Assembly: GCF_009909615.1 (NCBI RefSeq)
Contig: NZ_WWNE01000012.1
Span: 124,001 to 188,000, forward strand
Length of the DNA stretch: 64,000 nucleotides
Direction: 5' to 3'
From: Acidiluteibacter ferrifornacis
Lineage (GTDB): Bacteria > Bacteroidota > Bacteroidia > Flavobacteriales_E > Vicingaceae
Position 1 is the stretch's first letter; each line of letters starts with the position of its first letter. The notes beneath the pieces were generated by a model that saw only the letters and a list, made by a program, of their open reading frames with translations, had not been told where the DNA came from and searched no databases. Shown piece after piece: positions 1 through 64,000 of the stretch. Both the position numbers and the translations under genes were made by a program.

Positions 1-2
1 AG

Positions 3-239
3 GTTTATGAAGATTACCCAGAGTTTGAAAAACGTCCATACTCTTTATTTCTTCAGGCTTTTATCAATGAAAATAACTTGGGAAAACTAGAAGAAGCAAG
101 AGTCATTTATGAGAAGTTCATTGCGGATTATCCGGATCATCCGATGGCTGATGATGCTCAATACTCTTTAGATAATTTGGGAAAGTCTCCTGATGAACTA
201 ATCAAAGAGTTTGAAGCAAAGCAAAAACAAGGAGTTTAG
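3..239 (+). CDS. C-terminal end of a tetratricopeptide-repeat protein (partial)
   Basis: The open frame enters from the left edge and ends at TAG 237-239, leaving 78 codons. The visible part has a helix-turn-helix repeat typical of TPR/outer-membrane-lipoprotein-like proteins (LEEARVIYEKFIADYPDHPMADDAQY), followed by a charged tail rich in Lys, Glu and Gln. Such repeats bind proteins and occur in BamD/YbgF-like envelope proteins, but the N-terminus is missing, so localisation and exact family cannot be given. Its stop overlaps the stop of the convergent cdaA gene by three bases, so the two genes share their 3' ends. Confidence 0.75.
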   Translation, partial: VYEDYPEFEKRPYSLFLQAFINENNLGKLEEARVIYEKFIADYPDHPMADDAQYSLDNLGKSPDELIKEFEAKQKQGV

Positions 240-1042
240 TTTTTAAACTCTCTCTCCAACAAACTTCGAAGCTCATCTATTTCCAATTTGTGCTTCAAAT
301 TACCATTTTTACAAAAAGAGATTTCTCCAGTCTCTTCAGATACAATAATCGCCACAGCAGTCGAGTTTTCAGTAATACCGACTGCTGCTCGGTGTCTTAA
401 ACCGTAGCTTGCGTGAATTTTAGGATTGTCAGATACCGGTAGAATACACCTTGCGGCTTTAATTTTGTTGGCATGTATTATGACTCCACCATCATGCATG
501 GGATTATTTTTGAAAAAGATAGTTTCTAATAGGTTTGAGGATACAATCCCGTCAATTTGATCGCCAGTAGATGCGTGATACTTCAATTCTGAATCTTTAG
601 AGATTACAATCAAAGCTCCTGTTTTCGATTTCGACATGTTAAAGCAAGCTTTTATAATTGCCTTGCTGTTCAATTCTTCTACTTTTTGATCATTCCATTT
701 CCAAGCACCAAACTTCTTTCTTATTCTTGGCTGTGCGAGAATACTTCTGTTTCCCACTATCAATAAAAATCTTCTGATTTCTTGCTGAAATACGATTATT
801 AATGCAATGACACCGACACCAATAAATTGACCTAGAATTTCGTCCAAAAGCTCCATTTTTAGCGCTTCTACTAATTTCCAAATCAAATACAACGAAAGAA
901 TACCCAGTAGAATTCGAATAGCAACTGTACCTTTTAACAAGTTGTATAACTGGTACATTAAAATTGCAACGAGGAGAATATCCAAAAAGTCGAGCCATCG
1001 AATACTGATAAATGCTAAGGACATTAAAGGGATATTTTCCAT
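236..1042 (-). CDS. cdaA: Diadenylate cyclase CdaA (membrane c-di-AMP synthase)
   Basis: 268 aa protein of the DisA_N/DAC family, which joins two ATP into cyclic di-AMP, a second messenger for cell-wall and osmotic control. The first ~90 residues form three hydrophobic membrane segments, as in CdaA (not soluble DisA). The catalytic domain follows, with the DGA-type motif as MHDGGVII (the third position is Gly, not Ala) and the RHR motif as GLRHRAAVGI. Length is normal for CdaA. The start codon lies 9 bp from the folP stop on the same strand, so folP-cdaA probably form an operon; that pairing is common in Bacteroidota. No GlmM or CdaR partner is visible in the window. Confidence 0.93.
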   Translation of the reverse strand: MENIPLMSLAFISIRWLDFLDILLVAILMYQLYNLLKGTVAIRILLGILSLYLIWKLVEALKMELLDEILGQFIGVGVIALIIVFQQEIRRFLLIVGNRSILAQPRIRKKFGAWKWNDQKVEELNSKAIIKACFNMSKSKTGALIVISKDSELKYHASTGDQIDGIVSSNLLETIFFKNNPMHDGGVIIHANKIKAARCILPVSDNPKIHASYGLRHRAAVGITENSTAVAIIVSEETGEISFCKNGNLKHKLEIDELRSLLEREFKN

Positions 1043-1051
1043 GGTGCGAAA

Positions 1052-1927
1052 TTACTGCTTTTGGTAGAAGTCCACAATTTTAATCGATTCCATTGCTTCT
1101 TTTACATCGTGAACTCTTAAGATTTGCGCACCATTGAGTAGTGCAATCGTGTTTGATGTAGTGGTTCCATTTAACGCTTCCTTTGGACTGGTTTCTAGCA
1201 ATTTCCAGATCATACCTTTTCGTGATATTCCGGCTAATATAGGGGCGTTTAAATGTCCAAACTCGTTTAGGTGTTTAAGAATACTATAGTTGTGTCCTAA
1301 TGTTTTTCCAAATCCAAAACCAGGGTCCAAAACAACATCAATAACACCCAATTCTCTGAGTTGTGTTAATTGGTTTGAAAAGTACTGGAAAATTTCTTTA
1401 ATTACATCGGTATAAATAGGGTTCTGTTGCATTGTTGACGGTTTGTCTAATGTATGCATGAGTACATAAGGAACTTTCAATTGAGCAATAGTGGCAAACA
1501 TATTTTTATCAAATGTTCCTCCTGAAATATCATTGATGAGGTGTGCGCCTTGATCAATGGTTTCTTTTGCAATTACTGATCGGTAGGTATCTATGGAAAA
1601 TAATGCTTTAGGAAATGTTTTGACCAACAATTTTAAAGGATTGATCAGTCGCTCTTTTTCTTCTAATACGCTAATCTCGGCAGCTCCTGGGCGCGTACTC
1701 ATTGCACCTAAATCTATAAAAGTAGCTCCATCTTCTAGCATTTGACCCACTTTCTCAATTAAAGAATCGTTGCTTGTTTTTCGGCTTTCCACAAAAAAAG
1801 AATCAGGAGTTAAATTAACAATTCCCATCACTTTGGGTGTGGATAAATCGACTAAATTCCCTCCGCAATTCAGTGAGAAATTCCTTGAAAAAACAGTATC
1901 TTTCGGGACTTTTAAGGGACTTGTCAT
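1052..1927 (-). CDS. folP: Dihydropteroate synthase
   Basis: Condenses 6-hydroxymethyl-7,8-dihydropterin diphosphate with p-aminobenzoate in folate synthesis. TIM-barrel signatures are clear: VMGIVNLTPDSF near the N-terminus, then the second pterin-binding motif GATFIDLGAMSTRPGA, and further on VLDPGFGFGKT and AGISRKGMI. I chose the ATG at 1925-1927 (MTSPLKVPKD, 291 aa). A longer frame to 1981 exists, but its extra 18 residues run into the divergent neighbour and are unlike the family. Only 13 bp separate this start from the divergent DUF1599 start, so each promoter must lie inside the other gene or the genes share a compact region. cdaA follows 9 bp downstream. Confidence 0.93.
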   Translation of the reverse strand: MTSPLKVPKDTVFSRNFSLNCGGNLVDLSTPKVMGIVNLTPDSFFVESRKTSNDSLIEKVGQMLEDGATFIDLGAMSTRPGAAEISVLEEKERLINPLKLLVKTFPKALFSIDTYRSVIAKETIDQGAHLINDISGGTFDKNMFATIAQLKVPYVLMHTLDKPSTMQQNPIYTDVIKEIFQYFSNQLTQLRELGVIDVVLDPGFGFGKTLGHNYSILKHLNEFGHLNAPILAGISRKGMIWKLLETSPKEALNGTTTSNTIALLNGAQILRVHDVKEAMESIKIVDFYQKQ

Positions 1928-1940
1928 AATCAAATTTAGA

Positions 1941-2480
1941 ATGAATAATACAGCTGAACAATACGATTCAATAATAACCAAATGCTACGACATTTTTGGA
2001 CAAAAAAGTAAAGATTATGGTACTGCTTGGCGTATTTTGAGAACGAGTTCGTTAACCGATCAGTTATATATAAAGGCCAAACGTATTCGAACCATTGAGG
2101 ATAACGGAATGAGTAAGGTAGATGAGGGAATTGTTCCTGAATTTATTGCCATTGTTAATTATTCCATCATGGCCTTAATCCAATTAGAGATGGGTGTTTC
2201 AGAGGAGCAACACATGGATGAAGAAAAGTTGAAAAAACTATTTCATCACTATGCTAAGGTGGCCAAAGACTTAATGATGAATAAAAACCATGATTATGAT
2301 GAAGCGTGGAGAACGATGAGGGTAAGTTCTTTGACAGATTTAATTCTTCAAAAAATCCTTAGAGTAAAGCAAATTGAGTCAAATAAAGGAAAAACCTTAA
2401 TTTCGGAAGGCATTGATGCCAATTATTTAGACATGCTGAATTATGCAGTATTTGCCCTAATTAAATTAGAAGAACAATAA
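1941..2480 (+). CDS. DUF1599 (nucleotide-modification-associated domain 1) protein, tandem duplicate
   Basis: 179 aa. Two copies of the same ~80-residue helical domain are visible. Copy 1 has KDYGTAWRILRTSSLTDQL and copy 2 has HDYDEAWRTMRVSSLTDLI, each followed by K(x)RVKQIE / KRIRTIE and a helix ending in ALIQLE / ALIKLEE. This is the pattern of DUF1599, whose molecular function is unproven; the 'nucleotide modification associated' name comes from phage and modification contexts. The start at ATG 1941 was chosen because the upstream frame to 1770 reads through folP on the other strand. It begins the plus-strand run leading to tpiA and prmA, a neighbourhood often conserved in Bacteroidota. 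Confidence 0.88.
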   Translation: MNNTAEQYDSIITKCYDIFGQKSKDYGTAWRILRTSSLTDQLYIKAKRIRTIEDNGMSKVDEGIVPEFIAIVNYSIMALIQLEMGVSEEQHMDEEKLKKLFHHYAKVAKDLMMNKNHDYDEAWRTMRVSSLTDLILQKILRVKQIESNKGKTLISEGIDANYLDMLNYAVFALIKLEEQ

Positions 2481-2501
2481 TAACTCTATAAAGACTTAAC
2501 T

Positions 2502-3773
2502 ATGAAATTATTACTTCATTTTTCTCGATTGTTCGTCGGAAACCTTTTTATCTTTTCTGGCGTTGTTAAAGCAAATGACCCACTTGGTTTTTCTTATAAA
2601 CTACAAGAGTACTTCACCGAGTTTGGAACAGATTGGGACTGGTTGATGGAAATCGCAATGCCTTTTGCTGCTGCTGTCTGTATTCTTGAAATAATACTAG
2701 GTGTGGCAGTTTTAGTTGGTTATAAAATGAAGGAGGTGAGCTGGATTTTGTTGGGAATGATTTTGTTTTTTACAGGTTTGACTTTTGCTTCAGCAGTTTT
2801 TGAAATTGTACGTTCATGCGGTTGTTTTGGTGATGCTATCCCATTGACTCCATGGCAATCCTTCTACAAAGATTTAATCCTTTTAGCATTGATTTTAATA
2901 TTGTTCATTAAGCGCAATACTATTCAGCCTTTTGAAGATGCTAAACCTGCACTAATTTACTTTTTTATCTCATTAATAGTAATGGGGGCGTTGTCGTATC
3001 AATTGAGTTGGAACTTTCCTTTGGTTTTGACTATAGGTGTATTAGGAGCGAATTTGGTGATGTTTTTGATCAATAAAAATAAGCATGCTCTTGTAGCTGT
3101 AGTGGTTTCGCTTATTGTGAGTACTGCTTTCTCCATTAATTGTGTTTGGCATTTACCACAAAGAGACTTTAGGCCATATGCTATAGGAAAAAATTTGCCC
3201 GAACAAATGACATTACCTGAAGATGCTATTCAGCCTGTTTATGAAAATATTTTGACCTATAAAAATAAGTCAACTGGTGAAGTAAAAGAGTTTACGCAAG
3301 ATAATTATCCTTGGGATGACGACAATTGGGAGTGGGTTAACACTGAAAGTAAGTTGATAAAGGAAGGGGATGTTGCAAAAATTACAGACTTTTCGGTGGT
3401 AGATAATGATGGAAATGACATTACCGAAATTGTGAACAGTGAAGACCTTATATTTTTGGTTGTTATGTATGATTTGCATAAAACTTCTACCAATAAAATG
3501 GATTTAATTAATGATTTCGCAAAAAAAGCAGAGGCTGAAGGAATTGAATTTATTGGCTTAAGTGCTGCATCATATGAAGTAGCTGAAGAGTTTAGACACA
3601 AAAATCAAACTCCATTTCCAATTTACACCACTGATGGGATTGTACTAAAAACAATAATTAGATCTAACCCAGGTTTGGTTATGATGCGAAGAGGGACAGT
3701 TGTTGGTAAATGGCACAATAATGATATACCGACGTTTGAGGATGTTTCAGAAGAGTATAATGTAACTCAATAA
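2502..3773 (+). CDS. BT_3928-family DoxX-like membrane protein with thioredoxin-like C-terminus
   Basis: 423 aa. Residues ~1-150 form a four-helix DoxX/MauE-type membrane domain with the SCGCFGD motif seen in MauE-like proteins. Two to three further hydrophobic segments follow (~150-215), then a soluble C-terminal domain (~270-420) resembling thioredoxin/AhpC folds (VVMYDLHKTS, EGIEFIGLSAAS, TPFPIYTTDG) but with no CxxC pair. The C-terminal domain is therefore unlikely to be a simple thiol oxidoreductase. The family is annotated from Bacteroides BT_3928 and its role is unknown; a redox or quinol-linked membrane function is only inferred. It sits 21 bp after DUF1599 and 2 bp before the permease gene. 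Confidence 0.85.
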   Translation: MKLLLHFSRLFVGNLFIFSGVVKANDPLGFSYKLQEYFTEFGTDWDWLMEIAMPFAAAVCILEIILGVAVLVGYKMKEVSWILLGMILFFTGLTFASAVFEIVRSCGCFGDAIPLTPWQSFYKDLILLALILILFIKRNTIQPFEDAKPALIYFFISLIVMGALSYQLSWNFPLVLTIGVLGANLVMFLINKNKHALVAVVVSLIVSTAFSINCVWHLPQRDFRPYAIGKNLPEQMTLPEDAIQPVYENILTYKNKSTGEVKEFTQDNYPWDDDNWEWVNTESKLIKEGDVAKITDFSVVDNDGNDITEIVNSEDLIFLVVMYDLHKTSTNKMDLINDFAKKAEAEGIEFIGLSAASYEVAEEFRHKNQTPFPIYTTDGIVLKTIIRSNPGLVMMRRGTVVGKWHNNDIPTFEDVSEEYNVTQ

Positions 3774-3775
3774 AT

Positions 3776-4852
3776 GTGTTAAACTTTATTGCACGACGTG
3801 TATTATATGGATTGTTGGTGCTTTTCGGAGTAGTTACAGTAGTATTCATATTGTTTAATGTCCTGCCTGGAGACCCGGCTAGAATGATGTTGGGTCAACG
3901 AGCAGATAAAGCATCAATTGAGGCTATAAATAAAGACTTAGGATTAAATCAACCATTGCCCACTCAGTATTTTTTATACTTGAATGATTTGTCTCCTATT
4001 TCGTTCCATCATAAGAGCAATAAAGAGAGCATTATCTTTCTCGATCCTACAAAATACGAAGGGAAACAATTGATAAGTCTTGGAAGCTATGTTTTAATAG
4101 CCAAATTTCCTTATCTAAGACGATCGTATCAGACGCAGAAAAAGGTCAATCAAATAATTGCTGAAACTCTAGTTGAAACTACGGTTTTGGCCGTTGCAGC
4201 AATGTTTTTGGCGACGGTCTTAGGGATTTTACTAGGATTATTATCTGCCTTATTTAAGGATGGCGTTCTAGATAGGTTAAGTTTGGTGTTTGCTACATCA
4301 GGAATGGCATTGCCCTCCTTTTTTGTGGGGATCGTTATAGCTTGGGTTTTTGGTTATCTGCTTTCTGATTACACAGGTTTAGATATGACTGGTAGTTTGT
4401 TCGAAGTTGATGATTTAGGGAATGGGGAGTATTTGTCCATCAGAAATTTAGTCTTGCCAGCCGTCACATTAGGCGTACGACCGCTAGCGGTAATTGTCCA
4501 ATTGAGTAGAAATTCAATGTTAGAGGTGCTGGGACAAGATTACATTAGAACAGCCAGAGCAAAAGGACTAAGTAATAAAATAGTAGTTTTAAAGCATGCC
4601 TTAAGGAATGCCTTAAACCCAGTGTTAACTGCTGTTTCAGGAATGTTTGCAAGTTTAATGGCAGGAGCTGTGTTTGTTGAAATTGTATTTGCTTGGAAAG
4701 GCATTGGCTGGGAGGTTGTAAATGCTTTAGAAAAGTATGATTTGCCAGTGGTGATGGGCGCAGTGCTTGTTATTGCTGTAATTTTTGTTGTGATTAATAT
4801 AATTGTTGATATCCTCTATGGAGTTTTGGATCCTAGAGTAAGAGTGAGTTAA
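3776..4852 (+). CDS. ABC transporter permease, DppB/OppB type
   Basis: 358 aa inner-membrane permease with six predicted helices. The N-terminal segment (FIARRVLYGLLVLFGVVTVVFILFNVLPGDPARMMLG) and the EAA loop (ARAKGLSNKIVVLKHALRNALNPVL) are typical of the dipeptide/oligopeptide/nickel family. Translation must start at GTG 3776: an ATG two bases upstream reads directly into a stop. That start is 2 bp after the previous stop, so translation is probably coupled. Residues ~70-125 form a soluble insertion between helices 1 and 2, longer than in E. coli DppB. No binding protein, second permease or ATPase is present in this window, so the substrate cannot be stated. Confidence 0.88.
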   Translation: MLNFIARRVLYGLLVLFGVVTVVFILFNVLPGDPARMMLGQRADKASIEAINKDLGLNQPLPTQYFLYLNDLSPISFHHKSNKESIIFLDPTKYEGKQLISLGSYVLIAKFPYLRRSYQTQKKVNQIIAETLVETTVLAVAAMFLATVLGILLGLLSALFKDGVLDRLSLVFATSGMALPSFFVGIVIAWVFGYLLSDYTGLDMTGSLFEVDDLGNGEYLSIRNLVLPAVTLGVRPLAVIVQLSRNSMLEVLGQDYIRTARAKGLSNKIVVLKHALRNALNPVLTAVSGMFASLMAGAVFVEIVFAWKGIGWEVVNALEKYDLPVVMGAVLVIAVIFVVINIIVDILYGVLDPRVRVS

Positions 4853-4861
4853 ATGTAAATT

Positions 4862-5614
4862 ATGAGAAAGAAAATTGTAGCAGGAAACTGGAAAATGAAC
4901 CTGACGGTGAATGAAGCAGAATCCTTAGTGAAAGAACTAAACCAAAAAGTGAAGGAAGGAGTTAAAGCAGATCAATTGATTGTTTTTCCATCTTTTACCA
5001 ATATAGTTTCCGTGGTAAATTCAATTGATTATAGTATCAATGTGGGGGCTCAAAATTGTCATGAGTCAAAGTCCGGTGCATATACTGGAGAAGTTTCTGT
5101 AGATATGATTCAGTCAACTGGAGCAACAGTCATTTTAGTAGGGCATTCAGAACGAAGAGCTTATTTTGGTGAAACCAATGAGTTATTAGCTAAAAAGGTA
5201 GATGCTGTTTTGGCGGCAGATATGCAGGCTGTTTATTGTTGTGGAGAAACATTGCCTGAAAGAGAAGCTAACAATCATTTTAGAGTAATTGAATCGCAGA
5301 TAAGTGAAGGTTTGTTTCATTTGGATGAATCAGGTATTTCGGAAGTAGTTATTGCTTATGAACCTGTGTGGGCGATTGGAACGGGTGTAACTGCATCTTC
5401 AGATCAAGCGCAAGAAGTACATGCCTTTATTAGGAGTTTGATTGAAAAAAAATACGGCAATGAAATTGCTGAACAAATTTCCATATTATATGGAGGAAGT
5501 TGTAATCCTAAAAATGCCGAAGAATTATTTAGACAGAAGGACGTTGATGGTGGATTAATAGGTGGAGCAGCTTTAAAAGCAAATGATTTTATTCAAATAG
5601 CTAATTCTTATTAA
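4862..5614 (+). CDS. tpiA: Triosephosphate isomerase
   Basis: 250 aa, the usual length. Interconverts dihydroxyacetone phosphate and glyceraldehyde 3-phosphate in glycolysis. Diagnostic pieces: N-terminal AGNWKMN (substrate-binding Asn and Lys), VGHSERR with the catalytic His, the catalytic Glu in AYEPVWAIGTG with the flexible loop after it, and C-terminal ILYGGSCNPKN and GGLIGGAAL phosphate-binding motifs. The start is 9 bp after the permease stop. The stop is directly followed by the ATG of prmA, indicating one transcript. Confidence 0.97.
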   Translation: MRKKIVAGNWKMNLTVNEAESLVKELNQKVKEGVKADQLIVFPSFTNIVSVVNSIDYSINVGAQNCHESKSGAYTGEVSVDMIQSTGATVILVGHSERRAYFGETNELLAKKVDAVLAADMQAVYCCGETLPEREANNHFRVIESQISEGLFHLDESGISEVVIAYEPVWAIGTGVTASSDQAQEVHAFIRSLIEKKYGNEIAEQISILYGGSCNPKNAEELFRQKDVDGGLIGGAALKANDFIQIANSY

Positions 5615-6445
5615 ATGAATTATTTAGAATTTAAATTTAAAGTAAGTCCATTAGTTCCTTATAAGGAGATTTTAATGTATGAGCTAGGTGAGATGGGCTT
5701 TGAGAGCTTTACTGAAGAGTCTGATGGACTTAATGCGTATATTGCTGAAGATGAATTTTCTGAAGATCAATTAAGTGAATTGTATTTGTTTACAGATGAT
5801 TCTGTTCAAATTAGCTTCGAAAAGCAATTGATTCCTCAACAAAATTGGAATGCAGAATGGGAGAGGAGTTTTCCTAAAGTTACTGTAGATGATTATTGTG
5901 AGATTATAGCTCCTTTTCATGAAAAATCAACTGATTGTGAGTTTAGTATATTGATTGAACCGAAGATGAGTTTTGGAACTGGACATCATGACACCACTTT
6001 CATGATGATGCAATTAATGCGACAACTGGATTTGAGTGATAAGTTAGTGATGGATATGGGCTGCGGAACGGGAGTTTTAGCCATTCTTGCAAAATTGGAA
6101 GGAGCTTCCGGAGTAACAGCTGTAGATATTGATGATTGGGCTTTTGAAAATACATTAGAAAATATCGAAAGAAACAATGTTTCTGAAATAGAAGTTTTAA
6201 AAGGAGGAGCAGAAAAGGCTAAAGGGAAAAGCTATGATGTATTTATAGCAAATATAAATAGGAATATTTTGATGAGAGATTTGCCTGCTTATGCAGAAAC
6301 GATGAAAACCGGAGCTGATTTATTATTAAGCGGTTTTTTTATTACAGATTTTGAACAATTGGACCAAAAGTTGAAAGAACTTGGTTTTTCTAAAGTAAAT
6401 AAGGTTCAACGCAATAATTGGTGTGCGTTACACTATAAAAAATAA
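5615..6445 (+). CDS. prmA: Ribosomal protein L11 methyltransferase
   Basis: 276 aa. SAM-dependent enzyme that trimethylates ribosomal protein L11. An N-terminal L11-recognition domain (~1-100) precedes a Rossmann methyltransferase domain with FGTGHHDTT, the SAM-binding MDMGCGTGVLAILA (motif I), VDIDDWA (acidic loop) and IANINRN (motif IV). The ATG abuts the tpiA stop with no spacer. In many Bacteroidota clpS follows prmA directly; here two giant secreted-protein genes lie between prmA and clpS, which may be an insertion into that pair (inference). Confidence 0.95.
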   Translation: MNYLEFKFKVSPLVPYKEILMYELGEMGFESFTEESDGLNAYIAEDEFSEDQLSELYLFTDDSVQISFEKQLIPQQNWNAEWERSFPKVTVDDYCEIIAPFHEKSTDCEFSILIEPKMSFGTGHHDTTFMMMQLMRQLDLSDKLVMDMGCGTGVLAILAKLEGASGVTAVDIDDWAFENTLENIERNNVSEIEVLKGGAEKAKGKSYDVFIANINRNILMRDLPAYAETMKTGADLLLSGFFITDFEQLDQKLKELGFSKVNKVQRNNWCALHYKK

Positions 6446-6449
6446 GAAC

Positions 6450-9400
6450 ATGAAGAAACTGCTAATTGCTATTGTTTTTCTTTCTATAAATTGGAGTTTA
6501 AAAGCGCAAACTCCATTGAGCTTTGCCTCAGACTCTATTCAATTTTTTAATCAAATGGAGTCGTTCATGTCTGATGCTCGAAAAGAAGGGAAAGACTTTA
6601 TGAAGCAGTTTAAAGAAGTGTGGTATGGAGGTTATTTTTCAGATGAACAGCGTCGTGGGGTGTATATGGTGACCAATAAAATGCTTCAAAAGAAAATGCG
6701 TGCATTTCCTGATTTTAGAAGTTACCTTTATACCGTAGGTAGTTTTGTTACATCAACTTATCAAACTGAAAAAAGTTTTGATGAATGGCAAGCTACTTTA
6801 GTCCGACTTTTAGATGATAGAAATAAGCGAAATTTTACCAATTTTCTAACTTTCTCAGATGGTCTTTTTTCAGAGAATGCCATTTATAAATCCACTTCTA
6901 CAAAATGGGCAGCAAACAATAGTAATTATATTTTTGGATTTGATAGTTTACCTAAGATTACATTTGAAGAGTTAGATCTCATTTGCTACTCAAGAGGAGA
7001 TAGCATGAAAATCATCAATACAACGGGCACGTACTATCCGACTGAAGAAAAATGGATTGGAAATGGGGGGGTAGTAACATGGGAAAAGGCTGGAATGATG
7101 AGTGAGGAGGTTTATGCTAAGGTATTTAATTATGAGATAAATACGAAAACTTATTCCTATACCGCAGATTCTGTCGAGTTTTATAATTCCTTTTATTTTG
7201 ATAAACCATTATTGGGTCAACTAGAAGATAAGATACAAGCTAATAACACCCCTGAAAAATCAACCTACCCTAAGTTTGATTCTTATAATAAGCGTTTAGT
7301 AATTCAAAATATTTCTCCAGCTGTCGACTATGATGGTGGATTTAGTATGGTTGGGTCAAAATTTATAGGTAGCGGTAATGAGGAAAATGATGCTTATCTG
7401 CTTTTCCATAGAAATGATACCATTTTTCTAAGAGCGTCTTCTAAAGCATTTGTAATTAATACTGAACGTATTATTTCAGATAATGCTGCTATTAGTTTTT
7501 ATTTGGGTAGTGATTCAATTCATCATCCAGGATTAAATTTTAAGTTTTTTCCTAAGAAGAAACAGGTCACTCTTTATAGAGACAATCAAGGAATGGCTAT
7601 TTCACCTTATTTTGATTCATTTCATCAAATTGATATGGATTTTGAAGTGTTAAATTGGAATCAAGAAGACCCATTGATAGAAATGACAAGTTTGATGGGG
7701 AGTACGAGGACTGAAGCGACATTTACCTCTGAAAATTTCTTTAAATTGTCTGAATACAGGCATTTGCAAGGCAGGGGAGATGTAAACCCATTGCTGCAAA
7801 TCCAAAGGTTATCAGAACAAGTTGGTTCCAAAGACTTAATGATAAAGGAACTGTGTTATTACATGAAAATTAGTGATGCTGCAGCTGAAAACTTATTAAT
7901 GTATTTAGCCACTAGAGGTTTTTTAAAATACAATTATAAAAAAGGGGAATTTACTGTGAAGAAAAGATTGACGCAGTACGTTCAATCTAGCTTTTCTAAA
8001 ATTGATTATGACGTTATTTCTATTCGTTCAGATATCAAAGGTAAAAATAACGCCAGCTTAAACTTATTGAACTATGATTTAACGATAAATGGTGTTGAGG
8101 GAATACTATTGAGTGATTCCCAGAAGGTATTTATATTACCTTCTGACCAGAGGGTGGTTATGAAAAAAAATCGCTACTTTACTTTTGGAGGCCAAGTTGA
8201 AGCAGTTGATATATTTAGTTTTTATGGTAAAGAGTTTTCTTTTGATTATGAACAATTCAAAATTAATTTGACCAATGTAGACTCATTAGGTTTGCGCGCT
8301 TATTCAGGAGAATTGGATAGAAATGGAAACCCAATCCTTAAAAAAGTTCGAACAGTAATTGAAGGAATAAATGGAGAATTGCTCATCGATAATTTTGAGA
8401 ACAAATCAGGTATAAAGGAGTTTCCTGAATTTCCTGTGATCAAGAGTTTCGGAGATTCTTACGTCTACTATGATAAAAAAGAAGTTGAAAATGGAGTGTA
8501 CAAAAGAGATGACTTTTATTTCCAAGTCCGTCCATTTGAAATCGATAGTTTAGATAATTTCTCAAACGATCAATTGAGATTTGAAGGTAGTTTTACTTCT
8601 AATATCTTTCCTGAATTTGATGAGGCTTTAACTGTACAATCTGATATGTCGTTAGGATTTATCAGACAAGCACCTCCTGGAGGGTATCCTACTTATGGTG
8701 GTAAAGGGCAGTTCCACAATACGATTAAATTATCCAATAAGGGTTTAAGAGGTGATGGTAAACTGGAGTATTTAACATCAACAACTCTATCTGATGATTT
8801 TAAATTTTATCCGAAATCAGTGGAGGCTTTAGCACAATCTCATGTATTGGCAGAAGTGAAGACGGGTACAGAGTTTCCTCCTGTTCAGGGTGATAGTGTG
8901 AATATCAATTGGAAGCCTCAAGAGGATGTATTCTATACTACTGCAGTAACGAATAACTCCTTGGCTTTTTATGACATGCGTTCATACTTCAGAGGAACTA
9001 CAGCTCTGCGTCCAAATGGCTTATCTGGAAATGGTGTGTTTTTATTTGAAAAAGCCAATTTGGCCTCTAAAAATATGATTTTCCAAAACACTGTTTTTGA
9101 TGCGGATACTGCAGATTTTGAGCTGTTAGAAGAGAATAATAGTGGTTTTGCATTGAATACTGCTAATGTTAAAGCACATGTTGATTATAAAGGTAGGTTC
9201 GCTGAATTTAAACCGAACGGTGAAGACGATCCAATTTTCTTTCCTACCAACCAGTACCTGTGTTTTATGGAAGAGTTTAAATGGTACATGGATAATGGGA
9301 TGATTGATTTGACAGGGAAAGCGCAAAATACCGTTTCGGCTGATGTTAAATTAGAGGGATCCAAGTTTATTTCAACTAAAGCGGAGCAAGATAGCTTGTT

Positions 9401-10895
9401 CTTTTATTCTCCGATTGCTCGATTTGATTCGAGAAGACATATTATTAGTGCTTTTGATGTCAAGTATATTACTACTGGTGATGCGAAAGTTTTTCCAGAT
9501 AGCGGGGCTGTAGTTATTCGAAAAAGCGCTAACATGGAGCAGTTGGAAAATGCTGGTGTTGTAGCAAATGCCGTTACAGAATATCACAATATATATAATG
9601 CAAAAATTAAAATAGAAGGAAAGAAAAAGTATTTCGGTTCAGGCTATATTGATTATGTAGATGAAAATTCCAACGCTCAATCCATTTATTTGCAGACAAT
9701 AAATGTAGATACTACTGGCCAAACTATAGCACACGGTGTTATTGAAGACGATTCTTTATTCACATTAAGTCCTCAGCATGCTTTTAAGGGAGAGGTAGAC
9801 TTATTAGCGAATAATCAATACTTAATTTTTGATGGAGGGGTAAGAATTAATCACAATTGTGATTTAATCCGAATCAACTGGTTGAGATTTAGAGGTGAAA
9901 TTAATCCTAATGAAATTTATATTCCAATAGATACAGGAATTGTAGATGTAAATAAAACAATATTATCAGCTAGTATTAACTTAAATACTGATAGCAATTT
10001 TATTTATTCTGCATTTGTTTCTCAGAAGGTTTTCCATAGTGATAGAGAATTGTTGCCTGCGTATGGGTTTATGTTTTATGATAAAGAAAACCAAGAGTAT
10101 AAGATAAGCTCTAAAGAAAAAATCAAGTCATTAAATATTCCTGGTAATTATTTGAGTTTGAACCTGAAGGATTGTAAAGTTTATGGCGAGGGTAAAGTTA
10201 ATTTAGCCGCAGATTTAGGACAGGTTAAGCTCATGACTACTGGCTCAATGATACATAATCGCCCAACATTAGAGGCCGAGAATGAGGTGATTGGTGATTT
10301 CATGATGGGGATTGACTTCTTTTTTGATGATAACGCAATGAAAAAGGTGGCTGATCAAATAAATGAAAATTTAAAGCTTCAACCAGTGGATTTGTCCAGG
10401 GCTGTATTTGAGAAGGGACTTCGAGAAGTTATTGCGTTGGATGAGGCAGATAAGCTTATTTCTCAGTTGAATCTAAATGGTAAATTCAAAAGAATTCCAA
10501 ATGAATTGAATCAGCGAATTGTTTTTAATGATATAAAGTTTAAATGGAATGAAGAGCAAAACACTTTCACTTCCTTTGGACAGTTAGGAATCTCTAATAT
10601 CAATAAGGAAGAAGTAAATAAATACATTGATGGTGTAGTGATGATCACTAAAAAGAGAAGTGGTGATATTTTGGACATCTACTTAGAGATAGATGGTAAT
10701 AATTGGTATTATTTTAATTACCGTAGAGGGATGATGCAAGTTGTTTCATCTAATGAGGCTTTTAATGAGCAGATTAAATCCTTAAAAGATGATAAACGAA
10801 AGGCAGATGTCGCTCGAAAAGAGGAACCATTTACTTTCATGTACGGGAATCAGAAAAAGAAAGAAATTTTCTTAAGGCAATTTGAAGTAGAGTAG
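6450..10895 (+). CDS. Giant secreted beta-rich protein of unknown function
   Basis: 1481 aa from ATG 6450. That start gives a clean signal peptide (MKKLLIAIVFLSINWSLKAQ, cleavage after AQ); a frame 27 bp upstream overlaps prmA and adds nothing. I do not recognise a named family. After a helical N-terminal section (~20-140, DARKEGKDFMKQF...), most of the chain alternates short beta-strand-like segments with turns, and its periodic texture recalls beta-helix or AsmA/TamB/LptA-like folds. A helical patch at ~470-505 (MIKELCYYMKISDAAAENLLMYLATRGFLKY) looks like a winged-helix or scaffold insert. There is no T9SS tail; it ends FLRQFEVE. Likely periplasmic or cell-surface, by inference from the signal peptide only. 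Confidence 0.8.
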   Translation: MKKLLIAIVFLSINWSLKAQTPLSFASDSIQFFNQMESFMSDARKEGKDFMKQFKEVWYGGYFSDEQRRGVYMVTNKMLQKKMRAFPDFRSYLYTVGSFVTSTYQTEKSFDEWQATLVRLLDDRNKRNFTNFLTFSDGLFSENAIYKSTSTKWAANNSNYIFGFDSLPKITFEELDLICYSRGDSMKIINTTGTYYPTEEKWIGNGGVVTWEKAGMMSEEVYAKVFNYEINTKTYSYTADSVEFYNSFYFDKPLLGQLEDKIQANNTPEKSTYPKFDSYNKRLVIQNISPAVDYDGGFSMVGSKFIGSGNEENDAYLLFHRNDTIFLRASSKAFVINTERIISDNAAISFYLGSDSIHHPGLNFKFFPKKKQVTLYRDNQGMAISPYFDSFHQIDMDFEVLNWNQEDPLIEMTSLMGSTRTEATFTSENFFKLSEYRHLQGRGDVNPLLQIQRLSEQVGSKDLMIKELCYYMKISDAAAENLLMYLATRGFLKYNYKKGEFTVKKRLTQYVQSSFSKIDYDVISIRSDIKGKNNASLNLLNYDLTINGVEGILLSDSQKVFILPSDQRVVMKKNRYFTFGGQVEAVDIFSFYGKEFSFDYEQFKINLTNVDSLGLRAYSGELDRNGNPILKKVRTVIEGINGELLIDNFENKSGIKEFPEFPVIKSFGDSYVYYDKKEVENGVYKRDDFYFQVRPFEIDSLDNFSNDQLRFEGSFTSNIFPEFDEALTVQSDMSLGFIRQAPPGGYPTYGGKGQFHNTIKLSNKGLRGDGKLEYLTSTTLSDDFKFYPKSVEALAQSHVLAEVKTGTEFPPVQGDSVNINWKPQEDVFYTTAVTNNSLAFYDMRSYFRGTTALRPNGLSGNGVFLFEKANLASKNMIFQNTVFDADTADFELLEENNSGFALNTANVKAHVDYKGRFAEFKPNGEDDPIFFPTNQYLCFMEEFKWYMDNGMIDLTGKAQNTVSADVKLEGSKFISTKAEQDSLFFYSPIARFDSRRHIISAFDVKYITTGDAKVFPDSGAVVIRKSANMEQLENAGVVANAVTEYHNIYNAKIKIEGKKKYFGSGYIDYVDENSNAQSIYLQTINVDTTGQTIAHGVIEDDSLFTLSPQHAFKGEVDLLANNQYLIFDGGVRINHNCDLIRINWLRFRGEINPNEIYIPIDTGIVDVNKTILSASINLNTDSNFIYSAFVSQKVFHSDRELLPAYGFMFYDKENQEYKISSKEKIKSLNIPGNYLSLNLKDCKVYGEGKVNLAADLGQVKLMTTGSMIHNRPTLEAENEVIGDFMMGIDFFFDDNAMKKVADQINENLKLQPVDLSRAVFEKGLREVIALDEADKLISQLNLNGKFKRIPNELNQRIVFNDIKFKWNEEQNTFTSFGQLGISNINKEEVNKYIDGVVMITKKRSGDILDIYLEIDGNNWYYFNYRRGMMQVVSSNEAFNEQIKSLKDDKRKADVARKEEPFTFMYGNQKKKEIFLRQFEVE

Positions 10896-11093
10896 CTCGT
10901 CGAAAGATTTATTCTTCTTATCAAATTATTAGGAGCTAATTAGGTATTTTACCCATATTTGTATTTTCTAAGAAAATAGATTGTTTGTAAGTATGTTGAT
11001 AGAATGGTTGAATACAACGTATTTAAAGACAAAGCATTCTATAAATTTGAGAAATGCTGATATAGTATATTATAAGGGACAAGATAATAAAAG

Positions 11094-14000
11094 ATGATTT
11101 TTAAAAATATAACTGTTGTTATTGCGATAATATTTTTAATGTTCTCCAATGGGTCTTTTGCACAAGATTCTTTCAAATCTGAGGACGAATTAAAAAGTAA
11201 AGCAGCAGAACTGTTCGATCAGAAAAAGTTTGTGGAAGCCGCTCCACTGTATGCACAATTATTGAGTTTGTATCCCAAAGATCCTGAGTATAACTATAAG
11301 TACGGTGCGACTTTATTGGATGCGGATCCAGATAAAAGTAAGGCATTGAAATACTTAGCTTTCGCTACTTCAAAATCCAATATTGACCCTCTGGCTTACT
11401 ATTATGCGGGTAAGGCTTTTCATTATAATTATCAATTTACTAAGGCGTTACAAAATTACAATAAGTTTAAAACGAAAGCCTCAACTGCAGATCGGAAATT
11501 GTATGAAATTGATCAGCAAATTGAAATGGTTAAAAGTGGAAATGAGCTGCTTCGGTCCATCAATAGATTAGATGTTATTTCCAAGGAATCCATCTCAAAA
11601 GACGACTTTTTTAGAATATATCAATTAGAAGGGTTAGACGGAAATGTTGTTGTAAAGCCGGATGAATTTAAATCTAAATACGATAAAAAGAATAATGAAT
11701 CTTCGGTAATGTATTTGCCCAATGATGCTAATGAGGTTTATTTTTCTTCCTACGGAAAGAATGGTGAAAATCAGCGAGATATTTACAAGGCTGTTAAATT
11801 GGGTAATGGAAAATGGAGTGAAGCGGTAAATGTAGGCAATTCCATAAATACTCCTTATGATGAGGCTTTTGCTTTTATTTTACCGGACAAAAGAACGATG
11901 TATTTTGCCTCTAAAGGACATAACTCTATGGGGGGATATGACTTGTTTAAAACTACATACGATGAAAGTATTGGGGGTTGGACTAAACCTGTTAATCTAG
12001 ACTTTCCATTTTCTACAGTGAATGATGATGTAATGTTTGTGACTAATGGAGATCAGTCATTAGCTTACTTTGCTTCTGATCGAAATAATGTTAGTGATCA
12101 ATACTATGTTTATAAAGTGTCTACAACACCTAAACAACCTGATTTATTAGTGATAAAAGGAAAGTTTATAGCTGAAAACATCCCGACATTGAAAAGGGCT
12201 AAAATAACTATCGTGGATGCTGTAACTAATGAAACAGTTGGGGTTTATGATACTGATGAAAAAGGAAATTATTCAGTTGAAATAGAAAGTAAAGGAGGTA
12301 TCTATAAATTCAATATCGAAACTACAGAAGATGCTCCAATTCATGCAGGAACTGTAAATATTCCAAGTCAAGAGGAGTTTTTATTGCTTGGACAAGAATT
12401 AAGATTGGTAGGCGAGGGAAATAATCAAAAATTAGTAATTAAGAATATTTTTGATGGATCCATTTCTACTGAAGATTACTCTGGTGGACCAATTGTTTCG
12501 TCGAGTTTATTAATCAGACAAGCTGACATTAAGAAAAATGCAGATGAAGCCCAAATAATTGCAGATGCTAGAAATACCTCTGCAATAGAAGGTGGTATAG
12601 TAGCTCCAAATGACGCTACTTCAACTTCAAAAACTGAAGAAGTAAGGTCGGGAGAAGTGGCAAGTACTATTGCTGAAGATGCAGTAGAGGTAAAAGCAAA
12701 GTCGATTAGAGATGAGATTTCAACTATTGAATCTAAGTTAAAGACAAAAGCGGATGATGCTGCAAAGAGTGCTAAATATACCTACAGTGAGGGCTATAAG
12801 AAAAGTAACGAAGCTTTAGAGTTTTTCAAGGAATCCGAAAAACAAGACGAGATTGCTAGTAGTAGTTCAGGAGAAGAGCAAGCAATTGCCCTTAAAAAGG
12901 CTGCAGAAGCCAAAAGTAGAGCTGAAAAACTTGCTCTTGAATCTAAATTGGCACTTAACTATGCTGAAGTTTTTGAAAATAAAGCATTGGACTACTCTTC
13001 TCAATTGGATAAAACAGTTGCAACGAAGAAAGCGGTAGATAGCTTAATAGTTGAGAATCAAATTGAAAGTGCTGATTCAAAGTTGATAGCACTTAAAAAA
13101 ACCATTGTGATCCCGAACAATGGATTAACTGTGGTAGAAGAAGAAAAGGAAAGAATTACTAGAAATAAAATTGCGGTAGAGAACGATCTTTCAAAAAATG
13201 AAAATTCAATTAAATTGTTATCTGAACAGATAAAAGTGATTGAAGACGAAGCAATGCAATTGACCGATCAATTTGAAAATACCCGTAACAAGAATGAGAA
13301 GGAGAAAATTCAGAATAGATTGAATAGCTTGAGTTTGGATAAGGAGGATCTAAAATTTGAAATCAATAAAAACAAACAAGAAGTTATAGAGAACAAAGCT
13401 GAAGTTGATCAAGTTCGATTTGAGGAAAGTTATACAGATCGTTTAGCAAGTGGAATTCAAAATAATGAAGGAAAGTCACTGGTTGCAGTTTCTTCACAAC
13501 AAAAGGAAGCACTTTCAGAGACCGTGTCTTATTTTGAAGAAAATAATTTACTTTACTCAACATCCAGTTCTACCAATACAGCATCCTCTGCAGACATAAA
13601 GGACCCTTCTGTATTGACAACTGAATTGAATGCTTTGCCTTCGGACGAATCTTTTAGTAAGCGAATTTCTGAAGCACAGAATGTAACAAATGAAGCAGAG
13701 AAAAACCTGCAATTAGCAGAAATCAACCAAGATTGGGCGAATGTTTTACAACAAAAAATAGACTTAAATCAACAACTAACCTCGTCTGCAGAACCTAATC
13801 AGAAAAACAGTATTTCTCAAGAAATTAACGAGTTAAAACAACAAAAGCTAGAGAAACAAAATGCAGCTGAAGAATACTCTAAACTCAGTCAAGGTATAGG
13901 TAAATCATCAGTTGTAAGCACAGAACCCAAAGAGCTATCTGAGCCATCTTACTTTAAGGGGTATGAAATAAATTTAAAGGAAGCAGAGGCAATCTCAGAT

Positions 14001-16805
14001 GAAAGGAGTAGAGACGAAGCCAAAATTGCCATATACAATGATTGGAACCAGGAAATAGATAAAGAAATACTATCCATCACTAACTTGTCTGATGATTCAC
14101 CTAATGCTGAATTGAATGAGCAGCATCTAGCTTCACTAAGAGAGAAAAGAAGAGATAATGACTCTAAAATTTTAAAGTTGGGCGGAGAGACAACTTTAGC
14201 TGAAAATACTTCAGCTAATATTCCGCAAGTAGGCGATAGCCCAAATTTATTTAACCCAAACAACAGAAATGAGGGAAGTTCCAACGAAAAGGTCGATCCT
14301 AGTAAGATAGATAATGAAGTGGTTGCAGAAGCTAACATTCCATCTATTGAGAAAGAAGAGAGCCTTGTTGAGTCAAATGATCAGCCTAAGCGTACTCAGG
14401 GTGGTGACAATTCTAACTCAACTAATACTAGTTCGGTTACCTCCAAAAAACAATCTGCAACATCCACAGTTAATTATGCGGCACCTAAAGGTTCAGCTGC
14501 GGATAAATTTTCAGATCTAAAATATGCTACTGATGTTTCTTATGATTCACCTGCAGCAAAGCAATTAATACAAACTGCAGAATCTGAAAAAGCAGAAGCA
14601 AGCTCACTGATGAATCAGTATCGAGAAACTCGACAGGCTGCTTTAGCATTGCCTACTGTAAAAGAAAGAGCAGATGTATTAGCTCAAGCTGATGCTCTCA
14701 GAGAGCAATCAGAGAAGAAACAAATTGAAGTGAATGAGATTTATGGTCAGGTAAATCAAGCTGAGTTTATTCAACAAAATGCCGCTTTGAATGACTTTCC
14801 AAAATTTAGTCAACAATTCCAGTCGAGTAATATAGAGCTAGCCGATTTATTGTTGAATGAGTCCTACTACTATTTTAATGAGGCACAAAATATTCGTAAA
14901 GCAGTAGTTGAAAAGGAACGGTTCAATCAAAAAACGGTTGATTTGCAAAAGGCGTATAATTACGAAGTGATTGCTTTGAAAAAGCAACAGGAAGCAATGG
15001 CAGCGTTGCAAGAAGCAACCATTGAGTATGAAAATCCATCTTCGGCAGAACCTAAAGACGTCCGTGTGGTTAACAATGCTGAAGTTAAGAACAGAAGAAT
15101 GGAGGCGACTGGTCAGAAGAATGTTCTGGCTGCTAGAGAGAAAGCTATTGCCGATTCTATTCAAGGAGAAGTGTTAGAGTTGGATTCAAAAATTGCTGAG
15201 TTACAATATCAACTATCTGAAACGAAAAAGAAGAAGGAAAGAGAAGTAATTGAAGCAGAAATTATTCAATTAACGGAAGATAAAGAAAGAAAAGAGAATC
15301 AAGCTGAACTATACAACAGAAGAGCCAATCAGTTAGAAGAGCAATTAACGAAAATGGAAGAGTCGCGTGAGGATAGACTTCAGGCAATTTTCGAAGAAAA
15401 ACAGATAGCGAATCAACTTAGAGGTTCTGTGGCTTTAAACCAACCAGGCGTCGATGTTGGAGCGGTTGAATTTACTGAAGATGAGTATAATTCCATAAAG
15501 GAAAGTCCTGCTTTCATAACTTATACTAAGAATATTCAAGAGCGTAATCAATTGATTAAAGAGGCGAATGTGATGTATGAGCAAATGGAAGTTGCCAACA
15601 ATAAAAATGATAAGAGATTGGCTGATTCCTTGCAAAAAATGATACGTGTAAAAACTTATGTTGCAAGACAAAAGGAGAATGCAGCTAGTGCAGCCTTAGT
15701 GAATGTGAATAGAGTGGAAGCAATGAAAATGAGAAAGGCCGGGGCGCTCATTTCTGGAATGGCTCAAGCTGATTTTGTTCCACCAGCTCCAGATTTTTCA
15801 AAAGCTAATGATGTTTTAGCTAGTAATTCCGACTATACTACTACTAATGGTAATGAGTTTAATGAAGGCGGCAGTACCACAGTCGATTTAGGGAAAATTG
15901 AAGTTAACAAGAATGCTGATAATTCTACTCAGAAAACACCAGTTGTAAATAAGCCTGTGAAGAATAACTCAACTGTCCCAACTCAAAAAACGGCAAAGGT
16001 AAATCTTGAAGTAAATGATAAAGGAGTATTTAGTAAAGTTAATCCATCTGAATCTGTATACTCAAAAGACAATCCTATCCCAATAGATGTTGCATTACCA
16101 AAAGGTATTATATTTAAAGTTCAAGTTGGTGCGTTCAGAAATCCTATTTCACAAGATTTGTTTAAGGGATTTGCTCCTTTAATGGGAGAGAAAGTTGGTA
16201 ATGGAGGCATTACTCGATACACAGCTGGATTATTCCTTGAGTTTAATTCTGCAGACCAAGCCAAGGAAGAAATACGAGCATTAGGTTATTCTGATGCATT
16301 CGTTGTGGCATTTAAAGATGGAAAGAGAATAAATATAGCTGAAGCTAGAAATAATCAATCAGAAGGACAGAATACAGCTTCTATTGATGATGTGAAAGAG
16401 GTAGTAAATAAAATGACTGGAGTTTCCAAAACCGGGAATGGGTTAGTAGGATCTGGGAATAGTTTAGCATCATCAACAGACAATGCAACTTTGCCTGCTG
16501 AATTCAAGGCTGCAGATATAGCAGTAGCAAAAGATATTAAGAACATACCAGGAGTTTACTTTACTGTTCAAGTTGGAGTGTATTCTAAGCCGATTAAAAA
16601 AGGTGAGATAGATGTACCTGAGTTAGCCGTTATGGTGGTAAAGGATGGACTATATAGATACAGTTCAGGAGTATACAATGACCCTGTAAGTGCTGCAATA
16701 GGTAGAGATAGGTTGCGAAAAACTGTTCCCGATGCTTTTGTTATTGCTTATAATAATGGTAAGAAAATATCAACAGACGAAGCATTGAAATTAATGAATG
16801 AGTAA
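11094..16805 (+). CDS. Giant envelope protein: TPR, PD40 propeller, long coiled coil, two SPOR domains
   Basis: 1903 aa with a signal peptide (ending GSFAQ). Order of parts: TPR-like helices ~30-160 (AAELFDQKKFVEAAPLYAQLL); PD40/WD40-like propeller blades ~190-350 (VYFSSYGKNGENQRDIYKA, MYFASKGHNSMGGYDLFK, AYFASDRNNVSDQYYVYK); a carboxypeptidase-regulatory-like beta domain ~355-430; Ala/Glu/Lys/Gln-rich coiled-coil stretches ~500-1560; and two C-terminal SPOR-like units starting FKVQVGAFRNPIS (~1672) and FTVQVGVYSKPIK (~1823). SPOR domains bind denuded peptidoglycan. The TPR-PD40 half resembles T9SS PorE/OmpA-family accessory proteins, but the OmpA domain is replaced by SPOR. A structural envelope or gliding/secretion role is inferred. 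Confidence 0.85.
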   Translation: MIFKNITVVIAIIFLMFSNGSFAQDSFKSEDELKSKAAELFDQKKFVEAAPLYAQLLSLYPKDPEYNYKYGATLLDADPDKSKALKYLAFATSKSNIDPLAYYYAGKAFHYNYQFTKALQNYNKFKTKASTADRKLYEIDQQIEMVKSGNELLRSINRLDVISKESISKDDFFRIYQLEGLDGNVVVKPDEFKSKYDKKNNESSVMYLPNDANEVYFSSYGKNGENQRDIYKAVKLGNGKWSEAVNVGNSINTPYDEAFAFILPDKRTMYFASKGHNSMGGYDLFKTTYDESIGGWTKPVNLDFPFSTVNDDVMFVTNGDQSLAYFASDRNNVSDQYYVYKVSTTPKQPDLLVIKGKFIAENIPTLKRAKITIVDAVTNETVGVYDTDEKGNYSVEIESKGGIYKFNIETTEDAPIHAGTVNIPSQEEFLLLGQELRLVGEGNNQKLVIKNIFDGSISTEDYSGGPIVSSSLLIRQADIKKNADEAQIIADARNTSAIEGGIVAPNDATSTSKTEEVRSGEVASTIAEDAVEVKAKSIRDEISTIESKLKTKADDAAKSAKYTYSEGYKKSNEALEFFKESEKQDEIASSSSGEEQAIALKKAAEAKSRAEKLALESKLALNYAEVFENKALDYSSQLDKTVATKKAVDSLIVENQIESADSKLIALKKTIVIPNNGLTVVEEEKERITRNKIAVENDLSKNENSIKLLSEQIKVIEDEAMQLTDQFENTRNKNEKEKIQNRLNSLSLDKEDLKFEINKNKQEVIENKAEVDQVRFEESYTDRLASGIQNNEGKSLVAVSSQQKEALSETVSYFEENNLLYSTSSSTNTASSADIKDPSVLTTELNALPSDESFSKRISEAQNVTNEAEKNLQLAEINQDWANVLQQKIDLNQQLTSSAEPNQKNSISQEINELKQQKLEKQNAAEEYSKLSQGIGKSSVVSTEPKELSEPSYFKGYEINLKEAEAISDERSRDEAKIAIYNDWNQEIDKEILSITNLSDDSPNAELNEQHLASLREKRRDNDSKILKLGGETTLAENTSANIPQVGDSPNLFNPNNRNEGSSNEKVDPSKIDNEVVAEANIPSIEKEESLVESNDQPKRTQGGDNSNSTNTSSVTSKKQSATSTVNYAAPKGSAADKFSDLKYATDVSYDSPAAKQLIQTAESEKAEASSLMNQYRETRQAALALPTVKERADVLAQADALREQSEKKQIEVNEIYGQVNQAEFIQQNAALNDFPKFSQQFQSSNIELADLLLNESYYYFNEAQNIRKAVVEKERFNQKTVDLQKAYNYEVIALKKQQEAMAALQEATIEYENPSSAEPKDVRVVNNAEVKNRRMEATGQKNVLAAREKAIADSIQGEVLELDSKIAELQYQLSETKKKKEREVIEAEIIQLTEDKERKENQAELYNRRANQLEEQLTKMEESREDRLQAIFEEKQIANQLRGSVALNQPGVDVGAVEFTEDEYNSIKESPAFITYTKNIQERNQLIKEANVMYEQMEVANNKNDKRLADSLQKMIRVKTYVARQKENAASAALVNVNRVEAMKMRKAGALISGMAQADFVPPAPDFSKANDVLASNSDYTTTNGNEFNEGGSTTVDLGKIEVNKNADNSTQKTPVVNKPVKNNSTVPTQKTAKVNLEVNDKGVFSKVNPSESVYSKDNPIPIDVALPKGIIFKVQVGAFRNPISQDLFKGFAPLMGEKVGNGGITRYTAGLFLEFNSADQAKEEIRALGYSDAFVVAFKDGKRINIAEARNNQSEGQNTASIDDVKEVVNKMTGVSKTGNGLVGSGNSLASSTDNATLPAEFKAADIAVAKDIKNIPGVYFTVQVGVYSKPIKKGEIDVPELAVMVVKDGLYRYSSGVYNDPVSAAIGRDRLRKTVPDAFVIAYNNGKKISTDEALKLMNE

Positions 16806-16834
16806 GTTGGTATACTTTTTGACTTTAAGATAAT

Positions 16835-17113
16835 ATGTCTGAAATAAAAACCGATACTTCAATAGAAGAATTGCTTAAAGAGACGTTGAGCAATCAACAT
16901 GAGATTATCCTTTTCAATGATGATGTAAATACTTTTGATCATGTTATAGAGTGCTTGATAAAGTATTGTGAGCACTCTCCCTTGCAAGCTGAACAATGTT
17001 CTTATATTGTTCATTACAACGGAAAGTGTAGTGTTAAAAAAGGAGCATTGAAAAAGTTAAAACCTATTAGTCAAGCATTGGTTGATCAACAATTGAGAGC
17101 AAAAATTATATAG
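16835..17113 (+). CDS. clpS: ATP-dependent Clp protease adaptor ClpS
   Basis: 92 aa. Delivers N-degron proteins to ClpAP/ClpCP. The ClpS core is visible: HEIILFNDDVNTFDHVIECL (Asn-Asp region contacting the N-end-rule residue), then the second helix (LQAEQCSYIVHYNGKCSVKKGA) and the final helix. Length is typical. The stop abuts the ATG of the M48 protease with no spacer, so these two are cotranscribed. The other Clp subunits are not in this window. Confidence 0.93.
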   Translation: MSEIKTDTSIEELLKETLSNQHEIILFNDDVNTFDHVIECLIKYCEHSPLQAEQCSYIVHYNGKCSVKKGALKKLKPISQALVDQQLRAKII

Positions 17114-17902
17114 ATGAAAACAATCTTTCAAACCTTCTTTCTTTTGTTCTTGGTGGCCTGCACAACAGTCCCTATTTCTGGTAGAAAACAAGTGAAGTTG
17201 CTACCCGAAAGCCAAATGCTTTCGATGAGCTTAAGCAGTTATGACCAAGTTAAACAAGAATTAAACCTATTGCCCGATACAGATCCGAGAGTAATACTTG
17301 TAAAAAAGGTGGGTGCCAAAATATCAACAGCTGTAAATACTTATCTCTCTAATAATGGCTACAAATCTCGCCTAGAAGAGTTTCAGTGGGAGTTTAATGT
17401 GGCAGAAGATAATACAGTTAATGCATGGTGTATGCCTGGAGGTAAGGTGATGTTTTATACTGGAATTTTGCCGATAACAGAAGATGAAGTTGGTATTGCT
17501 GTGGTTATGGGACATGAGATAGCCCACGCGGTTGCCAGACATGGAAATGAGCGAATGAGTCAAGGTTTGATTGTACAAGCTGGAGGCATGGCTTTGGATG
17601 TGGCTACTAGCCAAAAGGCGGAACTTACACGAAGCATCTTTCTAGCCTCTTATGGTGCGGCTTCTCAATTAGGTATATTAAAATATTCGAGAATGCATGA
17701 ATCTGAAGCAGATCAAATGGGACTTATTTTCATGGCTATGGCAGGCTATGACCCAATTAATGCAGTATATTTCTGGGAGAGAATGGCTGCACTAAGTGGG
17801 CAGAACCCAACTGAGTTACTGAGTACTCACCCTTCAGATGAAACTAGAATTAATGATATCAAGCATCACTTGCCTAAGGCATACGAATACTATAAAAAAT
17901 AG
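17114..17902 (+). CDS. M48-family metallopeptidase, lipoprotein
   Basis: 262 aa. Zinc protease of the BepA/LoiP type. The signal peptide ends in a lipobox (FLLFLVACTTVP), predicting lipidation and an envelope location. The zinc motif HEIAHAVARH lies at residues 134-143, and the third-ligand Glu is in the downstream MHESEADQMG. A C-terminal Gly-Gln-Asn-Pro region and LSTHPSDETRI are characteristic of the family. Homologues degrade or refold outer-membrane proteins; that role here is inferred. Translation is directly coupled to clpS (TAG then ATG). Confidence 0.93.
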   Translation: MKTIFQTFFLLFLVACTTVPISGRKQVKLLPESQMLSMSLSSYDQVKQELNLLPDTDPRVILVKKVGAKISTAVNTYLSNNGYKSRLEEFQWEFNVAEDNTVNAWCMPGGKVMFYTGILPITEDEVGIAVVMGHEIAHAVARHGNERMSQGLIVQAGGMALDVATSQKAELTRSIFLASYGAASQLGILKYSRMHESEADQMGLIFMAMAGYDPINAVYFWERMAALSGQNPTELLSTHPSDETRINDIKHHLPKAYEYYKK

Positions 17903-17937
17903 ATTAATTTTATACTATACCCCTAGCTTTAATAAAA

Positions 17938-18561
17938 ATGAGAAATCTAATCTTAGCATGCCTACTGCTCTTCAGTAGCTTTACATTTGGACAAACTCGA
18001 AAAGTTGGAGCAGATACTTTGTTGCTCGCCCTAAAGTCTATTACTAATTACACCGGAGAGGTAGTAGATAACAATATTCCCGAGTACTGTGTGACAGTAG
18101 ATGCATCTGAATCCATTGATCAATATGCTCCTGAATTAGAGTATACATGGGTGTTTGATGGTTTAAGAAAACGTAAAGGAATTAAGGTTGAACATTGTTT
18201 TACTCGACCTGGTTTTCATCAAGCTGCAATCAATACCTATGATCCTTCCATTGGTCAATTGGTTGAAAGTGATACCACAATTGTTTTAAATGTACCGCCT
18301 GCTTTAAGGTTTGATAAAAGTGGTTTTTTTAAAATATTAAATACAGTCTCATTTAAAACTAAAGGTTATAAAGCAGGTGAAGGGAATTTTTTATTGTGGA
18401 GCTTTGGTGATGGAAATTATACCACAGGACATGCTGTAAAGAATGTTTATTACGAGCAAGGAGATTTTGAAGTAATGGTATATGAGATGAAATACGAAGG
18501 AGATTCAATTCGTGTAATAAAAGCCATAAAAGACACTTTAACCATCAGTAACAACCGTTAA
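17938..18561 (+). CDS. Secreted protein with two PKD-like domains
   Basis: 207 aa with an N-terminal signal peptide (LILACLLLFSSFTFGQ). Two beta-sandwich repeats of the PKD type are seen: VTVDASESIDQYAPELEYTW, and FLLWSFGDGNYTTGHAVKNVYYEQGDFEVMVY, which carries the classic W-x-FGDG core. PKD domains mediate protein or carbohydrate contacts in extracellular proteins. No catalytic domain or T9SS tail is present. It begins 35 bp after the M48 gene and ends 1 bp before the next gene, so it likely sits in the same operon. Confidence 0.8.
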   Translation: MRNLILACLLLFSSFTFGQTRKVGADTLLLALKSITNYTGEVVDNNIPEYCVTVDASESIDQYAPELEYTWVFDGLRKRKGIKVEHCFTRPGFHQAAINTYDPSIGQLVESDTTIVLNVPPALRFDKSGFFKILNTVSFKTKGYKAGEGNFLLWSFGDGNYTTGHAVKNVYYEQGDFEVMVYEMKYEGDSIRVIKAIKDTLTISNNR

Positions 18562-18562
18562 T

Positions 18563-19525
18563 ATGAAAAACTTCCTAAACCTTTTAATTGCTGTTTCATT
18601 AATTCACTTAACAGCTAAAGCTCAAGAAGTTCCTTCTAAGGCTGAAAATATAGATTATATCGTAACATTCGGAAAGGACGCACCTGGGACGTGGGGAGAT
18701 GATGACCATTCTCAAGTTTTCTTTTTTACTATTCCTGAATCGATAGGTGAGCCGTTTTATATAAGAGTATTTGATCCTGATTGTGGTGGAAAACACGATC
18801 AGATAAATAAAGAATTTAATACTAAAACCACCTATACTTTATATGGTGGAAAAGAAGTGTTTACCAATAAAGATGCGATTAACGTAGATCCTATTGGTAA
18901 TTATAAAAGTGGTATTCAATTGGCCTCTAAGAGCTTTGGTATTGATTCGGAATGGGATGATAAATGGTATACTTTTGGACCAATCAATCCTAATGAAGGA
19001 GAATATGTAGAAAATTTAAAATCAAGAGTTTTTAAATTGATAGCTGAAGGAGAGTCAGGAGATGATGGTAATATGTATAGATATTTCTTAAGTCGATCTG
19101 CAAGTACAAATGTTCCCATTTTAGGTGCAAATGCATTTACTTATGAATATTGTTTCAGGCTAAAAGAAGAGGTCGGCTCTCAAGCGTATTTTTATCCATT
19201 TGTAGATAAAAATACTGTTAAGTTGGTTCAGCATAACTTTGACTTTGATAATGACGGAGCAATAAAAATCTATTCAAGAGTTAAAAATGGCCATTTGTCT
19301 ACTTATTCTAATGATGGGAACTGGAGTAAAGGAATGCATGTTATCGAAAATGAAGAGAAAGGGAAATCCATGAATGTTAGATTAATTAAACGAGCAAGTT
19401 TTAAGAATGATATGACTCTTTATATTACTAATGAGTATAATATTCCGGTCCCTTTGTTCGCCTCTCCAATTGGTGGAGTTCCAAAATACATTTATAAGGT
19501 GAATATTGACTATAATGTCAAATAA
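18563..19525 (+). CDS. Secreted protein of unknown function
   Basis: 320 aa with a signal peptide (LLIAVSLIHLTAKAQ). I do not recognise a family. The mature part is beta-rich with repeated Asp/Gly turns (GDDDHSQVFFFTIPESIGEPFYIRVFDPDCGGKHD), which suggests a jelly-roll or calcium-binding surface domain, but this is only a texture argument. It starts one base after the preceding stop and ends 12 bp before a strong bidirectional terminator. That makes it the last gene of the clpS-M48-PKD run, all of which except clpS are exported. Confidence 0.72.
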   Translation: MKNFLNLLIAVSLIHLTAKAQEVPSKAENIDYIVTFGKDAPGTWGDDDHSQVFFFTIPESIGEPFYIRVFDPDCGGKHDQINKEFNTKTTYTLYGGKEVFTNKDAINVDPIGNYKSGIQLASKSFGIDSEWDDKWYTFGPINPNEGEYVENLKSRVFKLIAEGESGDDGNMYRYFLSRSASTNVPILGANAFTYEYCFRLKEEVGSQAYFYPFVDKNTVKLVQHNFDFDNDGAIKIYSRVKNGHLSTYSNDGNWSKGMHVIENEEKGKSMNVRLIKRASFKNDMTLYITNEYNIPVPLFASPIGGVPKYIYKVNIDYNVK

Positions 19526-19537
19526 TATATATAAATA

Positions 19538-19567
19538 GAAAAGGGGGCATTTTTGCCCCCTTTTTTA
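19538..19567. terminator. Bidirectional intrinsic terminator
   Basis: The inverted repeat AAAAGGGGGCA - TTT - TGCCCCCTTTT is flanked by A-tracts on the left and a T-tract on the right, so it can stop transcripts from both sides: the secreted-protein operon on plus and the THX gene on minus. Confidence 0.9.
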
Positions 19568-19583
19568 TCTTTTTTTTTAAAAA

Positions 19584-19823
19584 CTAATCATCTGTCTTTT
19601 TCGCTGTTTTTTTTGCTGCTGGCTTTTTAGTAGTCGTTGTTTTTTTAGCTTTTGGTTTGGCCTTTTCTGTTTTTTCTGTCTTTGCTGGAGCTTTCTCTAC
19701 TTTAGCAGCAACTTTTTTCGGCTTAGAGGGTATCTCAACTGCTTTTGACTTTTTTTGTCGACTAACACCTGATGAGCCATTAGCAATTTTACCTCGTCTT
19801 GTTTTGATATCTCCTTTTCCCAT
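19584..19823 (-). CDS. Small ribosomal subunit protein THX with histone-H1-like tail
   Basis: 79 aa. The first ~17 residues (MGKGDIKTRRGKIANGS) match the THX peptide known from Thermus 30S subunits (MGKGDxxTRRGKIxxGxxG). Instead of ending near residue 27, it continues with ~50 residues made almost only of Lys, Ala, Pro, Thr and Glu (KAKPKAKKTTTTKKPAAKK), resembling histone H1 C-terminal tails and bacterial H1-like proteins. The head suggests ribosome binding; the tail suggests RNA or DNA binding (inference). It has its own promoter-like element upstream (19866-19892) and shares the terminator at 19538-19567. The neighbouring HU gene is also a basic nucleic-acid-binding protein. Confidence 0.85.
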   Translation of the reverse strand: MGKGDIKTRRGKIANGSSGVSRQKKSKAVEIPSKPKKVAAKVEKAPAKTEKTEKAKPKAKKTTTTKKPAAKKTAKKTDD

Positions 19824-19865
19824 TATTTTTATTGATTATAAGGTTATAGTTATATACTTGAAAAA

Positions 19866-19892
19866 CAAATATAAAAAAAATGAGCAGAGCAA
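19866..19892 (-). promoter_or_regulatory. Bacteroidota-type promoter of the THX gene
   Basis: On the minus strand TATATTTG (19866-19873) matches the -7 consensus TAnnTTTG. A TTG at 19890-19892 lies 16 bp upstream as a possible -33 element, slightly short of the usual spacing. Confidence 0.55.
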
Positions 19893-19914
19893 AAAACTTA
19901 ATTTGAGTTAATAT

Positions 19915-19950
19915 AAAAAGCCCATTGATGGTTCCATCAATGGGCTTTTC
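19915..19950 (-). terminator. Intrinsic terminator of the HU gene
   Basis: A near-perfect 16-bp stem (AAAAGCCCATTGATG / CATCAATGGGCTTTT) with a 4-base loop is followed on the minus strand by a T-rich run. It lies 19 bp after the HU stop codon. Confidence 0.92.
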
Positions 19951-19968
19951 TAGAAATTTTATAACTAC

Positions 19969-20241
19969 TTACTTAACGTGAGCAGATAATTCGCTTCCTG
20001 CTTTGAATTTTACAACATTCTTAGCTTCGATATTAATTTCTTTTCCAGTTTGTGGGTTTCTACCTTTTCTTGCAGCTCTTTGTGAAACTGAAAAAGTACC
20101 AAAACCTACTAAAGCAACTTTGTCATCTTTTTTTAGGGCTTTACCTGTAACGCTTATGAATGCATCTAGTGCTCTTTTAGCGTCCGCTTTTGATAAATTT
20201 GATTCGTCAGAGATTGCTTCAATTAATTCTGCTTTATTCAT
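19969..20241 (-). CDS. HU-family DNA-binding protein
   Basis: 90 aa, the standard HU length. Binds and bends DNA as a dimer, compacting the nucleoid. Family features are complete: N-terminal helical pair (MNKAELIEAISDESNLSKADAKRALDAF), the GFGTFSVSQRAARKGRNPQTGKEI beta-arm with the Pro that intercalates DNA, and the C-terminal KFKAGSELSAHVK. A good promoter (20291-20320) and terminator (19915-19950) define a single-gene transcript, consistent with high expression. Confidence 0.96.
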   Translation of the reverse strand: MNKAELIEAISDESNLSKADAKRALDAFISVTGKALKKDDKVALVGFGTFSVSQRAARKGRNPQTGKEINIEAKNVVKFKAGSELSAHVK

Positions 20242-20290
20242 TTTTTTTGTTTTTAAGTTATTAATATAGATTAATTGCTTTGATTACTTA

Positions 20291-20320
20291 CAAATATAGA
20301 GGAATTATCAAGTAGAGCAA
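20291..20320 (-). promoter_or_regulatory. Bacteroidota-type promoter of the HU gene
   Basis: On the minus strand TATATTTG (20291-20298) is a perfect TAnnTTTG -7 element. TTG at 20318-20320 lies 19 bp upstream, the expected -33 spacing. The predicted leader to the HU start is about 45 nt. Confidence 0.72.
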
Positions 20321-20466
20321 GCATTTCAAGAAAAAATGCACTTTTTTGTTGAAAAAAATAATACTTTGTTAATAATTGTTTCTCATTGACTTGACGAACT
20401 CGGGATTCTTACCAACAAGTTTTCCATATTTTTAACATTATGACAAACAGTCTATTGCTAATAGTA

Positions 20467-20498
20467 TTGATTAAATCCTCTTGAATTTCTTACTTTTG
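20467..20498 (+). promoter_or_regulatory. Bacteroidota-type promoter of the M1 peptidase gene
   Basis: TACTTTTG at 20491-20498 matches TAnnTTTG and is followed by C, as often seen. TTG at 20467-20469 is placed 21 bp upstream as the -33 element. Only 16 bp separate the -7 box from the ATG at 20515, so the leader is very short. Confidence 0.68.
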
Positions 20499-20514
20499 CA
20501 GCTAAATTTTTTCT

Positions 20515-22338
20515 ATGAAAGCGTTTGTTTTAAGTATAATATCCTTTATTTCAGTTTCTTCTATTGCGCAAACACATTACTGGCAACAAGAAGCACTTTA
20601 CAAGATGGAAATTGATTTTGATGCACAAATGCATCAATTCAAGGGAACCCAAGAATTGGTGTACACCAATAATTCTCCCGATACTTTGACAAGTGTATTT
20701 TACCACCTCTATTTTAATGCCTTTCAAAAGGGTAGTATGATGGATGTTAGGTCAAGAAATATAGAAGATCCTGATAGAAGAGTAGGTGACCGAATTTACA
20801 GCCTCACCAAAGATGAAGAAGGTTATCAAAAAATAAATGCTCTATCTCAAAATGGAAAGGATCTAGCTTATCATGTTGAAGGTACCGTTTTGGAAGTGAA
20901 GTTAATAGAGCCCATTTTGCCCAATTCAAAGACCACACTTAAAATGAACTTCGAAGCTCAAGTGCCAAAACAAATCAGGAGATCTGGGAGAGATAATGCT
21001 GAAGGAATTGCCTATTCAATGACCCAATGGTATCCTAAAATGGCAGAATATGATTATGAAGGATGGCATGCAAATCCTTATATAGGAAGAGAGTTTCATG
21101 GAGTGTGGGGAACATTTGATGTTAAAATTAAAATGGATTCGGCCTATACGATTGCTGGTACCGGATATTTGCAGAACAAGGAAGAAATAGGTAAAGGATA
21201 CGCCAAAAATGGTTCTCAAAAATCTGCCAAGTTGGAGTGGCATTTTAAAACTCCAAGGGTTCATGATTTTGCGTGGGCAGCTGATAAAAAGTATAAACAC
21301 ATTACTCATCAAGTAAATGGAGGACCTCTGCTTAGGTTCTTTTATGTCCCATCCGAAAAAACAGTTTTGTGGGATTCTTTACCTAAATACACCGCTCTAA
21401 TTTTTCAAAAAATGAATGAGAAATTCGGTGTGTATCCTTATGATGAATACGCTGTAATACAAGGTGGAGATGGAGGAATGGAATATGCAATGGCAACTTT
21501 AATTACTGGCCACAGGAGTAAAGGAAGCTTAATCGGCGTAACAGCTCATGAAGCTATTCATAGTTGGTATCAACACGTTTTGGCTACGAATGAGTCTTTT
21601 TATTCTTGGATGGATGAGGGATTTACTTCATATGCTGAAGATGTTATTTTGGCTGAAATTTTGCCTGGATTCAAACCTTTTGAGGGAAGTTACCGCTCCT
21701 ATTACAGTTTGGTATCTTCAGGTAAACAAATGCCGTTAAGTACTCACGCTGATTGGTTTCATACTAATAGAGCTTATGGTGTAGCCTCATACTCTATGGG
21801 ATGTATTTTTCTTCATCAGTTGAGTTATGTAATCGGTCAAGAAGCTCTTAACAAAGGGATGTTGACTTATTATAATGAATGGAAGTTTAAGCATCCTACT
21901 CCTACAGACTTTAAAAGAATTATGGAAAAGGAATCAGGCATGGAGTTAGATTGGTATTTTGATCAATGGTTAAAGTCTACCAATACAATCGATTATGCCA
22001 TACAGTCCACTTACTCACAAAAGAATAAAACAACAATAACCATTGAGCGTAAAGGTGAGATGCCGATGCCATTGGATATTGAAGTAAAATTAAAAAGTGG
22101 TAAAGCCATGAAATACTATATCCCATTGTCAATAATGAGAGCTGAGAAGGCGGAGAATAAATCAGCTGTTTTATTAAAGGATTGGCCTTGGACATATCCT
22201 ACTTATGAATTCTCAATAGATATTCCTCAATTCGAAATTGAGTCAATAGAGATTGATCCGACTAAACGTATGGCTGATATTGACCAGTCTAATAATGTGT
22301 TTCCACGATCTAAAGAAAGTACCTTTATAGGTAATTAA
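20515..22338 (+). CDS. M1-family zinc metallopeptidase, secreted
   Basis: 607 aa with a signal peptide (SIISFISVSSIAQ). Gluzincin aminopeptidase fold: an N-terminal beta-sandwich (~20-280) precedes the catalytic domain. The exopeptidase motif GGMEYAM replaces the classical GAMEN. The zinc site is HEAIH at 345-349, with the third ligand Glu368 in WMDEGFTSYAE exactly 19 residues later. The protein lacks the large C-terminal helical domain of PepN, so it belongs to the short bacterial M1 class. It probably trims peptides in the periplasm or outside the cell. It starts from its own promoter. Confidence 0.93.
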   Translation: MKAFVLSIISFISVSSIAQTHYWQQEALYKMEIDFDAQMHQFKGTQELVYTNNSPDTLTSVFYHLYFNAFQKGSMMDVRSRNIEDPDRRVGDRIYSLTKDEEGYQKINALSQNGKDLAYHVEGTVLEVKLIEPILPNSKTTLKMNFEAQVPKQIRRSGRDNAEGIAYSMTQWYPKMAEYDYEGWHANPYIGREFHGVWGTFDVKIKMDSAYTIAGTGYLQNKEEIGKGYAKNGSQKSAKLEWHFKTPRVHDFAWAADKKYKHITHQVNGGPLLRFFYVPSEKTVLWDSLPKYTALIFQKMNEKFGVYPYDEYAVIQGGDGGMEYAMATLITGHRSKGSLIGVTAHEAIHSWYQHVLATNESFYSWMDEGFTSYAEDVILAEILPGFKPFEGSYRSYYSLVSSGKQMPLSTHADWFHTNRAYGVASYSMGCIFLHQLSYVIGQEALNKGMLTYYNEWKFKHPTPTDFKRIMEKESGMELDWYFDQWLKSTNTIDYAIQSTYSQKNKTTITIERKGEMPMPLDIEVKLKSGKAMKYYIPLSIMRAEKAENKSAVLLKDWPWTYPTYEFSIDIPQFEIESIEIDPTKRMADIDQSNNVFPRSKESTFIGN

Positions 22339-22341
22339 GGA

Positions 22342-22349
22342 TAACTTTG
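22342..22349 (+). promoter_or_regulatory. -7 element (TAnnTTTG) just before the His-rich protein gene
   Basis: TAACTTTG matches the -7 consensus and ends 6 bp before ATG 22356, so the transcript would be nearly leaderless. A TTG that could be read as a start at 22347 lies inside this box. No convincing -33 element was found. Confidence 0.45.
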
Positions 22350-22355
22350 AGTAAA

Positions 22356-22673
22356 ATGATTTTGTACCTTAGATTAATAGCTTATTTCTTATTGCTGATT
22401 TTTTCAGTGGTGCTATTTCCTGCGAGTACATTTCATCACCATGACTTAACTCACGATACTCACTTTTTTGATGATTCGAATGGTTTAATATCTGATCACG
22501 TTTTCGAAAGTTGTGATTTCTGTTCAGTTGTTATACCTCACTTCCTTAAGGTAGAAAATAAGATTGATGGAGTTGTTAACCTACTGTATTCTAAACTTCT
22601 TTTAAGAGAAGTTACTTCATTCAAACACTTACAGTTTTCAGCTTATCTTTTAAGAGGCCCACCAATCGTTTAA
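22356..22673 (+). CDS. Small His/Cys-bearing membrane or periplasmic protein (DUF2946-like)
   Basis: 105 aa from ATG 22356. An N-terminal hydrophobic segment (~1-22) is followed by a metal-ligand-rich part: FHHHDLTHDTHFFDD, then CDFC around residue 60, and a C-terminal RGPP. This arrangement (His cluster, CxxC, Arg-Gly-Pro-Pro end) is typical of small proteins encoded just upstream of metal-uptake TonB receptors in Bacteroidota and resembles the DUF2946 group. A role in sensing or binding zinc or copper is inferred from residues and position, not shown. A TTG 9 bp upstream was rejected as start because it falls in a -7 element. Confidence 0.7.
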   Translation: MILYLRLIAYFLLLIFSVVLFPASTFHHHDLTHDTHFFDDSNGLISDHVFESCDFCSVVIPHFLKVENKIDGVVNLLYSKLLLREVTSFKHLQFSAYLLRGPPIV

Positions 22674-22714
22674 GGTAATATCTAGTTTTTAGTTATTAAT
22701 TTAAAGGATATAAA

Positions 22715-25051
22715 TTGAATTTAAAGCCATTTTTAACCCTTTTGGTCAATTTGGTATTTGTTCCTTTTATCTATTCTCAATCTTCTGATCCAAGTTGTCA
22801 ATCAATATTGATGGGGAAAGTTATGGATGAACATGATCATTCAGATTTATCCTATTCAACAATTTATGTGATTGAAAATGAAATAGGTGTGTCTGCCAAT
22901 TTCGAAGGAGAATATAGAATTGAGAATTTGTGTATCGGAACTTATCACATTATTATTAGTCATATTGGTTGCGCGCCTGATACGGTGGTTGTTGATATTA
23001 ATTCAAATTTGATTCTTCAAAATTTTGAATTGGAACATCATGCAGAAGAATTGAGCGAAGTAGAAATTATATCATTCAAAAGAAGGAAGCATGGTGTTAT
23101 TAGTCAAGATGTAAACCCGTCTGAAAATCAAGAAGTCATGCAGTCTATAGCTTCAGTAGCTGCGACCTTGAATGGTGTGACTATGCTTCAAAGTGGTGCA
23201 AATGTTACCAAGCCGATAATTCACGGATTACATAGTAATCGTGTGGCAATTGTCAATAATGGGCTAACATTAGAAGGTCAAAATTGGGGAGAAGAGCATG
23301 CTCCTGAAATAGACCCATTTACTATTGCAGACTTAAAAGTGGTGAAGGGAGCTAGTGCAATGAAGTATGGAGCAGGTGCGATAGGAGGAGCATTGATATC
23401 TGTTCCTAAAAAACTTCCGGATTCTTCAGGTGTAAATGGTTTGATTTTTTTAGGTGCTAGTAGTAACAATAAAAAAGGAGTTGGTTCAATGCGACTAGAA
23501 GGTCAATTTGAAAGTTTACCCCATTTTAGTTGGGCCTTACAAGGCAGTTTAAAGAAAAGTGGGAGTATACGTACACCCAATTATTATTTGAATAATACTG
23601 GATCTGAAGAATATAATTATTCCTGGCATTTAGGTTATCAAAAGAAGCGATTGAAAACAGAAATGTATTACAGTCAAGTGAATAATAACATTGGAATTTT
23701 TTCAGGAGCACATATAGGCAACTTGACTGATCTTGAAGATGCAATCAATCGAGATGCTCCGAGAGAGGAAGACCAAGGCAGTTTTTCTTATTCAATTGAT
23801 AGACCATATCAGCATGTTGAACATGAAACAATTCAATGGAAAACGAACTATCAACTGAATGATTCTAGTTCATTAGAGCTTCAGCTTTCTCGTCAGTTTA
23901 ATATCCGAGAAGAATATGATAAGCACTTATCAAGAGGGATATCTGAAGAGGAAGAAGGCTATCCAGAATTTGCAGTAAATTTGGAAACTTATCAAGCTCA
24001 ACTGGCTTGGAAATTTCCATTTTTGAAACAATTCAAAACTGAGATCGGAGGGAAGTTTCAAACGCAAGAAAATGTTTTGAAAGGAAGTCGGAGTTTTATT
24101 CCTTCTTACAATGGTCGCTCCATCGGAGGGTATATAGTTTCCAACTTGAGAAAGGATATTTGGAACGTCAATAGTGGTTTTAGGTTTGATTATAATGCAC
24201 TAGATGTTGATAGATATATTAACCGAGCGTATCAAATCGATAAGGTAAAGTTTACAACGGTTTCTGGAAGTATAGAAGTCGATCGAATTATATCTGAGAA
24301 GTGGACCGGAGGTGTCAATGCTACTTTTGCACAGCGGGCTCCAGGGATTAATGAACTGTATAGCTCTGGTTTGCATCATGGGGTAGCAGCACTAGAATAT
24401 GGGGATGAAAATCTAATGGTTGAATCGTCATATAAGTTTTCTGCTTCTGCCATTTATCAAACTAGTCAGTGGACTTTCGATGCATTAGCTTATACCAATT
24501 GGATTCAGAACTTTATTTATTTACAACCGGATGGAACTGCACTGACAGTAAGAGGAGCTTTTCCTGTATTTCAGTATAAACAAGTGGATGCAACTTTGAA
24601 CGGATTAGATCTATCTTTAAATTATGACTTCAATAAAGCGATTTCCTTTTATTCAAAATCAAGTTTATTGTGGGCACAAAATAGATCGATAGATGAACCT
24701 CTTATTTTCATGCCTTCCAATCGTATAGATTTCGGCTTTAATTACCGATTTCTAAAGATGTGGAAAAAGGTTAATCCATCATTTGGAGCAGGATTAAATC
24801 ATGTCTTCGAACAAAATAGAGTTCCTGAGGGAGTTGATTTTACTGAAGCACCTGAGGCATATACTTTAATACAATTAAAAGGAGGGTTAGAAATTCCCTT
24901 TGAAAAACAAACTATAAAACTAGATATTGCGATCAATAATGTTTTAAATACCGTTTATCGGGATTATATGAATCGTTTTAGGTACTACGCCGATGAAATG
25001 GGCAGAAATGTTACATTGAGTCTAAAAGTGCCATTTACATTAATGAAATAA
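22715..25051 (+). CDS. TonB-dependent outer-membrane receptor, ZnuD-like
   Basis: 778 aa. Signal peptide (LLVNLVFVPFIYSQ), then a carboxypeptidase-regulatory-like domain (~25-105: LMGKVMDEHDHSDLSYSTIYV), a plug (~110-225) and a 22-strand-type barrel to the end. The plug section NVTKPIIHGLHSNRVAIVNNGLTLEGQNWGEEHAPEID matches the class of receptors related to zinc-uptake ZnuD. Translation must start at TTG 22715, as no ATG gives the signal peptide. It lies 41 bp after the His-rich gene and 11 bp before a lipoprotein gene: probably one metal-uptake operon. The substrate (zinc, copper or a chelate) is inferred. Confidence 0.85.
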   Translation: MNLKPFLTLLVNLVFVPFIYSQSSDPSCQSILMGKVMDEHDHSDLSYSTIYVIENEIGVSANFEGEYRIENLCIGTYHIIISHIGCAPDTVVVDINSNLILQNFELEHHAEELSEVEIISFKRRKHGVISQDVNPSENQEVMQSIASVAATLNGVTMLQSGANVTKPIIHGLHSNRVAIVNNGLTLEGQNWGEEHAPEIDPFTIADLKVVKGASAMKYGAGAIGGALISVPKKLPDSSGVNGLIFLGASSNNKKGVGSMRLEGQFESLPHFSWALQGSLKKSGSIRTPNYYLNNTGSEEYNYSWHLGYQKKRLKTEMYYSQVNNNIGIFSGAHIGNLTDLEDAINRDAPREEDQGSFSYSIDRPYQHVEHETIQWKTNYQLNDSSSLELQLSRQFNIREEYDKHLSRGISEEEEGYPEFAVNLETYQAQLAWKFPFLKQFKTEIGGKFQTQENVLKGSRSFIPSYNGRSIGGYIVSNLRKDIWNVNSGFRFDYNALDVDRYINRAYQIDKVKFTTVSGSIEVDRIISEKWTGGVNATFAQRAPGINELYSSGLHHGVAALEYGDENLMVESSYKFSASAIYQTSQWTFDALAYTNWIQNFIYLQPDGTALTVRGAFPVFQYKQVDATLNGLDLSLNYDFNKAISFYSKSSLLWAQNRSIDEPLIFMPSNRIDFGFNYRFLKMWKKVNPSFGAGLNHVFEQNRVPEGVDFTEAPEAYTLIQLKGGLEIPFEKQTIKLDIAINNVLNTVYRDYMNRFRYYADEMGRNVTLSLKVPFTLMK

Positions 25052-25062
25052 AATTTTAAAGA

Positions 25063-25641
25063 ATGAAATCAATTTATAAAAAAATCAGTTTACCAATAAT
25101 CCTAAGTTTATTAATAGCAACAGCGATTATCGGCTGTAAAAAAGATGATGATGATCAGCCTCGTTTAGTCGAGAATGAGGAAGAATTGATTACCTCGGTT
25201 TTTGTGAATTACAAGGATTCATCAACATCTATAAATGAAGTAGCAAAATTTAGAGATCCAGATGGTGAAGGAGGAAATGATCCTATACAGTTTGATACTA
25301 TTCGTTTAACCAAAGGGAAGACATATGAAGTGAGTGTTGAATTTCTTGATGAAAGTAATCCTTTAGATATAGAAGATATTACAGAGGAAGTGAGAGAAGA
25401 AGGCGCAGAGCATTTCATTTGTTTTGAAGTCGATGTTAATAGCGGAGTTACTATCACTAAAACGGATTCAGATGGTCAATATCCAATAGGATTAACTTCA
25501 GAATGGATGACCGATCTAACAGCTATGCCTTTCAATGGGACATTAAAACTAATTTTAAAACACCAGCCAGATGTTAAAGATGGTACTTGTGCTCCTGGAG
25601 ATACAGATGTAGAAATTAATTTTCCGTTAATAATTAATTAA
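25063..25641 (+). CDS. Lipoprotein accompanying the TonB receptor
   Basis: 192 aa. A signal peptide ends in lipobox IIGCKKDDDDQP, so it is membrane-anchored with an acidic stretch after the lipidated Cys. The remainder is beta-rich with many Asp/Glu (DPDGEGGNDPIQFDTIRL) and three Cys/His candidates near the end (HFICFE, HQPDVKDGTCAPGD). Homologues downstream of ZnuD-like receptors are often annotated 'type 1 periplasmic binding fold superfamily protein'. It may capture or hand over the metal (inference). It is the last gene of the operon; a terminator follows 20 bp later. Confidence 0.75.
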   Translation: MKSIYKKISLPIILSLLIATAIIGCKKDDDDQPRLVENEEELITSVFVNYKDSSTSINEVAKFRDPDGEGGNDPIQFDTIRLTKGKTYEVSVEFLDESNPLDIEDITEEVREEGAEHFICFEVDVNSGVTITKTDSDGQYPIGLTSEWMTDLTAMPFNGTLKLILKHQPDVKDGTCAPGDTDVEINFPLIIN

Positions 25642-25660
25642 CCAAAAATTAGATAGTTAT

Positions 25661-25690
25661 AAAAAAGGGAGGCGTTAGCCTCCTTTTTTT
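25661..25690 (+). terminator. Intrinsic terminator of the metal-uptake operon
   Basis: AAAAAAGGGAGGC - GTTA - GCCTCCTTTTTTT: a GC-rich stem with a T-run on the plus strand and an A-run on the other side. It begins 20 bp after the lipoprotein stop. Confidence 0.9.
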
Positions 25691-25756
25691 ATGTTTTCTA
25701 TTGTAATTTTAATGTTATCTTTCAATAATAATTAACCTATAAGAATACTTACCAAT

Positions 25757-25915
25757 ATGAGATTACTTAAAATTTTAGTTCTTGCGACTGCTCTAATTGC
25801 CGGACCAATCATTTTAAATTCATGTAGTTCTAATAAAAATACACATTCAAGGGTGAAGTCTAAAAGTGGGATGGGAAATCCTAAAGATAGAAACAACGGT
25901 GTTTGGGGGAGATAA
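25757..25915 (+). CDS. Very small lipoprotein (52 aa)
   Basis: 52 codons from ATG 25757 to TAA 25913-25915. A hydrophobic signal segment (LKILVLATALIAGPIILNSC) ends in a lipobox with Cys24, then a basic, Gly/Asn-rich mature part of only ~29 residues containing RVKSKSGMGNPKDRNNGVWGR. The next gene encodes a similar mini-lipoprotein with the same SCSSxK start and a RSSSKM-type motif. No known family recognised. It follows the operon terminator and lies 4 bp before its sibling, so they form a two-gene transcript of their own. The hydrophobic segment, lipobox and shared motif argue against chance. Confidence 0.68.
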   Translation: MRLLKILVLATALIAGPIILNSCSSNKNTHSRVKSKSGMGNPKDRNNGVWGR

Positions 25916-25919
25916 AGAA

Positions 25920-26036
25920 ATGATGAAAAAAGGATTCGTATATTTTATGTTGTTGTTGTCGTTGGCATTCGTTTTCCAGTCTTGCAGCAGTAGTAAAAAA
26001 GGTCAAAAGGTTAGGTCAAGCAGCAAAATGTATTAA
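25920..26036 (+). CDS. Very small lipoprotein (38 aa), sibling of the preceding one
   Basis: 38 codons from ATG 25920 (a second ATG follows at once) to TAA 26034-26036. A signal segment (VYFMLLLSLAFVFQSC) with a lipobox, then just ~16 residues: CSSSKKGQKVRSSSKMY. The mature peptide is strongly basic and repeats the pattern of its 52-aa neighbour (CSSxK...KVRSxSKM versus RVKSKSGM). It could be a lipid-anchored peptide or a lysis/entericidin-like peptide; function unknown. The stop is 6 bp from the convergent serine-protease stop. Confidence 0.62.
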   Translation: MMKKGFVYFMLLLSLAFVFQSCSSSKKGQKVRSSSKMY

Positions 26037-26042
26037 CATAAC

Positions 26043-28289
26043 TTACTGCTTGATTATCTTTTCGGTTTGTTTTCCATTTTTAGTAGTTACTGTGAGGAAA
26101 TAGATTGATGGTTTTAAACCCTGTAAATCTACTGTAGCGGTTGGTGATTGCTCATTATAGTATATTACTCGTCCACTAATATCTGTTAACAGTATGGATT
26201 GTATCGTGTTACTATCCTTTAATTTTATTTCTACTTTATCTTTAGTTGGATTTGGAAAAATTGAAAAGTAATTTTTATTGTCAAAATCATTTAAAGAGGT
26301 AGTTGAGTCAGTGATACAAAATTTATATGACTTACTTGATGAAGCAAAACTAGTTTCATACAGAATGGTATCTAGTCCATTATTCATAGTAATTAAAGTA
26401 TATCCTTGACCAAACCCACAACAATAACCATCATTTCCGATATCTTTTAGGTTTAAGGTATAGCAGCCAGGAGAAAAGCAATAATCGTAATGAAAAACAT
26501 TACCTCCACTATTGTTTACAAACGATCCATTGTTATACAAGGTGTATTGATTAGTCGAATCTTTGATAATGTAGCTCAGTTCAGAGCCATAATCATCTGT
26601 TTTAAACTCAAAGCTAACTGTATAATTGGGGATAAAGCCAACTACACTGGCAGTTAACGTATTATTGATGACATTCTGATCCGACGCAGTATTTATACTT
26701 CCCACATTAATCGATAAGGTATTAATTCCTTTATTAAAAATTATAGGTGGAAGATTGAATGTAGAAACCTCATTTCTCAATAAAGTGTCTGAAATAAATA
26801 CTGTTACAGGGGTGTTGTTGTTTAAAGTATATATTAGCTCGAAATTAAAAATAGTATCGTTCCCTCTATTGGATAAAAGGATAGATTGGGTACCTGGATT
26901 TCCACACTGATAGTAGGTTTGTCCTTCAAAATTTAATAATTCAATGTCCCTATCAAAAGCAGCAGGGTTGGGGTCATATCCATTTAATACTTTGGTGTTG
27001 GTACCGTTTGGATCTAACCATGCTTTAAGCTGTTTACTGGCAGCGGACTGATAATCCCATGATTTATCAAACTTACCATAAAAGTCAGGTTCATCATTTC
27101 CACAAGCAGCTCTGCCACCATGTAATTGACCAACTATTCTATGACTTTCATTATACAAAGGAGATCCAGATGAGACTGTTTGTGTAGTTCCTAGATCCCA
27201 ATCGGAAACTTCCCAATGACCGTTTGTTAAGGTGGCTACTGAATATTTTGCTGATTTCAAGGTGTCAAAATCTATTGCGATCTTTTTTACATCACCTCGA
27301 GCATGGTGAATTCCTGTGGCATTTTTTGGTGTTCGACCTGTAGCATCCCAGCCTGAATAAAACACATTGTAGGATGCTGGAGGAGTAGAAGATAATTCAA
27401 ACAATGAGAAGTCTGTTTCATAATTATTCGCTCTTAAAGTCGATCCAACAATGGATTGGCTCAGGCTTCCATCTGTTCGTGGTGAGCAGTTCGCACTTTC
27501 ATAATTAAATATAAAAATAGAAGATGCAGCATCAAGTCCGCAATGCGAAGCGGTTAAAATATATGGTTTTCCATCTTGTTGAACATTATTAACCAAAGCA
27601 CCACTGCACCATCTAGAGTTATTAGATTTTAAGATCAATACAACACTACGTTTTTCATTTTGCCACAGATTCCCTTCGTTACAATTAATATCGATATTAC
27701 AGCTAGCCGCATTCCCAAAATCTGCAGCTTTATCAATTAAGCTTCTGTATCCATAAACGATTGAAGAAATAACAACATTAGAGGCCACTTTTTGACCTTG
27801 AGGTTCTAAAACTTCAACGATAGCAGACTTTCCTTTAGTCAGTGTTGTTGCAAAATCACCTTTGTCTTTATTATTTTCACTTGTAAAAGCACCTATAGTT
27901 TCTGTAAAATCTTCATTATGTATAAATAGTCGGGTACCTTCGGCTAGTTCAAAAGAAGAATAGTTCAAATTGATACTAATTGCATCATTAGAATTAATCA
28001 ATAAGCGATAGCGTTTTGTCCCGTCTGGTAAAGTTTTTTGAGATGCTACTTGAAAGAAGTCTATGTTGACATCTTCAACTGCACCAAATCTCCATGGAAT
28101 ATCTTTATAGTTATCCGTAATTTCGTCCTCGGCTTTTAGTGCCGCTATGTTAGGCTGATTCAATTGCACAGTAAAAATAGTTTCTGATTGACCCTCAGTA
28201 TCTAAAGTGTATGGATATGGGCCATAACTGATTTGTGAAATGGCTATTTTGAAAATGAATATTAAAAAAGTGGATAGAAAAGCTTTCAT
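26043..28289 (-). CDS. Secreted trypsin-like serine protease with T9SS sorting domain
   Basis: 748 aa. Signal peptide (FLIFIFKIAIS), a propeptide to ~200, then an S1-type protease domain related to lysyl endopeptidase. His249 (LTASHCG), Asp293 (ETDFSLFEL) and Ser374 (TVSSGSPLY) form the triad; the usual GDSGGP is replaced by VSSGSP. Cys pairs (NIDINC, WCSGAL, SHCG, ANCSP, RAACG) suggest several disulfides. A CARDB-like beta domain (~460-555) and a further beta domain precede the C-terminal type IX sorting domain (YFSIFPNPTKDKVEIKL ... GKQTEKIIKQ). The protein is thus exported through T9SS and probably cell-surface or released. Transcribed alone. Confidence 0.9.
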   Translation of the reverse strand: MKAFLSTFLIFIFKIAISQISYGPYPYTLDTEGQSETIFTVQLNQPNIAALKAEDEITDNYKDIPWRFGAVEDVNIDFFQVASQKTLPDGTKRYRLLINSNDAISINLNYSSFELAEGTRLFIHNEDFTETIGAFTSENNKDKGDFATTLTKGKSAIVEVLEPQGQKVASNVVISSIVYGYRSLIDKAADFGNAASCNIDINCNEGNLWQNEKRSVVLILKSNNSRWCSGALVNNVQQDGKPYILTASHCGLDAASSIFIFNYESANCSPRTDGSLSQSIVGSTLRANNYETDFSLFELSSTPPASYNVFYSGWDATGRTPKNATGIHHARGDVKKIAIDFDTLKSAKYSVATLTNGHWEVSDWDLGTTQTVSSGSPLYNESHRIVGQLHGGRAACGNDEPDFYGKFDKSWDYQSAASKQLKAWLDPNGTNTKVLNGYDPNPAAFDRDIELLNFEGQTYYQCGNPGTQSILLSNRGNDTIFNFELIYTLNNNTPVTVFISDTLLRNEVSTFNLPPIIFNKGINTLSINVGSINTASDQNVINNTLTASVVGFIPNYTVSFEFKTDDYGSELSYIIKDSTNQYTLYNNGSFVNNSGGNVFHYDYCFSPGCYTLNLKDIGNDGYCCGFGQGYTLITMNNGLDTILYETSFASSSKSYKFCITDSTTSLNDFDNKNYFSIFPNPTKDKVEIKLKDSNTIQSILLTDISGRVIYYNEQSPTATVDLQGLKPSIYFLTVTTKNGKQTEKIIKQ

Positions 28290-28331
28290 ATAATAATTAT
28301 TTTAGAACTTAAAATTAATCAATACCTTAAT

Positions 28332-29177
28332 ATGAGCAGTCAAAACTCTTATTTATCTTCTAATGTTGTTATTAATGGTAGTCGTGATCGATCTATTTTA
28401 ATAGACATAAGAAAACCAAAAAAAGTTGCTAGGGGAACAATTTTATTTTTACACGGATTCAAGGGGTTTAAAGATTGGGGAACGTTTAACCTAATCAGTG
28501 ATTATTTTGCGAATATGGGATATACTTTTGTGAAATTTAATTTTTCCTATAATGGGGGGACGATAGAACATCCAATTGATTTTCCTGATGAACAGGCTTT
28601 TGGAGAGAATAATTATTCAACTGAGTTAAATGACCTTTCACTTGTGATTGATTTTTTAGAGAAAGAGAATTGGATCGAACATTCGTTAACTTTAATTGGC
28701 CATAGTAGAGGTGGAGGAATTGCCATCCTTGGTGCTGCTGAAGATGAGCGTGTCAATAAATTGGTCACTCTAGCTGCTGTTTCAGATTTTTCAAATCGGA
28801 TGCCTGATTATAAAGCTATTAAAACTTGGGAGTTAACAGGTGTTCGATACATTTTAAACGGAAGAACCAAACAAAATTTACCGATGTTTTTTCAATTTTA
28901 TCAAGATTTTGAAAAAAATAAGAATAGACTTGATATTCAAAGAGCTGTAAGACAAATTGAAATTCCATTTTTGATTATTCATGGAGAATTAGATGAAACT
29001 GTAAAAGTGGATGAGGCTATGCAATTAAAAGAGAATTGCTCGCAAGCAAAACTAGAGATAATACCAAATGCTAATCATACATTTAACGGTTATCATCCTT
29101 ACGATATTAATCAGTTACCAAAAGAGACTGAAATAGCGGTAAATACTATTTTAAAATTTTTAGAGTCGATAGATTAA
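28332..29177 (+). CDS. Alpha/beta-hydrolase, dienelactone-hydrolase-like
   Basis: 281 aa cytoplasmic hydrolase with no signal peptide. The fold markers are visible: oxyanion region LFLHGFKGFKDWG, nucleophile elbow GHSRGGG with the catalytic Ser, acid in IHGELDETVKV, and His in PNANHTFNGYHP. Substrate unknown. The stop codon abuts that of convergent tsaD with no base between them, so no room exists for a separate terminator. Confidence 0.87.
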   Translation: MSSQNSYLSSNVVINGSRDRSILIDIRKPKKVARGTILFLHGFKGFKDWGTFNLISDYFANMGYTFVKFNFSYNGGTIEHPIDFPDEQAFGENNYSTELNDLSLVIDFLEKENWIEHSLTLIGHSRGGGIAILGAAEDERVNKLVTLAAVSDFSNRMPDYKAIKTWELTGVRYILNGRTKQNLPMFFQFYQDFEKNKNRLDIQRAVRQIEIPFLIIHGELDETVKVDEAMQLKENCSQAKLEIIPNANHTFNGYHPYDINQLPKETEIAVNTILKFLESID

Positions 29178-30209
29178 TCAATTGGCTACACTCATTCTGG
29201 CCATAGGTGAGATTGTATACGGCGCAAAATCTTTATTTTTAAACTTAAAGAACCCTGCAATACCTATCATTGCTGCATTGTCCGTACAGTAGGACATTGG
29301 AGGAATATAGGTCTCATAGCCATAGTTTGTTTCCATTTCTTTTAGCCGTTTTCTTAATTCGGAGTTAGCTGAAACTCCACCTGCAATCGCAAGCTGTTTA
29401 ATGCCTGTGTTTTTTGCTGCTTTCTTATATGTTTTTAATAATATAGATACAATAGTATGCTGCACAGATGCACAGATATCAGCTAAGTTATCTTTTACAA
29501 AATCGGGATTCTTTTTGATTTCTTTTTGTAAAAAGTACAATACCCCAGTTTTTAGACCACTAAAGCTAAAATCAAAAGCACCAACTTTAGGGTGAGTAAA
29601 TGCAAAGGCTTTTGGATTACCCTCTTTAGCAAACTTATCCATTAATGGACCACCTGGGTAGGGAAGTCCAATTATTTTCGAAATCTTATCAAAAGCTTCA
29701 CCCGCTGCATCGTCAATGGTTTGGCCAATAATTTCAAATTCATAGGGAGAATCAACTTTTACTATTTGTGTATGTCCTCCAGAGACCGTAAGGCATAAGA
29801 ATGGGAAGCTAGGTTTTGGCAAATTATTTTGGTCTTCAATAAAGTGTGCCAATATATGTCCTTGCATATGATTGACTTCGATTAATGGAATCTTTCTGGC
29901 CATTGCAAATGATTTCGCAAAAGAGGCACCTACGAGAAGTGAACCCAACAATCCTGGGCCTCTTGTAAAAGCAACTGCAGTAATATCTTCTTTTTTTATA
30001 TTCGCTTCTTTTATGGCTTGTTCTACCACTGGAATGATATTTTGTTGGTGAGCTCTTGAAGCTAATTCAGGAACTACGCCTCCATAGGCTTTATGTACTG
30101 ATTGATTTGCGGTTATGTTTGATAATAACTGTCTGCCTTTCAGCACAGCAGCTGAGGTGTCATCACATGAAGATTCTATGCTTAAAATAATGGGTGAAGA
30201 AGTCGACAT
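29178..30209 (-). CDS. tsaD: tRNA N6-adenosine threonylcarbamoyltransferase TsaD
   Basis: 343 aa, usual length. Transfers the threonylcarbamoyl group from TC-AMP to A37 of ANN-decoding tRNAs (t6A). Motifs: N-terminal ILSIESSCDDTSAAV, metal-binding HMQGHILAHF (HxxxH), LTVSGGHTQIV, GEAFDKISKI and GGVSANSELRK. The TC-AMP synthase gene (tsaC/sua5) is also in this window at ~38 kb. It starts 11 bp from the divergent TamB-like gene, so the two promoters overlap. Confidence 0.96.
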   Translation of the reverse strand: MSTSSPIILSIESSCDDTSAAVLKGRQLLSNITANQSVHKAYGGVVPELASRAHQQNIIPVVEQAIKEANIKKEDITAVAFTRGPGLLGSLLVGASFAKSFAMARKIPLIEVNHMQGHILAHFIEDQNNLPKPSFPFLCLTVSGGHTQIVKVDSPYEFEIIGQTIDDAAGEAFDKISKIIGLPYPGGPLMDKFAKEGNPKAFAFTHPKVGAFDFSFSGLKTGVLYFLQKEIKKNPDFVKDNLADICASVQHTIVSILLKTYKKAAKNTGIKQLAIAGGVSANSELRKRLKEMETNYGYETYIPPMSYCTDNAAMIGIAGFFKFKNKDFAPYTISPMARMSVAN

Positions 30210-30218
30210 AAAGTGCTA

Positions 30219-30235
30219 TTTTGTTGAAATTTGCA
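30219..30235 (+). repeat. 17-bp sequence shared with the THUMP methyltransferase upstream region
   Basis: TTTTGTTGAAATTTGCA occurs exactly here and, on the minus strand, at 40430-40446. Its end, AATTTGC, resembles the last part of a -7 box (TAnnTTTGC), so it may be a promoter used twice. This copy lies at the TamB 5' end. Confidence 0.5.
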
Positions 30236-33200
30236 ACCCAAACCTTTTCGGGGAAATTAAAGCTCAAAAGTATTAAAAAAGCACTTAAAATAGTAGGGAT
30301 CACGATTGGAGCTATCATTATGATATTTCTAATATTTCTATTTGCCTTACGTTTTTCGCCTTTTCAAACTTTCCTAACTAAAAAGGCTGCGGCTTATCTC
30401 TCTGATCAACTCAATACAACAGTCTCGCTCAAGCGAATTGATGTTGAATTTTTTAAAACGATTGTTTTAGAAGAGTTTTATATTGAAGATCAGGATCATG
30501 ATACTTTAATTTATGCTGATAAACTCTACGCTAACTTTAAGTTGTTGCAAATCAAGAAGCAAGTGATTGATTTAAATGAGATTGCTTTAGAAGGAGGTGT
30601 TTTTAATCTTAAAACTTGGGCGGATCATAAAGGCTCAAATTATGATTTTATTGCAGACTATTTTAGTCCTCCTCAAGTGGATACAGTAATCGTAGATACC
30701 TTAAATCATGAAACTTGGAAAATTAACTTTGACGATGTTCGATTAGTTAATTCGAGGTTCATATACGAAGATATAGGTTATCCATTTGTGGAGTATGGAG
30801 TTGATTTTAGTCATCTTGATGTTACAAACGTTAATGGTATATTTCGGTCTATCTATTTTAAAAAGGACACTATTTTTTCGGAGATAGAAGCACTAAGTTT
30901 TAATGAGAAAAGTGGTTTTGGAGTTTTGCAATTATTCGGAAATGCAAAAATTCATTCTACTCTTTTAGAGGTCAAAGATTTAAAATTAGAAACTAAAAAC
31001 TCGAATATTAAGGCGCATCTAATCTTTTCAATGGACTCTTTTTTAAGTTATAACGACTTTAACGAAGCTGTTGAAATTAATACAGATTTTGATGAGTCTC
31101 TTGTGGCATTTGAAGATATTGCATTTTTTGCACCCGAGTTAAAAGACCTGAAAGAAAAGGTATTTCTTACAGGAAAAGTGACTGGAACCGTTTCGAATAT
31201 GAAGGGTAGAAATGTTGAAATGCACTTGCTTTCAGATACCTATTTGAAAGGGAGCTTTGATTTGCGTGGGCTACCTATTATAGACGAAACGTTCATTTAT
31301 TTGAAAGTTAGTGAACTAAGAACAAGTAAGAGTAGCTTAGAGCGTATGCCATTATTTCCTTTTTCATCAGGAAAGCATTTAGAGGTTCCTGAAAATTTTG
31401 AATTATTAGGAACCATTAATTTTAAAGGGTCATTTACTGGTTTTGTAACTGATTTTGTGGCTTATGGTGAGTTTAATACTGCATTAGGACAGATGGTTAC
31501 CGATATTTCACTAAAAAGTAATCAGGCAATACCTCAATATACTGGTAAAGTTAAAATGAACCGTTTTAATGCTGGTCGTTTTTTCGGTATAGAGCAAGAT
31601 GTTCAAAAAACAACCTTGATTGCAAATGTGACAGGAGAAGGATTTACGAAAGAGGACTTGAATGTTGAATTGGATGGTAATGTAAAATCACTAGAGCTGT
31701 TCGGATATAACTATAAAAATATCGAAGTAAAAGGTAAGCTAAACAATCAACGTTTTGAAGGAATTGCCTCCATTGAAGACGAAAATATCGATTTTGACTT
31801 TAATGGAAAGATAGATGTTTCTCGAAAGTTACCAATTTATAACTTTAAGCTTAATGTGAACAAAGCCAACTTAGCAAAACTAAACTTGATCGAGACTACT
31901 GATACTTCTATTGTAATATCAACTACTGCACAATTGAATATGATTGGAAACCAACTGGATAATTTAGAAGGAGGGCTTCAATTAAGCAATAGTTTTTATA
32001 GAGATAGTGTCAATGCGTTTTATGTAAAAAATATAACCATAGATGCCCATAGATATACAGATAGCCTTCGCAGCGTTTCTCTACGCTCAGATGTAGCAGA
32101 CTTAAACATGAATGGAGATTTTTCATTCAATGATTTGCTGCCATCACTTACCAATTTTGCAGTTGCCTATATTCCATCTGCTAAAAATGAGTTAATTGAT
32201 CGAGTGAACCAAGAGGATTTTACCTTTGATTTAACTTTGAAGAATACATCTATCCTTTCATCGCTATTTTTTCCAACGGTTCAAGTTTCTCCTTTATCAA
32301 GATTTAATGGTAATTACAACAGTGAAAATCAATTGATCAATTTTTATGGCTTCATTCCTACATTAACCTTAGGAAGTAATCAATTGCAAAATATTACAGT
32401 TACTGGAGAGAGTCCTGAAGAAAAATTGATTCTAAATACTACCATCAACCGTTTGGTAATAACAGATAGTACTGAATTGGAAAACATTAACCTAAAAATT
32501 ATTTCAGCTAATGATAGTTTACAAACACATTTGACTTGGCAAAATGATGATTTCGAGGAGTATAAAGCAGATTTAACATTGAACACAGTGTTTGATGGCT
32601 TTTCTAAAAGTGTAAATCAATTTCAAAATTCTTATATCATCATAAAGGATACGTTATGGACTTTTAATTCTGATAATGAAATAATTATTGATACCACTTC
32701 CATATCTATTTCTCGTTTAAAAGTGGGTAGTTTGATTGAGGAGTTTTCGATTGAAGGCAATATTAGTGAGAATCCGCAGGACTCGTTGATAGTATCTTTT
32801 GATAAAATGAGTTTGAGTTATTTGGAAAATATCATTCCAGCATCAGCAATTCAATTAAAGGGAGCTATATCAGGTAATTTGCTATTAAAGGATTTATACA
32901 ACAAACCTATAATTACCTCCAATATTAATGTTGCAGAGTTTGTAATCAACGAGAATTACATTGGAAATGGACGTTTGAAAACTGCCTATGATATTGATGA
33001 AAAAGTGATTAAATCTACTGGGTATTTTGGGAATACTAATCAGCCTATGTTAAAATTTAACGGAAGCTATTATCCAAATAAAAAACAAGATAATGTAATT
33101 ATAACTGCTGTTTTTAGTAAAGCTCCATTAAATATATTTGAACAATATACTACCGACTATTTGAGCAATGTAAGTGGAACATTTAACGGTACAGTGTTAT

Positions 33201-34717
33201 TGAATGGTAACATTTCATTACCACAGCTACAGGGAAAACTCAAATTAAATGAAGCTAAATTTAAAGTAGACTATTTGAATACCAATTATGTCATAAACGA
33301 TGAAGTAATTATAGAACCTGACTTTTTTGGTTTTAACTTGATTAAAATATTTGACGAAAAAGGAAATTCAGCAATAGCTACAGGAACGGCTTTTCACGAG
33401 GCTTATGAAAATTTCAGTTTGGATATTGGATTGGAGCTGGATAACTTTTTAGTCCTAAATACTCAGTTAACGGACAATGATTTATATTACGGTAAGGCCA
33501 ACGTAAGTGGTTTGGCGAACATCAGTGGATATGCGGATAATTTGATATTCGAAATGAATATTAAAACAGAAAAAAATACCCGACTGAACATTCCACTTTC
33601 AGAAGGGACAGAGGTGTATAGCTCTGATTTTTTAACCTTTGTTAAAAAGGATCAAATCTATCAAAGTCAGCAAGAATACCAAGTAAATCTGAATGGAATT
33701 GTCATGAACTTTGATTTAACGGTAACTCCTGAAGCTGAAGTTCGACTAATTTTTGATGAACAAATTGGCGATGTTATAAAAGGTAGGGGGAATGGAAATA
33801 TAAAAATGCAGATTACCACTTTAGGAGATTTTGAGATGTATGGTCAGTATGTTATCGATGAAGGGGATTATCTTTTTACCCTACAAAACCTGATTAATAA
33901 AAAATTCATACTGGAGAAAGGAGGACAAATTACGTGGAATGGAGATCCATTTGAAGCGAATATGGATTTATCAGCTATATACAAATTGCGTTCATCACTA
34001 TATGATATTTTACCTGATGACACTTCTGGAACCTACAAACGACGTGTTCCAGTTACATTGCAGTTGAATATGGAAGGTCGTTTAATGAATCCAGACATTG
34101 ATTTTGATATCGAACTACCTACGGCCGATGAAGAAACTAAGCAGCGACTACGGAGTGTGTTGTATGTCAATTCTTCTGAAGTGAATAAACAGGAAATGAA
34201 TAAGCAAGTCTTTTCATTATTGATTTTGAATCGATTTGCGCGACCAGCAGGATTGAATCAGCAATATGAACATGCGAATGTAGGGGCGACCAGTTCTTCT
34301 GAATTACTATCCAATCAGCTGAGTAATTGGCTGTCTCGAATTAGTGACGATGTGGATATTGGAGTAAATTATCGACCAGGAGATGAGCTTTCTAGTGATG
34401 AATATGAAGTTGCACTTTCTACGCAAATTTTTAACGATCGAGTTACCTTGGATGGCAATGTAGGTTATTCATCTAATAATTATCAATTAACAGAATCTAG
34501 TTCTGGATTGATTGGTGAATTTTCTGTGGAATATAAGATAAGCAAAGATGGGAGATTTAGGTTAAGAGGGTTTAACCGATCGAATAATAACAGTCTTTTA
34601 ATTAATAACAGTCCTTATACTCAAGGAGCTGGATTGTTTTATAGAGAGGAATTTAACAATTTTACGGAATTGGTTGAGAAATACAAGAAGCTGATATTTG
34701 GTGGTAAGAAGGAATAA
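30221..34717 (+). CDS. TamB-like translocation/assembly protein
   Basis: ~1498 aa. An N-terminal membrane anchor (~20-45: ALKIVGITIGAIIMIFLIFLF) is followed by an AsmA/TamB-type N-domain and a very long repetitive beta-taco region. The C-terminal DUF490/TamB domain is at ~1170-1490 (AEVRLIFDEQIGDVIKGRGNGNIKM, LQNLINKKFILEKGGQITWNGDPFEANMDLSA). It likely spans the periplasm to move lipids or help outer-membrane protein assembly. The divergent position next to tsaD is common in Bacteroidota. Start uncertain: the only initiators are TTG 30221 or TTG 30224, both within a promoter-like 17-mer; no ATG precedes the anchor in this frame. Confidence 0.88.
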   Translation: MLKFATQTFSGKLKLKSIKKALKIVGITIGAIIMIFLIFLFALRFSPFQTFLTKKAAAYLSDQLNTTVSLKRIDVEFFKTIVLEEFYIEDQDHDTLIYADKLYANFKLLQIKKQVIDLNEIALEGGVFNLKTWADHKGSNYDFIADYFSPPQVDTVIVDTLNHETWKINFDDVRLVNSRFIYEDIGYPFVEYGVDFSHLDVTNVNGIFRSIYFKKDTIFSEIEALSFNEKSGFGVLQLFGNAKIHSTLLEVKDLKLETKNSNIKAHLIFSMDSFLSYNDFNEAVEINTDFDESLVAFEDIAFFAPELKDLKEKVFLTGKVTGTVSNMKGRNVEMHLLSDTYLKGSFDLRGLPIIDETFIYLKVSELRTSKSSLERMPLFPFSSGKHLEVPENFELLGTINFKGSFTGFVTDFVAYGEFNTALGQMVTDISLKSNQAIPQYTGKVKMNRFNAGRFFGIEQDVQKTTLIANVTGEGFTKEDLNVELDGNVKSLELFGYNYKNIEVKGKLNNQRFEGIASIEDENIDFDFNGKIDVSRKLPIYNFKLNVNKANLAKLNLIETTDTSIVISTTAQLNMIGNQLDNLEGGLQLSNSFYRDSVNAFYVKNITIDAHRYTDSLRSVSLRSDVADLNMNGDFSFNDLLPSLTNFAVAYIPSAKNELIDRVNQEDFTFDLTLKNTSILSSLFFPTVQVSPLSRFNGNYNSENQLINFYGFIPTLTLGSNQLQNITVTGESPEEKLILNTTINRLVITDSTELENINLKIISANDSLQTHLTWQNDDFEEYKADLTLNTVFDGFSKSVNQFQNSYIIIKDTLWTFNSDNEIIIDTTSISISRLKVGSLIEEFSIEGNISENPQDSLIVSFDKMSLSYLENIIPASAIQLKGAISGNLLLKDLYNKPIITSNINVAEFVINENYIGNGRLKTAYDIDEKVIKSTGYFGNTNQPMLKFNGSYYPNKKQDNVIITAVFSKAPLNIFEQYTTDYLSNVSGTFNGTVLLNGNISLPQLQGKLKLNEAKFKVDYLNTNYVINDEVIIEPDFFGFNLIKIFDEKGNSAIATGTAFHEAYENFSLDIGLELDNFLVLNTQLTDNDLYYGKANVSGLANISGYADNLIFEMNIKTEKNTRLNIPLSEGTEVYSSDFLTFVKKDQIYQSQQEYQVNLNGIVMNFDLTVTPEAEVRLIFDEQIGDVIKGRGNGNIKMQITTLGDFEMYGQYVIDEGDYLFTLQNLINKKFILEKGGQITWNGDPFEANMDLSAIYKLRSSLYDILPDDTSGTYKRRVPVTLQLNMEGRLMNPDIDFDIELPTADEETKQRLRSVLYVNSSEVNKQEMNKQVFSLLILNRFARPAGLNQQYEHANVGATSSSELLSNQLSNWLSRISDDVDIGVNYRPGDELSSDEYEVALSTQIFNDRVTLDGNVGYSSNNYQLTESSSGLIGEFSVEYKISKDGRFRLRGFNRSNNNSLLINNSPYTQGAGLFYREEFNNFTELVEKYKKLIFGGKKE

Positions 34718-34721
34718 TTTA

Positions 34722-35042
34722 CTATTGCTCTTCGTCTTCGATTAACCAAAGCGCTTCGTTTAACTCCCCTTTAGCCTTGTTGTCTTTATTAGCTTCAGCA
34801 AGTACAATTCCCTTTTTATAAATGGCAATTGCTTTTTTAAACTCTCCTTTTTCTTCAAAAAGCTGCCCTAATTTGTAATACGCACCTAAATATTCAGGGG
34901 TTCGTTCTAACAATTGATTGATTAACTCGATAGCTTTATCTGAATCTCCTTTTTTATCATACTCTAATGCAAGAGCATACCTTAAAAAGCTATCCTCAGG
35001 ATCTTTTGTAAGCATTTCAGAAATTTGATCGATTCTATCCAT
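34722..35042 (-). CDS. Small tetratricopeptide-repeat protein
   Basis: 106 aa, cytoplasmic (no signal). Two to three TPR units: FLRYALALEYDKKGDSDKAIELINQLL, YLGAYYKLGQLFEEKGEFKKAIAIYKKGI, and a final helix pair. It overlaps the 3' end of miaA by 8 bp, so it is the last gene of the miaA block and probably translationally coupled. Partner proteins cannot be inferred. Its stop is 4 bp from the convergent TamB stop. Confidence 0.85.
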   Translation of the reverse strand: MDRIDQISEMLTKDPEDSFLRYALALEYDKKGDSDKAIELINQLLERTPEYLGAYYKLGQLFEEKGEFKKAIAIYKKGIVLAEANKDNKAKGELNEALWLIEDEEQ

Positions 35043-35958
35043 TTCTTTTTTTATAAGTCCTTATAAAATTAATCATTTCTTCTTGTTGTTCAGGCAAAAA
35101 CCAATGAGTATTCTTGTCTTTTTTAAACCAAGTCAATTGTCGCTTGGCATACCGTCTGCTATTCACCTTAATTTTTTCTACGGCTTCCTCTAGTGTAATT
35201 TTTTGATCAAGATAGTCGAAAAGTTCCCGATAACCTACCGTTTTTAACGCATTTTGATTGCGAAATTTGTAAACAGACTTCACTTCATCCAGCAATCCAT
35301 TGGCCATCATTATGTCAACTCTTTTGTTAATCCGATCGTAGATGACTTCTCTTTCTTTTTCAAGCCCTATTCGGACAATATTAAATGGACGCTTTTTGAT
35401 TATCCCTTTGCGTAATGTAGAGTAGGGTTGTCCGGTAATCAAACAGACTTCTATTGCCCGCATTAATCGATTACTATTCTTTAAATCAATCTCATGATAG
35501 AAAACTGGGTCTAATGTTTTTAGCTCTTCTTGAAGCGATTCAATTCCTGCTATCGCAAGTTGATTATTTAGACGAGTCCGAATATTTTCATCAGGGTCAG
35601 GCATTGCATCATCCATTCCATAACAAAGTGCATCCACATACATGCCAGATCCTCCAACTAAAATCGCATAGTCATTGGATTTAAAAATATGATCTAATTG
35701 AGTTAATGCCTCTTTCTCAAAATCATTGACATTAAAGTCTGCTGTGATGCTATGAGAGTCGATGAAATAGTGAGGAACCCCATTCATTTCCTCTGGAGTA
35801 GGTTTAGCTGTGCCAATACTAATTTCTTTATAAAATTGTCGGGAGTCCGCAGATAGAATGGAAGTTTTAAAATATTTAGCAAGCCAAATACTACAATCTG
35901 TTTTTCCTATAGCTGTAGGTCCAACTATTACAATAAGAGTTTTAGTTGTATTCATCAT
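35035..35958 (-). CDS. miaA: tRNA dimethylallyltransferase
   Basis: 307 aa. Adds a dimethylallyl group to N6 of A37 in UNN-decoding tRNAs (i6A). P-loop IVGPTAIGKT at residues ~11-20, the DSRQFYKEISIGTAKP motif with the catalytic Asp, the DPD/GGSGMYVDAL region and the C-terminal KVNSRRYAKRQLTWFKKD are all present. The 5' end overlaps the PRiA4b-like gene by 17 bp; either of two adjacent ATGs could be used. Part of a minus-strand block with cca and tsaC, so three tRNA-maturation genes are clustered. Confidence 0.95.
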   Translation of the reverse strand: MMNTTKTLIVIVGPTAIGKTDCSIWLAKYFKTSILSADSRQFYKEISIGTAKPTPEEMNGVPHYFIDSHSITADFNVNDFEKEALTQLDHIFKSNDYAILVGGSGMYVDALCYGMDDAMPDPDENIRTRLNNQLAIAGIESLQEELKTLDPVFYHEIDLKNSNRLMRAIEVCLITGQPYSTLRKGIIKKRPFNIVRIGLEKEREVIYDRINKRVDIMMANGLLDEVKSVYKFRNQNALKTVGYRELFDYLDQKITLEEAVEKIKVNSRRYAKRQLTWFKKDKNTHWFLPEQQEEMINFIRTYKKRNG

Positions 35959-36502
35959 AATCGTCTAGACTCTCAAATCGATCATCATCGAACAAATTAT
36001 CATCATCTTCATCATCAAAAAGGGCTTCATAATCACCTGTGCCATCATCAAACATGGCATTTACCAAAATACTTTCGGCATCGCTACCATCTATATCACG
36101 AGAAGATTGATCGGGAGCATCTCCAAAAGTTCTTCCCATAGCAGGGTAAGAGGTTCCGGTAATGGCATCTCCAACTTCCACAACTTCAATAGAAAAGGTC
36201 CACATTGCCAAGAAGTCATAAACATAAATCATTTTTTGATTAACAGAGTCGAAAACTTGGTCTATTGGAGTCTCAGCCATTTCTAAAACTTCCCCATTTT
36301 CCATTCCAAATAAGCTGATTTCTTGCCCTCGGTTCCAATCTTCATCACTTTCATAGAAGGATGCCATTTGGTCTTTAGTGAACTCAAATGAATCCAAAAT
36401 AGCATGATGTAATTCATAAAAATTATTGGATGAATTAACGATGATGTCTCTGTATACTACATTCTCTGTTTCAGGAATTACACGAAGTGTGAACGTTTTC
36501 AT
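35942..36502 (-). CDS. Plasmid pRiA4b ORF-3-like protein with acidic tail
   Basis: 186 aa. The first ~115 residues match the pRiA4b ORF-3 family pattern (FTLRVIPETENVVYRDIIVNSSNNFYELHHAILDSFEF, ... YVYDFLAMWTFSIEVVEVG). A C-terminal tail of ~45 residues is almost purely acidic (FDDEDDDNLFDDDRFESLDDYDEYN). Function of the family is unknown; despite the name it is a normal chromosomal gene in Bacteroidota. It lies 7 bp after cca and overlaps miaA by 17 bp, so it is embedded in the tRNA-maturation block. The acidic tail could mimic nucleic acid (inference). Confidence 0.85.
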   Translation of the reverse strand: MKTFTLRVIPETENVVYRDIIVNSSNNFYELHHAILDSFEFTKDQMASFYESDEDWNRGQEISLFGMENGEVLEMAETPIDQVFDSVNQKMIYVYDFLAMWTFSIEVVEVGDAITGTSYPAMGRTFGDAPDQSSRDIDGSDAESILVNAMFDDGTGDYEALFDDEDDDNLFDDDRFESLDDYDEYN

Positions 36503-36509
36503 AGCCTTT

Positions 36510-37925
36510 TTAATTTGCAGTTTTAAGTCCCATTTTAAGTCCTAATTCAATCATAAATTTATGGGCCTCTTCATAATTGTTTTGAATATCTCCCTCTAAG
36601 ATGGCTTCTTTAATTGAATTCTTTATTTCTCCAACCGGTTTTGAAGGTCCTATGTTAAAGGTATTCATAATATGTTCTCCACTAATTGGTGGCTGCCAAT
36701 TTCTCAACATATCTTTTTCTTCTATGTCGATTAATTTTTGCTTAACCAATTCAAAATTTTGGATATACTGACTTTGTTTCCTTTTGTTTTTAGTGGTGAT
36801 GTCTGCAGTACACAGTTTCATCAAATCATCGATATCTTCTCCTGCATCAAAGAGCAACCTTCTGATAGCTGAGTCCGATACAATATCCTTTACCAATGCA
36901 ATAGGTCTAAGATGAAGCCTTACTAATTTTTGAACATACTTCATTTTATGGTCTAGAGGCAGTTTTAACTTCTTGAAAATTCCTGGAACCATTTGGGCAC
37001 CTTTGTCTTCATGACCATGAAAGGTCCAACCAATACTTTTTTCAAATCTTTTCGTTGGCGGTTTGGCAATATCGTGTAAGATTGCTGCCCACCTAAGCCA
37101 TAAATCATCAGTGGTTTCACAAATATTATCCAATACTTGCAAAGTGTGGTAAAAGTTATCTTTATGACCTTTTCCATCAATGACTTCAATTCCATGCAAT
37201 TCTGCCATCAATGGAAAGATAAGGTGTAATAGCTGAGAATCAAACAGTAAATTGAATCCAACAGACGGAATAGGGGAGAGAATAATCTTATTTAACTCAT
37301 CAGTAATTCTTTCCTGAGAAACAATCTTAATTCGGTCTCTATTTTTTATAATGGATACGAATGAATTGGAATCAATGGTAAAATTGAGTTGACTAGCAAA
37401 ACGAATGGCTCGCATCATTCTGAGAGGGTCGTCAGAGTAGGTGATGTCTGGGTCCAATGGAGTGACTAATCGCTTATTTTCTATATCTTTTAATCCTCCG
37501 AATGGGTCGATAAGGGTGCCAAAGTTATCTTTATTTAAACTTATAGCAAGTGCATTGATAGTAAAATCTCTTCGGTTTTGGTCATCTTCTAGTGTGCCAT
37601 CTTCTACAATAGGTTTTCTACTATTTCGATTATAACTTTCCTTTCTGGCTCCTACGAATTCAATTTCATAACCATTGAAATTTAGCATAGCAGTTCCAAA
37701 ATTTTTGAACACACTAACTTTTGTTTTTGGTCCAATTAGCTCTGCTACTTTGGTTGCTAAGTCTATTCCGTTTCCAATGGCTACAATGTCAATGTCTTTA
37801 CTTGGACGATCCAAAATTAAATCTCTAACATATCCCCCTATAACATAGGCATCTATCTCTAATTCTGATGCAGCACGTTGAACAATTTCAAAAATAGGAT
37901 GGGAAAGCTTTATTGGATTTTTCAA
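36510..37925 (-). CDS. cca: CCA tRNA nucleotidyltransferase with HD domain
   Basis: ~471 aa. Adds or repairs the 3'-CCA of tRNAs. Class II nucleotidyltransferase head: YVIGGYVRDLILDRPSKDIDIVAIG (catalytic DxD), then RRDFTINALAIS and DPLRMMRAIRFASQL, a tRNA-binding helical region, and an HD phosphohydrolase domain (WAAILHDIAKPPT, FHGHEDKGA). I prefer TTG 37923-37925 as start: an earlier TTG at 37946 lies inside a promoter -7 element (CAAAATTA read on plus, 37944-37951). No ATG is available near the N-terminus. It precedes the PRiA4b-like and miaA genes. Confidence 0.93.
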   Translation of the reverse strand: MKNPIKLSHPIFEIVQRAASELEIDAYVIGGYVRDLILDRPSKDIDIVAIGNGIDLATKVAELIGPKTKVSVFKNFGTAMLNFNGYEIEFVGARKESYNRNSRKPIVEDGTLEDDQNRRDFTINALAISLNKDNFGTLIDPFGGLKDIENKRLVTPLDPDITYSDDPLRMMRAIRFASQLNFTIDSNSFVSIIKNRDRIKIVSQERITDELNKIILSPIPSVGFNLLFDSQLLHLIFPLMAELHGIEVIDGKGHKDNFYHTLQVLDNICETTDDLWLRWAAILHDIAKPPTKRFEKSIGWTFHGHEDKGAQMVPGIFKKLKLPLDHKMKYVQKLVRLHLRPIALVKDIVSDSAIRRLLFDAGEDIDDLMKLCTADITTKNKRKQSQYIQNFELVKQKLIDIEEKDMLRNWQPPISGEHIMNTFNIGPSKPVGEIKNSIKEAILEGDIQNNYEEAHKFMIELGLKMGLKTAN

Positions 37926-37943
37926 TGATGTGCTATTTTTTTG

Positions 37944-37951
37944 CAAAATTA
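37944..37951 (-). promoter_or_regulatory. -7 element (TAnnTTTG) upstream of cca
   Basis: On the minus strand TAATTTTG followed by C matches the Bacteroidota -7 box. It overlaps a TTG that would otherwise look like the cca start. No clear -33 element found. Confidence 0.45.
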
Positions 37952-37967
37952 CTGTTTTATGGAGAGT

Positions 37968-38534
37968 TTACTTCCTTAAAATTTGAAATTCTCCATTCAT
38001 AGATAATTTAATAATGGTAGAAGGCTTGCTTACGGCAGAATGATAAAGAGGTAGGTTTACTTCGTAATCAACTAAGTGTTTTATTGAAGATTGAATTTGA
38101 TTGTATTTTTCTGGGGTGGGTTCGCCACTTATATTAGCAGAGGTGCTAATAATGGGTTTTTTGAATCGTCGTATTAAAGCGATGCAAAAATCATCTTTAA
38201 CAATTCTAATGGCTACGCTGCCATCGTTGGCAATGACTTGAGGAGCAAGATTCTTTCCTTCTGGATAAACAATAGTAAGAGGTTTTTCAGCAGTATCAAT
38301 TAAATCCCAAGCAATTGGTGGCACATCTTTCAAGTATTTATTTAGCATTACTTCATCTGAAACCAGAACAATTAAACTTTTTGATTCCTCCCTCTGCTTA
38401 ATTTCAAAAATTCGTTTAACTGCATTTTCGTTCGTTGCATCACAACCTATTCCCCAAACGGTATCTGTAGGATAGAGTATTGTTTTACCTTCTTGTAAGG
38501 CTGCGTAAGCTTTTTCTACTTCATCTCTCATCAT
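37968..38534 (-). CDS. L-threonylcarbamoyladenylate synthase (Sua5/YciO/YrdC family)
   Basis: 188 aa. Makes TC-AMP from threonine, bicarbonate and ATP, the first step of t6A synthesis; TsaD at 29.2-30.2 kb uses the product. Motifs: YPTDTVWGIGCDATN, IKQREESKSLIVLVS (KxR-type site), VAIRIVKDDFC and STSANISGEPTP. Length fits the short TsaC form, without the Sua5 C-terminal domain. A -7 box ends only 4 bp before the first ATG (38539-38546), suggesting a leaderless mRNA. Confidence 0.93.
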   Translation of the reverse strand: MMRDEVEKAYAALQEGKTILYPTDTVWGIGCDATNENAVKRIFEIKQREESKSLIVLVSDEVMLNKYLKDVPPIAWDLIDTAEKPLTIVYPEGKNLAPQVIANDGSVAIRIVKDDFCIALIRRFKKPIISTSANISGEPTPEKYNQIQSSIKHLVDYEVNLPLYHSAVSKPSTIIKLSMNGEFQILRK

Positions 38535-38538
38535 TTTG

Positions 38539-38546
38539 CAAAGGTA
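38539..38546 (-). promoter_or_regulatory. -7 element (TAnnTTTG) just before tsaC/sua5
   Basis: On the minus strand TACCTTTG followed by CAAAATGATG: the box ends 4 bp before the first ATG, so the transcript would start at or next to the start codon. No -33 element is obvious. Confidence 0.5.
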
Positions 38547-38611
38547 AAAAATACTTTAAAGGCATGATTTTAGTTATGTATATAAAAGTTTAACTTTGGT
38601 ATATACTGATT

Positions 38612-39244
38612 ATGAAATTGATCATTACACCCATATTAGTCGTTTTCATTTTTCTGATGATATCAGCAGATATTATCGGTCAGACTACTGATGGACGAAG
38701 AGCCTTGCCAGCTACGATTTCAAACGGCGATACGCTCCCTACTGTCAATATGGGGACTGTTTTTGTAGTTGAGAAAAAAGTATTTAAATCGAAATCAGAT
38801 AAGCGTAAATATGACCGATTAGAACGCTACGTAACCAAAGTCTATCCTTACGCCAAGCTAGCAGGAGATTTACTACAAACCTACAACGATACTTTACAAA
38901 CCATCAAAAATGAGGTAAAACGTAAGGCTTACATGAAAAAAGTAGAGGAAGAACTAAAAACACAATTTGAAGGAGAGTTGAAAAAACTCACAGTTATGCA
39001 AGGAGTTATTCTAGTAAAGCTAATTGATCGCGAAACTGGTGAGTCAAGTTATGAGCTGGTTAAAGAGTTAAGGGGCTCTATGTCTGCGTTTTTATGGCAG
39101 TCACTTGCGCGTCTTTTTGGACAAAATTTAAAACTAAAGTACGACCCAAATGGGGAAGATAGAGACATTGAAAACATAGTGATTATGTTGGAAAATGGTA
39201 TCATTCCCTACGCTCCTCGAGGAAGTGCACAAGTTACTCAATAG
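38612..39244 (+). CDS. DUF4294 protein, exported
   Basis: 210 aa with a hydrophobic N-terminal signal (PILVVFIFLMISADIIGQ). The body matches DUF4294, a family found in Bacteroidota: VFVVEKKVFKSKSDKRKYDRLERYVTKVYPYAKLAGDLL, then VILVKLIDRETGESSYELVKELRGSMSAFLWQSLARLFGQNLKLKYDP. Lys/Arg/Tyr-rich helices dominate; function unknown. Its 3' end overlaps the convergent THUMP methyltransferase by 11 bp. Confidence 0.87.
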   Translation: MKLIITPILVVFIFLMISADIIGQTTDGRRALPATISNGDTLPTVNMGTVFVVEKKVFKSKSDKRKYDRLERYVTKVYPYAKLAGDLLQTYNDTLQTIKNEVKRKAYMKKVEEELKTQFEGELKKLTVMQGVILVKLIDRETGESSYELVKELRGSMSAFLWQSLARLFGQNLKLKYDPNGEDRDIENIVIMLENGIIPYAPRGSAQVTQ

Positions 39245-40409
39245 GTTCTTTCGACTCTGCTTTTTTCTCTTCTTTAGTTCCCTTGTATAGCGGGAAATGA
39301 TGGTATTTACATTCAATAGGGCCATTATTCAATCGCAATCTTTTAGCTGCTTTTAATCCTATTAACTTAAGAGCTTGGATATTTCCACTTAAAATCCATG
39401 CATCACATCCACTGTAAAGTGTTTTTAATTGATCCCCAATTGCTTGATACATCGAAATCATGTCTTCATTGTTTCCAATTCGTTCACCATATGGTGGATT
39501 CATAACAATAACACCCTCATGCATGTTAGGATCAAAATTTAGGAAATCGGCTTTAAAGAATTGAACATTTCGGCTTATTCTAGCTCTTCTAGCATTACTT
39601 CTTGCTATTTCTACTGCTTCCGCATCCATATCACTACCATTGATTCTGAAATCAATGCGTTTAACTCTAGATTCTGCTCGATATTTTACAGATTCCCATA
39701 GGTCAGCATCAAAATCAAACCAGGTTTCGAAGCCAAAACTTCTATAGCCACCAGCAGGCGTTTGAGTTGCAATAAGTGCAGCTTCAATTGCAATGGTTCC
39801 CGATCCACACATTGGATCATAAAAGGTGGAGTTTTTATCCCAATTGGTTTTTAGTATCATCCCCGCAGCTAATACTTCAGATAGTGGAGCAAATGTTTGC
39901 TCGGTTTTGTAACCTCTCTTGGAAAGCGGTGTACTAGAACTATCTAAAGACACTGTACATTCATTGTGAGCAATGTGAATGTTAATTTTTACCGAAGGTC
40001 TGGTAACATCAATTGATGGACGCTGACCTGTCTTCTCTCTAAATTGATCAACAATCGCATCTTTTGTTTTTAAGGCTACGTATTTTGAGTGCGTAAATAG
40101 TGTTCCGTACGTTGTGGCATCCACAGCAAATGTCTTACTGTTACTCAGGTATTGTGACCAGTCTATTTTTTGAATTTGTCGATAGAGTTGATCTTCAGAA
40201 TTCACTGTAAAAGACCGAATTGGCTTTAAGACTCTTAAACCAGTTCTCAATTCATAATTACAACGGTACAAATATTCTTGGTTGCCATAAAATCGAACAG
40301 CTCGTCCTAAAATTTCAGGATTTCTAACACCGATGTCTAGTAATTCTTTTTCTAAAACATCCTCTAAACCGAGTAGGGTAGTCACAACAATTTCAAAATG
40401 ATCTTTCAA
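39234..40409 (-). CDS. THUMP-domain class I RNA methyltransferase (RlmL N-half-like)
   Basis: 391 aa. The N-terminal ferredoxin-like/THUMP region (~1-165, FEIVVTTLLGLEDVLEKEL) binds RNA. The Rossmann methyltransferase domain has DPMCGSGTIAIEAALIA (SAM motif I), SDMDAEAVEIARSNARRA and the catalytic NPPYGERIGN. It matches the N6-adenine/N2-guanine rRNA methyltransferase group that methylates 23S rRNA G2445 in E. coli (RlmL N-half). Which base is modified here is not decidable. The C-terminal RlmK half is absent. The upstream region carries a 17-mer also found before the TamB gene. Confidence 0.9.
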   Translation of the reverse strand: MKDHFEIVVTTLLGLEDVLEKELLDIGVRNPEILGRAVRFYGNQEYLYRCNYELRTGLRVLKPIRSFTVNSEDQLYRQIQKIDWSQYLSNSKTFAVDATTYGTLFTHSKYVALKTKDAIVDQFREKTGQRPSIDVTRPSVKINIHIAHNECTVSLDSSSTPLSKRGYKTEQTFAPLSEVLAAGMILKTNWDKNSTFYDPMCGSGTIAIEAALIATQTPAGGYRSFGFETWFDFDADLWESVKYRAESRVKRIDFRINGSDMDAEAVEIARSNARRARISRNVQFFKADFLNFDPNMHEGVIVMNPPYGERIGNNEDMISMYQAIGDQLKTLYSGCDAWILSGNIQALKLIGLKAAKRLRLNNGPIECKYHHFPLYKGTKEEKKAESKEPIE

Positions 40410-40429
40410 GGCAATGTGTATTTATGAGG

Positions 40430-40446
40430 TGCAAATTTCAACAAAA
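40430..40446 (-). repeat. 17-bp sequence shared with the TamB upstream region
   Basis: On the minus strand TTTTGTTGAAATTTGCA, identical to 30219-30235. It ends 21 bp before the THUMP methyltransferase ATG, a sensible promoter position. Confidence 0.5.
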
Positions 40447-40470
40447 AAAGGAAGCCAATGACTTCCTTTT
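40445..40470 (-). terminator. Intrinsic terminator of the 3-hydroxybutyryl-CoA dehydrogenase gene
   Basis: The stem AAAAGGAAG / CTTCCTTTT with a 7-base loop, with A- and T-tracts on either side, lies 22 bp after the stop at 40492. It partly overlaps the THUMP gene's promoter-like repeat. Confidence 0.82.
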
Positions 40471-40491
40471 GTAAGGTATAGCAAATTGCTA

Positions 40492-41382
40492 TTATTTTTT
40501 AAATGAATCAGCTACAACTAATTCTTTTGTTCCATGAGTATAGCTGTAAAAACCTTCTCCAGATTTAGCTCCTTTTTTGCCTGCCATTACCATGTTTACT
40601 AATAATGGACTAGGTGCGTATTTAGGATTTCCAAAACCTTCATATAACACATTAAGAATAGATAAACATACATCTAATCCTATAAAATCTGCTAATTGTA
40701 AAGGTCCCATAGGATGAGCCATCCCCAACTTCATAACTGTATCAATTTCTTCGACACCTGCAACGCCTTCGTGCAAAGTAATAATTGCTTCGTTGATCAT
40801 GGGCATTAAAATTCTGTTCGCCACAAAACCAGGATAGTCGTTTACTTCAACAGGAATTTTTCCAAGCTTTTTAGATAAATCCATGATTTGATTGGTCACT
40901 TCATTTGAAGTAGCATAACCTCTTATGATCTCAACCAGTTTCATGATTGGAACAGGGTTCATAAAGTGCATTCCAATTACCTTGTCAGGTCGATTTGTAG
41001 CTGCTCCAATTTTAGTGATAGAAATAGAAGAAGTATTCGAAGCCAATATAACATGGTCTTCAGTGATTTCACTTAAATTCTTGAAAATTTTAAGCTTAAT
41101 ATCTACGTTTTCTGTGGCAGCCTCTACTACTAAATCAACACCTTTTATACCATCTTCCATTTTTGTAAAAGAAGAAATTCGGCCTAACGTCGTTTGTTTA
41201 TCTGCTTCAGTAATTTTTTCTTTAGCTACCATTCGGTCTAAATTCTTCGAAATAGTAGATAAACCTTTATCTAATGAATCTTGAGAAAGGTCGATTAATG
41301 CAACCTCGTATCCACTTTGAGCGAAGGTGTGAGCAATTCCATTACCCATGGTACCTGCGCCAATTACTGCAACTTTTTTCAT
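40492..41382 (-). CDS. 3-hydroxybutyryl-CoA dehydrogenase
   Basis: 296 aa. NAD-dependent oxidation of 3-hydroxyacyl-CoA (fatty-acid or butyrate metabolism). The N-terminal Rossmann motif VIGAGTMGNGIAHTFAQSGYEV is followed by LVVEAATENVDIKLKIF, the catalytic-His region GMHFMNPVPIMKLVEII (His in HFMNP) and VNDYPGFVANRILMPMINEA, with Glu and Asn completing the active site. The C-terminal dimerisation domain includes AHPMGPLQLADFIGLDVCL. Length is that of single-domain PaaH/Hbd enzymes. Transcribed alone with its own terminator. Confidence 0.94.
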   Translation of the reverse strand: MKKVAVIGAGTMGNGIAHTFAQSGYEVALIDLSQDSLDKGLSTISKNLDRMVAKEKITEADKQTTLGRISSFTKMEDGIKGVDLVVEAATENVDIKLKIFKNLSEITEDHVILASNTSSISITKIGAATNRPDKVIGMHFMNPVPIMKLVEIIRGYATSNEVTNQIMDLSKKLGKIPVEVNDYPGFVANRILMPMINEAIITLHEGVAGVEEIDTVMKLGMAHPMGPLQLADFIGLDVCLSILNVLYEGFGNPKYAPSPLLVNMVMAGKKGAKSGEGFYSYTHGTKELVVADSFKK

Positions 41383-41408
41383 GAAAATATGTGTTTTTTA
41401 ATGAGGGA

Positions 41409-41416
41409 CAAAAATA
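41409..41416 (-). promoter_or_regulatory. -7 element upstream of 3-hydroxybutyryl-CoA dehydrogenase gene
   Basis: On the minus strand TATTTTTG matches TAnnTTTG, 26 bp upstream of the ATG. No -33 TTG at the expected distance. Confidence 0.42.
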
Positions 41417-41451
41417 CGCTGTTGAAGGGTGAAATGAAAGTGGATGTTGGA

Positions 41452-42867
41452 TTATTTTCCACTTCCTTTTAATACAATCATTACTGTATAGATTAGAATC
41501 TTAAAATCAACTAGCAATGACATGTTTTCGATGTAAATAATGTCGAATTTAAGTCGCTCTACCATTTGGTCTACATTTTCGGCGTAGCCATATTTTACTT
41601 GTCCCCAAGAGGTAATACCTGGCCTTACTTTTAGTAAATGATTGTAATGGGTTGCTTTTTCTACAATTTTATCAATAAAAAACTGACGTTCAGGGCGTGG
41701 GCCAACCAAACTCATATCACCAATTAAAACATTATAAAATTGAGGAATTTCGTCCATTCGGGTTTTACGCATAAAGATTCCAAACTTGGTAATTCTAGGG
41801 TCATTGGTGCTAGACAATGCAGGGCCTGCTTTTTCTGCATCCGTATACATTGATCTGAATTTGATAATGTTAAATGGTTTTCCATGCAATCCGATACGTT
41901 CTTGACGGAAGAAGGCCGGCCCCTTGGAGGTAGTCTTAACAATTATGGCAATGGTAAGGTATAATGGAGAGAATACAATTAAAACAAATAGAGAGACGAA
42001 AATATCAATTAACCGTTTTATTGTTTGTTGCCATGGAGGCATTATTTCACGATTAATGATAATTAAAGGCGCTCCAAATATTGAAGTCATTTTTACTGAA
42101 CCTGATAGAATGTCGTACATGTCTGGTATTACCTTTACCAATACGTTCTGACCTTCTAATTCACTAATAATTTTCTCTAGGCTTTGGTGCTCTGAAGACT
42201 CAATCGCAATAATGGCTTCTTCTATTTGATGTTCAGCAATTATCGTTTTAAGATTTTCTGAATTTCCCAAAAATGGCAAGTATTCTTCTAATAAATACTT
42301 CTCATTTTTTTTCACCCTTACAAATCCAACAAACTTATTTCCATAAGACTTTTCATTGCCTTCCATCTCATTATAAAGGTTGATTGCTCTTGTGTTTGCA
42401 CCGATAATAATGGTGTTGAATCCCATTTTTCTATTTTGGATTTTATGCACAATGTTGGTGGTGATAATGGTCCTAAATAGAGAAGTGAGAAAGGTATGAA
42501 GAGAGAAGAAATAGAGTAAAGAGAGGTAATAATCTTTATAGGTATTGATTTCATCATCTAAAATAAAAACGAAGAAAAGTAGAATACAACCAATGATAGA
42601 GATTAGAATTGTTTGCAATAAATCTTTTAAGCGAGCTTTTCTGAAAACGTCAAAATAATACCCAGTTGCTGCATACAGAACAATCCAAAATAGGGGAATG
42701 AATAATAGCCCTAAGAAAAAATTGGAATCATATTCAAATGGCTGTTGTCCAAATTTTAATGGTTCTAAGTATATTTTTCGAAATCTGAAGAAGAGGCCCC
42801 ACGCTAATAATGCAGCTACGAAATCGGCAAATACGTACTTAATTATTTGTAAACGTCTATTCATCAA
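41452..42867 (-). CDS. Polyprenyl glycosylphosphotransferase (WbaP/WcaJ-type)
   Basis: 471 aa. Transfers a sugar-1-phosphate to undecaprenyl phosphate, starting synthesis of an exopolysaccharide or O-antigen. Four N-terminal membrane helices (~1-130), a nucleotide-binding-like middle domain (~145-260), one helix (~285-310), then the catalytic core: GPAFFRQERIGLHGKPFNIIKFRSMYTDAE, RMDEIPQFYNVLIGDMSLVGPRPE and the C-terminal KVRPGITSWGQVKYGYAE. It overlaps the upstream lipoprotein stop by 4 bp, so they are translationally coupled. No other polysaccharide-assembly genes lie nearby apart from the Gfo/Idh/MocA dehydrogenase. Confidence 0.93.
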   Translation of the reverse strand: MMNRRLQIIKYVFADFVAALLAWGLFFRFRKIYLEPLKFGQQPFEYDSNFFLGLLFIPLFWIVLYAATGYYFDVFRKARLKDLLQTILISIIGCILLFFVFILDDEINTYKDYYLSLLYFFSLHTFLTSLFRTIITTNIVHKIQNRKMGFNTIIIGANTRAINLYNEMEGNEKSYGNKFVGFVRVKKNEKYLLEEYLPFLGNSENLKTIIAEHQIEEAIIAIESSEHQSLEKIISELEGQNVLVKVIPDMYDILSGSVKMTSIFGAPLIIINREIMPPWQQTIKRLIDIFVSLFVLIVFSPLYLTIAIIVKTTSKGPAFFRQERIGLHGKPFNIIKFRSMYTDAEKAGPALSSTNDPRITKFGIFMRKTRMDEIPQFYNVLIGDMSLVGPRPERQFFIDKIVEKATHYNHLLKVRPGITSWGQVKYGYAENVDQMVERLKFDIIYIENMSLLVDFKILIYTVMIVLKGSGK

Positions 42868-43718
42868 TAGTGTATAATTTTTACATTATCGATATAAAAT
42901 TCTGCAGTTCCTGTAAAGGAAGTAGTATACTTACTATATCCAAACAGGAAATTGTAATTCTTAGCACTGCCGTGAACACCAAGTATATCAGTTAAATTGA
43001 TATAGATTTTTGTCCACTCATCTTTAGGTGGGAGAACGAAAGATATTTCATTTTCTATTTTATCATTAAAATAGGCTCCAAAGTTGACAAAGATGTTTCC
43101 TTTGAAATCTAACTCCATATATACAGGTGAGGAATTGTTCCTAGGAATATTGGAAATAGTAGGTGTATAAAACTCAAATCTTCTTTTATTATCTCCTTCT
43201 AACGTTATCCCTCCACACGGGCCTTCAAGTATAATTGTTGGATCAGTAATAAATGCCAAACTATCATCTGTGTTTTTACCATTTTCAAACGTAATGGAAT
43301 TGGTAAAGTCTTCAAAGAAGGTACTGAATTTAGTTGCAGAAGTGTATTGTAATATAGGATGAATAGTGTCGAATTCACCTCTTACAAGATCTACTTCTGT
43401 TTCATAACGGGTATAAAAAGGATATTCTAACCTTGATGTATAAACCCCATTTTGTTTAATACCACCTCCTACTTTAATCGTCACTTTTCCTTCTGTTAAT
43501 ATTGGCACTGTGGCGGGTAAATCGTAGATTCCTACTAACTTTTCGTTCACAAAAACATAGGCATCACTAATAGAACTTCTAGAAGATCCTTGATTAACAT
43601 CTGTAATTTGTAAATCAATATCATTAATGAAAATATAAGAAGGTATTTCTACATCCTTTTCCTTGCAACTATATAGAAATAGGATGATTGAAGAGAGAGT
43701 AAGTAAATATTTAAACAT
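42864..43718 (-). CDS. Lipoprotein of unknown function, coupled to the glycosylphosphotransferase
   Basis: 284 aa from ATG 43716-43718 (an ATG five codons upstream is less likely because of a short basic lead). Lipobox ILFLYSCKEKD. The mature part is beta-rich: an early segment typical of PEGA-like or adhesin domains (DAYVFVNEKLVGIYDLPATVPILTEGKVTIKVGGG) and a C-terminal jelly-roll-like domain (VYMELDFKGNIFVNFGAYF... TAEFYIDNVKIIHY) resembling carbohydrate-binding modules. Overlap of 4 bp with the glycosylphosphotransferase suggests a shared job in surface polysaccharide, an inference. A -7 box lies at 43750-43757. Confidence 0.78.
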   Translation of the reverse strand: MFKYLLTLSSIILFLYSCKEKDVEIPSYIFINDIDLQITDVNQGSSRSSISDAYVFVNEKLVGIYDLPATVPILTEGKVTIKVGGGIKQNGVYTSRLEYPFYTRYETEVDLVRGEFDTIHPILQYTSATKFSTFFEDFTNSITFENGKNTDDSLAFITDPTIILEGPCGGITLEGDNKRRFEFYTPTISNIPRNNSSPVYMELDFKGNIFVNFGAYFNDKIENEISFVLPPKDEWTKIYINLTDILGVHGSAKNYNFLFGYSKYTTSFTGTAEFYIDNVKIIHY

Positions 43719-43749
43719 ACGATGTACGTACAAAATGGTTAAAAGAGTG

Positions 43750-43757
43750 CAAAAGTA
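43750..43757 (-). promoter_or_regulatory. -7 element upstream of the lipoprotein-glycosylphosphotransferase pair
   Basis: On the minus strand TACTTTTG followed by C, a perfect TAnnTTTGC, 31 bp upstream of the lipoprotein ATG. The -33 element is not clear. Confidence 0.5.
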
Positions 43758-43792
43758 ACAGAATCAAACGCAATATATCGTTTAATATTGCA

Positions 43793-44782
43793 TCAAATTA
43801 CAATGGACTCATTTGTCATTTTTAACTTCTCTATAATTTTGTGCGCAACATCTAGTGCATTGTATCCATCGTGGATGCTAACAGGAGGAACAGTATTGGT
43901 ATTAATAGCATGAGCAAACGCAGTTAACTCGTCTTTTATTGCATTATTGGGTTCAACAGAGGGCTTTTCAAAATAAATCTGTTTACTTCCCTTATCCTTT
44001 CCTAAGTCAATGGTTACGGCTAATGGATCAGGCTCTCCAACTACATTACTCAAACGCACTATTTCAGCCTCTTTTTCTAGAAAATCTATAGATATGTATG
44101 CATCTCTCTGGAAAACGCGTGTTTTTCTCATGTTTTTCAGTGAAATTCTACTTGCGGTTAAATTCGCCACACAGCCATTATCAAATTCAATCCGTGTATT
44201 GGTGATGTCTGGTGTATCGCTCACCACAGCTACACCGCTAGCACTTATTTTTTTTATGTTACTTTTTACTAAACTCAATATGATATCAATATCATGAATC
44301 ATTAAGTCCAATACTACTGAGACATCGGTTCCTCTTGGATTGAATTGAGCAAGACGGTGACATTCTATAAACATGGGTTGATCACAATATGGCTGAGCTG
44401 CGGTGAAGGCGGGGTTGAATCGTTCAACATGACCTACTTGCACTTGTACTCTTGCTTCTTCTGCCAGACCTATAAGATCTTTGGCTTCTTCTACAGTAGA
44501 AGTAATTGGTTTTTCAATAAATACATGTTTTGATTTTTTTAGAGCTTTAACAGCACAATCATAATGCGATAAGGTGGGGGTTACGATATCTATGGCGTCA
44601 CAAGCATCTATTAAATCGTCTAAATTTTCGAAGAATGGAATGCCGATTTCCTCTGAAACTTTTTCAGAGACCTCTTTATTTAAGTCATAGAAACCAACAA
44701 GCTCAAAAGCCTCAATTTCTTTTAATAATCTCAAGTGAATTTTCCCTAAGTGCCCGGTTCCTAAAACTCCAATCTTCAACAT
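43793..44782 (-). CDS. Gfo/Idh/MocA-family NAD(P)-dependent oxidoreductase
   Basis: 329 aa. N-terminal Rossmann domain (KIGVLGTGHLGKIHLRLLKEIEAFELVGFYD), the EKPITSTVEEAKDL motif with catalytic Lys, and HVERFNPAF and DLMIHDIDIILSL typical of the C-terminal half. Members oxidise or epimerise sugars, sugar nucleotides or inositols; this subgroup is often close to UDP-N-acetylglucosamine 3-dehydrogenases, but the substrate is not decidable here. Its place next to the glycosylphosphotransferase hints at nucleotide-sugar metabolism. Confidence 0.9.
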   Translation of the reverse strand: MLKIGVLGTGHLGKIHLRLLKEIEAFELVGFYDLNKEVSEKVSEEIGIPFFENLDDLIDACDAIDIVTPTLSHYDCAVKALKKSKHVFIEKPITSTVEEAKDLIGLAEEARVQVQVGHVERFNPAFTAAQPYCDQPMFIECHRLAQFNPRGTDVSVVLDLMIHDIDIILSLVKSNIKKISASGVAVVSDTPDITNTRIEFDNGCVANLTASRISLKNMRKTRVFQRDAYISIDFLEKEAEIVRLSNVVGEPDPLAVTIDLGKDKGSKQIYFEKPSVEPNNAIKDELTAFAHAINTNTVPPVSIHDGYNALDVAHKIIEKLKMTNESIVI

Positions 44783-44801
44783 AAGCTGTAATTATTTTGT
44801 A

Positions 44802-44809
44802 CAAAAATA
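44802..44809 (-). promoter_or_regulatory. -7 element upstream of the Gfo/Idh/MocA gene
   Basis: On the minus strand TATTTTTG matches TAnnTTTG, 19 bp upstream of the ATG. A second match (TACATTTG) lies at 44834-44841. Confidence 0.45.
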
Positions 44810-44953
44810 CGCTTACTCTAATTATGATAACTACAAATGTAGATTGGGTTTTCAACAATGAATATTTAATAATAACAATGCTCTTATTGTTCAAATAGCG
44901 GGCTAAGTTTATGTAATTTGGTAAAATTAAAATGCGTTATTTTTTAGTCAAGA

Positions 44954-45601
44954 ATGGATACTTATCGACATAAAGGTTTACGAAAAAAATTAGTTGAATT
45001 ACTTAAGGAAAAGGGCATTACCGATGAGCAGGTGTTGGAAGCAATAAATTCTATTCCACGACATCTTTTTTTAGATAATGCGTTTGTCAACTTTGCATAT
45101 CAAGATAAGGCCTTTCCAATTGGGGCGGGTCAAACCATCTCTCAGCCTTTTACCGTCGCATTTCAAACTCAGTTATTAGAATTGGAGAGGGGAGATAAAG
45201 TCTTAGAAATTGGAACAGGATCAGCTTATCAAACATGTGTATTGTTAGAAATGAAAGCCAAAGTATTTTCAATTGAGCGTCAAAAATTATTGTTTCAAAG
45301 GGCTAAAGTTTTATTGCCAAAGATGGGATATTCAGCCAAATTATTTTTCGGGGACGGATATAAGGGACAGCCGGCATTTGCTCCATTTGATAAAATAATA
45401 ATCACAGCAGGGGCTCCATTTATCCCAGAAGACCTAAAGAAACAATTAAAGGTGGGTGGAATAATGGTTATCCCTGTGGGGGAAGGAGAATCCCAAGTTA
45501 TGCAACGCTTAAGAAAGATAGGTGAGACTGAGTTTGAATATGAAGAGTTTGGAGATTTTAAATTTGTTCCTTTGTTACAAGACAAATCTTTTTCAAATTA
45601 G
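44954..45601 (+). CDS. pcm: Protein-L-isoaspartate O-methyltransferase
   Basis: 215 aa. Repairs isoaspartyl residues by SAM-dependent methylation. Family motifs: IPRHLFLDNAFVNFAYQDKAFPIGAGQTISQPFTVA (substrate loop), LEIGTGSAYQTCVLLEM (SAM motif I), GDGYKGQPAFAPFDKIIITAGAP and GGIMVIPVGEGESQ. Standard length. The motif I form here is GTGSAYQT rather than the more common GTGSGYQT. Followed after ~50 bp by an outer-membrane protein gene. Confidence 0.95.
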   Translation: MDTYRHKGLRKKLVELLKEKGITDEQVLEAINSIPRHLFLDNAFVNFAYQDKAFPIGAGQTISQPFTVAFQTQLLELERGDKVLEIGTGSAYQTCVLLEMKAKVFSIERQKLLFQRAKVLLPKMGYSAKLFFGDGYKGQPAFAPFDKIIITAGAPFIPEDLKKQLKVGGIMVIPVGEGESQVMQRLRKIGETEFEYEEFGDFKFVPLLQDKSFSN

Positions 45602-45650
45602 CACAATAAATATATAATTCATGGGTTTAATAACTTTTAAAAATAACGAT

Positions 45651-46391
45651 ATGAGAAAGATAGTAGTTGCCTTGTTTGCCATTTTGATTTCCTCACCTGT
45701 ATTGCAAGCACAAGAAGAAGAAACTTTGAAACCCGTAGACGGAAATTGGGGAGTCTTATTAAACCTTAATGGATTAATCGATAACATTCGATTGTCTAAT
45801 GCATCGTCTCCAATTAACACTAGTTTAGTAACTGGGAAATATTACCTTTCAACTTCTAAGGTTCTAAGAGTTGACTTGGGGCCTTCCATACAATCAAAGA
45901 AAAGTTTTAGAGAAGACAGTATTGGATCTTCTTTAAGAGCAATAGACTCCACCTACAAAAAATCTTCTTTGTATTTAGCCGTTGGGTTAGAAAAACACTT
46001 TTCTGGAACTAAAAGATTAGACCCGTATATTGGTGGACAAATTGGAATCGGTTTAATAGGTAAAACTAAAATAGAAGAAGAAATAAGAACAGTAAGCTCT
46101 GCTGGAACAGATAGAGAAACTATCACTTTTGAACAAGATGGAGGTTTTGCTATCGGATTAAATGCTATAGCCGGTTTTAACTATTTTGTCGCTAAAAACT
46201 TTGCTTTAGGAGCGGAGTACACGTTAGGGTATAATTTTTTGAAAGATGGTGGTAATTTTAGCCGTGTCACTCAAGTAAACCCTATTAGTGGTTCAGCTTC
46301 CTCTGATGTAGAAAAAGGAAAAAGTCAAGTCAATACCAATTCTTTTGTTGTAGAGGGTAATGCTAGAATATTAATATCTTACTATTTTTAA
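45651..46391 (+). CDS. Outer-membrane beta-barrel protein
   Basis: 246 aa from ATG 45651, which gives the signal peptide MRKIVVALFAILISSPVLQAQ; an ATG ten codons upstream would spoil it. The mature chain shows alternating beta-strands (KYYLSTSKVLRVDLGPSIQS, SSLYLAVGLEKHF, LDPYIGGQIGIGLIG, FALGAEYTLGYNFL) and ends in an aromatic residue (ARILISYYF), the usual barrel C-terminus. It resembles small OmpW/OmpA-like porin-type barrels. Function unknown. Terminator follows at 46414-46443. Confidence 0.85.
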   Translation: MRKIVVALFAILISSPVLQAQEEETLKPVDGNWGVLLNLNGLIDNIRLSNASSPINTSLVTGKYYLSTSKVLRVDLGPSIQSKKSFREDSIGSSLRAIDSTYKKSSLYLAVGLEKHFSGTKRLDPYIGGQIGIGLIGKTKIEEEIRTVSSAGTDRETITFEQDGGFAIGLNAIAGFNYFVAKNFALGAEYTLGYNFLKDGGNFSRVTQVNPISGSASSDVEKGKSQVNTNSFVVEGNARILISYYF

Positions 46392-46413
46392 GTAAGAAGG
46401 AGTAATCAATTCT

Positions 46414-46443
46414 AAAAAGCGGTAGTTCTACCGCTTTTTTTAT
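46414..46443 (+). terminator. Intrinsic terminator after the outer-membrane protein gene
   Basis: AAAAAGCGGTAG - TT - CTACCGCTTTTTTT: a strong GC-rich stem with flanking A/T tracts. The convergent diacylglycerol kinase gene ends 2 bp beyond it, so it can serve both. Confidence 0.92.
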
Positions 46444-46444
46444 T

Positions 46445-46858
46445 TTAAGGCAAAAAGATTGCCTCAAGTATTTTAGGAATGAAAATAATGCCCCCAGCAA
46501 TTGCAGAACTTATTGCTGTAATAAGGACAGCTGCAGCCGCGATGTCTTTAATTTGTTTAATCGCTTGGTTGCGTTCTGGAGAAATAAAATCCGCAATACC
46601 TTCGATAGAGGTGTTTATTAATTCTGTAGTTATGACAGATGAGATCGAAAAGGAAATTACAATCCATTCCAATGGTGAAAGTTGAGTAATTATTCCAACG
46701 ATGACAGTCAAAAGAGCACAGAAGAGATGAATTTTGGCGTTATGTTCTTTTTGAAAAAAGGTGATTAAACCTTGGAATGCATATTTGAAACTTTGCATTC
46801 TTGAATGAATTGAGAATTTTGTCGGTTTCATGTTGCTCTTTGATTTTGATCGACTCAT
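46445..46858 (-). CDS. Diacylglycerol/undecaprenol kinase family protein
   Basis: 137 aa integral membrane kinase of the DgkA type. Three hydrophobic helices; the core motif TTELINTSIEGIADFISPE (ELxNTxxE) and the preceding basic N-terminal helix (RMQSFKYAFQGLITFFQKEHNAKIH) are diagnostic. It recycles lipids: phosphorylates diacylglycerol or undecaprenol. The start could also be ATG 46829-46831 (MKPTKFS), nine codons inside; this matters because a terminator lies immediately upstream of 46858. Confidence 0.92.
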   Translation of the reverse strand: MSRSKSKSNMKPTKFSIHSRMQSFKYAFQGLITFFQKEHNAKIHLFCALLTVIVGIITQLSPLEWIVISFSISSVITTELINTSIEGIADFISPERNQAIKQIKDIAAAAVLITAISSAIAGGIIFIPKILEAIFLP

Positions 46859-46860
46859 AA

Positions 46861-46892
46861 ATAAAAAGGCTAGGGATTATAAATCCCTAGCC
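46861..46892 (-). terminator. Intrinsic terminator of the small lipoprotein gene, immediately before the kinase start
   Basis: GGCTAGGGATT - TAT - AATCCCTAGCC stem followed on the minus strand by TTTTTATTT. It ends the 46939-47385 gene 47 bp after its stop, and its T-tract ends 2 bp before the kinase ATG at 46858, leaving little leader unless the kinase starts at 46831. Confidence 0.9.
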
Positions 46893-46938
46893 AACTTATT
46901 GTTTTAAAATCATCGATTAGATGATTGAATAATTTTTA

Positions 46939-47385
46939 TCAGAAATCCAATTCAATGCCAGTACATGTTTTCCCTGAAACCAGAACATTCCCTTTCCAAT
47001 AGATACTGTCATTATTGGCGATTACTCTATATTCATATGCAATAGCAGGAATATACCCTAAATCCTTTCGAACTGTAACCGTTCCCAATGTACCGCACTC
47101 AGGCTTAGCTGGAAATGCATTGGTAACTGAAGTTGAGCCTACAAATGTGCTATCCAAATAATACGATAATTCATAGATATTATCTTTTATAAGTGAATCT
47201 GTAGTCAAGGTATCAAACCAAAAAACAACCTCACCTTGGTAAATACAAGAACCGTCATCAGAGTCCGCATCTGAATTAAACCGACTACTATTAGGGTCTG
47301 TACAACCATATTTCTCAGAACAACTACTTAAAGCGATCAACGAGGAGATAAAAACAGTGGCAAGGGTAAATTTTAAAATCTTCAT
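46939..47385 (-). CDS. Small lipoprotein with Asp/Cys-rich surface-protein motif
   Basis: 148 aa. Lipobox LIALSSCSEK. Immediately after it comes CTDPNSSRFNSDADSDDGSC, the 'CTDPxAxNYNxxAxxDDGSC' repeat often found in secreted Bacteroidota proteins and likely a calcium-binding or disulfide-bonded knob. The rest is beta-rich with two further Cys (KPECGT, GKTCTG). Function unknown. Single gene with its own terminator. Confidence 0.82.
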   Translation of the reverse strand: MKILKFTLATVFISSLIALSSCSEKYGCTDPNSSRFNSDADSDDGSCIYQGEVVFWFDTLTTDSLIKDNIYELSYYLDSTFVGSTSVTNAFPAKPECGTLGTVTVRKDLGYIPAIAYEYRVIANNDSIYWKGNVLVSGKTCTGIELDF

Positions 47386-47769
47386 TTTAATTTCTAGTTT
47401 TCAATTAATTACAAATTATTTCCGTCGTTTGTTAAGGATGGAACGGTTTCAAACTTACTCATATTTATCAATTATTTTATCATTACCTGATTTGTGCTGC
47501 ATATTTATTTCAATTTAAAGGAACAAAAATCAAAGAGTAATTTCAACATTGATACATTAATTTACAGCATTTAGCTACTGCTTAAGTTAGCAAATATCGA
47601 TTATTCCTAGTGCATTAGTAAAGTCAGAGAAGGTAAGCGGACAAAATGGAAATTTTACCTTTTCTTGGTCGCTTCCTGCCTCTTTAGCAAATGGAAGGTA
47701 TACGATTGATTTTATCCAAAACTGAGCTAGAATAAATACACGTCCCATATACATTCAATGAAAAAGGGA
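47386..47769. other. 384-bp intergenic stretch without a secure gene
   Basis: No tRNA, terminator stem or clear promoter seen. It holds one minus-strand frame of 55 codons (47587-47754, ATG to TAA; begins MYMGRVFILAQFW, ends NALGIIDIC) without a recognisable family or ribosome binding site. It may be a gene fragment or chance. Confidence 0.5.
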
Positions 47770-49107
47770 TTAATGTTTCAACATTCGGGTCATGAAATTG
47801 TGAATCATAGTTGTAAATACGGAGTCGGTGATTAAGCCGGCTCCACTTTCTATAGAGCCTGTAGATAGAACACAGTGACCATCATACTCCGTAATAACAA
47901 AGTCGGCACCAGAGGCTTGAATGCAATCATTTAAATCCTTGCCACTTACATTTTCTTCACAATTTTGTCCTTTCGCTAGCACCGTCATATTGCTTTTTAG
48001 TTTTACTATTTTGTCGGTTTCATCCCCCGAAATACCACGAGAGGTGATTCCAGTTTTACCAAAAAGAGTAGACTCATTTACATGGGTATTTGCATAAATC
48101 CAATGGTCAGGTGAAGAAACTCGATAAGGTGCGTATGTATGTATACCCTCTACAGAATATCGGACACCTAATAAATGATGCTCAGATTGGTTCAAATGAT
48201 GTCGCCACATTCCGCCGTAATCAAAAAGGCTTTCTTCGAATGAAGTCAAATCTTTTCGACACTCCATTATAGTATAGTCGGCATTCCATTTCGTTTTCCA
48301 GTACATTTGGTTTCCTCCCAAAGAAATGAGTGATTTGTGACCGTTTTGTACCAAACTGGTTAAGTGATCAACCATTTTTTGTGTAAAGTATTCAGCGTGA
48401 TAAGCCAATACAATAACATCATACTGCATCATAGCCTCAGGATGTTCTTCCAAATAATAATCAGGTAATAAGTCGGCATCGTAGTATTCTGAGAAGAAAT
48501 TTACAATATGCGATTCTATAGGACTAATGGCCATAGAGTTTGGACGTTGTGCAGCTACGGTATAAACTGTTTTTGATTCATAATTATTGACATAAAGCGA
48601 TTTTCCGCCCCAATCATTATATGCCAGCCATGTTGATATCGGAGCCAACACGACTACCTTGGATGTAGATTTATTCGCTATTATAAAGTTTATTGCTGAG
48701 GAATCTTTTTCATTCAACAATTCTATTTGATAATACCCTGATTGATAGTTGTTGGTTAAAGGAAGAGTGTGAGTAGTTTCCCATTTACATCCATACTCTG
48801 ATTGAGTAGAATCTATTTTTTGGTCAATAGGTTCAATTTTAAAAGTGTCTATCGCTGTTTTGTTCCCATTTCCCAGTAATTGATAAACAATACCTTTACC
48901 TGCTGACAAAGCTCGTAGCTTTAATTTAACGGTGTCTAGTCGATTATAACTAAGTTGATCGGAGTAACCTTCAATAGTTTTATACTGAATTCTTTCTGGA
49001 GTGCCAACCTTTACCATAGGAACAAACCGGTAACGATAATAATTACCAATAACTCCTAGAACGGCAATTAACATAATAAGAGAAAGCCATTTTATAAGAG
49101 TTTTCAT
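47770..49107 (-). CDS. N,N-dimethylformamidase large-subunit-like protein, membrane-anchored
   Basis: 445 aa. One N-terminal hydrophobic helix (~5-25) suggests a signal anchor. The body has an Ig-like beta domain (~55-150), then a glutamine-amidotransferase-like fold (VVVLAPISTWLAYNDWGGKSLY, YDVIVLAYHAEYFTQKMVDHLTSLVQNGHKSLISLGGNQMYWK) as in the DMFase beta-subunit C-terminal family. The Bacteroidota members are uncharacterised and unlikely to act on dimethylformamide; true substrate unknown. Monocistronic, followed downstream by the ~384-bp gap. Confidence 0.75.
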   Translation of the reverse strand: MKTLIKWLSLIMLIAVLGVIGNYYRYRFVPMVKVGTPERIQYKTIEGYSDQLSYNRLDTVKLKLRALSAGKGIVYQLLGNGNKTAIDTFKIEPIDQKIDSTQSEYGCKWETTHTLPLTNNYQSGYYQIELLNEKDSSAINFIIANKSTSKVVVLAPISTWLAYNDWGGKSLYVNNYESKTVYTVAAQRPNSMAISPIESHIVNFFSEYYDADLLPDYYLEEHPEAMMQYDVIVLAYHAEYFTQKMVDHLTSLVQNGHKSLISLGGNQMYWKTKWNADYTIMECRKDLTSFEESLFDYGGMWRHHLNQSEHHLLGVRYSVEGIHTYAPYRVSSPDHWIYANTHVNESTLFGKTGITSRGISGDETDKIVKLKSNMTVLAKGQNCEENVSGKDLNDCIQASGADFVITEYDGHCVLSTGSIESGAGLITDSVFTTMIHNFMTRMLKH

Positions 49108-49291
49108 GGGGAAGATAAATCAGATGTAGAAATATAAGGCAATAAAACTACTAAATAAACCAAGAGAAATCAGTTTATCTGACTGCTTAATGGATTGCAT
49201 TGTTAAGAAATATACTTCCGATAATTAGTAGAATTTTAAACACTGTTTTTCTTTAGAGGTACTTCTTTACTAATAATGATATTTTAAAGCA

Positions 49292-50074
49292 TTATTGAAG
49301 GCGCAAAGCGACACCAAATCCAATCGTAATGGTTTCTACTTCCTGTCTAAATTGAGATTCATCAAACTCAGGTCGTGCATTGAAGTAATCCACTGATAAT
49401 AAGAGGGATGTTTTAGCTCCTGTATGAAAACGAAACATTGAGCCAATATTATATGCAAAGACTGAGGAGCGATCTCCACCAATGGTTTGAGTATAGAAGG
49501 GGGAATTGTCAATATCAAATTTAGGAGATGTAAATGCAGTGTATCCTACCATTGGTCTTAGGTCTAATTCAACTCTGGAAGCAAGATGAAAAGTGAAAAG
49601 TGGACCTAAAAGAATTCCTCCATAAGTCCAAGGTGATTTTATTTGATCACCATCTAAGGAGTTTGCAGCACCAAACCATGTACCCGCAATTCCTATATTT
49701 TTTGAAAACCGATAACCAAAGTTTAATAGGTTTATTTGGACTCCAGTCTTCGCCAACCCATTATCATCTGCACCAAATTCACCCACAGGATTTGATATTC
49801 CTATAGTAAGTCCGAGGTAACCTTTTTTATATCCACTGTTGTGTTCTTTTACAAATGTTAACTCTTTTGTTATTTTTTCAATCGCATCCATTTCATAGAA
49901 GAACACATTCCTACCAATGGTTTCAATTTTTATGGATTTATTAGGTATCTGTTCAATAATGACACCACGCATTATACCTCCATTTTTGAGGTAGACAACG
50001 TCTTCATATTGGTTTTGACTGTAAGAAACTAGAGTGGTTAAAAGGAATACTACGAATAAAATTTTCTTCTCCAT
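49292..50074 (-). CDS. Outer-membrane beta-barrel-like protein
   Basis: 260 aa with a signal peptide (FVVFLLTTLVSYSQ). The first part (DVVYLKNGGIMRGVIIEQIPNKSIKIETIGRNVFFYEMDAIEKITKE) is a conserved segment found in many Bacteroidota exported proteins, a small beta domain. The rest is a barrel with strands such as GYLGLTIGISNPVGEFG, LDLRPMVGYTAF and TSLLLSVDYFNARPEF, ending in GFGVALRLQ. Function unknown. Flanked by gaps of ~185 and ~215 bp. Confidence 0.83.
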   Translation of the reverse strand: MEKKILFVVFLLTTLVSYSQNQYEDVVYLKNGGIMRGVIIEQIPNKSIKIETIGRNVFFYEMDAIEKITKELTFVKEHNSGYKKGYLGLTIGISNPVGEFGADDNGLAKTGVQINLLNFGYRFSKNIGIAGTWFGAANSLDGDQIKSPWTYGGILLGPLFTFHLASRVELDLRPMVGYTAFTSPKFDIDNSPFYTQTIGGDRSSVFAYNIGSMFRFHTGAKTSLLLSVDYFNARPEFDESQFRQEVETITIGFGVALRLQ

Positions 50075-50277
50075 AAAGGCTTATTTTTTAGTTTTTTAGA
50101 AGGTTGAAAGATAGGAATATTCTTGTGCTATTTTTCTAAGCTTGAAATATTTTGCCAATTGAGTTGTTTTTACTTCTGATTATTAGGTTGTTATGGTGTT
50201 TTTGTTGATGTAAACTTTCAACTTCACCTCTAGCGGCTTTTTAATCAATTAAAATGTCTGTCAGATTGACAAGTATT

Positions 50278-50312
50278 GAAAGGTTTCCTTTATTTAATCA
50301 ATGAAACCTTTT
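50278..50312. terminator. Possible hairpin at the end of the T9SS-tail remnant
   Basis: AAAGGTTTC and GAAACCTTT form a 9-bp stem around a ~15-base AT-rich loop that contains the remnant's stop codon. The plus side has a short T-run. The long loop makes terminator function uncertain. Confidence 0.4.
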
Positions 50313-50574
50313 TAGTCACTACTTTATCATTGTATTTAAAGGTTATAAAATAGATTCCTTCTGATTGATCTTGCAAATCGATGTAAAATTTATTGGCAGC
50401 TTTAAAATCAATGGAAAGCGGGATTTCTTCACCCAAGAAATTATACACTTGGGGCTCTACCTTATTATTAGTAATCAATTGGTTTGCTATTTCAACGGTA
50501 AACTCGTCTCTAGTAGGGTTGGGATAGATTTGAAATTCATTTTCTAGTTTGGTTTCGGCTAACTCAGTAAGAAC
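50290..50574 (-). pseudogene. Remnant of a T9SS-exported protein: only the C-terminal sorting domain remains
   Basis: An open frame of ~94 codons reads LENEFQIYPNPTRDEFTVEI... VYNFLGEEIPLSIDF ... EGIYFITFKYNDKVV, ending KKVSLIK. This is a complete type A sorting domain (YPNPT motif, central beta strands, G(I/V)Y motif, final Lys). There is no signal peptide, no ATG and no cargo domain: an in-frame stop lies just upstream near 50574, and the next gene begins at 50608. A sorting domain alone cannot be exported, so this is best read as the 3' remnant of a deleted or truncated secreted-protein gene. Confidence 0.8.
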
Positions 50575-50607
50575 TTAGCTGATTCTAGTCGATTGATGTT
50601 CTAAATT

Positions 50608-51003
50608 TTACTCTATTCTATACAATCTAAATGTGCCTCTTGAATTTTCAATAGTAAGCAGGCTATCTTCTATGTGGTAATTGCCGGAGTAGTCTATCAA
50701 ATGACCATATTTTGGATCACAACAAACCTCAGTACAAGCAACGTTAGTATAGCTTATTTCCGTTTCACTCCATTGAAATTGGGTACTGCAACTATTTATG
50801 TCTAAATTGTAATTGATTTCCGCATTGGATATGTTCAAGAAGAGTCGATCCGTCTCAGGTATTGAGCGATTGCCAGTATCTGTTTGTATAGCCACTAACT
50901 TCCATTTTCCATCTAAAGGACGACTTTGCGACTGAGCAGTAAAACCATACACTATAAAAACCATCAATGCGGTTATATAAAGCGGTGCTGAGGAAGATTT
51001 CAT
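50608..51003 (-). CDS. Small exported META/lipocalin-like protein
   Basis: 131 aa. Signal peptide (TALMVFIVYGFTAQSQS), then LDGKWKLVAIQTDTGN, the start typical of META/HslJ-like or lipocalin-like beta-barrel domains, and a Cys-rich middle (NSCSTQF, NVACTEVCCDPKYG) that may form disulfides or bind metal. Ends LTIENSRGTFRLYRIE as in that fold. Function unknown. It is the last gene before the defence operon. Confidence 0.78.
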   Translation of the reverse strand: MKSSSAPLYITALMVFIVYGFTAQSQSRPLDGKWKLVAIQTDTGNRSIPETDRLFLNISNAEINYNLDINSCSTQFQWSETEISYTNVACTEVCCDPKYGHLIDYSGNYHIEDSLLTIENSRGTFRLYRIE

Positions 51004-51106
51004 GGATAGTGAATTTTGGTGCGGGTTTGGAAATTAAGAATTTATATGTGGACTATGTTTAATAATTATTCTCTAATTGAAATGTGGGTGGGTTTTAACG
51101 GCGGAG

Positions 51107-53479
51107 TTATATATCAAAACCAAATTTTTTTAATTTTTTTAAGGATTCATAAGCACGTATTATTGCTTGTTCTTTGATTTTTTCTTTTTTAACTAATGCG
51201 GTTTGAACGGCCTTTACGTTTGCTAATTCAAGATTGTCAAATATTTTAGTTTGACTGGCTAAATCTATAATTCGTTTCCATTCGTCTTTTGAAATCATTA
51301 GAAATTTATCGTAAATGAATTTCACTTCAATAATTTCAGTTTCCTCTAATTTTGATAAAGCTTTTACTTCGTCAATAATTTGAGGACTCGACTGAATATA
51401 GTCCAATACTTTTTTTCCAAAAGTTATTTCTCTTGTTGTTAAGTTCTTGCTTTTACTTAACCTGCTTACTAAATCAAAAGCAGTTGACCAATCAAAGCCA
51501 ATTGGCTTGTTTTTGTCGATATAAAGTCTGAAACCGTCCCAAAATTTCAGTCCCATTTTTTGAATTTCACTAATCACAAAAACAGAATCTTCTATACTAT
51601 TTGTATCAATTTCTTTTTCCTTTTCTCGTTGCGTTTTTTCCTCATCTGAAATTAAATACTCTTTCAAATCAGAAAGTAAATTTTTAGAATATTGTGTTGC
51701 TTTCAACTTGTCCCACGATGTTGACCGTTTTGCGTACTCCGAAACCATTCCGCCCCCATTTGCCTCTAAATGGTTGTACACAAAAATCAATAGGCTTTTG
51801 AGGTGATTGCTCACAAAATCATCAATTTTTTGTTCTTCGTAAAGTTTCCATAAGTCAAACCGATTATCGGTTAAGAAATGGAAAAATGAAAGGGTATATG
51901 CAACGGAAAATGATTTTATACTTGTGTTTTCTCCAATTGCATTAGCCCCCTTCCTGCCAAATAACTTATCGGTTGTTTTGAACAAAATTGCGTTTGCAAT
52001 CAATTTGCGATAAAAATTTTCGCCTGGCAATTTGTTTTTATTGACTAGTTCAGTAATCTTTTTCGTGTAATGAATAAAGTTTTTTTGTGAACCTTGTGAA
52101 ACAAAATGAGGCTCTAAGTCCCAAATATTAATAAATTTTGCAATATCTGATTTTACAAATTTTCTGTATGACGGATTTTGCTCTTTAAATTTCTTTTGCT
52201 GTGCAGGCGTTTGTTTGTTCAGTGTTTCACGATATTGGCCATTAGCTCGCTCAAAGAACCATAACAACGATTGATTTTTGTTCTCTGGATTTACAACATA
52301 TTTTTTTCTTGATAGATTTTCTATTTGAACGAAATAAGGATTGTTCGAAGATAAATCTAATTCAGATACTTTATTTTGACTGTTCGCAAAACGGGAAATG
52401 TTTGGGACTTCGATATTCTTTTGTTCTTTATCCTTAATAACAGTTAGCTTCATCTGAACAAAAATTTTGCTCAAATCAGCATCTTTAAATTTTTTCTGTG
52501 TGTGATATAAGGAAGCCGTTGTTTGGCCACCATTCACAACTTGAAAGTCATTAAGCTTTGTAATAACTAACCGGTTATCTACAACCTTTGTTTCAACGCT
52601 TTCAGCTGTTGCTGTAATTCCGTTATTGTAAGGCAAAAACATATGCGGTTTGTTGCGAATGGTTTCCCTAATCCCTTTATTGAACTTACCTGCTTGTCCT
52701 AAAAAAGCACGAACATTACTTTCCAATAATTCATTTGAAAATTCTTTGTACAATTTTGCTAAAATTTCACCCGGAATAATTGCCAAATAACAATCGTACA
52801 TTTCATCAATACTCGGAACTTGCAAGCATTGTAAACCTTTTCCGTTTTCTGTAAAACTCTCAAACTCTATTTCAATAGGTTCGTGTACACTGTTCGATTC
52901 ATTGATTTTAAACAAACGTGCAATGTCCCAAGTATGAACAAAAACATCAGCATCTGCGACTTCAATTTTCTCTTTATCATGATTTGAAAATCCGTTAATC
53001 AGAAAATAAACATTGATTCGGTCAAAATTTTTTCCTTGTTCCCCAATTATGTCAATTAAATGGTACAATTCTGTATTTGATTTATCAATATAATCTATAT
53101 GCCTTTTTAATGCTGAATTGATAAAGCGTTTAACCTGATTGAGCGTTTTTGTGTAATCATCCTTTGTAATATTATAGTCGTATTCGTTCTTATAGGATGT
53201 GACAAACAAATCAAGTGTTTCGTAGTATTCCTTTTTGTTTTCATCTTTTACTAAATCTTTCAAACAATAACCGTTGATTTTCCAATCAATTCCGCCCTGA
53301 CTGTTTGGATGAACATACGATAACACTCTTGCACCTTCTGATTTTCCGATTGATTCTAAAACTTCCAAAGAATATTCGGTGAATTTGTCCTCAAAACTTG
53401 CTCCTTCTCCTTCTGAATAAACATATGACGCAATAATGGATTTGACTTCTTCGATATAGTTTTCTAACGCTCTCACCAT
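51107..53479 (-). CDS. AIPR-family protein of the defence operon
   Basis: 790 aa, no signal peptide. The family signature is complete: SNVRAFLGQAGKFNKGIRETI (~255-275), then NNGITATAE (~285), FQVVNGGQTTASLYHTQ (312-328) and ISRFANSQNKV. AIPR stands for abortive infection phage resistance; members are predicted nucleic-acid-acting effectors, but the activity is not proven. The C-terminal ~250 residues are helical and unassigned. It is the final gene of the five-gene operon, 3 bp after the PD-(D/E)XK gene. Its role as effector or sensor of the system is inferred. Confidence 0.88.
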   Translation of the reverse strand: MVRALENYIEEVKSIIASYVYSEGEGASFEDKFTEYSLEVLESIGKSEGARVLSYVHPNSQGGIDWKINGYCLKDLVKDENKKEYYETLDLFVTSYKNEYDYNITKDDYTKTLNQVKRFINSALKRHIDYIDKSNTELYHLIDIIGEQGKNFDRINVYFLINGFSNHDKEKIEVADADVFVHTWDIARLFKINESNSVHEPIEIEFESFTENGKGLQCLQVPSIDEMYDCYLAIIPGEILAKLYKEFSNELLESNVRAFLGQAGKFNKGIRETIRNKPHMFLPYNNGITATAESVETKVVDNRLVITKLNDFQVVNGGQTTASLYHTQKKFKDADLSKIFVQMKLTVIKDKEQKNIEVPNISRFANSQNKVSELDLSSNNPYFVQIENLSRKKYVVNPENKNQSLLWFFERANGQYRETLNKQTPAQQKKFKEQNPSYRKFVKSDIAKFINIWDLEPHFVSQGSQKNFIHYTKKITELVNKNKLPGENFYRKLIANAILFKTTDKLFGRKGANAIGENTSIKSFSVAYTLSFFHFLTDNRFDLWKLYEEQKIDDFVSNHLKSLLIFVYNHLEANGGGMVSEYAKRSTSWDKLKATQYSKNLLSDLKEYLISDEEKTQREKEKEIDTNSIEDSVFVISEIQKMGLKFWDGFRLYIDKNKPIGFDWSTAFDLVSRLSKSKNLTTREITFGKKVLDYIQSSPQIIDEVKALSKLEETEIIEVKFIYDKFLMISKDEWKRIIDLASQTKIFDNLELANVKAVQTALVKKEKIKEQAIIRAYESLKKLKKFGFDI

Positions 53480-53482
53480 ACA

Positions 53483-54454
53483 CTATATGTTTTTAATTAT
53501 ATTTTCAAGGTCTATCATAAAATTCTCTAATGCTGAAATTTCTATTGAATACGAAGTATCGTAAATGCCCAAAGGCAAATGATTTCTAACAATTTTTGGA
53601 AATTCAGAAGTTACAGCAAAAGCAAATGATTTTTTAAGCGAATACATTTTGTTATAATATTCACTGTCTTCTTCGAAATATCCGTGTAATTGTAATTTTG
53701 CGTTAAAAAAACTACGTTCTTCTTCGGTTGAAATATTTTTTCTGGTTTGTTCAACGATTGAATTAAGCGAAATACCGTTGTCTTTTACAGCTTCAGTTGA
53801 ATACAAAACCAAAAACAGTTCGTTTAAACTTTCAGCATCTAATTGTCTTTCATTAGAAACTTTAATACGAGGCTGTTTTGAAGAAGTAAATTTAACTTCA
53901 ATACCAATAGAACCCAAAGTAAAATCTTTCGCTTCAAAATCTCTTTCTGCACTTGTCCAGCTACTTACCGCATTTACGGCTGTTTTATCGTCATTCAAGA
54001 GGTAGTTAAGAAACAACAATTCACCAATCAACCCTTTTTGCTGTTCAAGCGATAATCCGTTAAAATTGATTTTATCAAATAGTTTTTTCCATTTGGAAAC
54101 GACATTCAGCGTCGTTGTTATTGCTTCACTTTCAGTAATAGTTGGTTCAATATCTTCGAGAATGTTTTGAATAAATAACGAAAAAATATCTTTCAATTCG
54201 TTATCTAAGAGATAAAGGTAAAGTTCAATTTTGTCTTCAATGGACAAAGTGTATATTTCTACTCCTTTGAAACGGTAATTTTTCAGTTCAGGAATTGCAA
54301 TATTTTTTGAAACCGACATTATGTACAAGTGCTGACCTGTGATGTGGTTTGTAGCAGCATAGCAATTTAAATGAGGAATTTCATCAATTCTTGTTCTAAT
54401 TATGACTTCGCCTGTTGGCTTATGATTTTCCCAAATTGATTTAATATTAATCAT
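53483..54454 (-). CDS. PD-(D/E)XK nuclease-fold protein of the defence operon
   Basis: 323 aa. Sequence matches the 'PD-(D/E)XK motif protein' family associated with Z1 and GHKL genes. The core lies at ~140-205: a helix with Glu145 (KGLIGELLFLNYLL), Asp172 (SAERDFEAKD) and the Glu186-x-Lys188 pair (GIEVKFTSS), a complete PD-(D/E)XK set, so nuclease activity is plausible. The start codon overlaps the Z1 stop by one base (TAATG). It is probably the restriction component (inference). Confidence 0.87.
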   Translation of the reverse strand: MINIKSIWENHKPTGEVIIRTRIDEIPHLNCYAATNHITGQHLYIMSVSKNIAIPELKNYRFKGVEIYTLSIEDKIELYLYLLDNELKDIFSLFIQNILEDIEPTITESEAITTTLNVVSKWKKLFDKINFNGLSLEQQKGLIGELLFLNYLLNDDKTAVNAVSSWTSAERDFEAKDFTLGSIGIEVKFTSSKQPRIKVSNERQLDAESLNELFLVLYSTEAVKDNGISLNSIVEQTRKNISTEEERSFFNAKLQLHGYFEEDSEYYNKMYSLKKSFAFAVTSEFPKIVRNHLPLGIYDTSYSIEISALENFMIDLENIIKNI

Positions 54455-57294
54455 TAGTTTTCAGTTTCAGGGTTATCATCATCTTCCATTACTTCATTAT
54501 TAAATTCGCGATTTATAGTAGCTTTATACGAAACTTTAATTTCATCTTGAATTCTTGGGAAATGAACACTGTAACCAATAATTGGAATTCCAAAATTTAG
54601 ATTGGTTCCTCTTTCATCTAGAGCATATATTAATATTAAACCTTTCTTTTCGCTAGCTCTTTGCTCCTTAATTTCTTTACTTGTTGTATTCGTTCTAATT
54701 GACAAATCAACTTGACGGTCTTTTAAATCATCAATTTGATTCTTTGCAATCAAATAAAATTCACTTCCCCTTGAATTTTTAGGTTGGTTACGAACACTGC
54801 AACCAAGCGTAATTGTTTCCTGATTGCAATCCAAATCATATGTCATTACATCATCTTTTGGACTTCTAGATTCATCTGGATTGTTTTCATAGCGATTGAT
54901 AAATACTTTTTCATCAGTATTAGAAACAATACAAATGCTCCATTCTGTAATTCTGTTGTTTCTTGCTTGTGTTCTTATGTATTCACTTAATGTTGCATTA
55001 TTTATACTTGGTTGGTCAATTTTAAACGTGTCAATAAAAGTGCAAACAGAATCAACATTTGAGTTTGGATAAAATAAATACCTAACCTTTCCTTTGCTTG
55101 TTTCTGTCCTGTTTTCTTTTGTTGGTAAACCGATTGTTGTAATCAAAGATTGCAAAGCATCAAAGTTGTTTTCAATCGCTTTTTTTGTTTTTAGCAAACA
55201 ATAAGTTTGGGGGTTTTCACCTGAAAACGATATTTCTAGATCTTCCGCAAAATATAATTTATTAAGACTTGTAATTGTTAGTAAACCGTGATGATTTCTG
55301 ACTTTCAAACGAAAATCTTTTGGTCGTTGATGGGTTGCGGTCATTTCGTCAAAATCATTTCGCATTTCTTCTGTTGCCATTGTGATGTGGTTAAACCACT
55401 CAAAAATCTGGTTTGTAGTGTACAATCGGCATAAATCAACATAACCTGGGCGATAGCCAAACCAACGACCCATTTGCATAAGCGAATCGTACATTCGGGT
55501 TGTTCTAATGTAATAAGAAATTGACAATCCCTCTAATGTAATCCCTCTAGATAAACGGCTTCCTCCAACAGCAATAACATATAAACTTTTCTCTTCTTTT
55601 TCATATCTGCTATAATCTATCTCTTGTATGTTGTGGTATTCTAAATTTGTCGTTGACCGTGTGCCGTGAACAGAACGAACATCAATTTTTAAAGCTGCAG
55701 GTTTAAGTTCTTTTTTAACAACTTCCCAATTATGTTCTTTTATTCTAATGTCAGTATAATCCAGATTTTCCAACACATTCCTAGTAGTTGGTAAAAAGTC
55801 TGTTTCATATATTTCTTTTAGTTCTTTTAACAAAGTATCATCTTCGCTTTGTATTGCGTCTTGATATTCTTTTGTTTTATCATTTACTAAATAGGCAACT
55901 CTGTCAATCCACCTTACTAACAAGGCAACGTGAATCAACATTGAATTGTGTTTGTTTTCGTGTCCCCGAACCCTACGAATAGCGCAAGTAAGAATGAATG
56001 ATTTTATTGCACGTTCTAAACTTGGCGGAAGATATTCGGGTAAAATATCTTTGTTTTCACGATTGATTGTTCTGAAAAATGGTGGGTCATAATCACTAAT
56101 TTCTCGGAAAATATCTAGAGGTTCTTTTGTAAGTTCCGGTTTTGAATTTTCGTACCCGAATATTTTTGCAGCGCCTATGTAATTGGTCGGTGCTTTAATA
56201 TTTATAATAAAATCCCTTGGAAATAAATCTTCTCCAATTTTGTACTGTTTACCTTTTACAATGGTTGTAAGTTCTTCGTTATGGTCTTGTGAAATAAACA
56301 AGTTTGCGTATGGTGTGGCAGTGTAACCAACAAAAGTATTTTGATTAAAGATATTTAGCAGAGTTCGGATTAAACGGTTTATTGTTTTGATTTCGTTAAT
56401 ATCGCGTGAGGCATTTACAGAAGCAGAATCAGCTTCATCATCAATGATTAATGCAGGAACGTCAAACAATTTTGGTGTGCCATCAATCAACTTTGCATTT
56501 ACATCTTTTGAAAACCAATCTATCAGGTTTTCAAGAATACTTTTATTCTTTTTAATGACAAAAACAACTGGATTTTTACCAATTGGAATATTTAATCTTG
56601 TTGCGATTTTTTGGTTAAAATCTCCTTCATCTCCGCTTTTGTAATAGGATGAAGTTAAAGAATAGATGTCCGTGTTTGTCTTGTATTTACCAACTCCAAT
56701 AACTCTGTTTTCGTTTTCTCTAATGAAAGCCGAGCTATTCCTGCCTATATAACCCGAATCAATTCTTTCTTGTGTTTGTCTTCTTAGAGAACTAATTGTA
56801 CCCGCAATGATGATTATTACTTTATAACCAGCATCAGTTGCTTTATTGATTAGCCCAACATAGTTAGAGGTTTTCCCAGATTGAACGTGTCCAACGACCA
56901 TTCCTCGTCTGTCCCAAGAACTTTCTTTTTTAGGATTAACGCATTTATCAAGAATTTTATCTGTGAAGTCGTCCAAATCATTTATTGGAAATGAAGGATC
57001 ATTTTCTGACATAAACAGTTTATATCTGTTCCACAATTCAAAATTTATTTTTGCTTTTTCATCATTCAACCAAGGCTCAATATCTTCTGATAAAATCGTA
57101 ATTTCTCCTTTTCCAATACTAAAATCAGCTCGCAGAATTTCAAACAATTCTTGTTTGTCAAATGTTTGACCTTCAACTATGTTGATTGCAGATGCTTTTT
57201 CAATTACAGATAAAAGAACTTCATCGGTGATTTGTCCTTGATGAACTTGTATTAGGGTATGTGCTATTGCTCGTGCAGATTGTAGTAGACTCAT
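54454..57294 (-). CDS. Z1-domain superfamily 2 helicase-like ATPase
   Basis: 946 aa. Walker A GHVQSGKT at 135-142, motif Ia-like IIIIAGTISSLRRQTQ, Walker B ALIIDDEAD at 281-289, motif III FVGYTATPYANLF and a Z1 C-terminal half with GGSRLSRGITLEGLSISYYIRTTRMYDSLMQMGRWFGYRPGYVDLCRLY, which includes the motif VI-like Gln/Arg-Gly-Arg. The Z1 domain is known from GHKL/MORC-type restriction-modification operons. It likely translocates DNA or remodels nucleoprotein for the nuclease. Overlaps the GHKL gene by 4 bp (ATGA) and the nuclease gene by 1 bp. Confidence 0.93.
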   Translation of the reverse strand: MSLLQSARAIAHTLIQVHQGQITDEVLLSVIEKASAINIVEGQTFDKQELFEILRADFSIGKGEITILSEDIEPWLNDEKAKINFELWNRYKLFMSENDPSFPINDLDDFTDKILDKCVNPKKESSWDRRGMVVGHVQSGKTSNYVGLINKATDAGYKVIIIIAGTISSLRRQTQERIDSGYIGRNSSAFIRENENRVIGVGKYKTNTDIYSLTSSYYKSGDEGDFNQKIATRLNIPIGKNPVVFVIKKNKSILENLIDWFSKDVNAKLIDGTPKLFDVPALIIDDEADSASVNASRDINEIKTINRLIRTLLNIFNQNTFVGYTATPYANLFISQDHNEELTTIVKGKQYKIGEDLFPRDFIINIKAPTNYIGAAKIFGYENSKPELTKEPLDIFREISDYDPPFFRTINRENKDILPEYLPPSLERAIKSFILTCAIRRVRGHENKHNSMLIHVALLVRWIDRVAYLVNDKTKEYQDAIQSEDDTLLKELKEIYETDFLPTTRNVLENLDYTDIRIKEHNWEVVKKELKPAALKIDVRSVHGTRSTTNLEYHNIQEIDYSRYEKEEKSLYVIAVGGSRLSRGITLEGLSISYYIRTTRMYDSLMQMGRWFGYRPGYVDLCRLYTTNQIFEWFNHITMATEEMRNDFDEMTATHQRPKDFRLKVRNHHGLLTITSLNKLYFAEDLEISFSGENPQTYCLLKTKKAIENNFDALQSLITTIGLPTKENRTETSKGKVRYLFYPNSNVDSVCTFIDTFKIDQPSINNATLSEYIRTQARNNRITEWSICIVSNTDEKVFINRYENNPDESRSPKDDVMTYDLDCNQETITLGCSVRNQPKNSRGSEFYLIAKNQIDDLKDRQVDLSIRTNTTSKEIKEQRASEKKGLILIYALDERGTNLNFGIPIIGYSVHFPRIQDEIKVSYKATINREFNNEVMEDDDNPETEN

Positions 57295-58751
57295 TTTAGA
57301 TATTCATTTATTAAAGGATATAAATCAAAAGGAGTAGCACTCAAAATTTGTTGCTTTGCTAATTCCTCAGGCACTCCCTGCGATATGTTTATTTTATATA
57401 ATTCAACAGCTAAATTGATTAAATCATCACTCGGCTTATCTGTTTGTTTTTCTAATTCGTGGAACGAAGGATCTTCATTTTGATTGCTCAAAATCAATTC
57501 TATCGGAACATTTTCTTCAAGTAGTTTCAGTGCCTTTCCAGTCAGTTTACTGTTTTCGTCAAGTAACGATTTTATTATCGGGTGCTTTCTATTGATTTTA
57601 TATTTCTTAATTCCTTCTCTTGTTTTTTCGTCAATCCACAACGGTTCGTGATTTAGGCTTCCTTTCTCAATAATTGCTTTTTGCCCTCGCCAATTATAAA
57701 TTTTTGCTGACTTCATAATTGCAATTCTTGCAATTCGGTCAAGTTCCTTACGAATTTCTATTGGGGGTGTAGCTGTTGATTTTTTAATATCTAAATGCCA
57801 GTTAAAATCATTTTCGTTTGAAAAATTAACTGCAATTCTTGCCAACTTTGAATAATCACGTTTCTTTTGAAGTCCTAACCAATCTGCCGTAACAAGCAAT
57901 CTATCACCCCTATAAATATAAAATCCTTGTTCCTGAAACCATCCCAACGAACCACCAGAGTTTTCATAATCTGTTTTCCCAATTTCAGACATATGTGGAA
58001 GTATGAAGTAGGTTATTTCAACATTATCAAAAAATTCAGGTTGTCCCATTTCGGGCTTTGGGCTTAAGTTCAGTAAGAAAGGATTGTATGGTTCAATTAC
58101 ATTATTCTGGAAAAATATTTTTATTCGTTTACTTTCAATAAATTTATGAAATACTAGACGCAAGTGTTCTTTAACTGAAATCATCTCAGCATAAAAAGCC
58201 GATTTAACGCTCTCATTGCTTATCTCAGCAATACCGACAATCCTATCTAACTTTTCCCAGAGCACTAGCGTTCCTGATTTTTGAATATCTATTTTTTCAA
58301 TAAATGAATCATCAGAAACATAATCTAACAATTGCCATTCGTTTTCTGAATTGATGTAATCTATATCCCAACAACGCTTAATTGTTGTGTAACCTTCGCG
58401 CTTTGTTATGCATGTAAGTCTCTTGCATTGAGAAAATGAAGCAGTTTTCAAGCCCATTCCAAAACGTCCCAAGTCTTTTTCACTTCTAATTTCTTCAGGG
58501 TCTTTACTACCAGGTGTCATAGCCAAAACAAGTTCATCCTTGTTCATTCCTATTCCGTTGTCCGAAATAGAAATAAACGAATCTTTACCATTCCATTTGT
58601 AATCTAATCTGATTTCATCTGCGTTTGCAGATATAGAATTGTCTATAATGTCAGCAATAGCTGTAGAAAGATTGTAACCAAAACTTCTATATGAATTTAT
58701 TGTAGATTTAGGGTTTGGTTTGGCAATTTCGGCTCTTATGTATTCTTCCAT
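57291..58751 (-). CDS. GHKL ATPase (MORC/MutL/Hsp90-like) of the defence operon
   Basis: 486 aa. Bergerat fold complete: N-box DIIDNS at 34-39, G1 motif DNGIGM at 64-69, G2 motif GRFGMGLKTASFSQC at 95-109. An S5-like middle domain follows (~170-330), with Lys-rich HLDIKKSTATPP resembling the catalytic Lys loop of GHKL enzymes. The C-terminal ~150 residues are helical. It has the arrangement of prokaryotic MORC-like ATPases linked to C5 methyltransferases. ATP-driven dimer clamping on DNA is the expected behaviour. Overlaps the methyltransferase gene by 16 bp. Confidence 0.92.
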   Translation of the reverse strand: MEEYIRAEIAKPNPKSTINSYRSFGYNLSTAIADIIDNSISANADEIRLDYKWNGKDSFISISDNGIGMNKDELVLAMTPGSKDPEEIRSEKDLGRFGMGLKTASFSQCKRLTCITKREGYTTIKRCWDIDYINSENEWQLLDYVSDDSFIEKIDIQKSGTLVLWEKLDRIVGIAEISNESVKSAFYAEMISVKEHLRLVFHKFIESKRIKIFFQNNVIEPYNPFLLNLSPKPEMGQPEFFDNVEITYFILPHMSEIGKTDYENSGGSLGWFQEQGFYIYRGDRLLVTADWLGLQKKRDYSKLARIAVNFSNENDFNWHLDIKKSTATPPIEIRKELDRIARIAIMKSAKIYNWRGQKAIIEKGSLNHEPLWIDEKTREGIKKYKINRKHPIIKSLLDENSKLTGKALKLLEENVPIELILSNQNEDPSFHELEKQTDKPSDDLINLAVELYKINISQGVPEELAKQQILSATPFDLYPLINEYLK

Positions 58752-59983
58752 ATCATGTCCCTAATTTTTTCAGCAATTTTTTGAGCCATTAATGGAGGTA
58801 CGGCATTACCTATTTGTTTGAAGGCCGCTGTTCTGCTTCCCTCAAAGAAATAGTCATCAGGGAAGGATTGTATTCTTGCAGCTTCTCTAACACTAATGGA
58901 ACGATTTTGCTTTTTATCTGGATGTATGTAATAATGACCATCCATTGCAATATGAGCAACAACAGTATGGGAAATACCATTTCCATTTACAACTTGAAAA
59001 CGATTTGTAAAGGCATGTATATTGTTGTGTTTAATAAGTCTAGGTGGTAAGGTTGCGTAATTAAGTCTCTTACCTTTATTCCATTCTTCAACAGCAATTT
59101 TATAGATTTCTAAGTCGTTATCGTTATTTGGTCTTACAATATGCTGTGTCACAAAATCTAAACCGTTTCTTATATTGGTTTGCTTTAAGTAATTGGTTGT
59201 TGGTTTTACGTATTCTATAGCATCTAGAGTTCCTTGTCCATTCTTCAAGGGCTTTAAATCAGAAAAGAGATCGTTTTTAATATTAAAGTTATTCTGTGTT
59301 ATTTCAAACTCCGGATATTTCAAATAAAGCTCTTTTTTCCATCCAATAATTATCACCCTTTTTCTGTCTTGTAAAACACCAAAATCTTTGGAATTTAAAT
59401 AATTCTTTTCTGGTATAGCAACTTCGTAGCCTGCATTTCTTACCGCTTTGAATATTTTATTTAAATATTCCCCATTTTTTGCTGACAAGATTCCTGGCAC
59501 ATTTTCAAATACAAACATTTTTGGTTTGTATTTTTCTAAAAACTTGACATAATGTTTGTATAAGTGGTTTCTTGGGTCTTTATCCATATCCTTTCTTGCA
59601 CGACCTGCAACAGAGTATGCCTGACATGGAGGGCCACCAATAATTAAATCAATTTTGTTGGTATCTATCTCTTTGTCAATTATTTCAAAAATTTCTGGTA
59701 AAGTTTCGTCTGAAATTTCCTTATTGATTACTGAATTGATTAGGTTCTCAGGTATATTTTCCCAAAGTTTTTCTTTATTCTTTGAATCCGATTTAAGATA
59801 ATTATAATAAATAGTGTCTTTTTTATTCTCTTTAAGCCAATGGTAAGAAGTTCTAGTTTTAATTGTATCGCAGGCATCTTTGTTCATTTCAACATGTGCA
59901 ATCGGATTAAATCCTGCACGAATAAAACCTTCCGAAAGACCACCAGCGCCAGCGAATAAATCTATGTAATTAAGTTGTTTCAT
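58736..59983 (-). CDS. DNA (cytosine-5-)-methyltransferase of the defence operon
   Basis: 415 aa. C5-cytosine methylase: motif I NYIDLFAGAGGLSEGF (5-20), motif IV GGPPCQAYS with catalytic Cys120, motif VI FENVPG (159-164), motif VIII LQDRKRV (Gln205, Arg207, Arg209), motif IX SVREAARIQSFP and motif X KQIGNAVPPLMAQKIA. The variable region ~240-330 would read the target site, which cannot be deduced. It is the first gene of the operon and would mark self DNA. No clear -7 box was found before it, and ~300 bp of noncoding DNA lies upstream. Confidence 0.95.
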   Translation of the reverse strand: MKQLNYIDLFAGAGGLSEGFIRAGFNPIAHVEMNKDACDTIKTRTSYHWLKENKKDTIYYNYLKSDSKNKEKLWENIPENLINSVINKEISDETLPEIFEIIDKEIDTNKIDLIIGGPPCQAYSVAGRARKDMDKDPRNHLYKHYVKFLEKYKPKMFVFENVPGILSAKNGEYLNKIFKAVRNAGYEVAIPEKNYLNSKDFGVLQDRKRVIIIGWKKELYLKYPEFEITQNNFNIKNDLFSDLKPLKNGQGTLDAIEYVKPTTNYLKQTNIRNGLDFVTQHIVRPNNDNDLEIYKIAVEEWNKGKRLNYATLPPRLIKHNNIHAFTNRFQVVNGNGISHTVVAHIAMDGHYYIHPDKKQNRSISVREAARIQSFPDDYFFEGSRTAAFKQIGNAVPPLMAQKIAEKIRDMIWKNT

Positions 59984-60279
59984 TGATATTTATGATTATA
60001 AAAATACACACTTGTAAAATTAATCTTTTTCTTAATACTCTATTCAACCTTAGCAAATTCAAACTCTTATGTTTTCTTCGCCTTAGCTGCGCTTATCAGC
60101 AAAACCCATTGTATGGTTTAGCCCACACACCTTTATTTACGCTCTAAAAGAAATAAAAAAAGGGGATGGGTTCATTTTCAGTTTTATAGTCGTTTTTTTT
60201 GGAATCCCGAAAATAACTGATTTTTTTCAATAATCCGCAGTCTGTTGAAAAATAATGTGTTGAAACATTGTTGCGTAGG
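59984..60279. other. 296-bp gap between the defence operon and the GreA-like gene
   Basis: No complete gene, tRNA or transposase remnant seen. It contains several homopolymer runs and should hold the promoter of the methyltransferase operon, but no clean TAnnTTTG box could be assigned. Confidence 0.5.
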
Positions 60280-60732
60280 TTAAATTACCTGCGTCACTCT
60301 GTAATTTTGGCCATTGAACACAAAGGTGTCTTCGGTAGTTTTGCCGTTTAGTTACTGTCCAATGGGTGAAGCCATGGAGATTACATAATAGGTAGTTCCG
60401 TCCAATTGTAATTTCCCGTAAGGTATGGAAAGAAAATAAGTGCCATGGTTGGTGTTCACTATGCTGCCGTATCCAATGGTTGCGGTGGAGGTTGTTTTAA
60501 TTTGTTTCAATTCGTTCAGCATTCGAGCTGTTTTCTCGGCTTGATTTTCTAGGTTGTTGAGCTCTATTTGCGCCATCTCTCTAGAAGTCTCAAATTTATC
60601 ACCTGCGCTGCTTTTGGTATCGCTATCCCTAGATTCTTGCGTAGAAGTAATAGAGGCCGCTAATGCTTCCAACTTTGCCGAAAGAATGCGGTCCAATTGG
60701 GCAATCAATTGCTGTTTAATACTTAGGCTCAT
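60280..60732 (-). pseudogene. GreA/GreB-C-terminal-like protein with an in-frame stop codon
   Basis: From ATG 60730-60732 the frame encodes 126 aa and stops at TAA 60352-60354, right after YYVISMASPIGQ. The same frame goes on for 23 further codons (LNGKTTEDTFVFNGQNYRVTQVI) to a second TAA at 60280-60282. The continuation has the expected ASPIGQ-x-L-x-GK...F-x-FNG form of the GreA-type C-terminal beta strands, so one sense codon appears to have become TAA. The protein is the Bacteroidota coiled-coil plus GreA-C type (STQESRDSDTKSSAGDKFETSREMAQIE), often mislabelled 3-oxoacyl-ACP synthase. A truncated product may still be made. It lies 7 bp after the DUF1456 gene. Confidence 0.82.
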
Positions 60733-60739
60733 AAAGTCA

Positions 60740-61213
60740 TTAAGCTTCGTCTGGTCCTGGTCTGTACTTGAGTTGCATGCCGTAGATGAAGTTCCGCAGC
60801 ACCTGGTCTTTACATCTTCTAAAGTGTTGATGGTCGGGTTTTCTAAAAAGTGCACTCAATTCGGATTTACCAAATCTAAAATTGGCCAAGTCCAGAATAT
60901 GTAAAATGTCTTCGTCCTTTAAATTGAGGGCAATCTTGAATTTTCGCAAAACAATGTTGTTGTTCAAGCTCTTTTCAGGTTTAGGCTGTGGGCCTTCTTT
61001 TTTACCTCTTTTGAGGTTGATAAATCCATTTAAAAAGATTGTCAGCTCTTTATCGTATAGTTGTTGCTGTTCTGGGTGGTCATCTTTTTTTAGCCAGTTA
61101 CTCACTTCTGCTCGAGTAGTTTCATGATCGGCAAGTGCAAAGATTTGAATCATTTGGTCGTCGCTTAAATCAAAAGTGTAACGCGTTCTGCGTAAAATGT
61201 CATTGTTGTTCAT
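60740..61213 (-). CDS. DUF1456 (YehS-like) protein
   Basis: 157 aa, cytoplasmic. Two copies of the DUF1456 helical unit are clear: copy 1 NDILRRTRYTFDLSDDQMIQIFALADHETTRAEVSNWLKKDDH, copy 2 NIVLRKFKIALNLKDEDILHILDLANFRFGKSELSALFRKPDHQHFRRCKDQVLRNFIYGM. Matches E. coli YehS in length. Function unknown. It precedes the broken GreA-like gene by 7 bp, forming a likely two-gene transcript with a -7 box at 61245-61252. Confidence 0.92.
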   Translation of the reverse strand: MNNNDILRRTRYTFDLSDDQMIQIFALADHETTRAEVSNWLKKDDHPEQQQLYDKELTIFLNGFINLKRGKKEGPQPKPEKSLNNNIVLRKFKIALNLKDEDILHILDLANFRFGKSELSALFRKPDHQHFRRCKDQVLRNFIYGMQLKYRPGPDEA

Positions 61214-61244
61214 AGTGCTAAAAATAGATTATACTTTCCAAGCG

Positions 61245-61252
61245 CAAAACTA
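61245..61252 (-). promoter_or_regulatory. -7 element upstream of the DUF1456 gene
   Basis: On the minus strand TAGTTTTG followed by C matches TAnnTTTGC, 31 bp before the ATG. No -33 element assigned. Confidence 0.48.
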
Positions 61253-61402
61253 CGAATTTATGAAAGGCGGCCTACCACTATAGATGTGAAATGATGTGGC
61301 AGACTGATCTGTTAGTTTCCGCTAGAAGCCAACTTTTTTTTGCGTTTTCGAATTGACTCGAAGAATCACCTCTAGTATATAGGGGATGAGAAATTCCTAA
61401 GG

Positions 61403-62692
61403 TTACTGAATCAACGCTGCCACTTGCGCAGCTTGATGAGCTCTAGAATATTGTTTGATTTTTTCAGGATGAGTTGGGGTCTGGGTTCCATTTTTAAAAT
61501 GGGTCAATTGTTCTTCAATAAAGGCAGCAATTTCACTGCTACTGCTGCGGTCAAATGTTTTTCCAGCTTGACAATTAGCGATGGTTTTGGCCACATCTCC
61601 ACTCAATGAAGCTAAAGCTGCGATTGGGTTTTGGCTCGCCAAGTATTCGAATAACTTACCTGGCACGATGCCATCTCCTTTATTAATGTTCGGTATTAAT
61701 AACAACAACAAATCGGCATTTTTTTGGTAATGCACAATTTCAGAATGTGGTACGCTAGGAATATAGGCCAATGGCAATTGTAACTTTTTGATGTATTGTT
61801 CTATATTTGCCGACATCGACCCTACAATTTGCAGCTGAATCGGTTGGTTGGGGGTTTGGTCGATTACTTTTCTCAATCCTTCCAAAAACGATTCGGGCTC
61901 GTATTGATCAGACATGGTTCCGGTGTAGCAAATGGTAAATGTTTCGTTAGGTTGCTCTTGTCGGGGTACTAAATCTTCAGGGTCAAATCCATTGGGAATG
62001 ATGCAAAATTTATCGCCATTCACTTTCGTTGACTTGGGTAAAAATAAATCCTTAAACCCTTGACTTACGGTGATGATTTGATCGGATTGTTCGATTACTT
62101 CTTTTTCTAATTTCAAGTCTATTCGCCTAGACCATTGGGTATGTCCCAACAATGAATAATAATAAATGTCGGTCCAAGGGTCTCTAAAGTCTACGATCCA
62201 TTTCAGTTTGGGGAATGCTTTTTTAAGGTCTCTTCCAATTAGTTGAGTGGAGTGGGGCGGACTGGTTGTTATCACCGTTTGGATACCGTATTGCTGAATG
62301 ATCTCCTTTCCTTTACCAACGGCATATTTTTTCCATCCCACTCTTGGATCAGGAATAAAAAAGTTGCTGCGAATGGCATTCACCAGTTGTTGCACCTTAC
62401 TTTCATTATTGACATTTGAGAATCCGGCCGTAGGCACATTTTTTTTACCCACTAGTTGAGAGTAGTAGTTAATGGGTTCGAAAGAGGTGGTTTTATGTAT
62501 TTGAATGCTAGGGTGAATGTCATGTTTAAGACTTTCATCCAACTGCATGTAACTTGCCACTTTTTCATCCACTGTTAGAATGTGCACTTCAATTCCTTGC
62601 AGAGCGAGGTATTTGGAAAGTTTCAACCATCGTTGCACTCCTGCACCTCCGCTTGGGGGCCAATAGTAGGAAATGATGAGAACTTTTTTCAT
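61403..62692 (-). CDS. Glycosyltransferase family 4-type protein
   Basis: 429 aa. GT-B fold: N-terminal ISYYWPPSGGAGVQRWLKLSKYLALQGIEVHILTVD, a middle IVDFRDPWTDIYYYSLL and IITVSQGFKDLFLPKS, then the C-terminal nucleotide-sugar domain (FTICYTGTMSDQYEPESFLEGLRKV, LLLLIPNINKGDGIVPGKLFEYLASQNPIAAL, where Glu of KLFEYLAS is the conserved donor-binding residue). Probably acts in cell-surface glycan or glycolipid synthesis. Donor and acceptor unknown. Single gene between DUF1456 and ddl. Confidence 0.9.
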   Translation of the reverse strand: MKKVLIISYYWPPSGGAGVQRWLKLSKYLALQGIEVHILTVDEKVASYMQLDESLKHDIHPSIQIHKTTSFEPINYYSQLVGKKNVPTAGFSNVNNESKVQQLVNAIRSNFFIPDPRVGWKKYAVGKGKEIIQQYGIQTVITTSPPHSTQLIGRDLKKAFPKLKWIVDFRDPWTDIYYYSLLGHTQWSRRIDLKLEKEVIEQSDQIITVSQGFKDLFLPKSTKVNGDKFCIIPNGFDPEDLVPRQEQPNETFTICYTGTMSDQYEPESFLEGLRKVIDQTPNQPIQLQIVGSMSANIEQYIKKLQLPLAYIPSVPHSEIVHYQKNADLLLLLIPNINKGDGIVPGKLFEYLASQNPIAALASLSGDVAKTIANCQAGKTFDRSSSSEIAAFIEEQLTHFKNGTQTPTHPEKIKQYSRAHQAAQVAALIQ

Positions 62693-62782
62693 AACTGAGG
62701 CATTGAATCAGTGTAAAGATAGCTGAACTCATTGAAATAGCTCAGGCAATCGGTGGTGAAAAATTGACTTTCCTTTGATGCA

Positions 62783-63775
62783 TTAGTTGTTTGAAGCATT
62801 TAAAATGGCTTGTTCGATCGAGTTTCCAAACAATTCGGTGAGCGAGATTCCTGCTGCTATTGCTTGTTGAGGAATTAAGCTTCCTTCAGTTAATCCTGGA
62901 ACCGTGTTGATTTCTATTACAGAAGGACCTGCTTCTTCTAAAATAAAGTCTACTCGGATAATGCCCGTCATGTTAAACTGGTGATAAATTTCAATTACAG
63001 TTTGTTGTATTTCAGCAGCAATGGCGGCATCTATTTGAGCGGGAGTAATTTCTTGAGAAGCTCCTTTGTATTTGGCCTCAAAGTCAAAAAACTCATTTTG
63101 AGAAACGATTTCCGTTATAGGCAAAGCGATTACTTTTCCTTTATAATTGAGTACTCCGCAGGTCACTTCTCTTCCTACCATAGCGCTTTCAATCAATACC
63201 TCATGGTCCTCCCCAAATGCTTTCTGAATGGCAGGGGCTAGGGCAGCCTGCTCTTTTACTTTGCTAATACCAAAACTACTTCCCGCATTGTTGGGTTTTA
63301 CAAAACAGGGAAAACCCAATTTTTTCCCAATCGCTGATTCATCGTAGTTCATTCCTTGTCTCAACAACATGGAGTTGGCGCAACGTATGCCTAATTGCTT
63401 CAGCAAGGTGGTGCAATACCATTTGCTAAATGTTACAGCAGAGTTTAAAAGGCTAGGCGTGGTGTATGGAATTTTTAACAAATCAAAATAACCTTGTAGT
63501 TTTCCATCTTCTCCAGGGGTTCCATGAATGGCGATAAAGGCACAATCAAATTGTATTCGGACATCCGGTGTAAGGATGCTGAAGTCATTTTTATCAACAC
63601 GATAGGTTTTACCTTCAATTTCTGCAGTCCATTCTTTGCCAATGACTTTGAGCATATAGCAGTCGTACAGCGATTTATCTAAGTGAGAAAATACTACTTC
63701 TGCAGTTTTTAAAGAGATGACAATTTCGGAAGAATCTCCTCCTGCAATGATGGCAATGGTGCGTTTTGAGCTCAT
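62783..63775 (-). CDS. ddl: D-alanine--D-alanine ligase
   Basis: 330 aa. ATP-grasp enzyme that makes D-Ala-D-Ala for peptidoglycan. N-terminal IAIIAGGDSSEIVISLKTAE, middle HGTPGEDGKLQGYFDLLKIPYTTPS, ATP-binding PCFVKPNNAGSSFGISKV, VGREVTCGVL, and C-terminal RVDFILEEAGPSVIEINTVPGLTEGSLIPQQAIAAG with the metal-binding Glu and Asn. Length normal. The divergent gene at 63941 looks like the PASTA-domain protein usually beside ddl in Bacteroidota. Confidence 0.95.
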   Translation of the reverse strand: MSSKRTIAIIAGGDSSEIVISLKTAEVVFSHLDKSLYDCYMLKVIGKEWTAEIEGKTYRVDKNDFSILTPDVRIQFDCAFIAIHGTPGEDGKLQGYFDLLKIPYTTPSLLNSAVTFSKWYCTTLLKQLGIRCANSMLLRQGMNYDESAIGKKLGFPCFVKPNNAGSSFGISKVKEQAALAPAIQKAFGEDHEVLIESAMVGREVTCGVLNYKGKVIALPITEIVSQNEFFDFEAKYKGASQEITPAQIDAAIAAEIQQTVIEIYHQFNMTGIIRVDFILEEAGPSVIEINTVPGLTEGSLIPQQAIAAGISLTELFGNSIEQAILNASNN

Positions 63776-63911
63776 TTTAAATTCGTGTTATATCCAATTG
63801 CTAAATTAAAATTATAGCGCAGTGGTTGAGCGCAATTATTCGAGTTTTATTAACATCTTGTTCGTTTATAGATTTGATGGTATTAGCTACATCGACCTGC
63901 TTTAAATTTAA

Positions 63912-63919
63912 TATCTTTG
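63912..63919 (+). promoter_or_regulatory. -7 element upstream of the divergent right-edge gene
   Basis: TATCTTTG followed by C matches TAnnTTTGC, 21 bp before ATG 63941. A TTTG near 63873 is too far to be the -33 element. Confidence 0.45.
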
Positions 63920-63940
63920 CTGACTTTAAAGGAAAAATTC

Positions 63941-64000
63941 ATGACCTTTTTTCGTTTTGTATTCTCGAAAATATTCGCCATTAACTTGCTGATAGCAATT
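63941..64000 (+). CDS. N-terminus of an inner-membrane protein, probably PASTA-domain protein (partial)
   Basis: Twenty codons are visible before the window ends: MTFFRFVFSKIFAINLLIAI, a short basic lead followed by the start of a hydrophobic anchor. In Bacteroidota, PASTA-domain proteins begin in just this way and sit divergently from ddl, which is why I propose the identity; the sequence alone cannot prove it. Confidence 0.5.
   Translation, partial: MTFFRFVFSKIFAINLLIAI

What the first reader, a model, noticed from the sequence alone, without database searches (positions are those of the whole stretch)
25757..26036. Twin micro-lipoproteins of 52 and 38 aa sharing a basic Ser/Lys motif
Both have a lipobox and an SCSSxK start and end with short cationic tails (RVKSKSGMG and KVRSSSKMY). 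They lie 4 bp apart, after a terminator, and are too short for routine gene calling. Possible roles include entericidin-like peptides, envelope spacers or T9SS/gliding accessories; none is shown.
Basis: seen in the sequence. Interest (0 to 1): 0.52.

Follow-up and report, generated by a model that had tools for sequence, protein, structure and literature searches.

The report
Paired tiny envelope lipoproteins in Flavobacteriales
Two overlooked genes of 52 and 38 codons encode related tiny, probably lipid-anchored peptides; the longer one occurs once in most searched genomes of one bacterial family, with a nearly unchanging tail of about 20 residues, which suggests a core but still unknown job inside the cell envelope.

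Summary
ORF1 (25757-25915, 52 aa) and ORF2 (25920-26036, 38 aa) lie 4 nt apart behind a strong terminator; both have a signal peptide and lipobox. Those features alone are at chance level (3 such short ORFs in the window, 2.45 per shuffled window). Conservation decides. ORF1 has one match in 39 of 46 genomes of its GTDB family, its own included, and none in 394 other genomes of the phylum. Four of the seven misses carry a variant with another tail; the other three are incomplete assemblies.
The C-terminal 20-mer ([KR]V.S..G.GN.K.KN.HVWG) has one length in 30 of 30 and pN 0.076 against pS 0.586 in same-genus pairs, so the protein itself is selected. ORF2 is a paralogue (mature-only profiles: probability 91%, E 9e-7), found beside ORF1 in 9 genomes and probably decayed in the sister species. 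Linkage to a T9SS protease is old but not required. No Pfam or NCBIfam model passes its cut-off and PDB shows no believable relative.
Best mechanism (inferred): periplasm-facing outer-membrane micro-lipoproteins whose tail docks on an envelope machine, working like LptM. Entericidin-like and Lpp-like readings are disfavoured.

The parts
25757..25915 (+). ORF1, 52-aa micro-lipoprotein: signal peptide 1-22 (by eye), lipobox LNSC, Cys23, basic linker 24-31, conserved tail 32-52 (RVKSKSGMGNPKDRNNGVWGR)
25920..26036 (+). ORF2, 38-aa micro-lipoprotein paralogue: signal peptide, lipobox FQSC, Cys22, tail KVRSSSKMY
25658..25693 (+). Intrinsic terminator between the upstream lipoprotein gene and ORF1
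25714..25722 (+). TTATCTTTC, identical in the same-genus genome G001; tentative promoter element, not tested further
   Evidence: alignment of two genomes only
25063..25641 (+). Neighbour c1: 192-aa lipoprotein, predicted beta-sandwich, with an acidic lipoprotein export signal (CKKDDDD); a c1 gene lies upstream of ORF1 on the same strand in much of the family
26043..28289 (-). Neighbour c0: trypsin-like protease with T9SS sorting domain, convergent with ORF1/ORF2; probable ancestral neighbour, not required

Best explanation
ORF1 and ORF2 are translated micro-lipoproteins. The signal peptide is removed at the lipobox and Cys is acylated. Because positions +2 to +6 are neutral or basic, they are not flipped to the surface and stay on the periplasmic side of the outer membrane (inferred). 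A variable basic linker positions a conserved linear motif, in ORF1 [KR]V.S..G.GN.K.KN.HVWG[KR], which docks on an envelope machine and stabilises or gates it, in the way LptM works on LptDE (inferred). ORF2 is a tandem duplicate with a shortened, re-ended tail (KV.S..KMY), perhaps modulating the same partner; it is absent in many lineages. Shown here: coding status by conservation, family-wide single-copy presence, purifying selection concentrated in the tail, paralogy, and lack of an acidic export signal. Not shown: expression, lipidation, location, partner.
For: ORF1 has one match in each of 39 of 46 family genomes (own included), all at E <= 1.4e-9. Tail pN 0.076 against pS 0.586 summed over same-genus pairs. 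Within one gene, G000 against G001: tail pN/pS 0.04/0.73, linker 0.44/0.67, signal 0.28/0.57. Invariant columns are C, G, N, V, W and G, none of them charged, while K, R and H replace each other at several positions. An acidic residue at +2 to +6 in 1 of 26 ORF1 and 0 of 6 ORF2 proteins, against all 12 c1 neighbours printed (read by eye; 2 of the 14 members of the c1 cluster were not printed, and L038 has only one such residue, at +6); surface export in this phylum needs an overall negative signal (PMC5080379, passages). Paralogy: with negative controls. The tail is predicted as coil without a partner. LptM precedent: PMC10567701, abstract.
Against: No partner identified. A family-restricted distribution (0 of 394 other genomes of the phylum at E <= 0.001) is odd if the partner is a universal machine, unless the subunit is a lineage-specific accessory. 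Three family genomes (G326, G328, G008) keep the basic core but lack the VWGK end, and G015 extends it, so the end is not indispensable. Neutral or basic residues after Cys do not prove outer-membrane location. The structure model has low confidence (mean pLDDT 60).
Confidence: 0.4

Rival explanations
1. Non-covalent tether or spacer: the lipidated end sits in the outer membrane and the cationic tail binds an anionic polymer (peptidoglycan, or phosphates of LPS and phospholipid), stiffening or spacing the envelope.
For: Net charge of the mature peptide +6 to +11 in 26 of 26 ORF1 relatives and +3 to +8 in 6 of 6 ORF2 relatives; no acidic export signal; presence independent of neighbours.
Against: The invariant columns are uncharged (C, G, N, V, W, G) while charged ones exchange. 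The mature peptide is only 28-38 aa. The window's ORF1 ends in Arg, so an Lpp-like covalent link through a terminal Lys is not possible there.
Confidence: 0.25
2. Specific partner of a locus neighbour: chaperone, inhibitor or immunity peptide for the convergent T9SS trypsin-like protease c0, or accessory of the c1 surface lipoprotein.
For: Same contig and starts within 3.5 kb of c0 in 22 of 39 ORF1 genomes. Two genomes without the VWGK end (G326, G328) keep a variant at the same place, and G011 keeps an ORF2-type gene there. The pairing also occurs in G066 of another GTDB family.
Against: 8 of 39 ORF1 genomes have no c0 at E <= 1e-20, including all four of genus g5 (95-100% complete); some of the other four may be assembly gaps. 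9 more have c0 elsewhere. No such micro-lipoprotein seen beside c0 in other-family loci by pattern scan and eye: 20 loci of 19 genomes fetched, of which L278 was 246 bases and L271 ended 42 bases past c0; whether those proteases are orthologues of c0 was not tested.
Confidence: 0.1
3. Accessory of the type 9 secretion or gliding machinery.
For: Bacteroidota setting; a T9SS-sorted neighbour; lipoproteins are common T9SS parts (recalled).
Against: None of the 10 neighbouring proteins scanned is a T9SS machine part (other neighbours were not scanned). T9SS is widespread in the phylum (recalled) while ORF1 was found in one family only.
Confidence: 0.1
4. Entericidin-like lytic/antidote pair.
For: Tandem paralogous small cationic lipoproteins resemble the ecnA/ecnB layout (recalled).
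Against: No entericidin model among Pfam or NCBIfam hits. ORF1 is in 39 of 46 genomes while ORF2 lies beside it in 9. Coil, not helix, predicted for the tail (low confidence).
Confidence: 0.05
5. Chance ORFs, or an RNA element read as protein.
For: Lipobox plus signal in short ORFs is at chance level.
Against: pN/pS about 0.13 with one tail length in 30 sequences; no Rfam match above gathering score; ORF2 tails conserved too.
Confidence: 0.01

Closest known systems
LptM (YifL), enterobacterial small lipoprotein of the LPS translocon
   Same: Lipoprotein conserved in one bacterial family; precedent for a small lipoprotein as a docking subunit of an outer-membrane machine (PMC10567701, abstract)
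   Different: No sequence relation claimed or tested; here the conserved part is the C-terminal tail; partner unknown
Entericidins EcnA/EcnB
   Same: Tandem paralogous lipoproteins of about 40-50 aa (recalled)
   Different: No profile match; nearly universal single gene with an optional second copy; coil tail
Lpp (Braun lipoprotein)
   Same: Small outer-membrane lipoprotein with a basic C-terminus (recalled)
   Different: Mature length 28-38 aa, no helix predicted in the tail, terminal residue Arg in the window genome
PG1828 family lipoprotein (NCBIfam NF050142, 59 aa)
   Same: Short Bacteroidota lipoprotein; weak hit to ORF2 (E 0.022, 15.5 bits)
   Different: Far below the curated cut-off of 50 bits
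KTPMG micro-lipoproteins (unnamed, seen here)
   Same: About 40-aa lipoproteins in genomes of the same family, with a basic tail and fixed C-terminus
   Different: A second conserved Cys; no profile relation to ORF1 or ORF2 (probability about 3%)

Membership tests
Bacterial lipoprotein (general kind) | N-terminal signal peptide with lipobox and Cys | tested here: met
   LNSC and FQSC in the window; Cys invariant in 26 of 26 aligned ORF1 and 5 of 5 aligned ORF2 proteins. Lipidation itself not testable here.
Surface-exposed Bacteroidota lipoprotein | Acidic lipoprotein export signal at +2 to +6 | tested here: not met
   1 of 26 ORF1 and 0 of 6 ORF2 proteins have any acidic residue there; rule from PMC5080379, passages
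Entericidin | Match to an entericidin profile in Pfam or NCBIfam (that both hold one is recalled) | tested here: not met
   Pfam: 0 families at E <= 0.01 for 26 of 26 ORF1 proteins. NCBIfam: three other families match 3, 2 and 1 of the 26 (best E 0.0008), none entericidin. Window ORF1 and ORF2 at E <= 1: only weak other hits, all below cut-off
Entericidin | Lytic activity and antidote pairing | not testable with these tools
   Only layout examined: ORF2 beside ORF1 in 9 of 46 genomes
Lpp | Long helical mature chain ending in Lys for linkage to peptidoglycan (recalled) | tested here: not met
   28-38 aa mature chain, coil in a low-confidence model; of the 26 aligned ends 23 are VWGK, 2 VWGR (window and G019), 1 extended (G015)
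LptM | Binding to LptD/LptE | not testable with these tools
   No interaction data; no complex prediction on hand
T9SS component | Co-occurrence or linkage with T9SS machine genes | tested here: inconclusive
   The neighbour is a T9SS-sorted protein, not a machine part, and is not required for ORF1; linkage to machine genes was examined only for the 10 neighbours scanned

The most novel reading that the evidence does not exclude
Bacteroidota carry a hidden layer of ultrashort periplasm-facing lipoproteins: in this one bacterial family at least three apparently distinct families (VWGK/KMY as here, KTPMG, and CKSxxKCAAYS), each with a short conserved tail, acting as lineage-specific plugs or clamps on outer-membrane machines. 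Only the first was shown to be single-copy, and only the KTPMG family was tested for, and found without, relation to it.
Probability: 0.25. Interest if true: 0.72.

Novelty: new variant of a known kind. Interest (0 to 1): 0.47.

Why it matters
A gene kept once in nearly every searched genome of a bacterial family, with a tail more conserved than its neighbours, yet matched by no profile library searched here, points to a missing envelope component. The roughly 21-residue motif is short enough to be made as a peptide and used directly as bait, so the partner question is experimentally simple.

Tried and rejected
Protease partnership: c0 lies near ORF1 in many genomes and beside a related gene in one genome of another family, so I searched c0 in 174 genomes and fetched the 3' flank of 20 other-family hits from 19 genomes. 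A pattern scan and a look by eye showed no micro-lipoprotein of this kind (L278 was 246 bases, L271 ended 42 bases past c0), and ORF1 occurs without c0, so the link was demoted.

KTPMG family as a relative: similar look, but profile comparison gave about 3% probability; rejected as homologue.

Wider distribution: full-length profile hits outside the family look mostly like signal peptides of other proteins. I inspected 11 loci, 10 of them outside the family; only G066 looked related, while L072 and L074 are micro-lipoproteins of other types. In some searches only about 21-22 candidates per genome were scored, so weak relatives may have been missed. The mature-only phylum search scored all or nearly all candidates in the genomes it listed.

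PDB: single-sequence search gave nothing. The profile search gave a whole-sequence E of 1.2e-5 to a designed repeat protein, Scone-R, which comes from summing repeats (best single stretch E 88) and was rejected. Rfam: 7 hits at E <= 1, all below gathering score, all overlapping the terminator. Fold search for neighbour c1: no match at E <= 0.001. Sigma-70-type promoter scan at chance (2 found, 2.4 expected). The ORF2 remnant in G001 is only suggestive (16 of 1000 shuffles reach the score).

Literature: seven searches (one search returned no paper) listed no paper whose title or abstract start describes this family; most subscription papers and all bioRxiv preprints are outside the library. PMC12611786 was seen in passages, PMC5080379 in passages, PMC10567701 as outline and abstract.

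Full report
Observation. The window holds two adjacent short frames, ORF1 (25757-25915, 52 aa) and ORF2 (25920-26036, 38 aa), 4 nt apart on the plus strand, behind a strong intrinsic terminator at 25658-25693 and convergent with a 748-aa protease gene at 26043-28289. Both have a signal peptide and lipobox followed by CSSNK or CSSSK. A crude scan shows that a short ORF with signal and lipobox is a chance-level event in this window (3 found, 2.45 per shuffled window), so conservation had to decide.

ORF1 is a conserved gene. A single-sequence search found matches in 37 of 60 genomes (own included) at E <= 1, the weakest of them not trustworthy. A profile of mature parts only, so that signal peptides cannot contribute, found exactly one match in each of 39 of 46 genomes of the GTDB family (own included), worst E 1.4e-9, and in 30 of the 32 good-quality ones. 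The same profile found nothing but the window's own gene in 395 genomes of the phylum at E <= 0.001. A scan of named genomes returned 18 loci, titled Vicingaceae, Flavobacteriales, Bacteroidia or Bacteroidetes MAGs and, once, Verrucomicrobia; the window's own record may be left out there.

The seven misses are informative. G326 and G328 hold a clear variant beside c0 with the end rewritten (GGKKIKSNGSMGRDRYKKRYKHKID and GGKRISSKESMRR), and G011 holds an ORF2-type gene there. G008 holds a variant elsewhere. The other three are incomplete: G002 (69%), G329 (72%; its contig starts inside c0, so the neighbour is not assembled) and G035 (87%, about 430 contigs; its genus g4 keeps ORF1 away from c0, and I did not look for that place). 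So 43 of 46 genomes carry some member.

Selection is on the protein. The C-terminal 20 residues have one length in 30 of 30 sequences (the pattern used would have allowed one shorter form). Same-genus pairs sum to pN 0.076 against pS 0.586; all pairs to pN 0.237 against pS 0.710. Pairs are not independent, and two genera, g9 and g13, are looser (pN up to 0.27). Within the gene the contrast is sharp between the window and G001: tail 19 of 21 residues identical (pN 0.04, pS 0.73), linker 3 of 9 (0.44, 0.67), signal 11 of 22 (0.28, 0.57). Over the same pair the matched part of the protease is 66% identical and c1 56%. Invariant columns are Cys, G, N, V, W and G.

ORF2 is a paralogue. Mature-only profiles of ORF1 and ORF2 match with probability 91% and E 9.4e-7 over 21 columns; against the KTPMG profile each gives about 3%. 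ORF2 lies beside ORF1 in nine genomes, G000, G004, G007, G010, G016, G020, G027, G323 and G330; G323 and G330 were not in the model that found them. Gaps are -4, 4, and 30 to 65 nt. ORF2 tails of G027, G323 and G330 show pN 0.05-0.12 against pS 0.39-0.89, and the 9-residue core over seven genomes pN 0.25 against pS 0.97. In G001 the equivalent gap has no such frame and only a suggestive remnant. Against this: the mature ORF1 profile alone did not recover ORF2 in the window's genome at E <= 0.01, whereas the full-length one, signal peptide included, did at 1.3e-7.

Setting. In much of the family the order is an M1-type peptidase (name recalled), c1 lipoprotein, ORF1, sometimes ORF2, and the convergent protease c0; in five loci of one subclade ORF1 lies between nadB and a GAPDH gene. 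c0 is near ORF1 in 22 of 39 genomes, elsewhere in 9 and not found in 8, among them all four genomes of genus g5. In G330 both ORF1 and ORF2 persist with another gene in place of c0. G066, of another GTDB family, carries an ORF2-like gene (KVNSMDRM) convergent with its c0; it was first found at E 8.0e-4. The neighbourhood is therefore old, but the gene does not depend on it.

Location and mechanism. Surface lipoproteins of this phylum carry acidic residues right after the Cys (PMC5080379, passages). The 12 c1 neighbours printed all have at least one at +2 to +6 (read by eye; two further members of the cluster were not printed), but only 1 of 26 ORF1 and 0 of 6 ORF2 proteins do. I infer that ORF1 and ORF2 stay on the periplasmic side. 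The mature ORF1 peptide is 28-38 aa with net charge +6 to +11 and is modelled as coil after the signal helix (mean pLDDT 60). A peptide too short to fold, with an uncharged sequence motif under strong selection, most simply docks on something. LptM (PMC10567701, abstract) is the nearest working model. I give the docking reading 0.4 and a polymer-binding tether 0.25. That ORF1 is a protein-coding gene I hold at above 0.95.

Known families. For the window's two ORFs no Pfam or NCBIfam model passes its cut-off. Over 26 relatives Pfam gave none at E <= 0.01, and NCBIfam three families matching 3, 2 and 1 members (best E 0.0008), which I take as signal-peptide matches. PDB holds no believable relative, and Rfam none above gathering. 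Entericidin and Lpp membership fail on tested features. Seven literature searches listed nothing on it, with limited coverage.

Noticed in passing
L117, L126, L138-L162 and others; L078-L085 in other families: KTPMG micro-lipoproteins, about 40 aa, ending ..KC.G.RGIKTPMG.M, in genus g13 often downstream of a gene that looks like pdxJ (name recalled, not scanned); another unnamed conserved family.
   Followed up: partly
L183 (G000:C19:134428-134508); L178, L180-L182, L184, L186, L187, L191: A third micro-lipoprotein type, CKSxxKCAAYSK, in the window's own genome and eight of the relatives fetched.
   Followed up: no
L167, L189: Micro-lipoproteins ending CPKFGKH or CPKWGNH.
   Followed up: no
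22347-25641: A 108-aa His-rich protein, a TonB-dependent receptor with sub-cut-off hits to hemin and ZnuD receptors, and lipoprotein c1 may form a metal or heme uptake cluster.
   Followed up: partly
L038 (PAVT01000057.1): A record titled Verrucomicrobia bacterium carries ORF1 with the usual neighbourhood; its contig length equals that of G003:C57, which is in the window's GTDB family, so the title looks wrong.
   Followed up: no
25063-25641: The c1 family falls into two groups, and L034 and L037 carry two copies in tandem; predicted beta-sandwich without a confident PDB match.
   Followed up: partly
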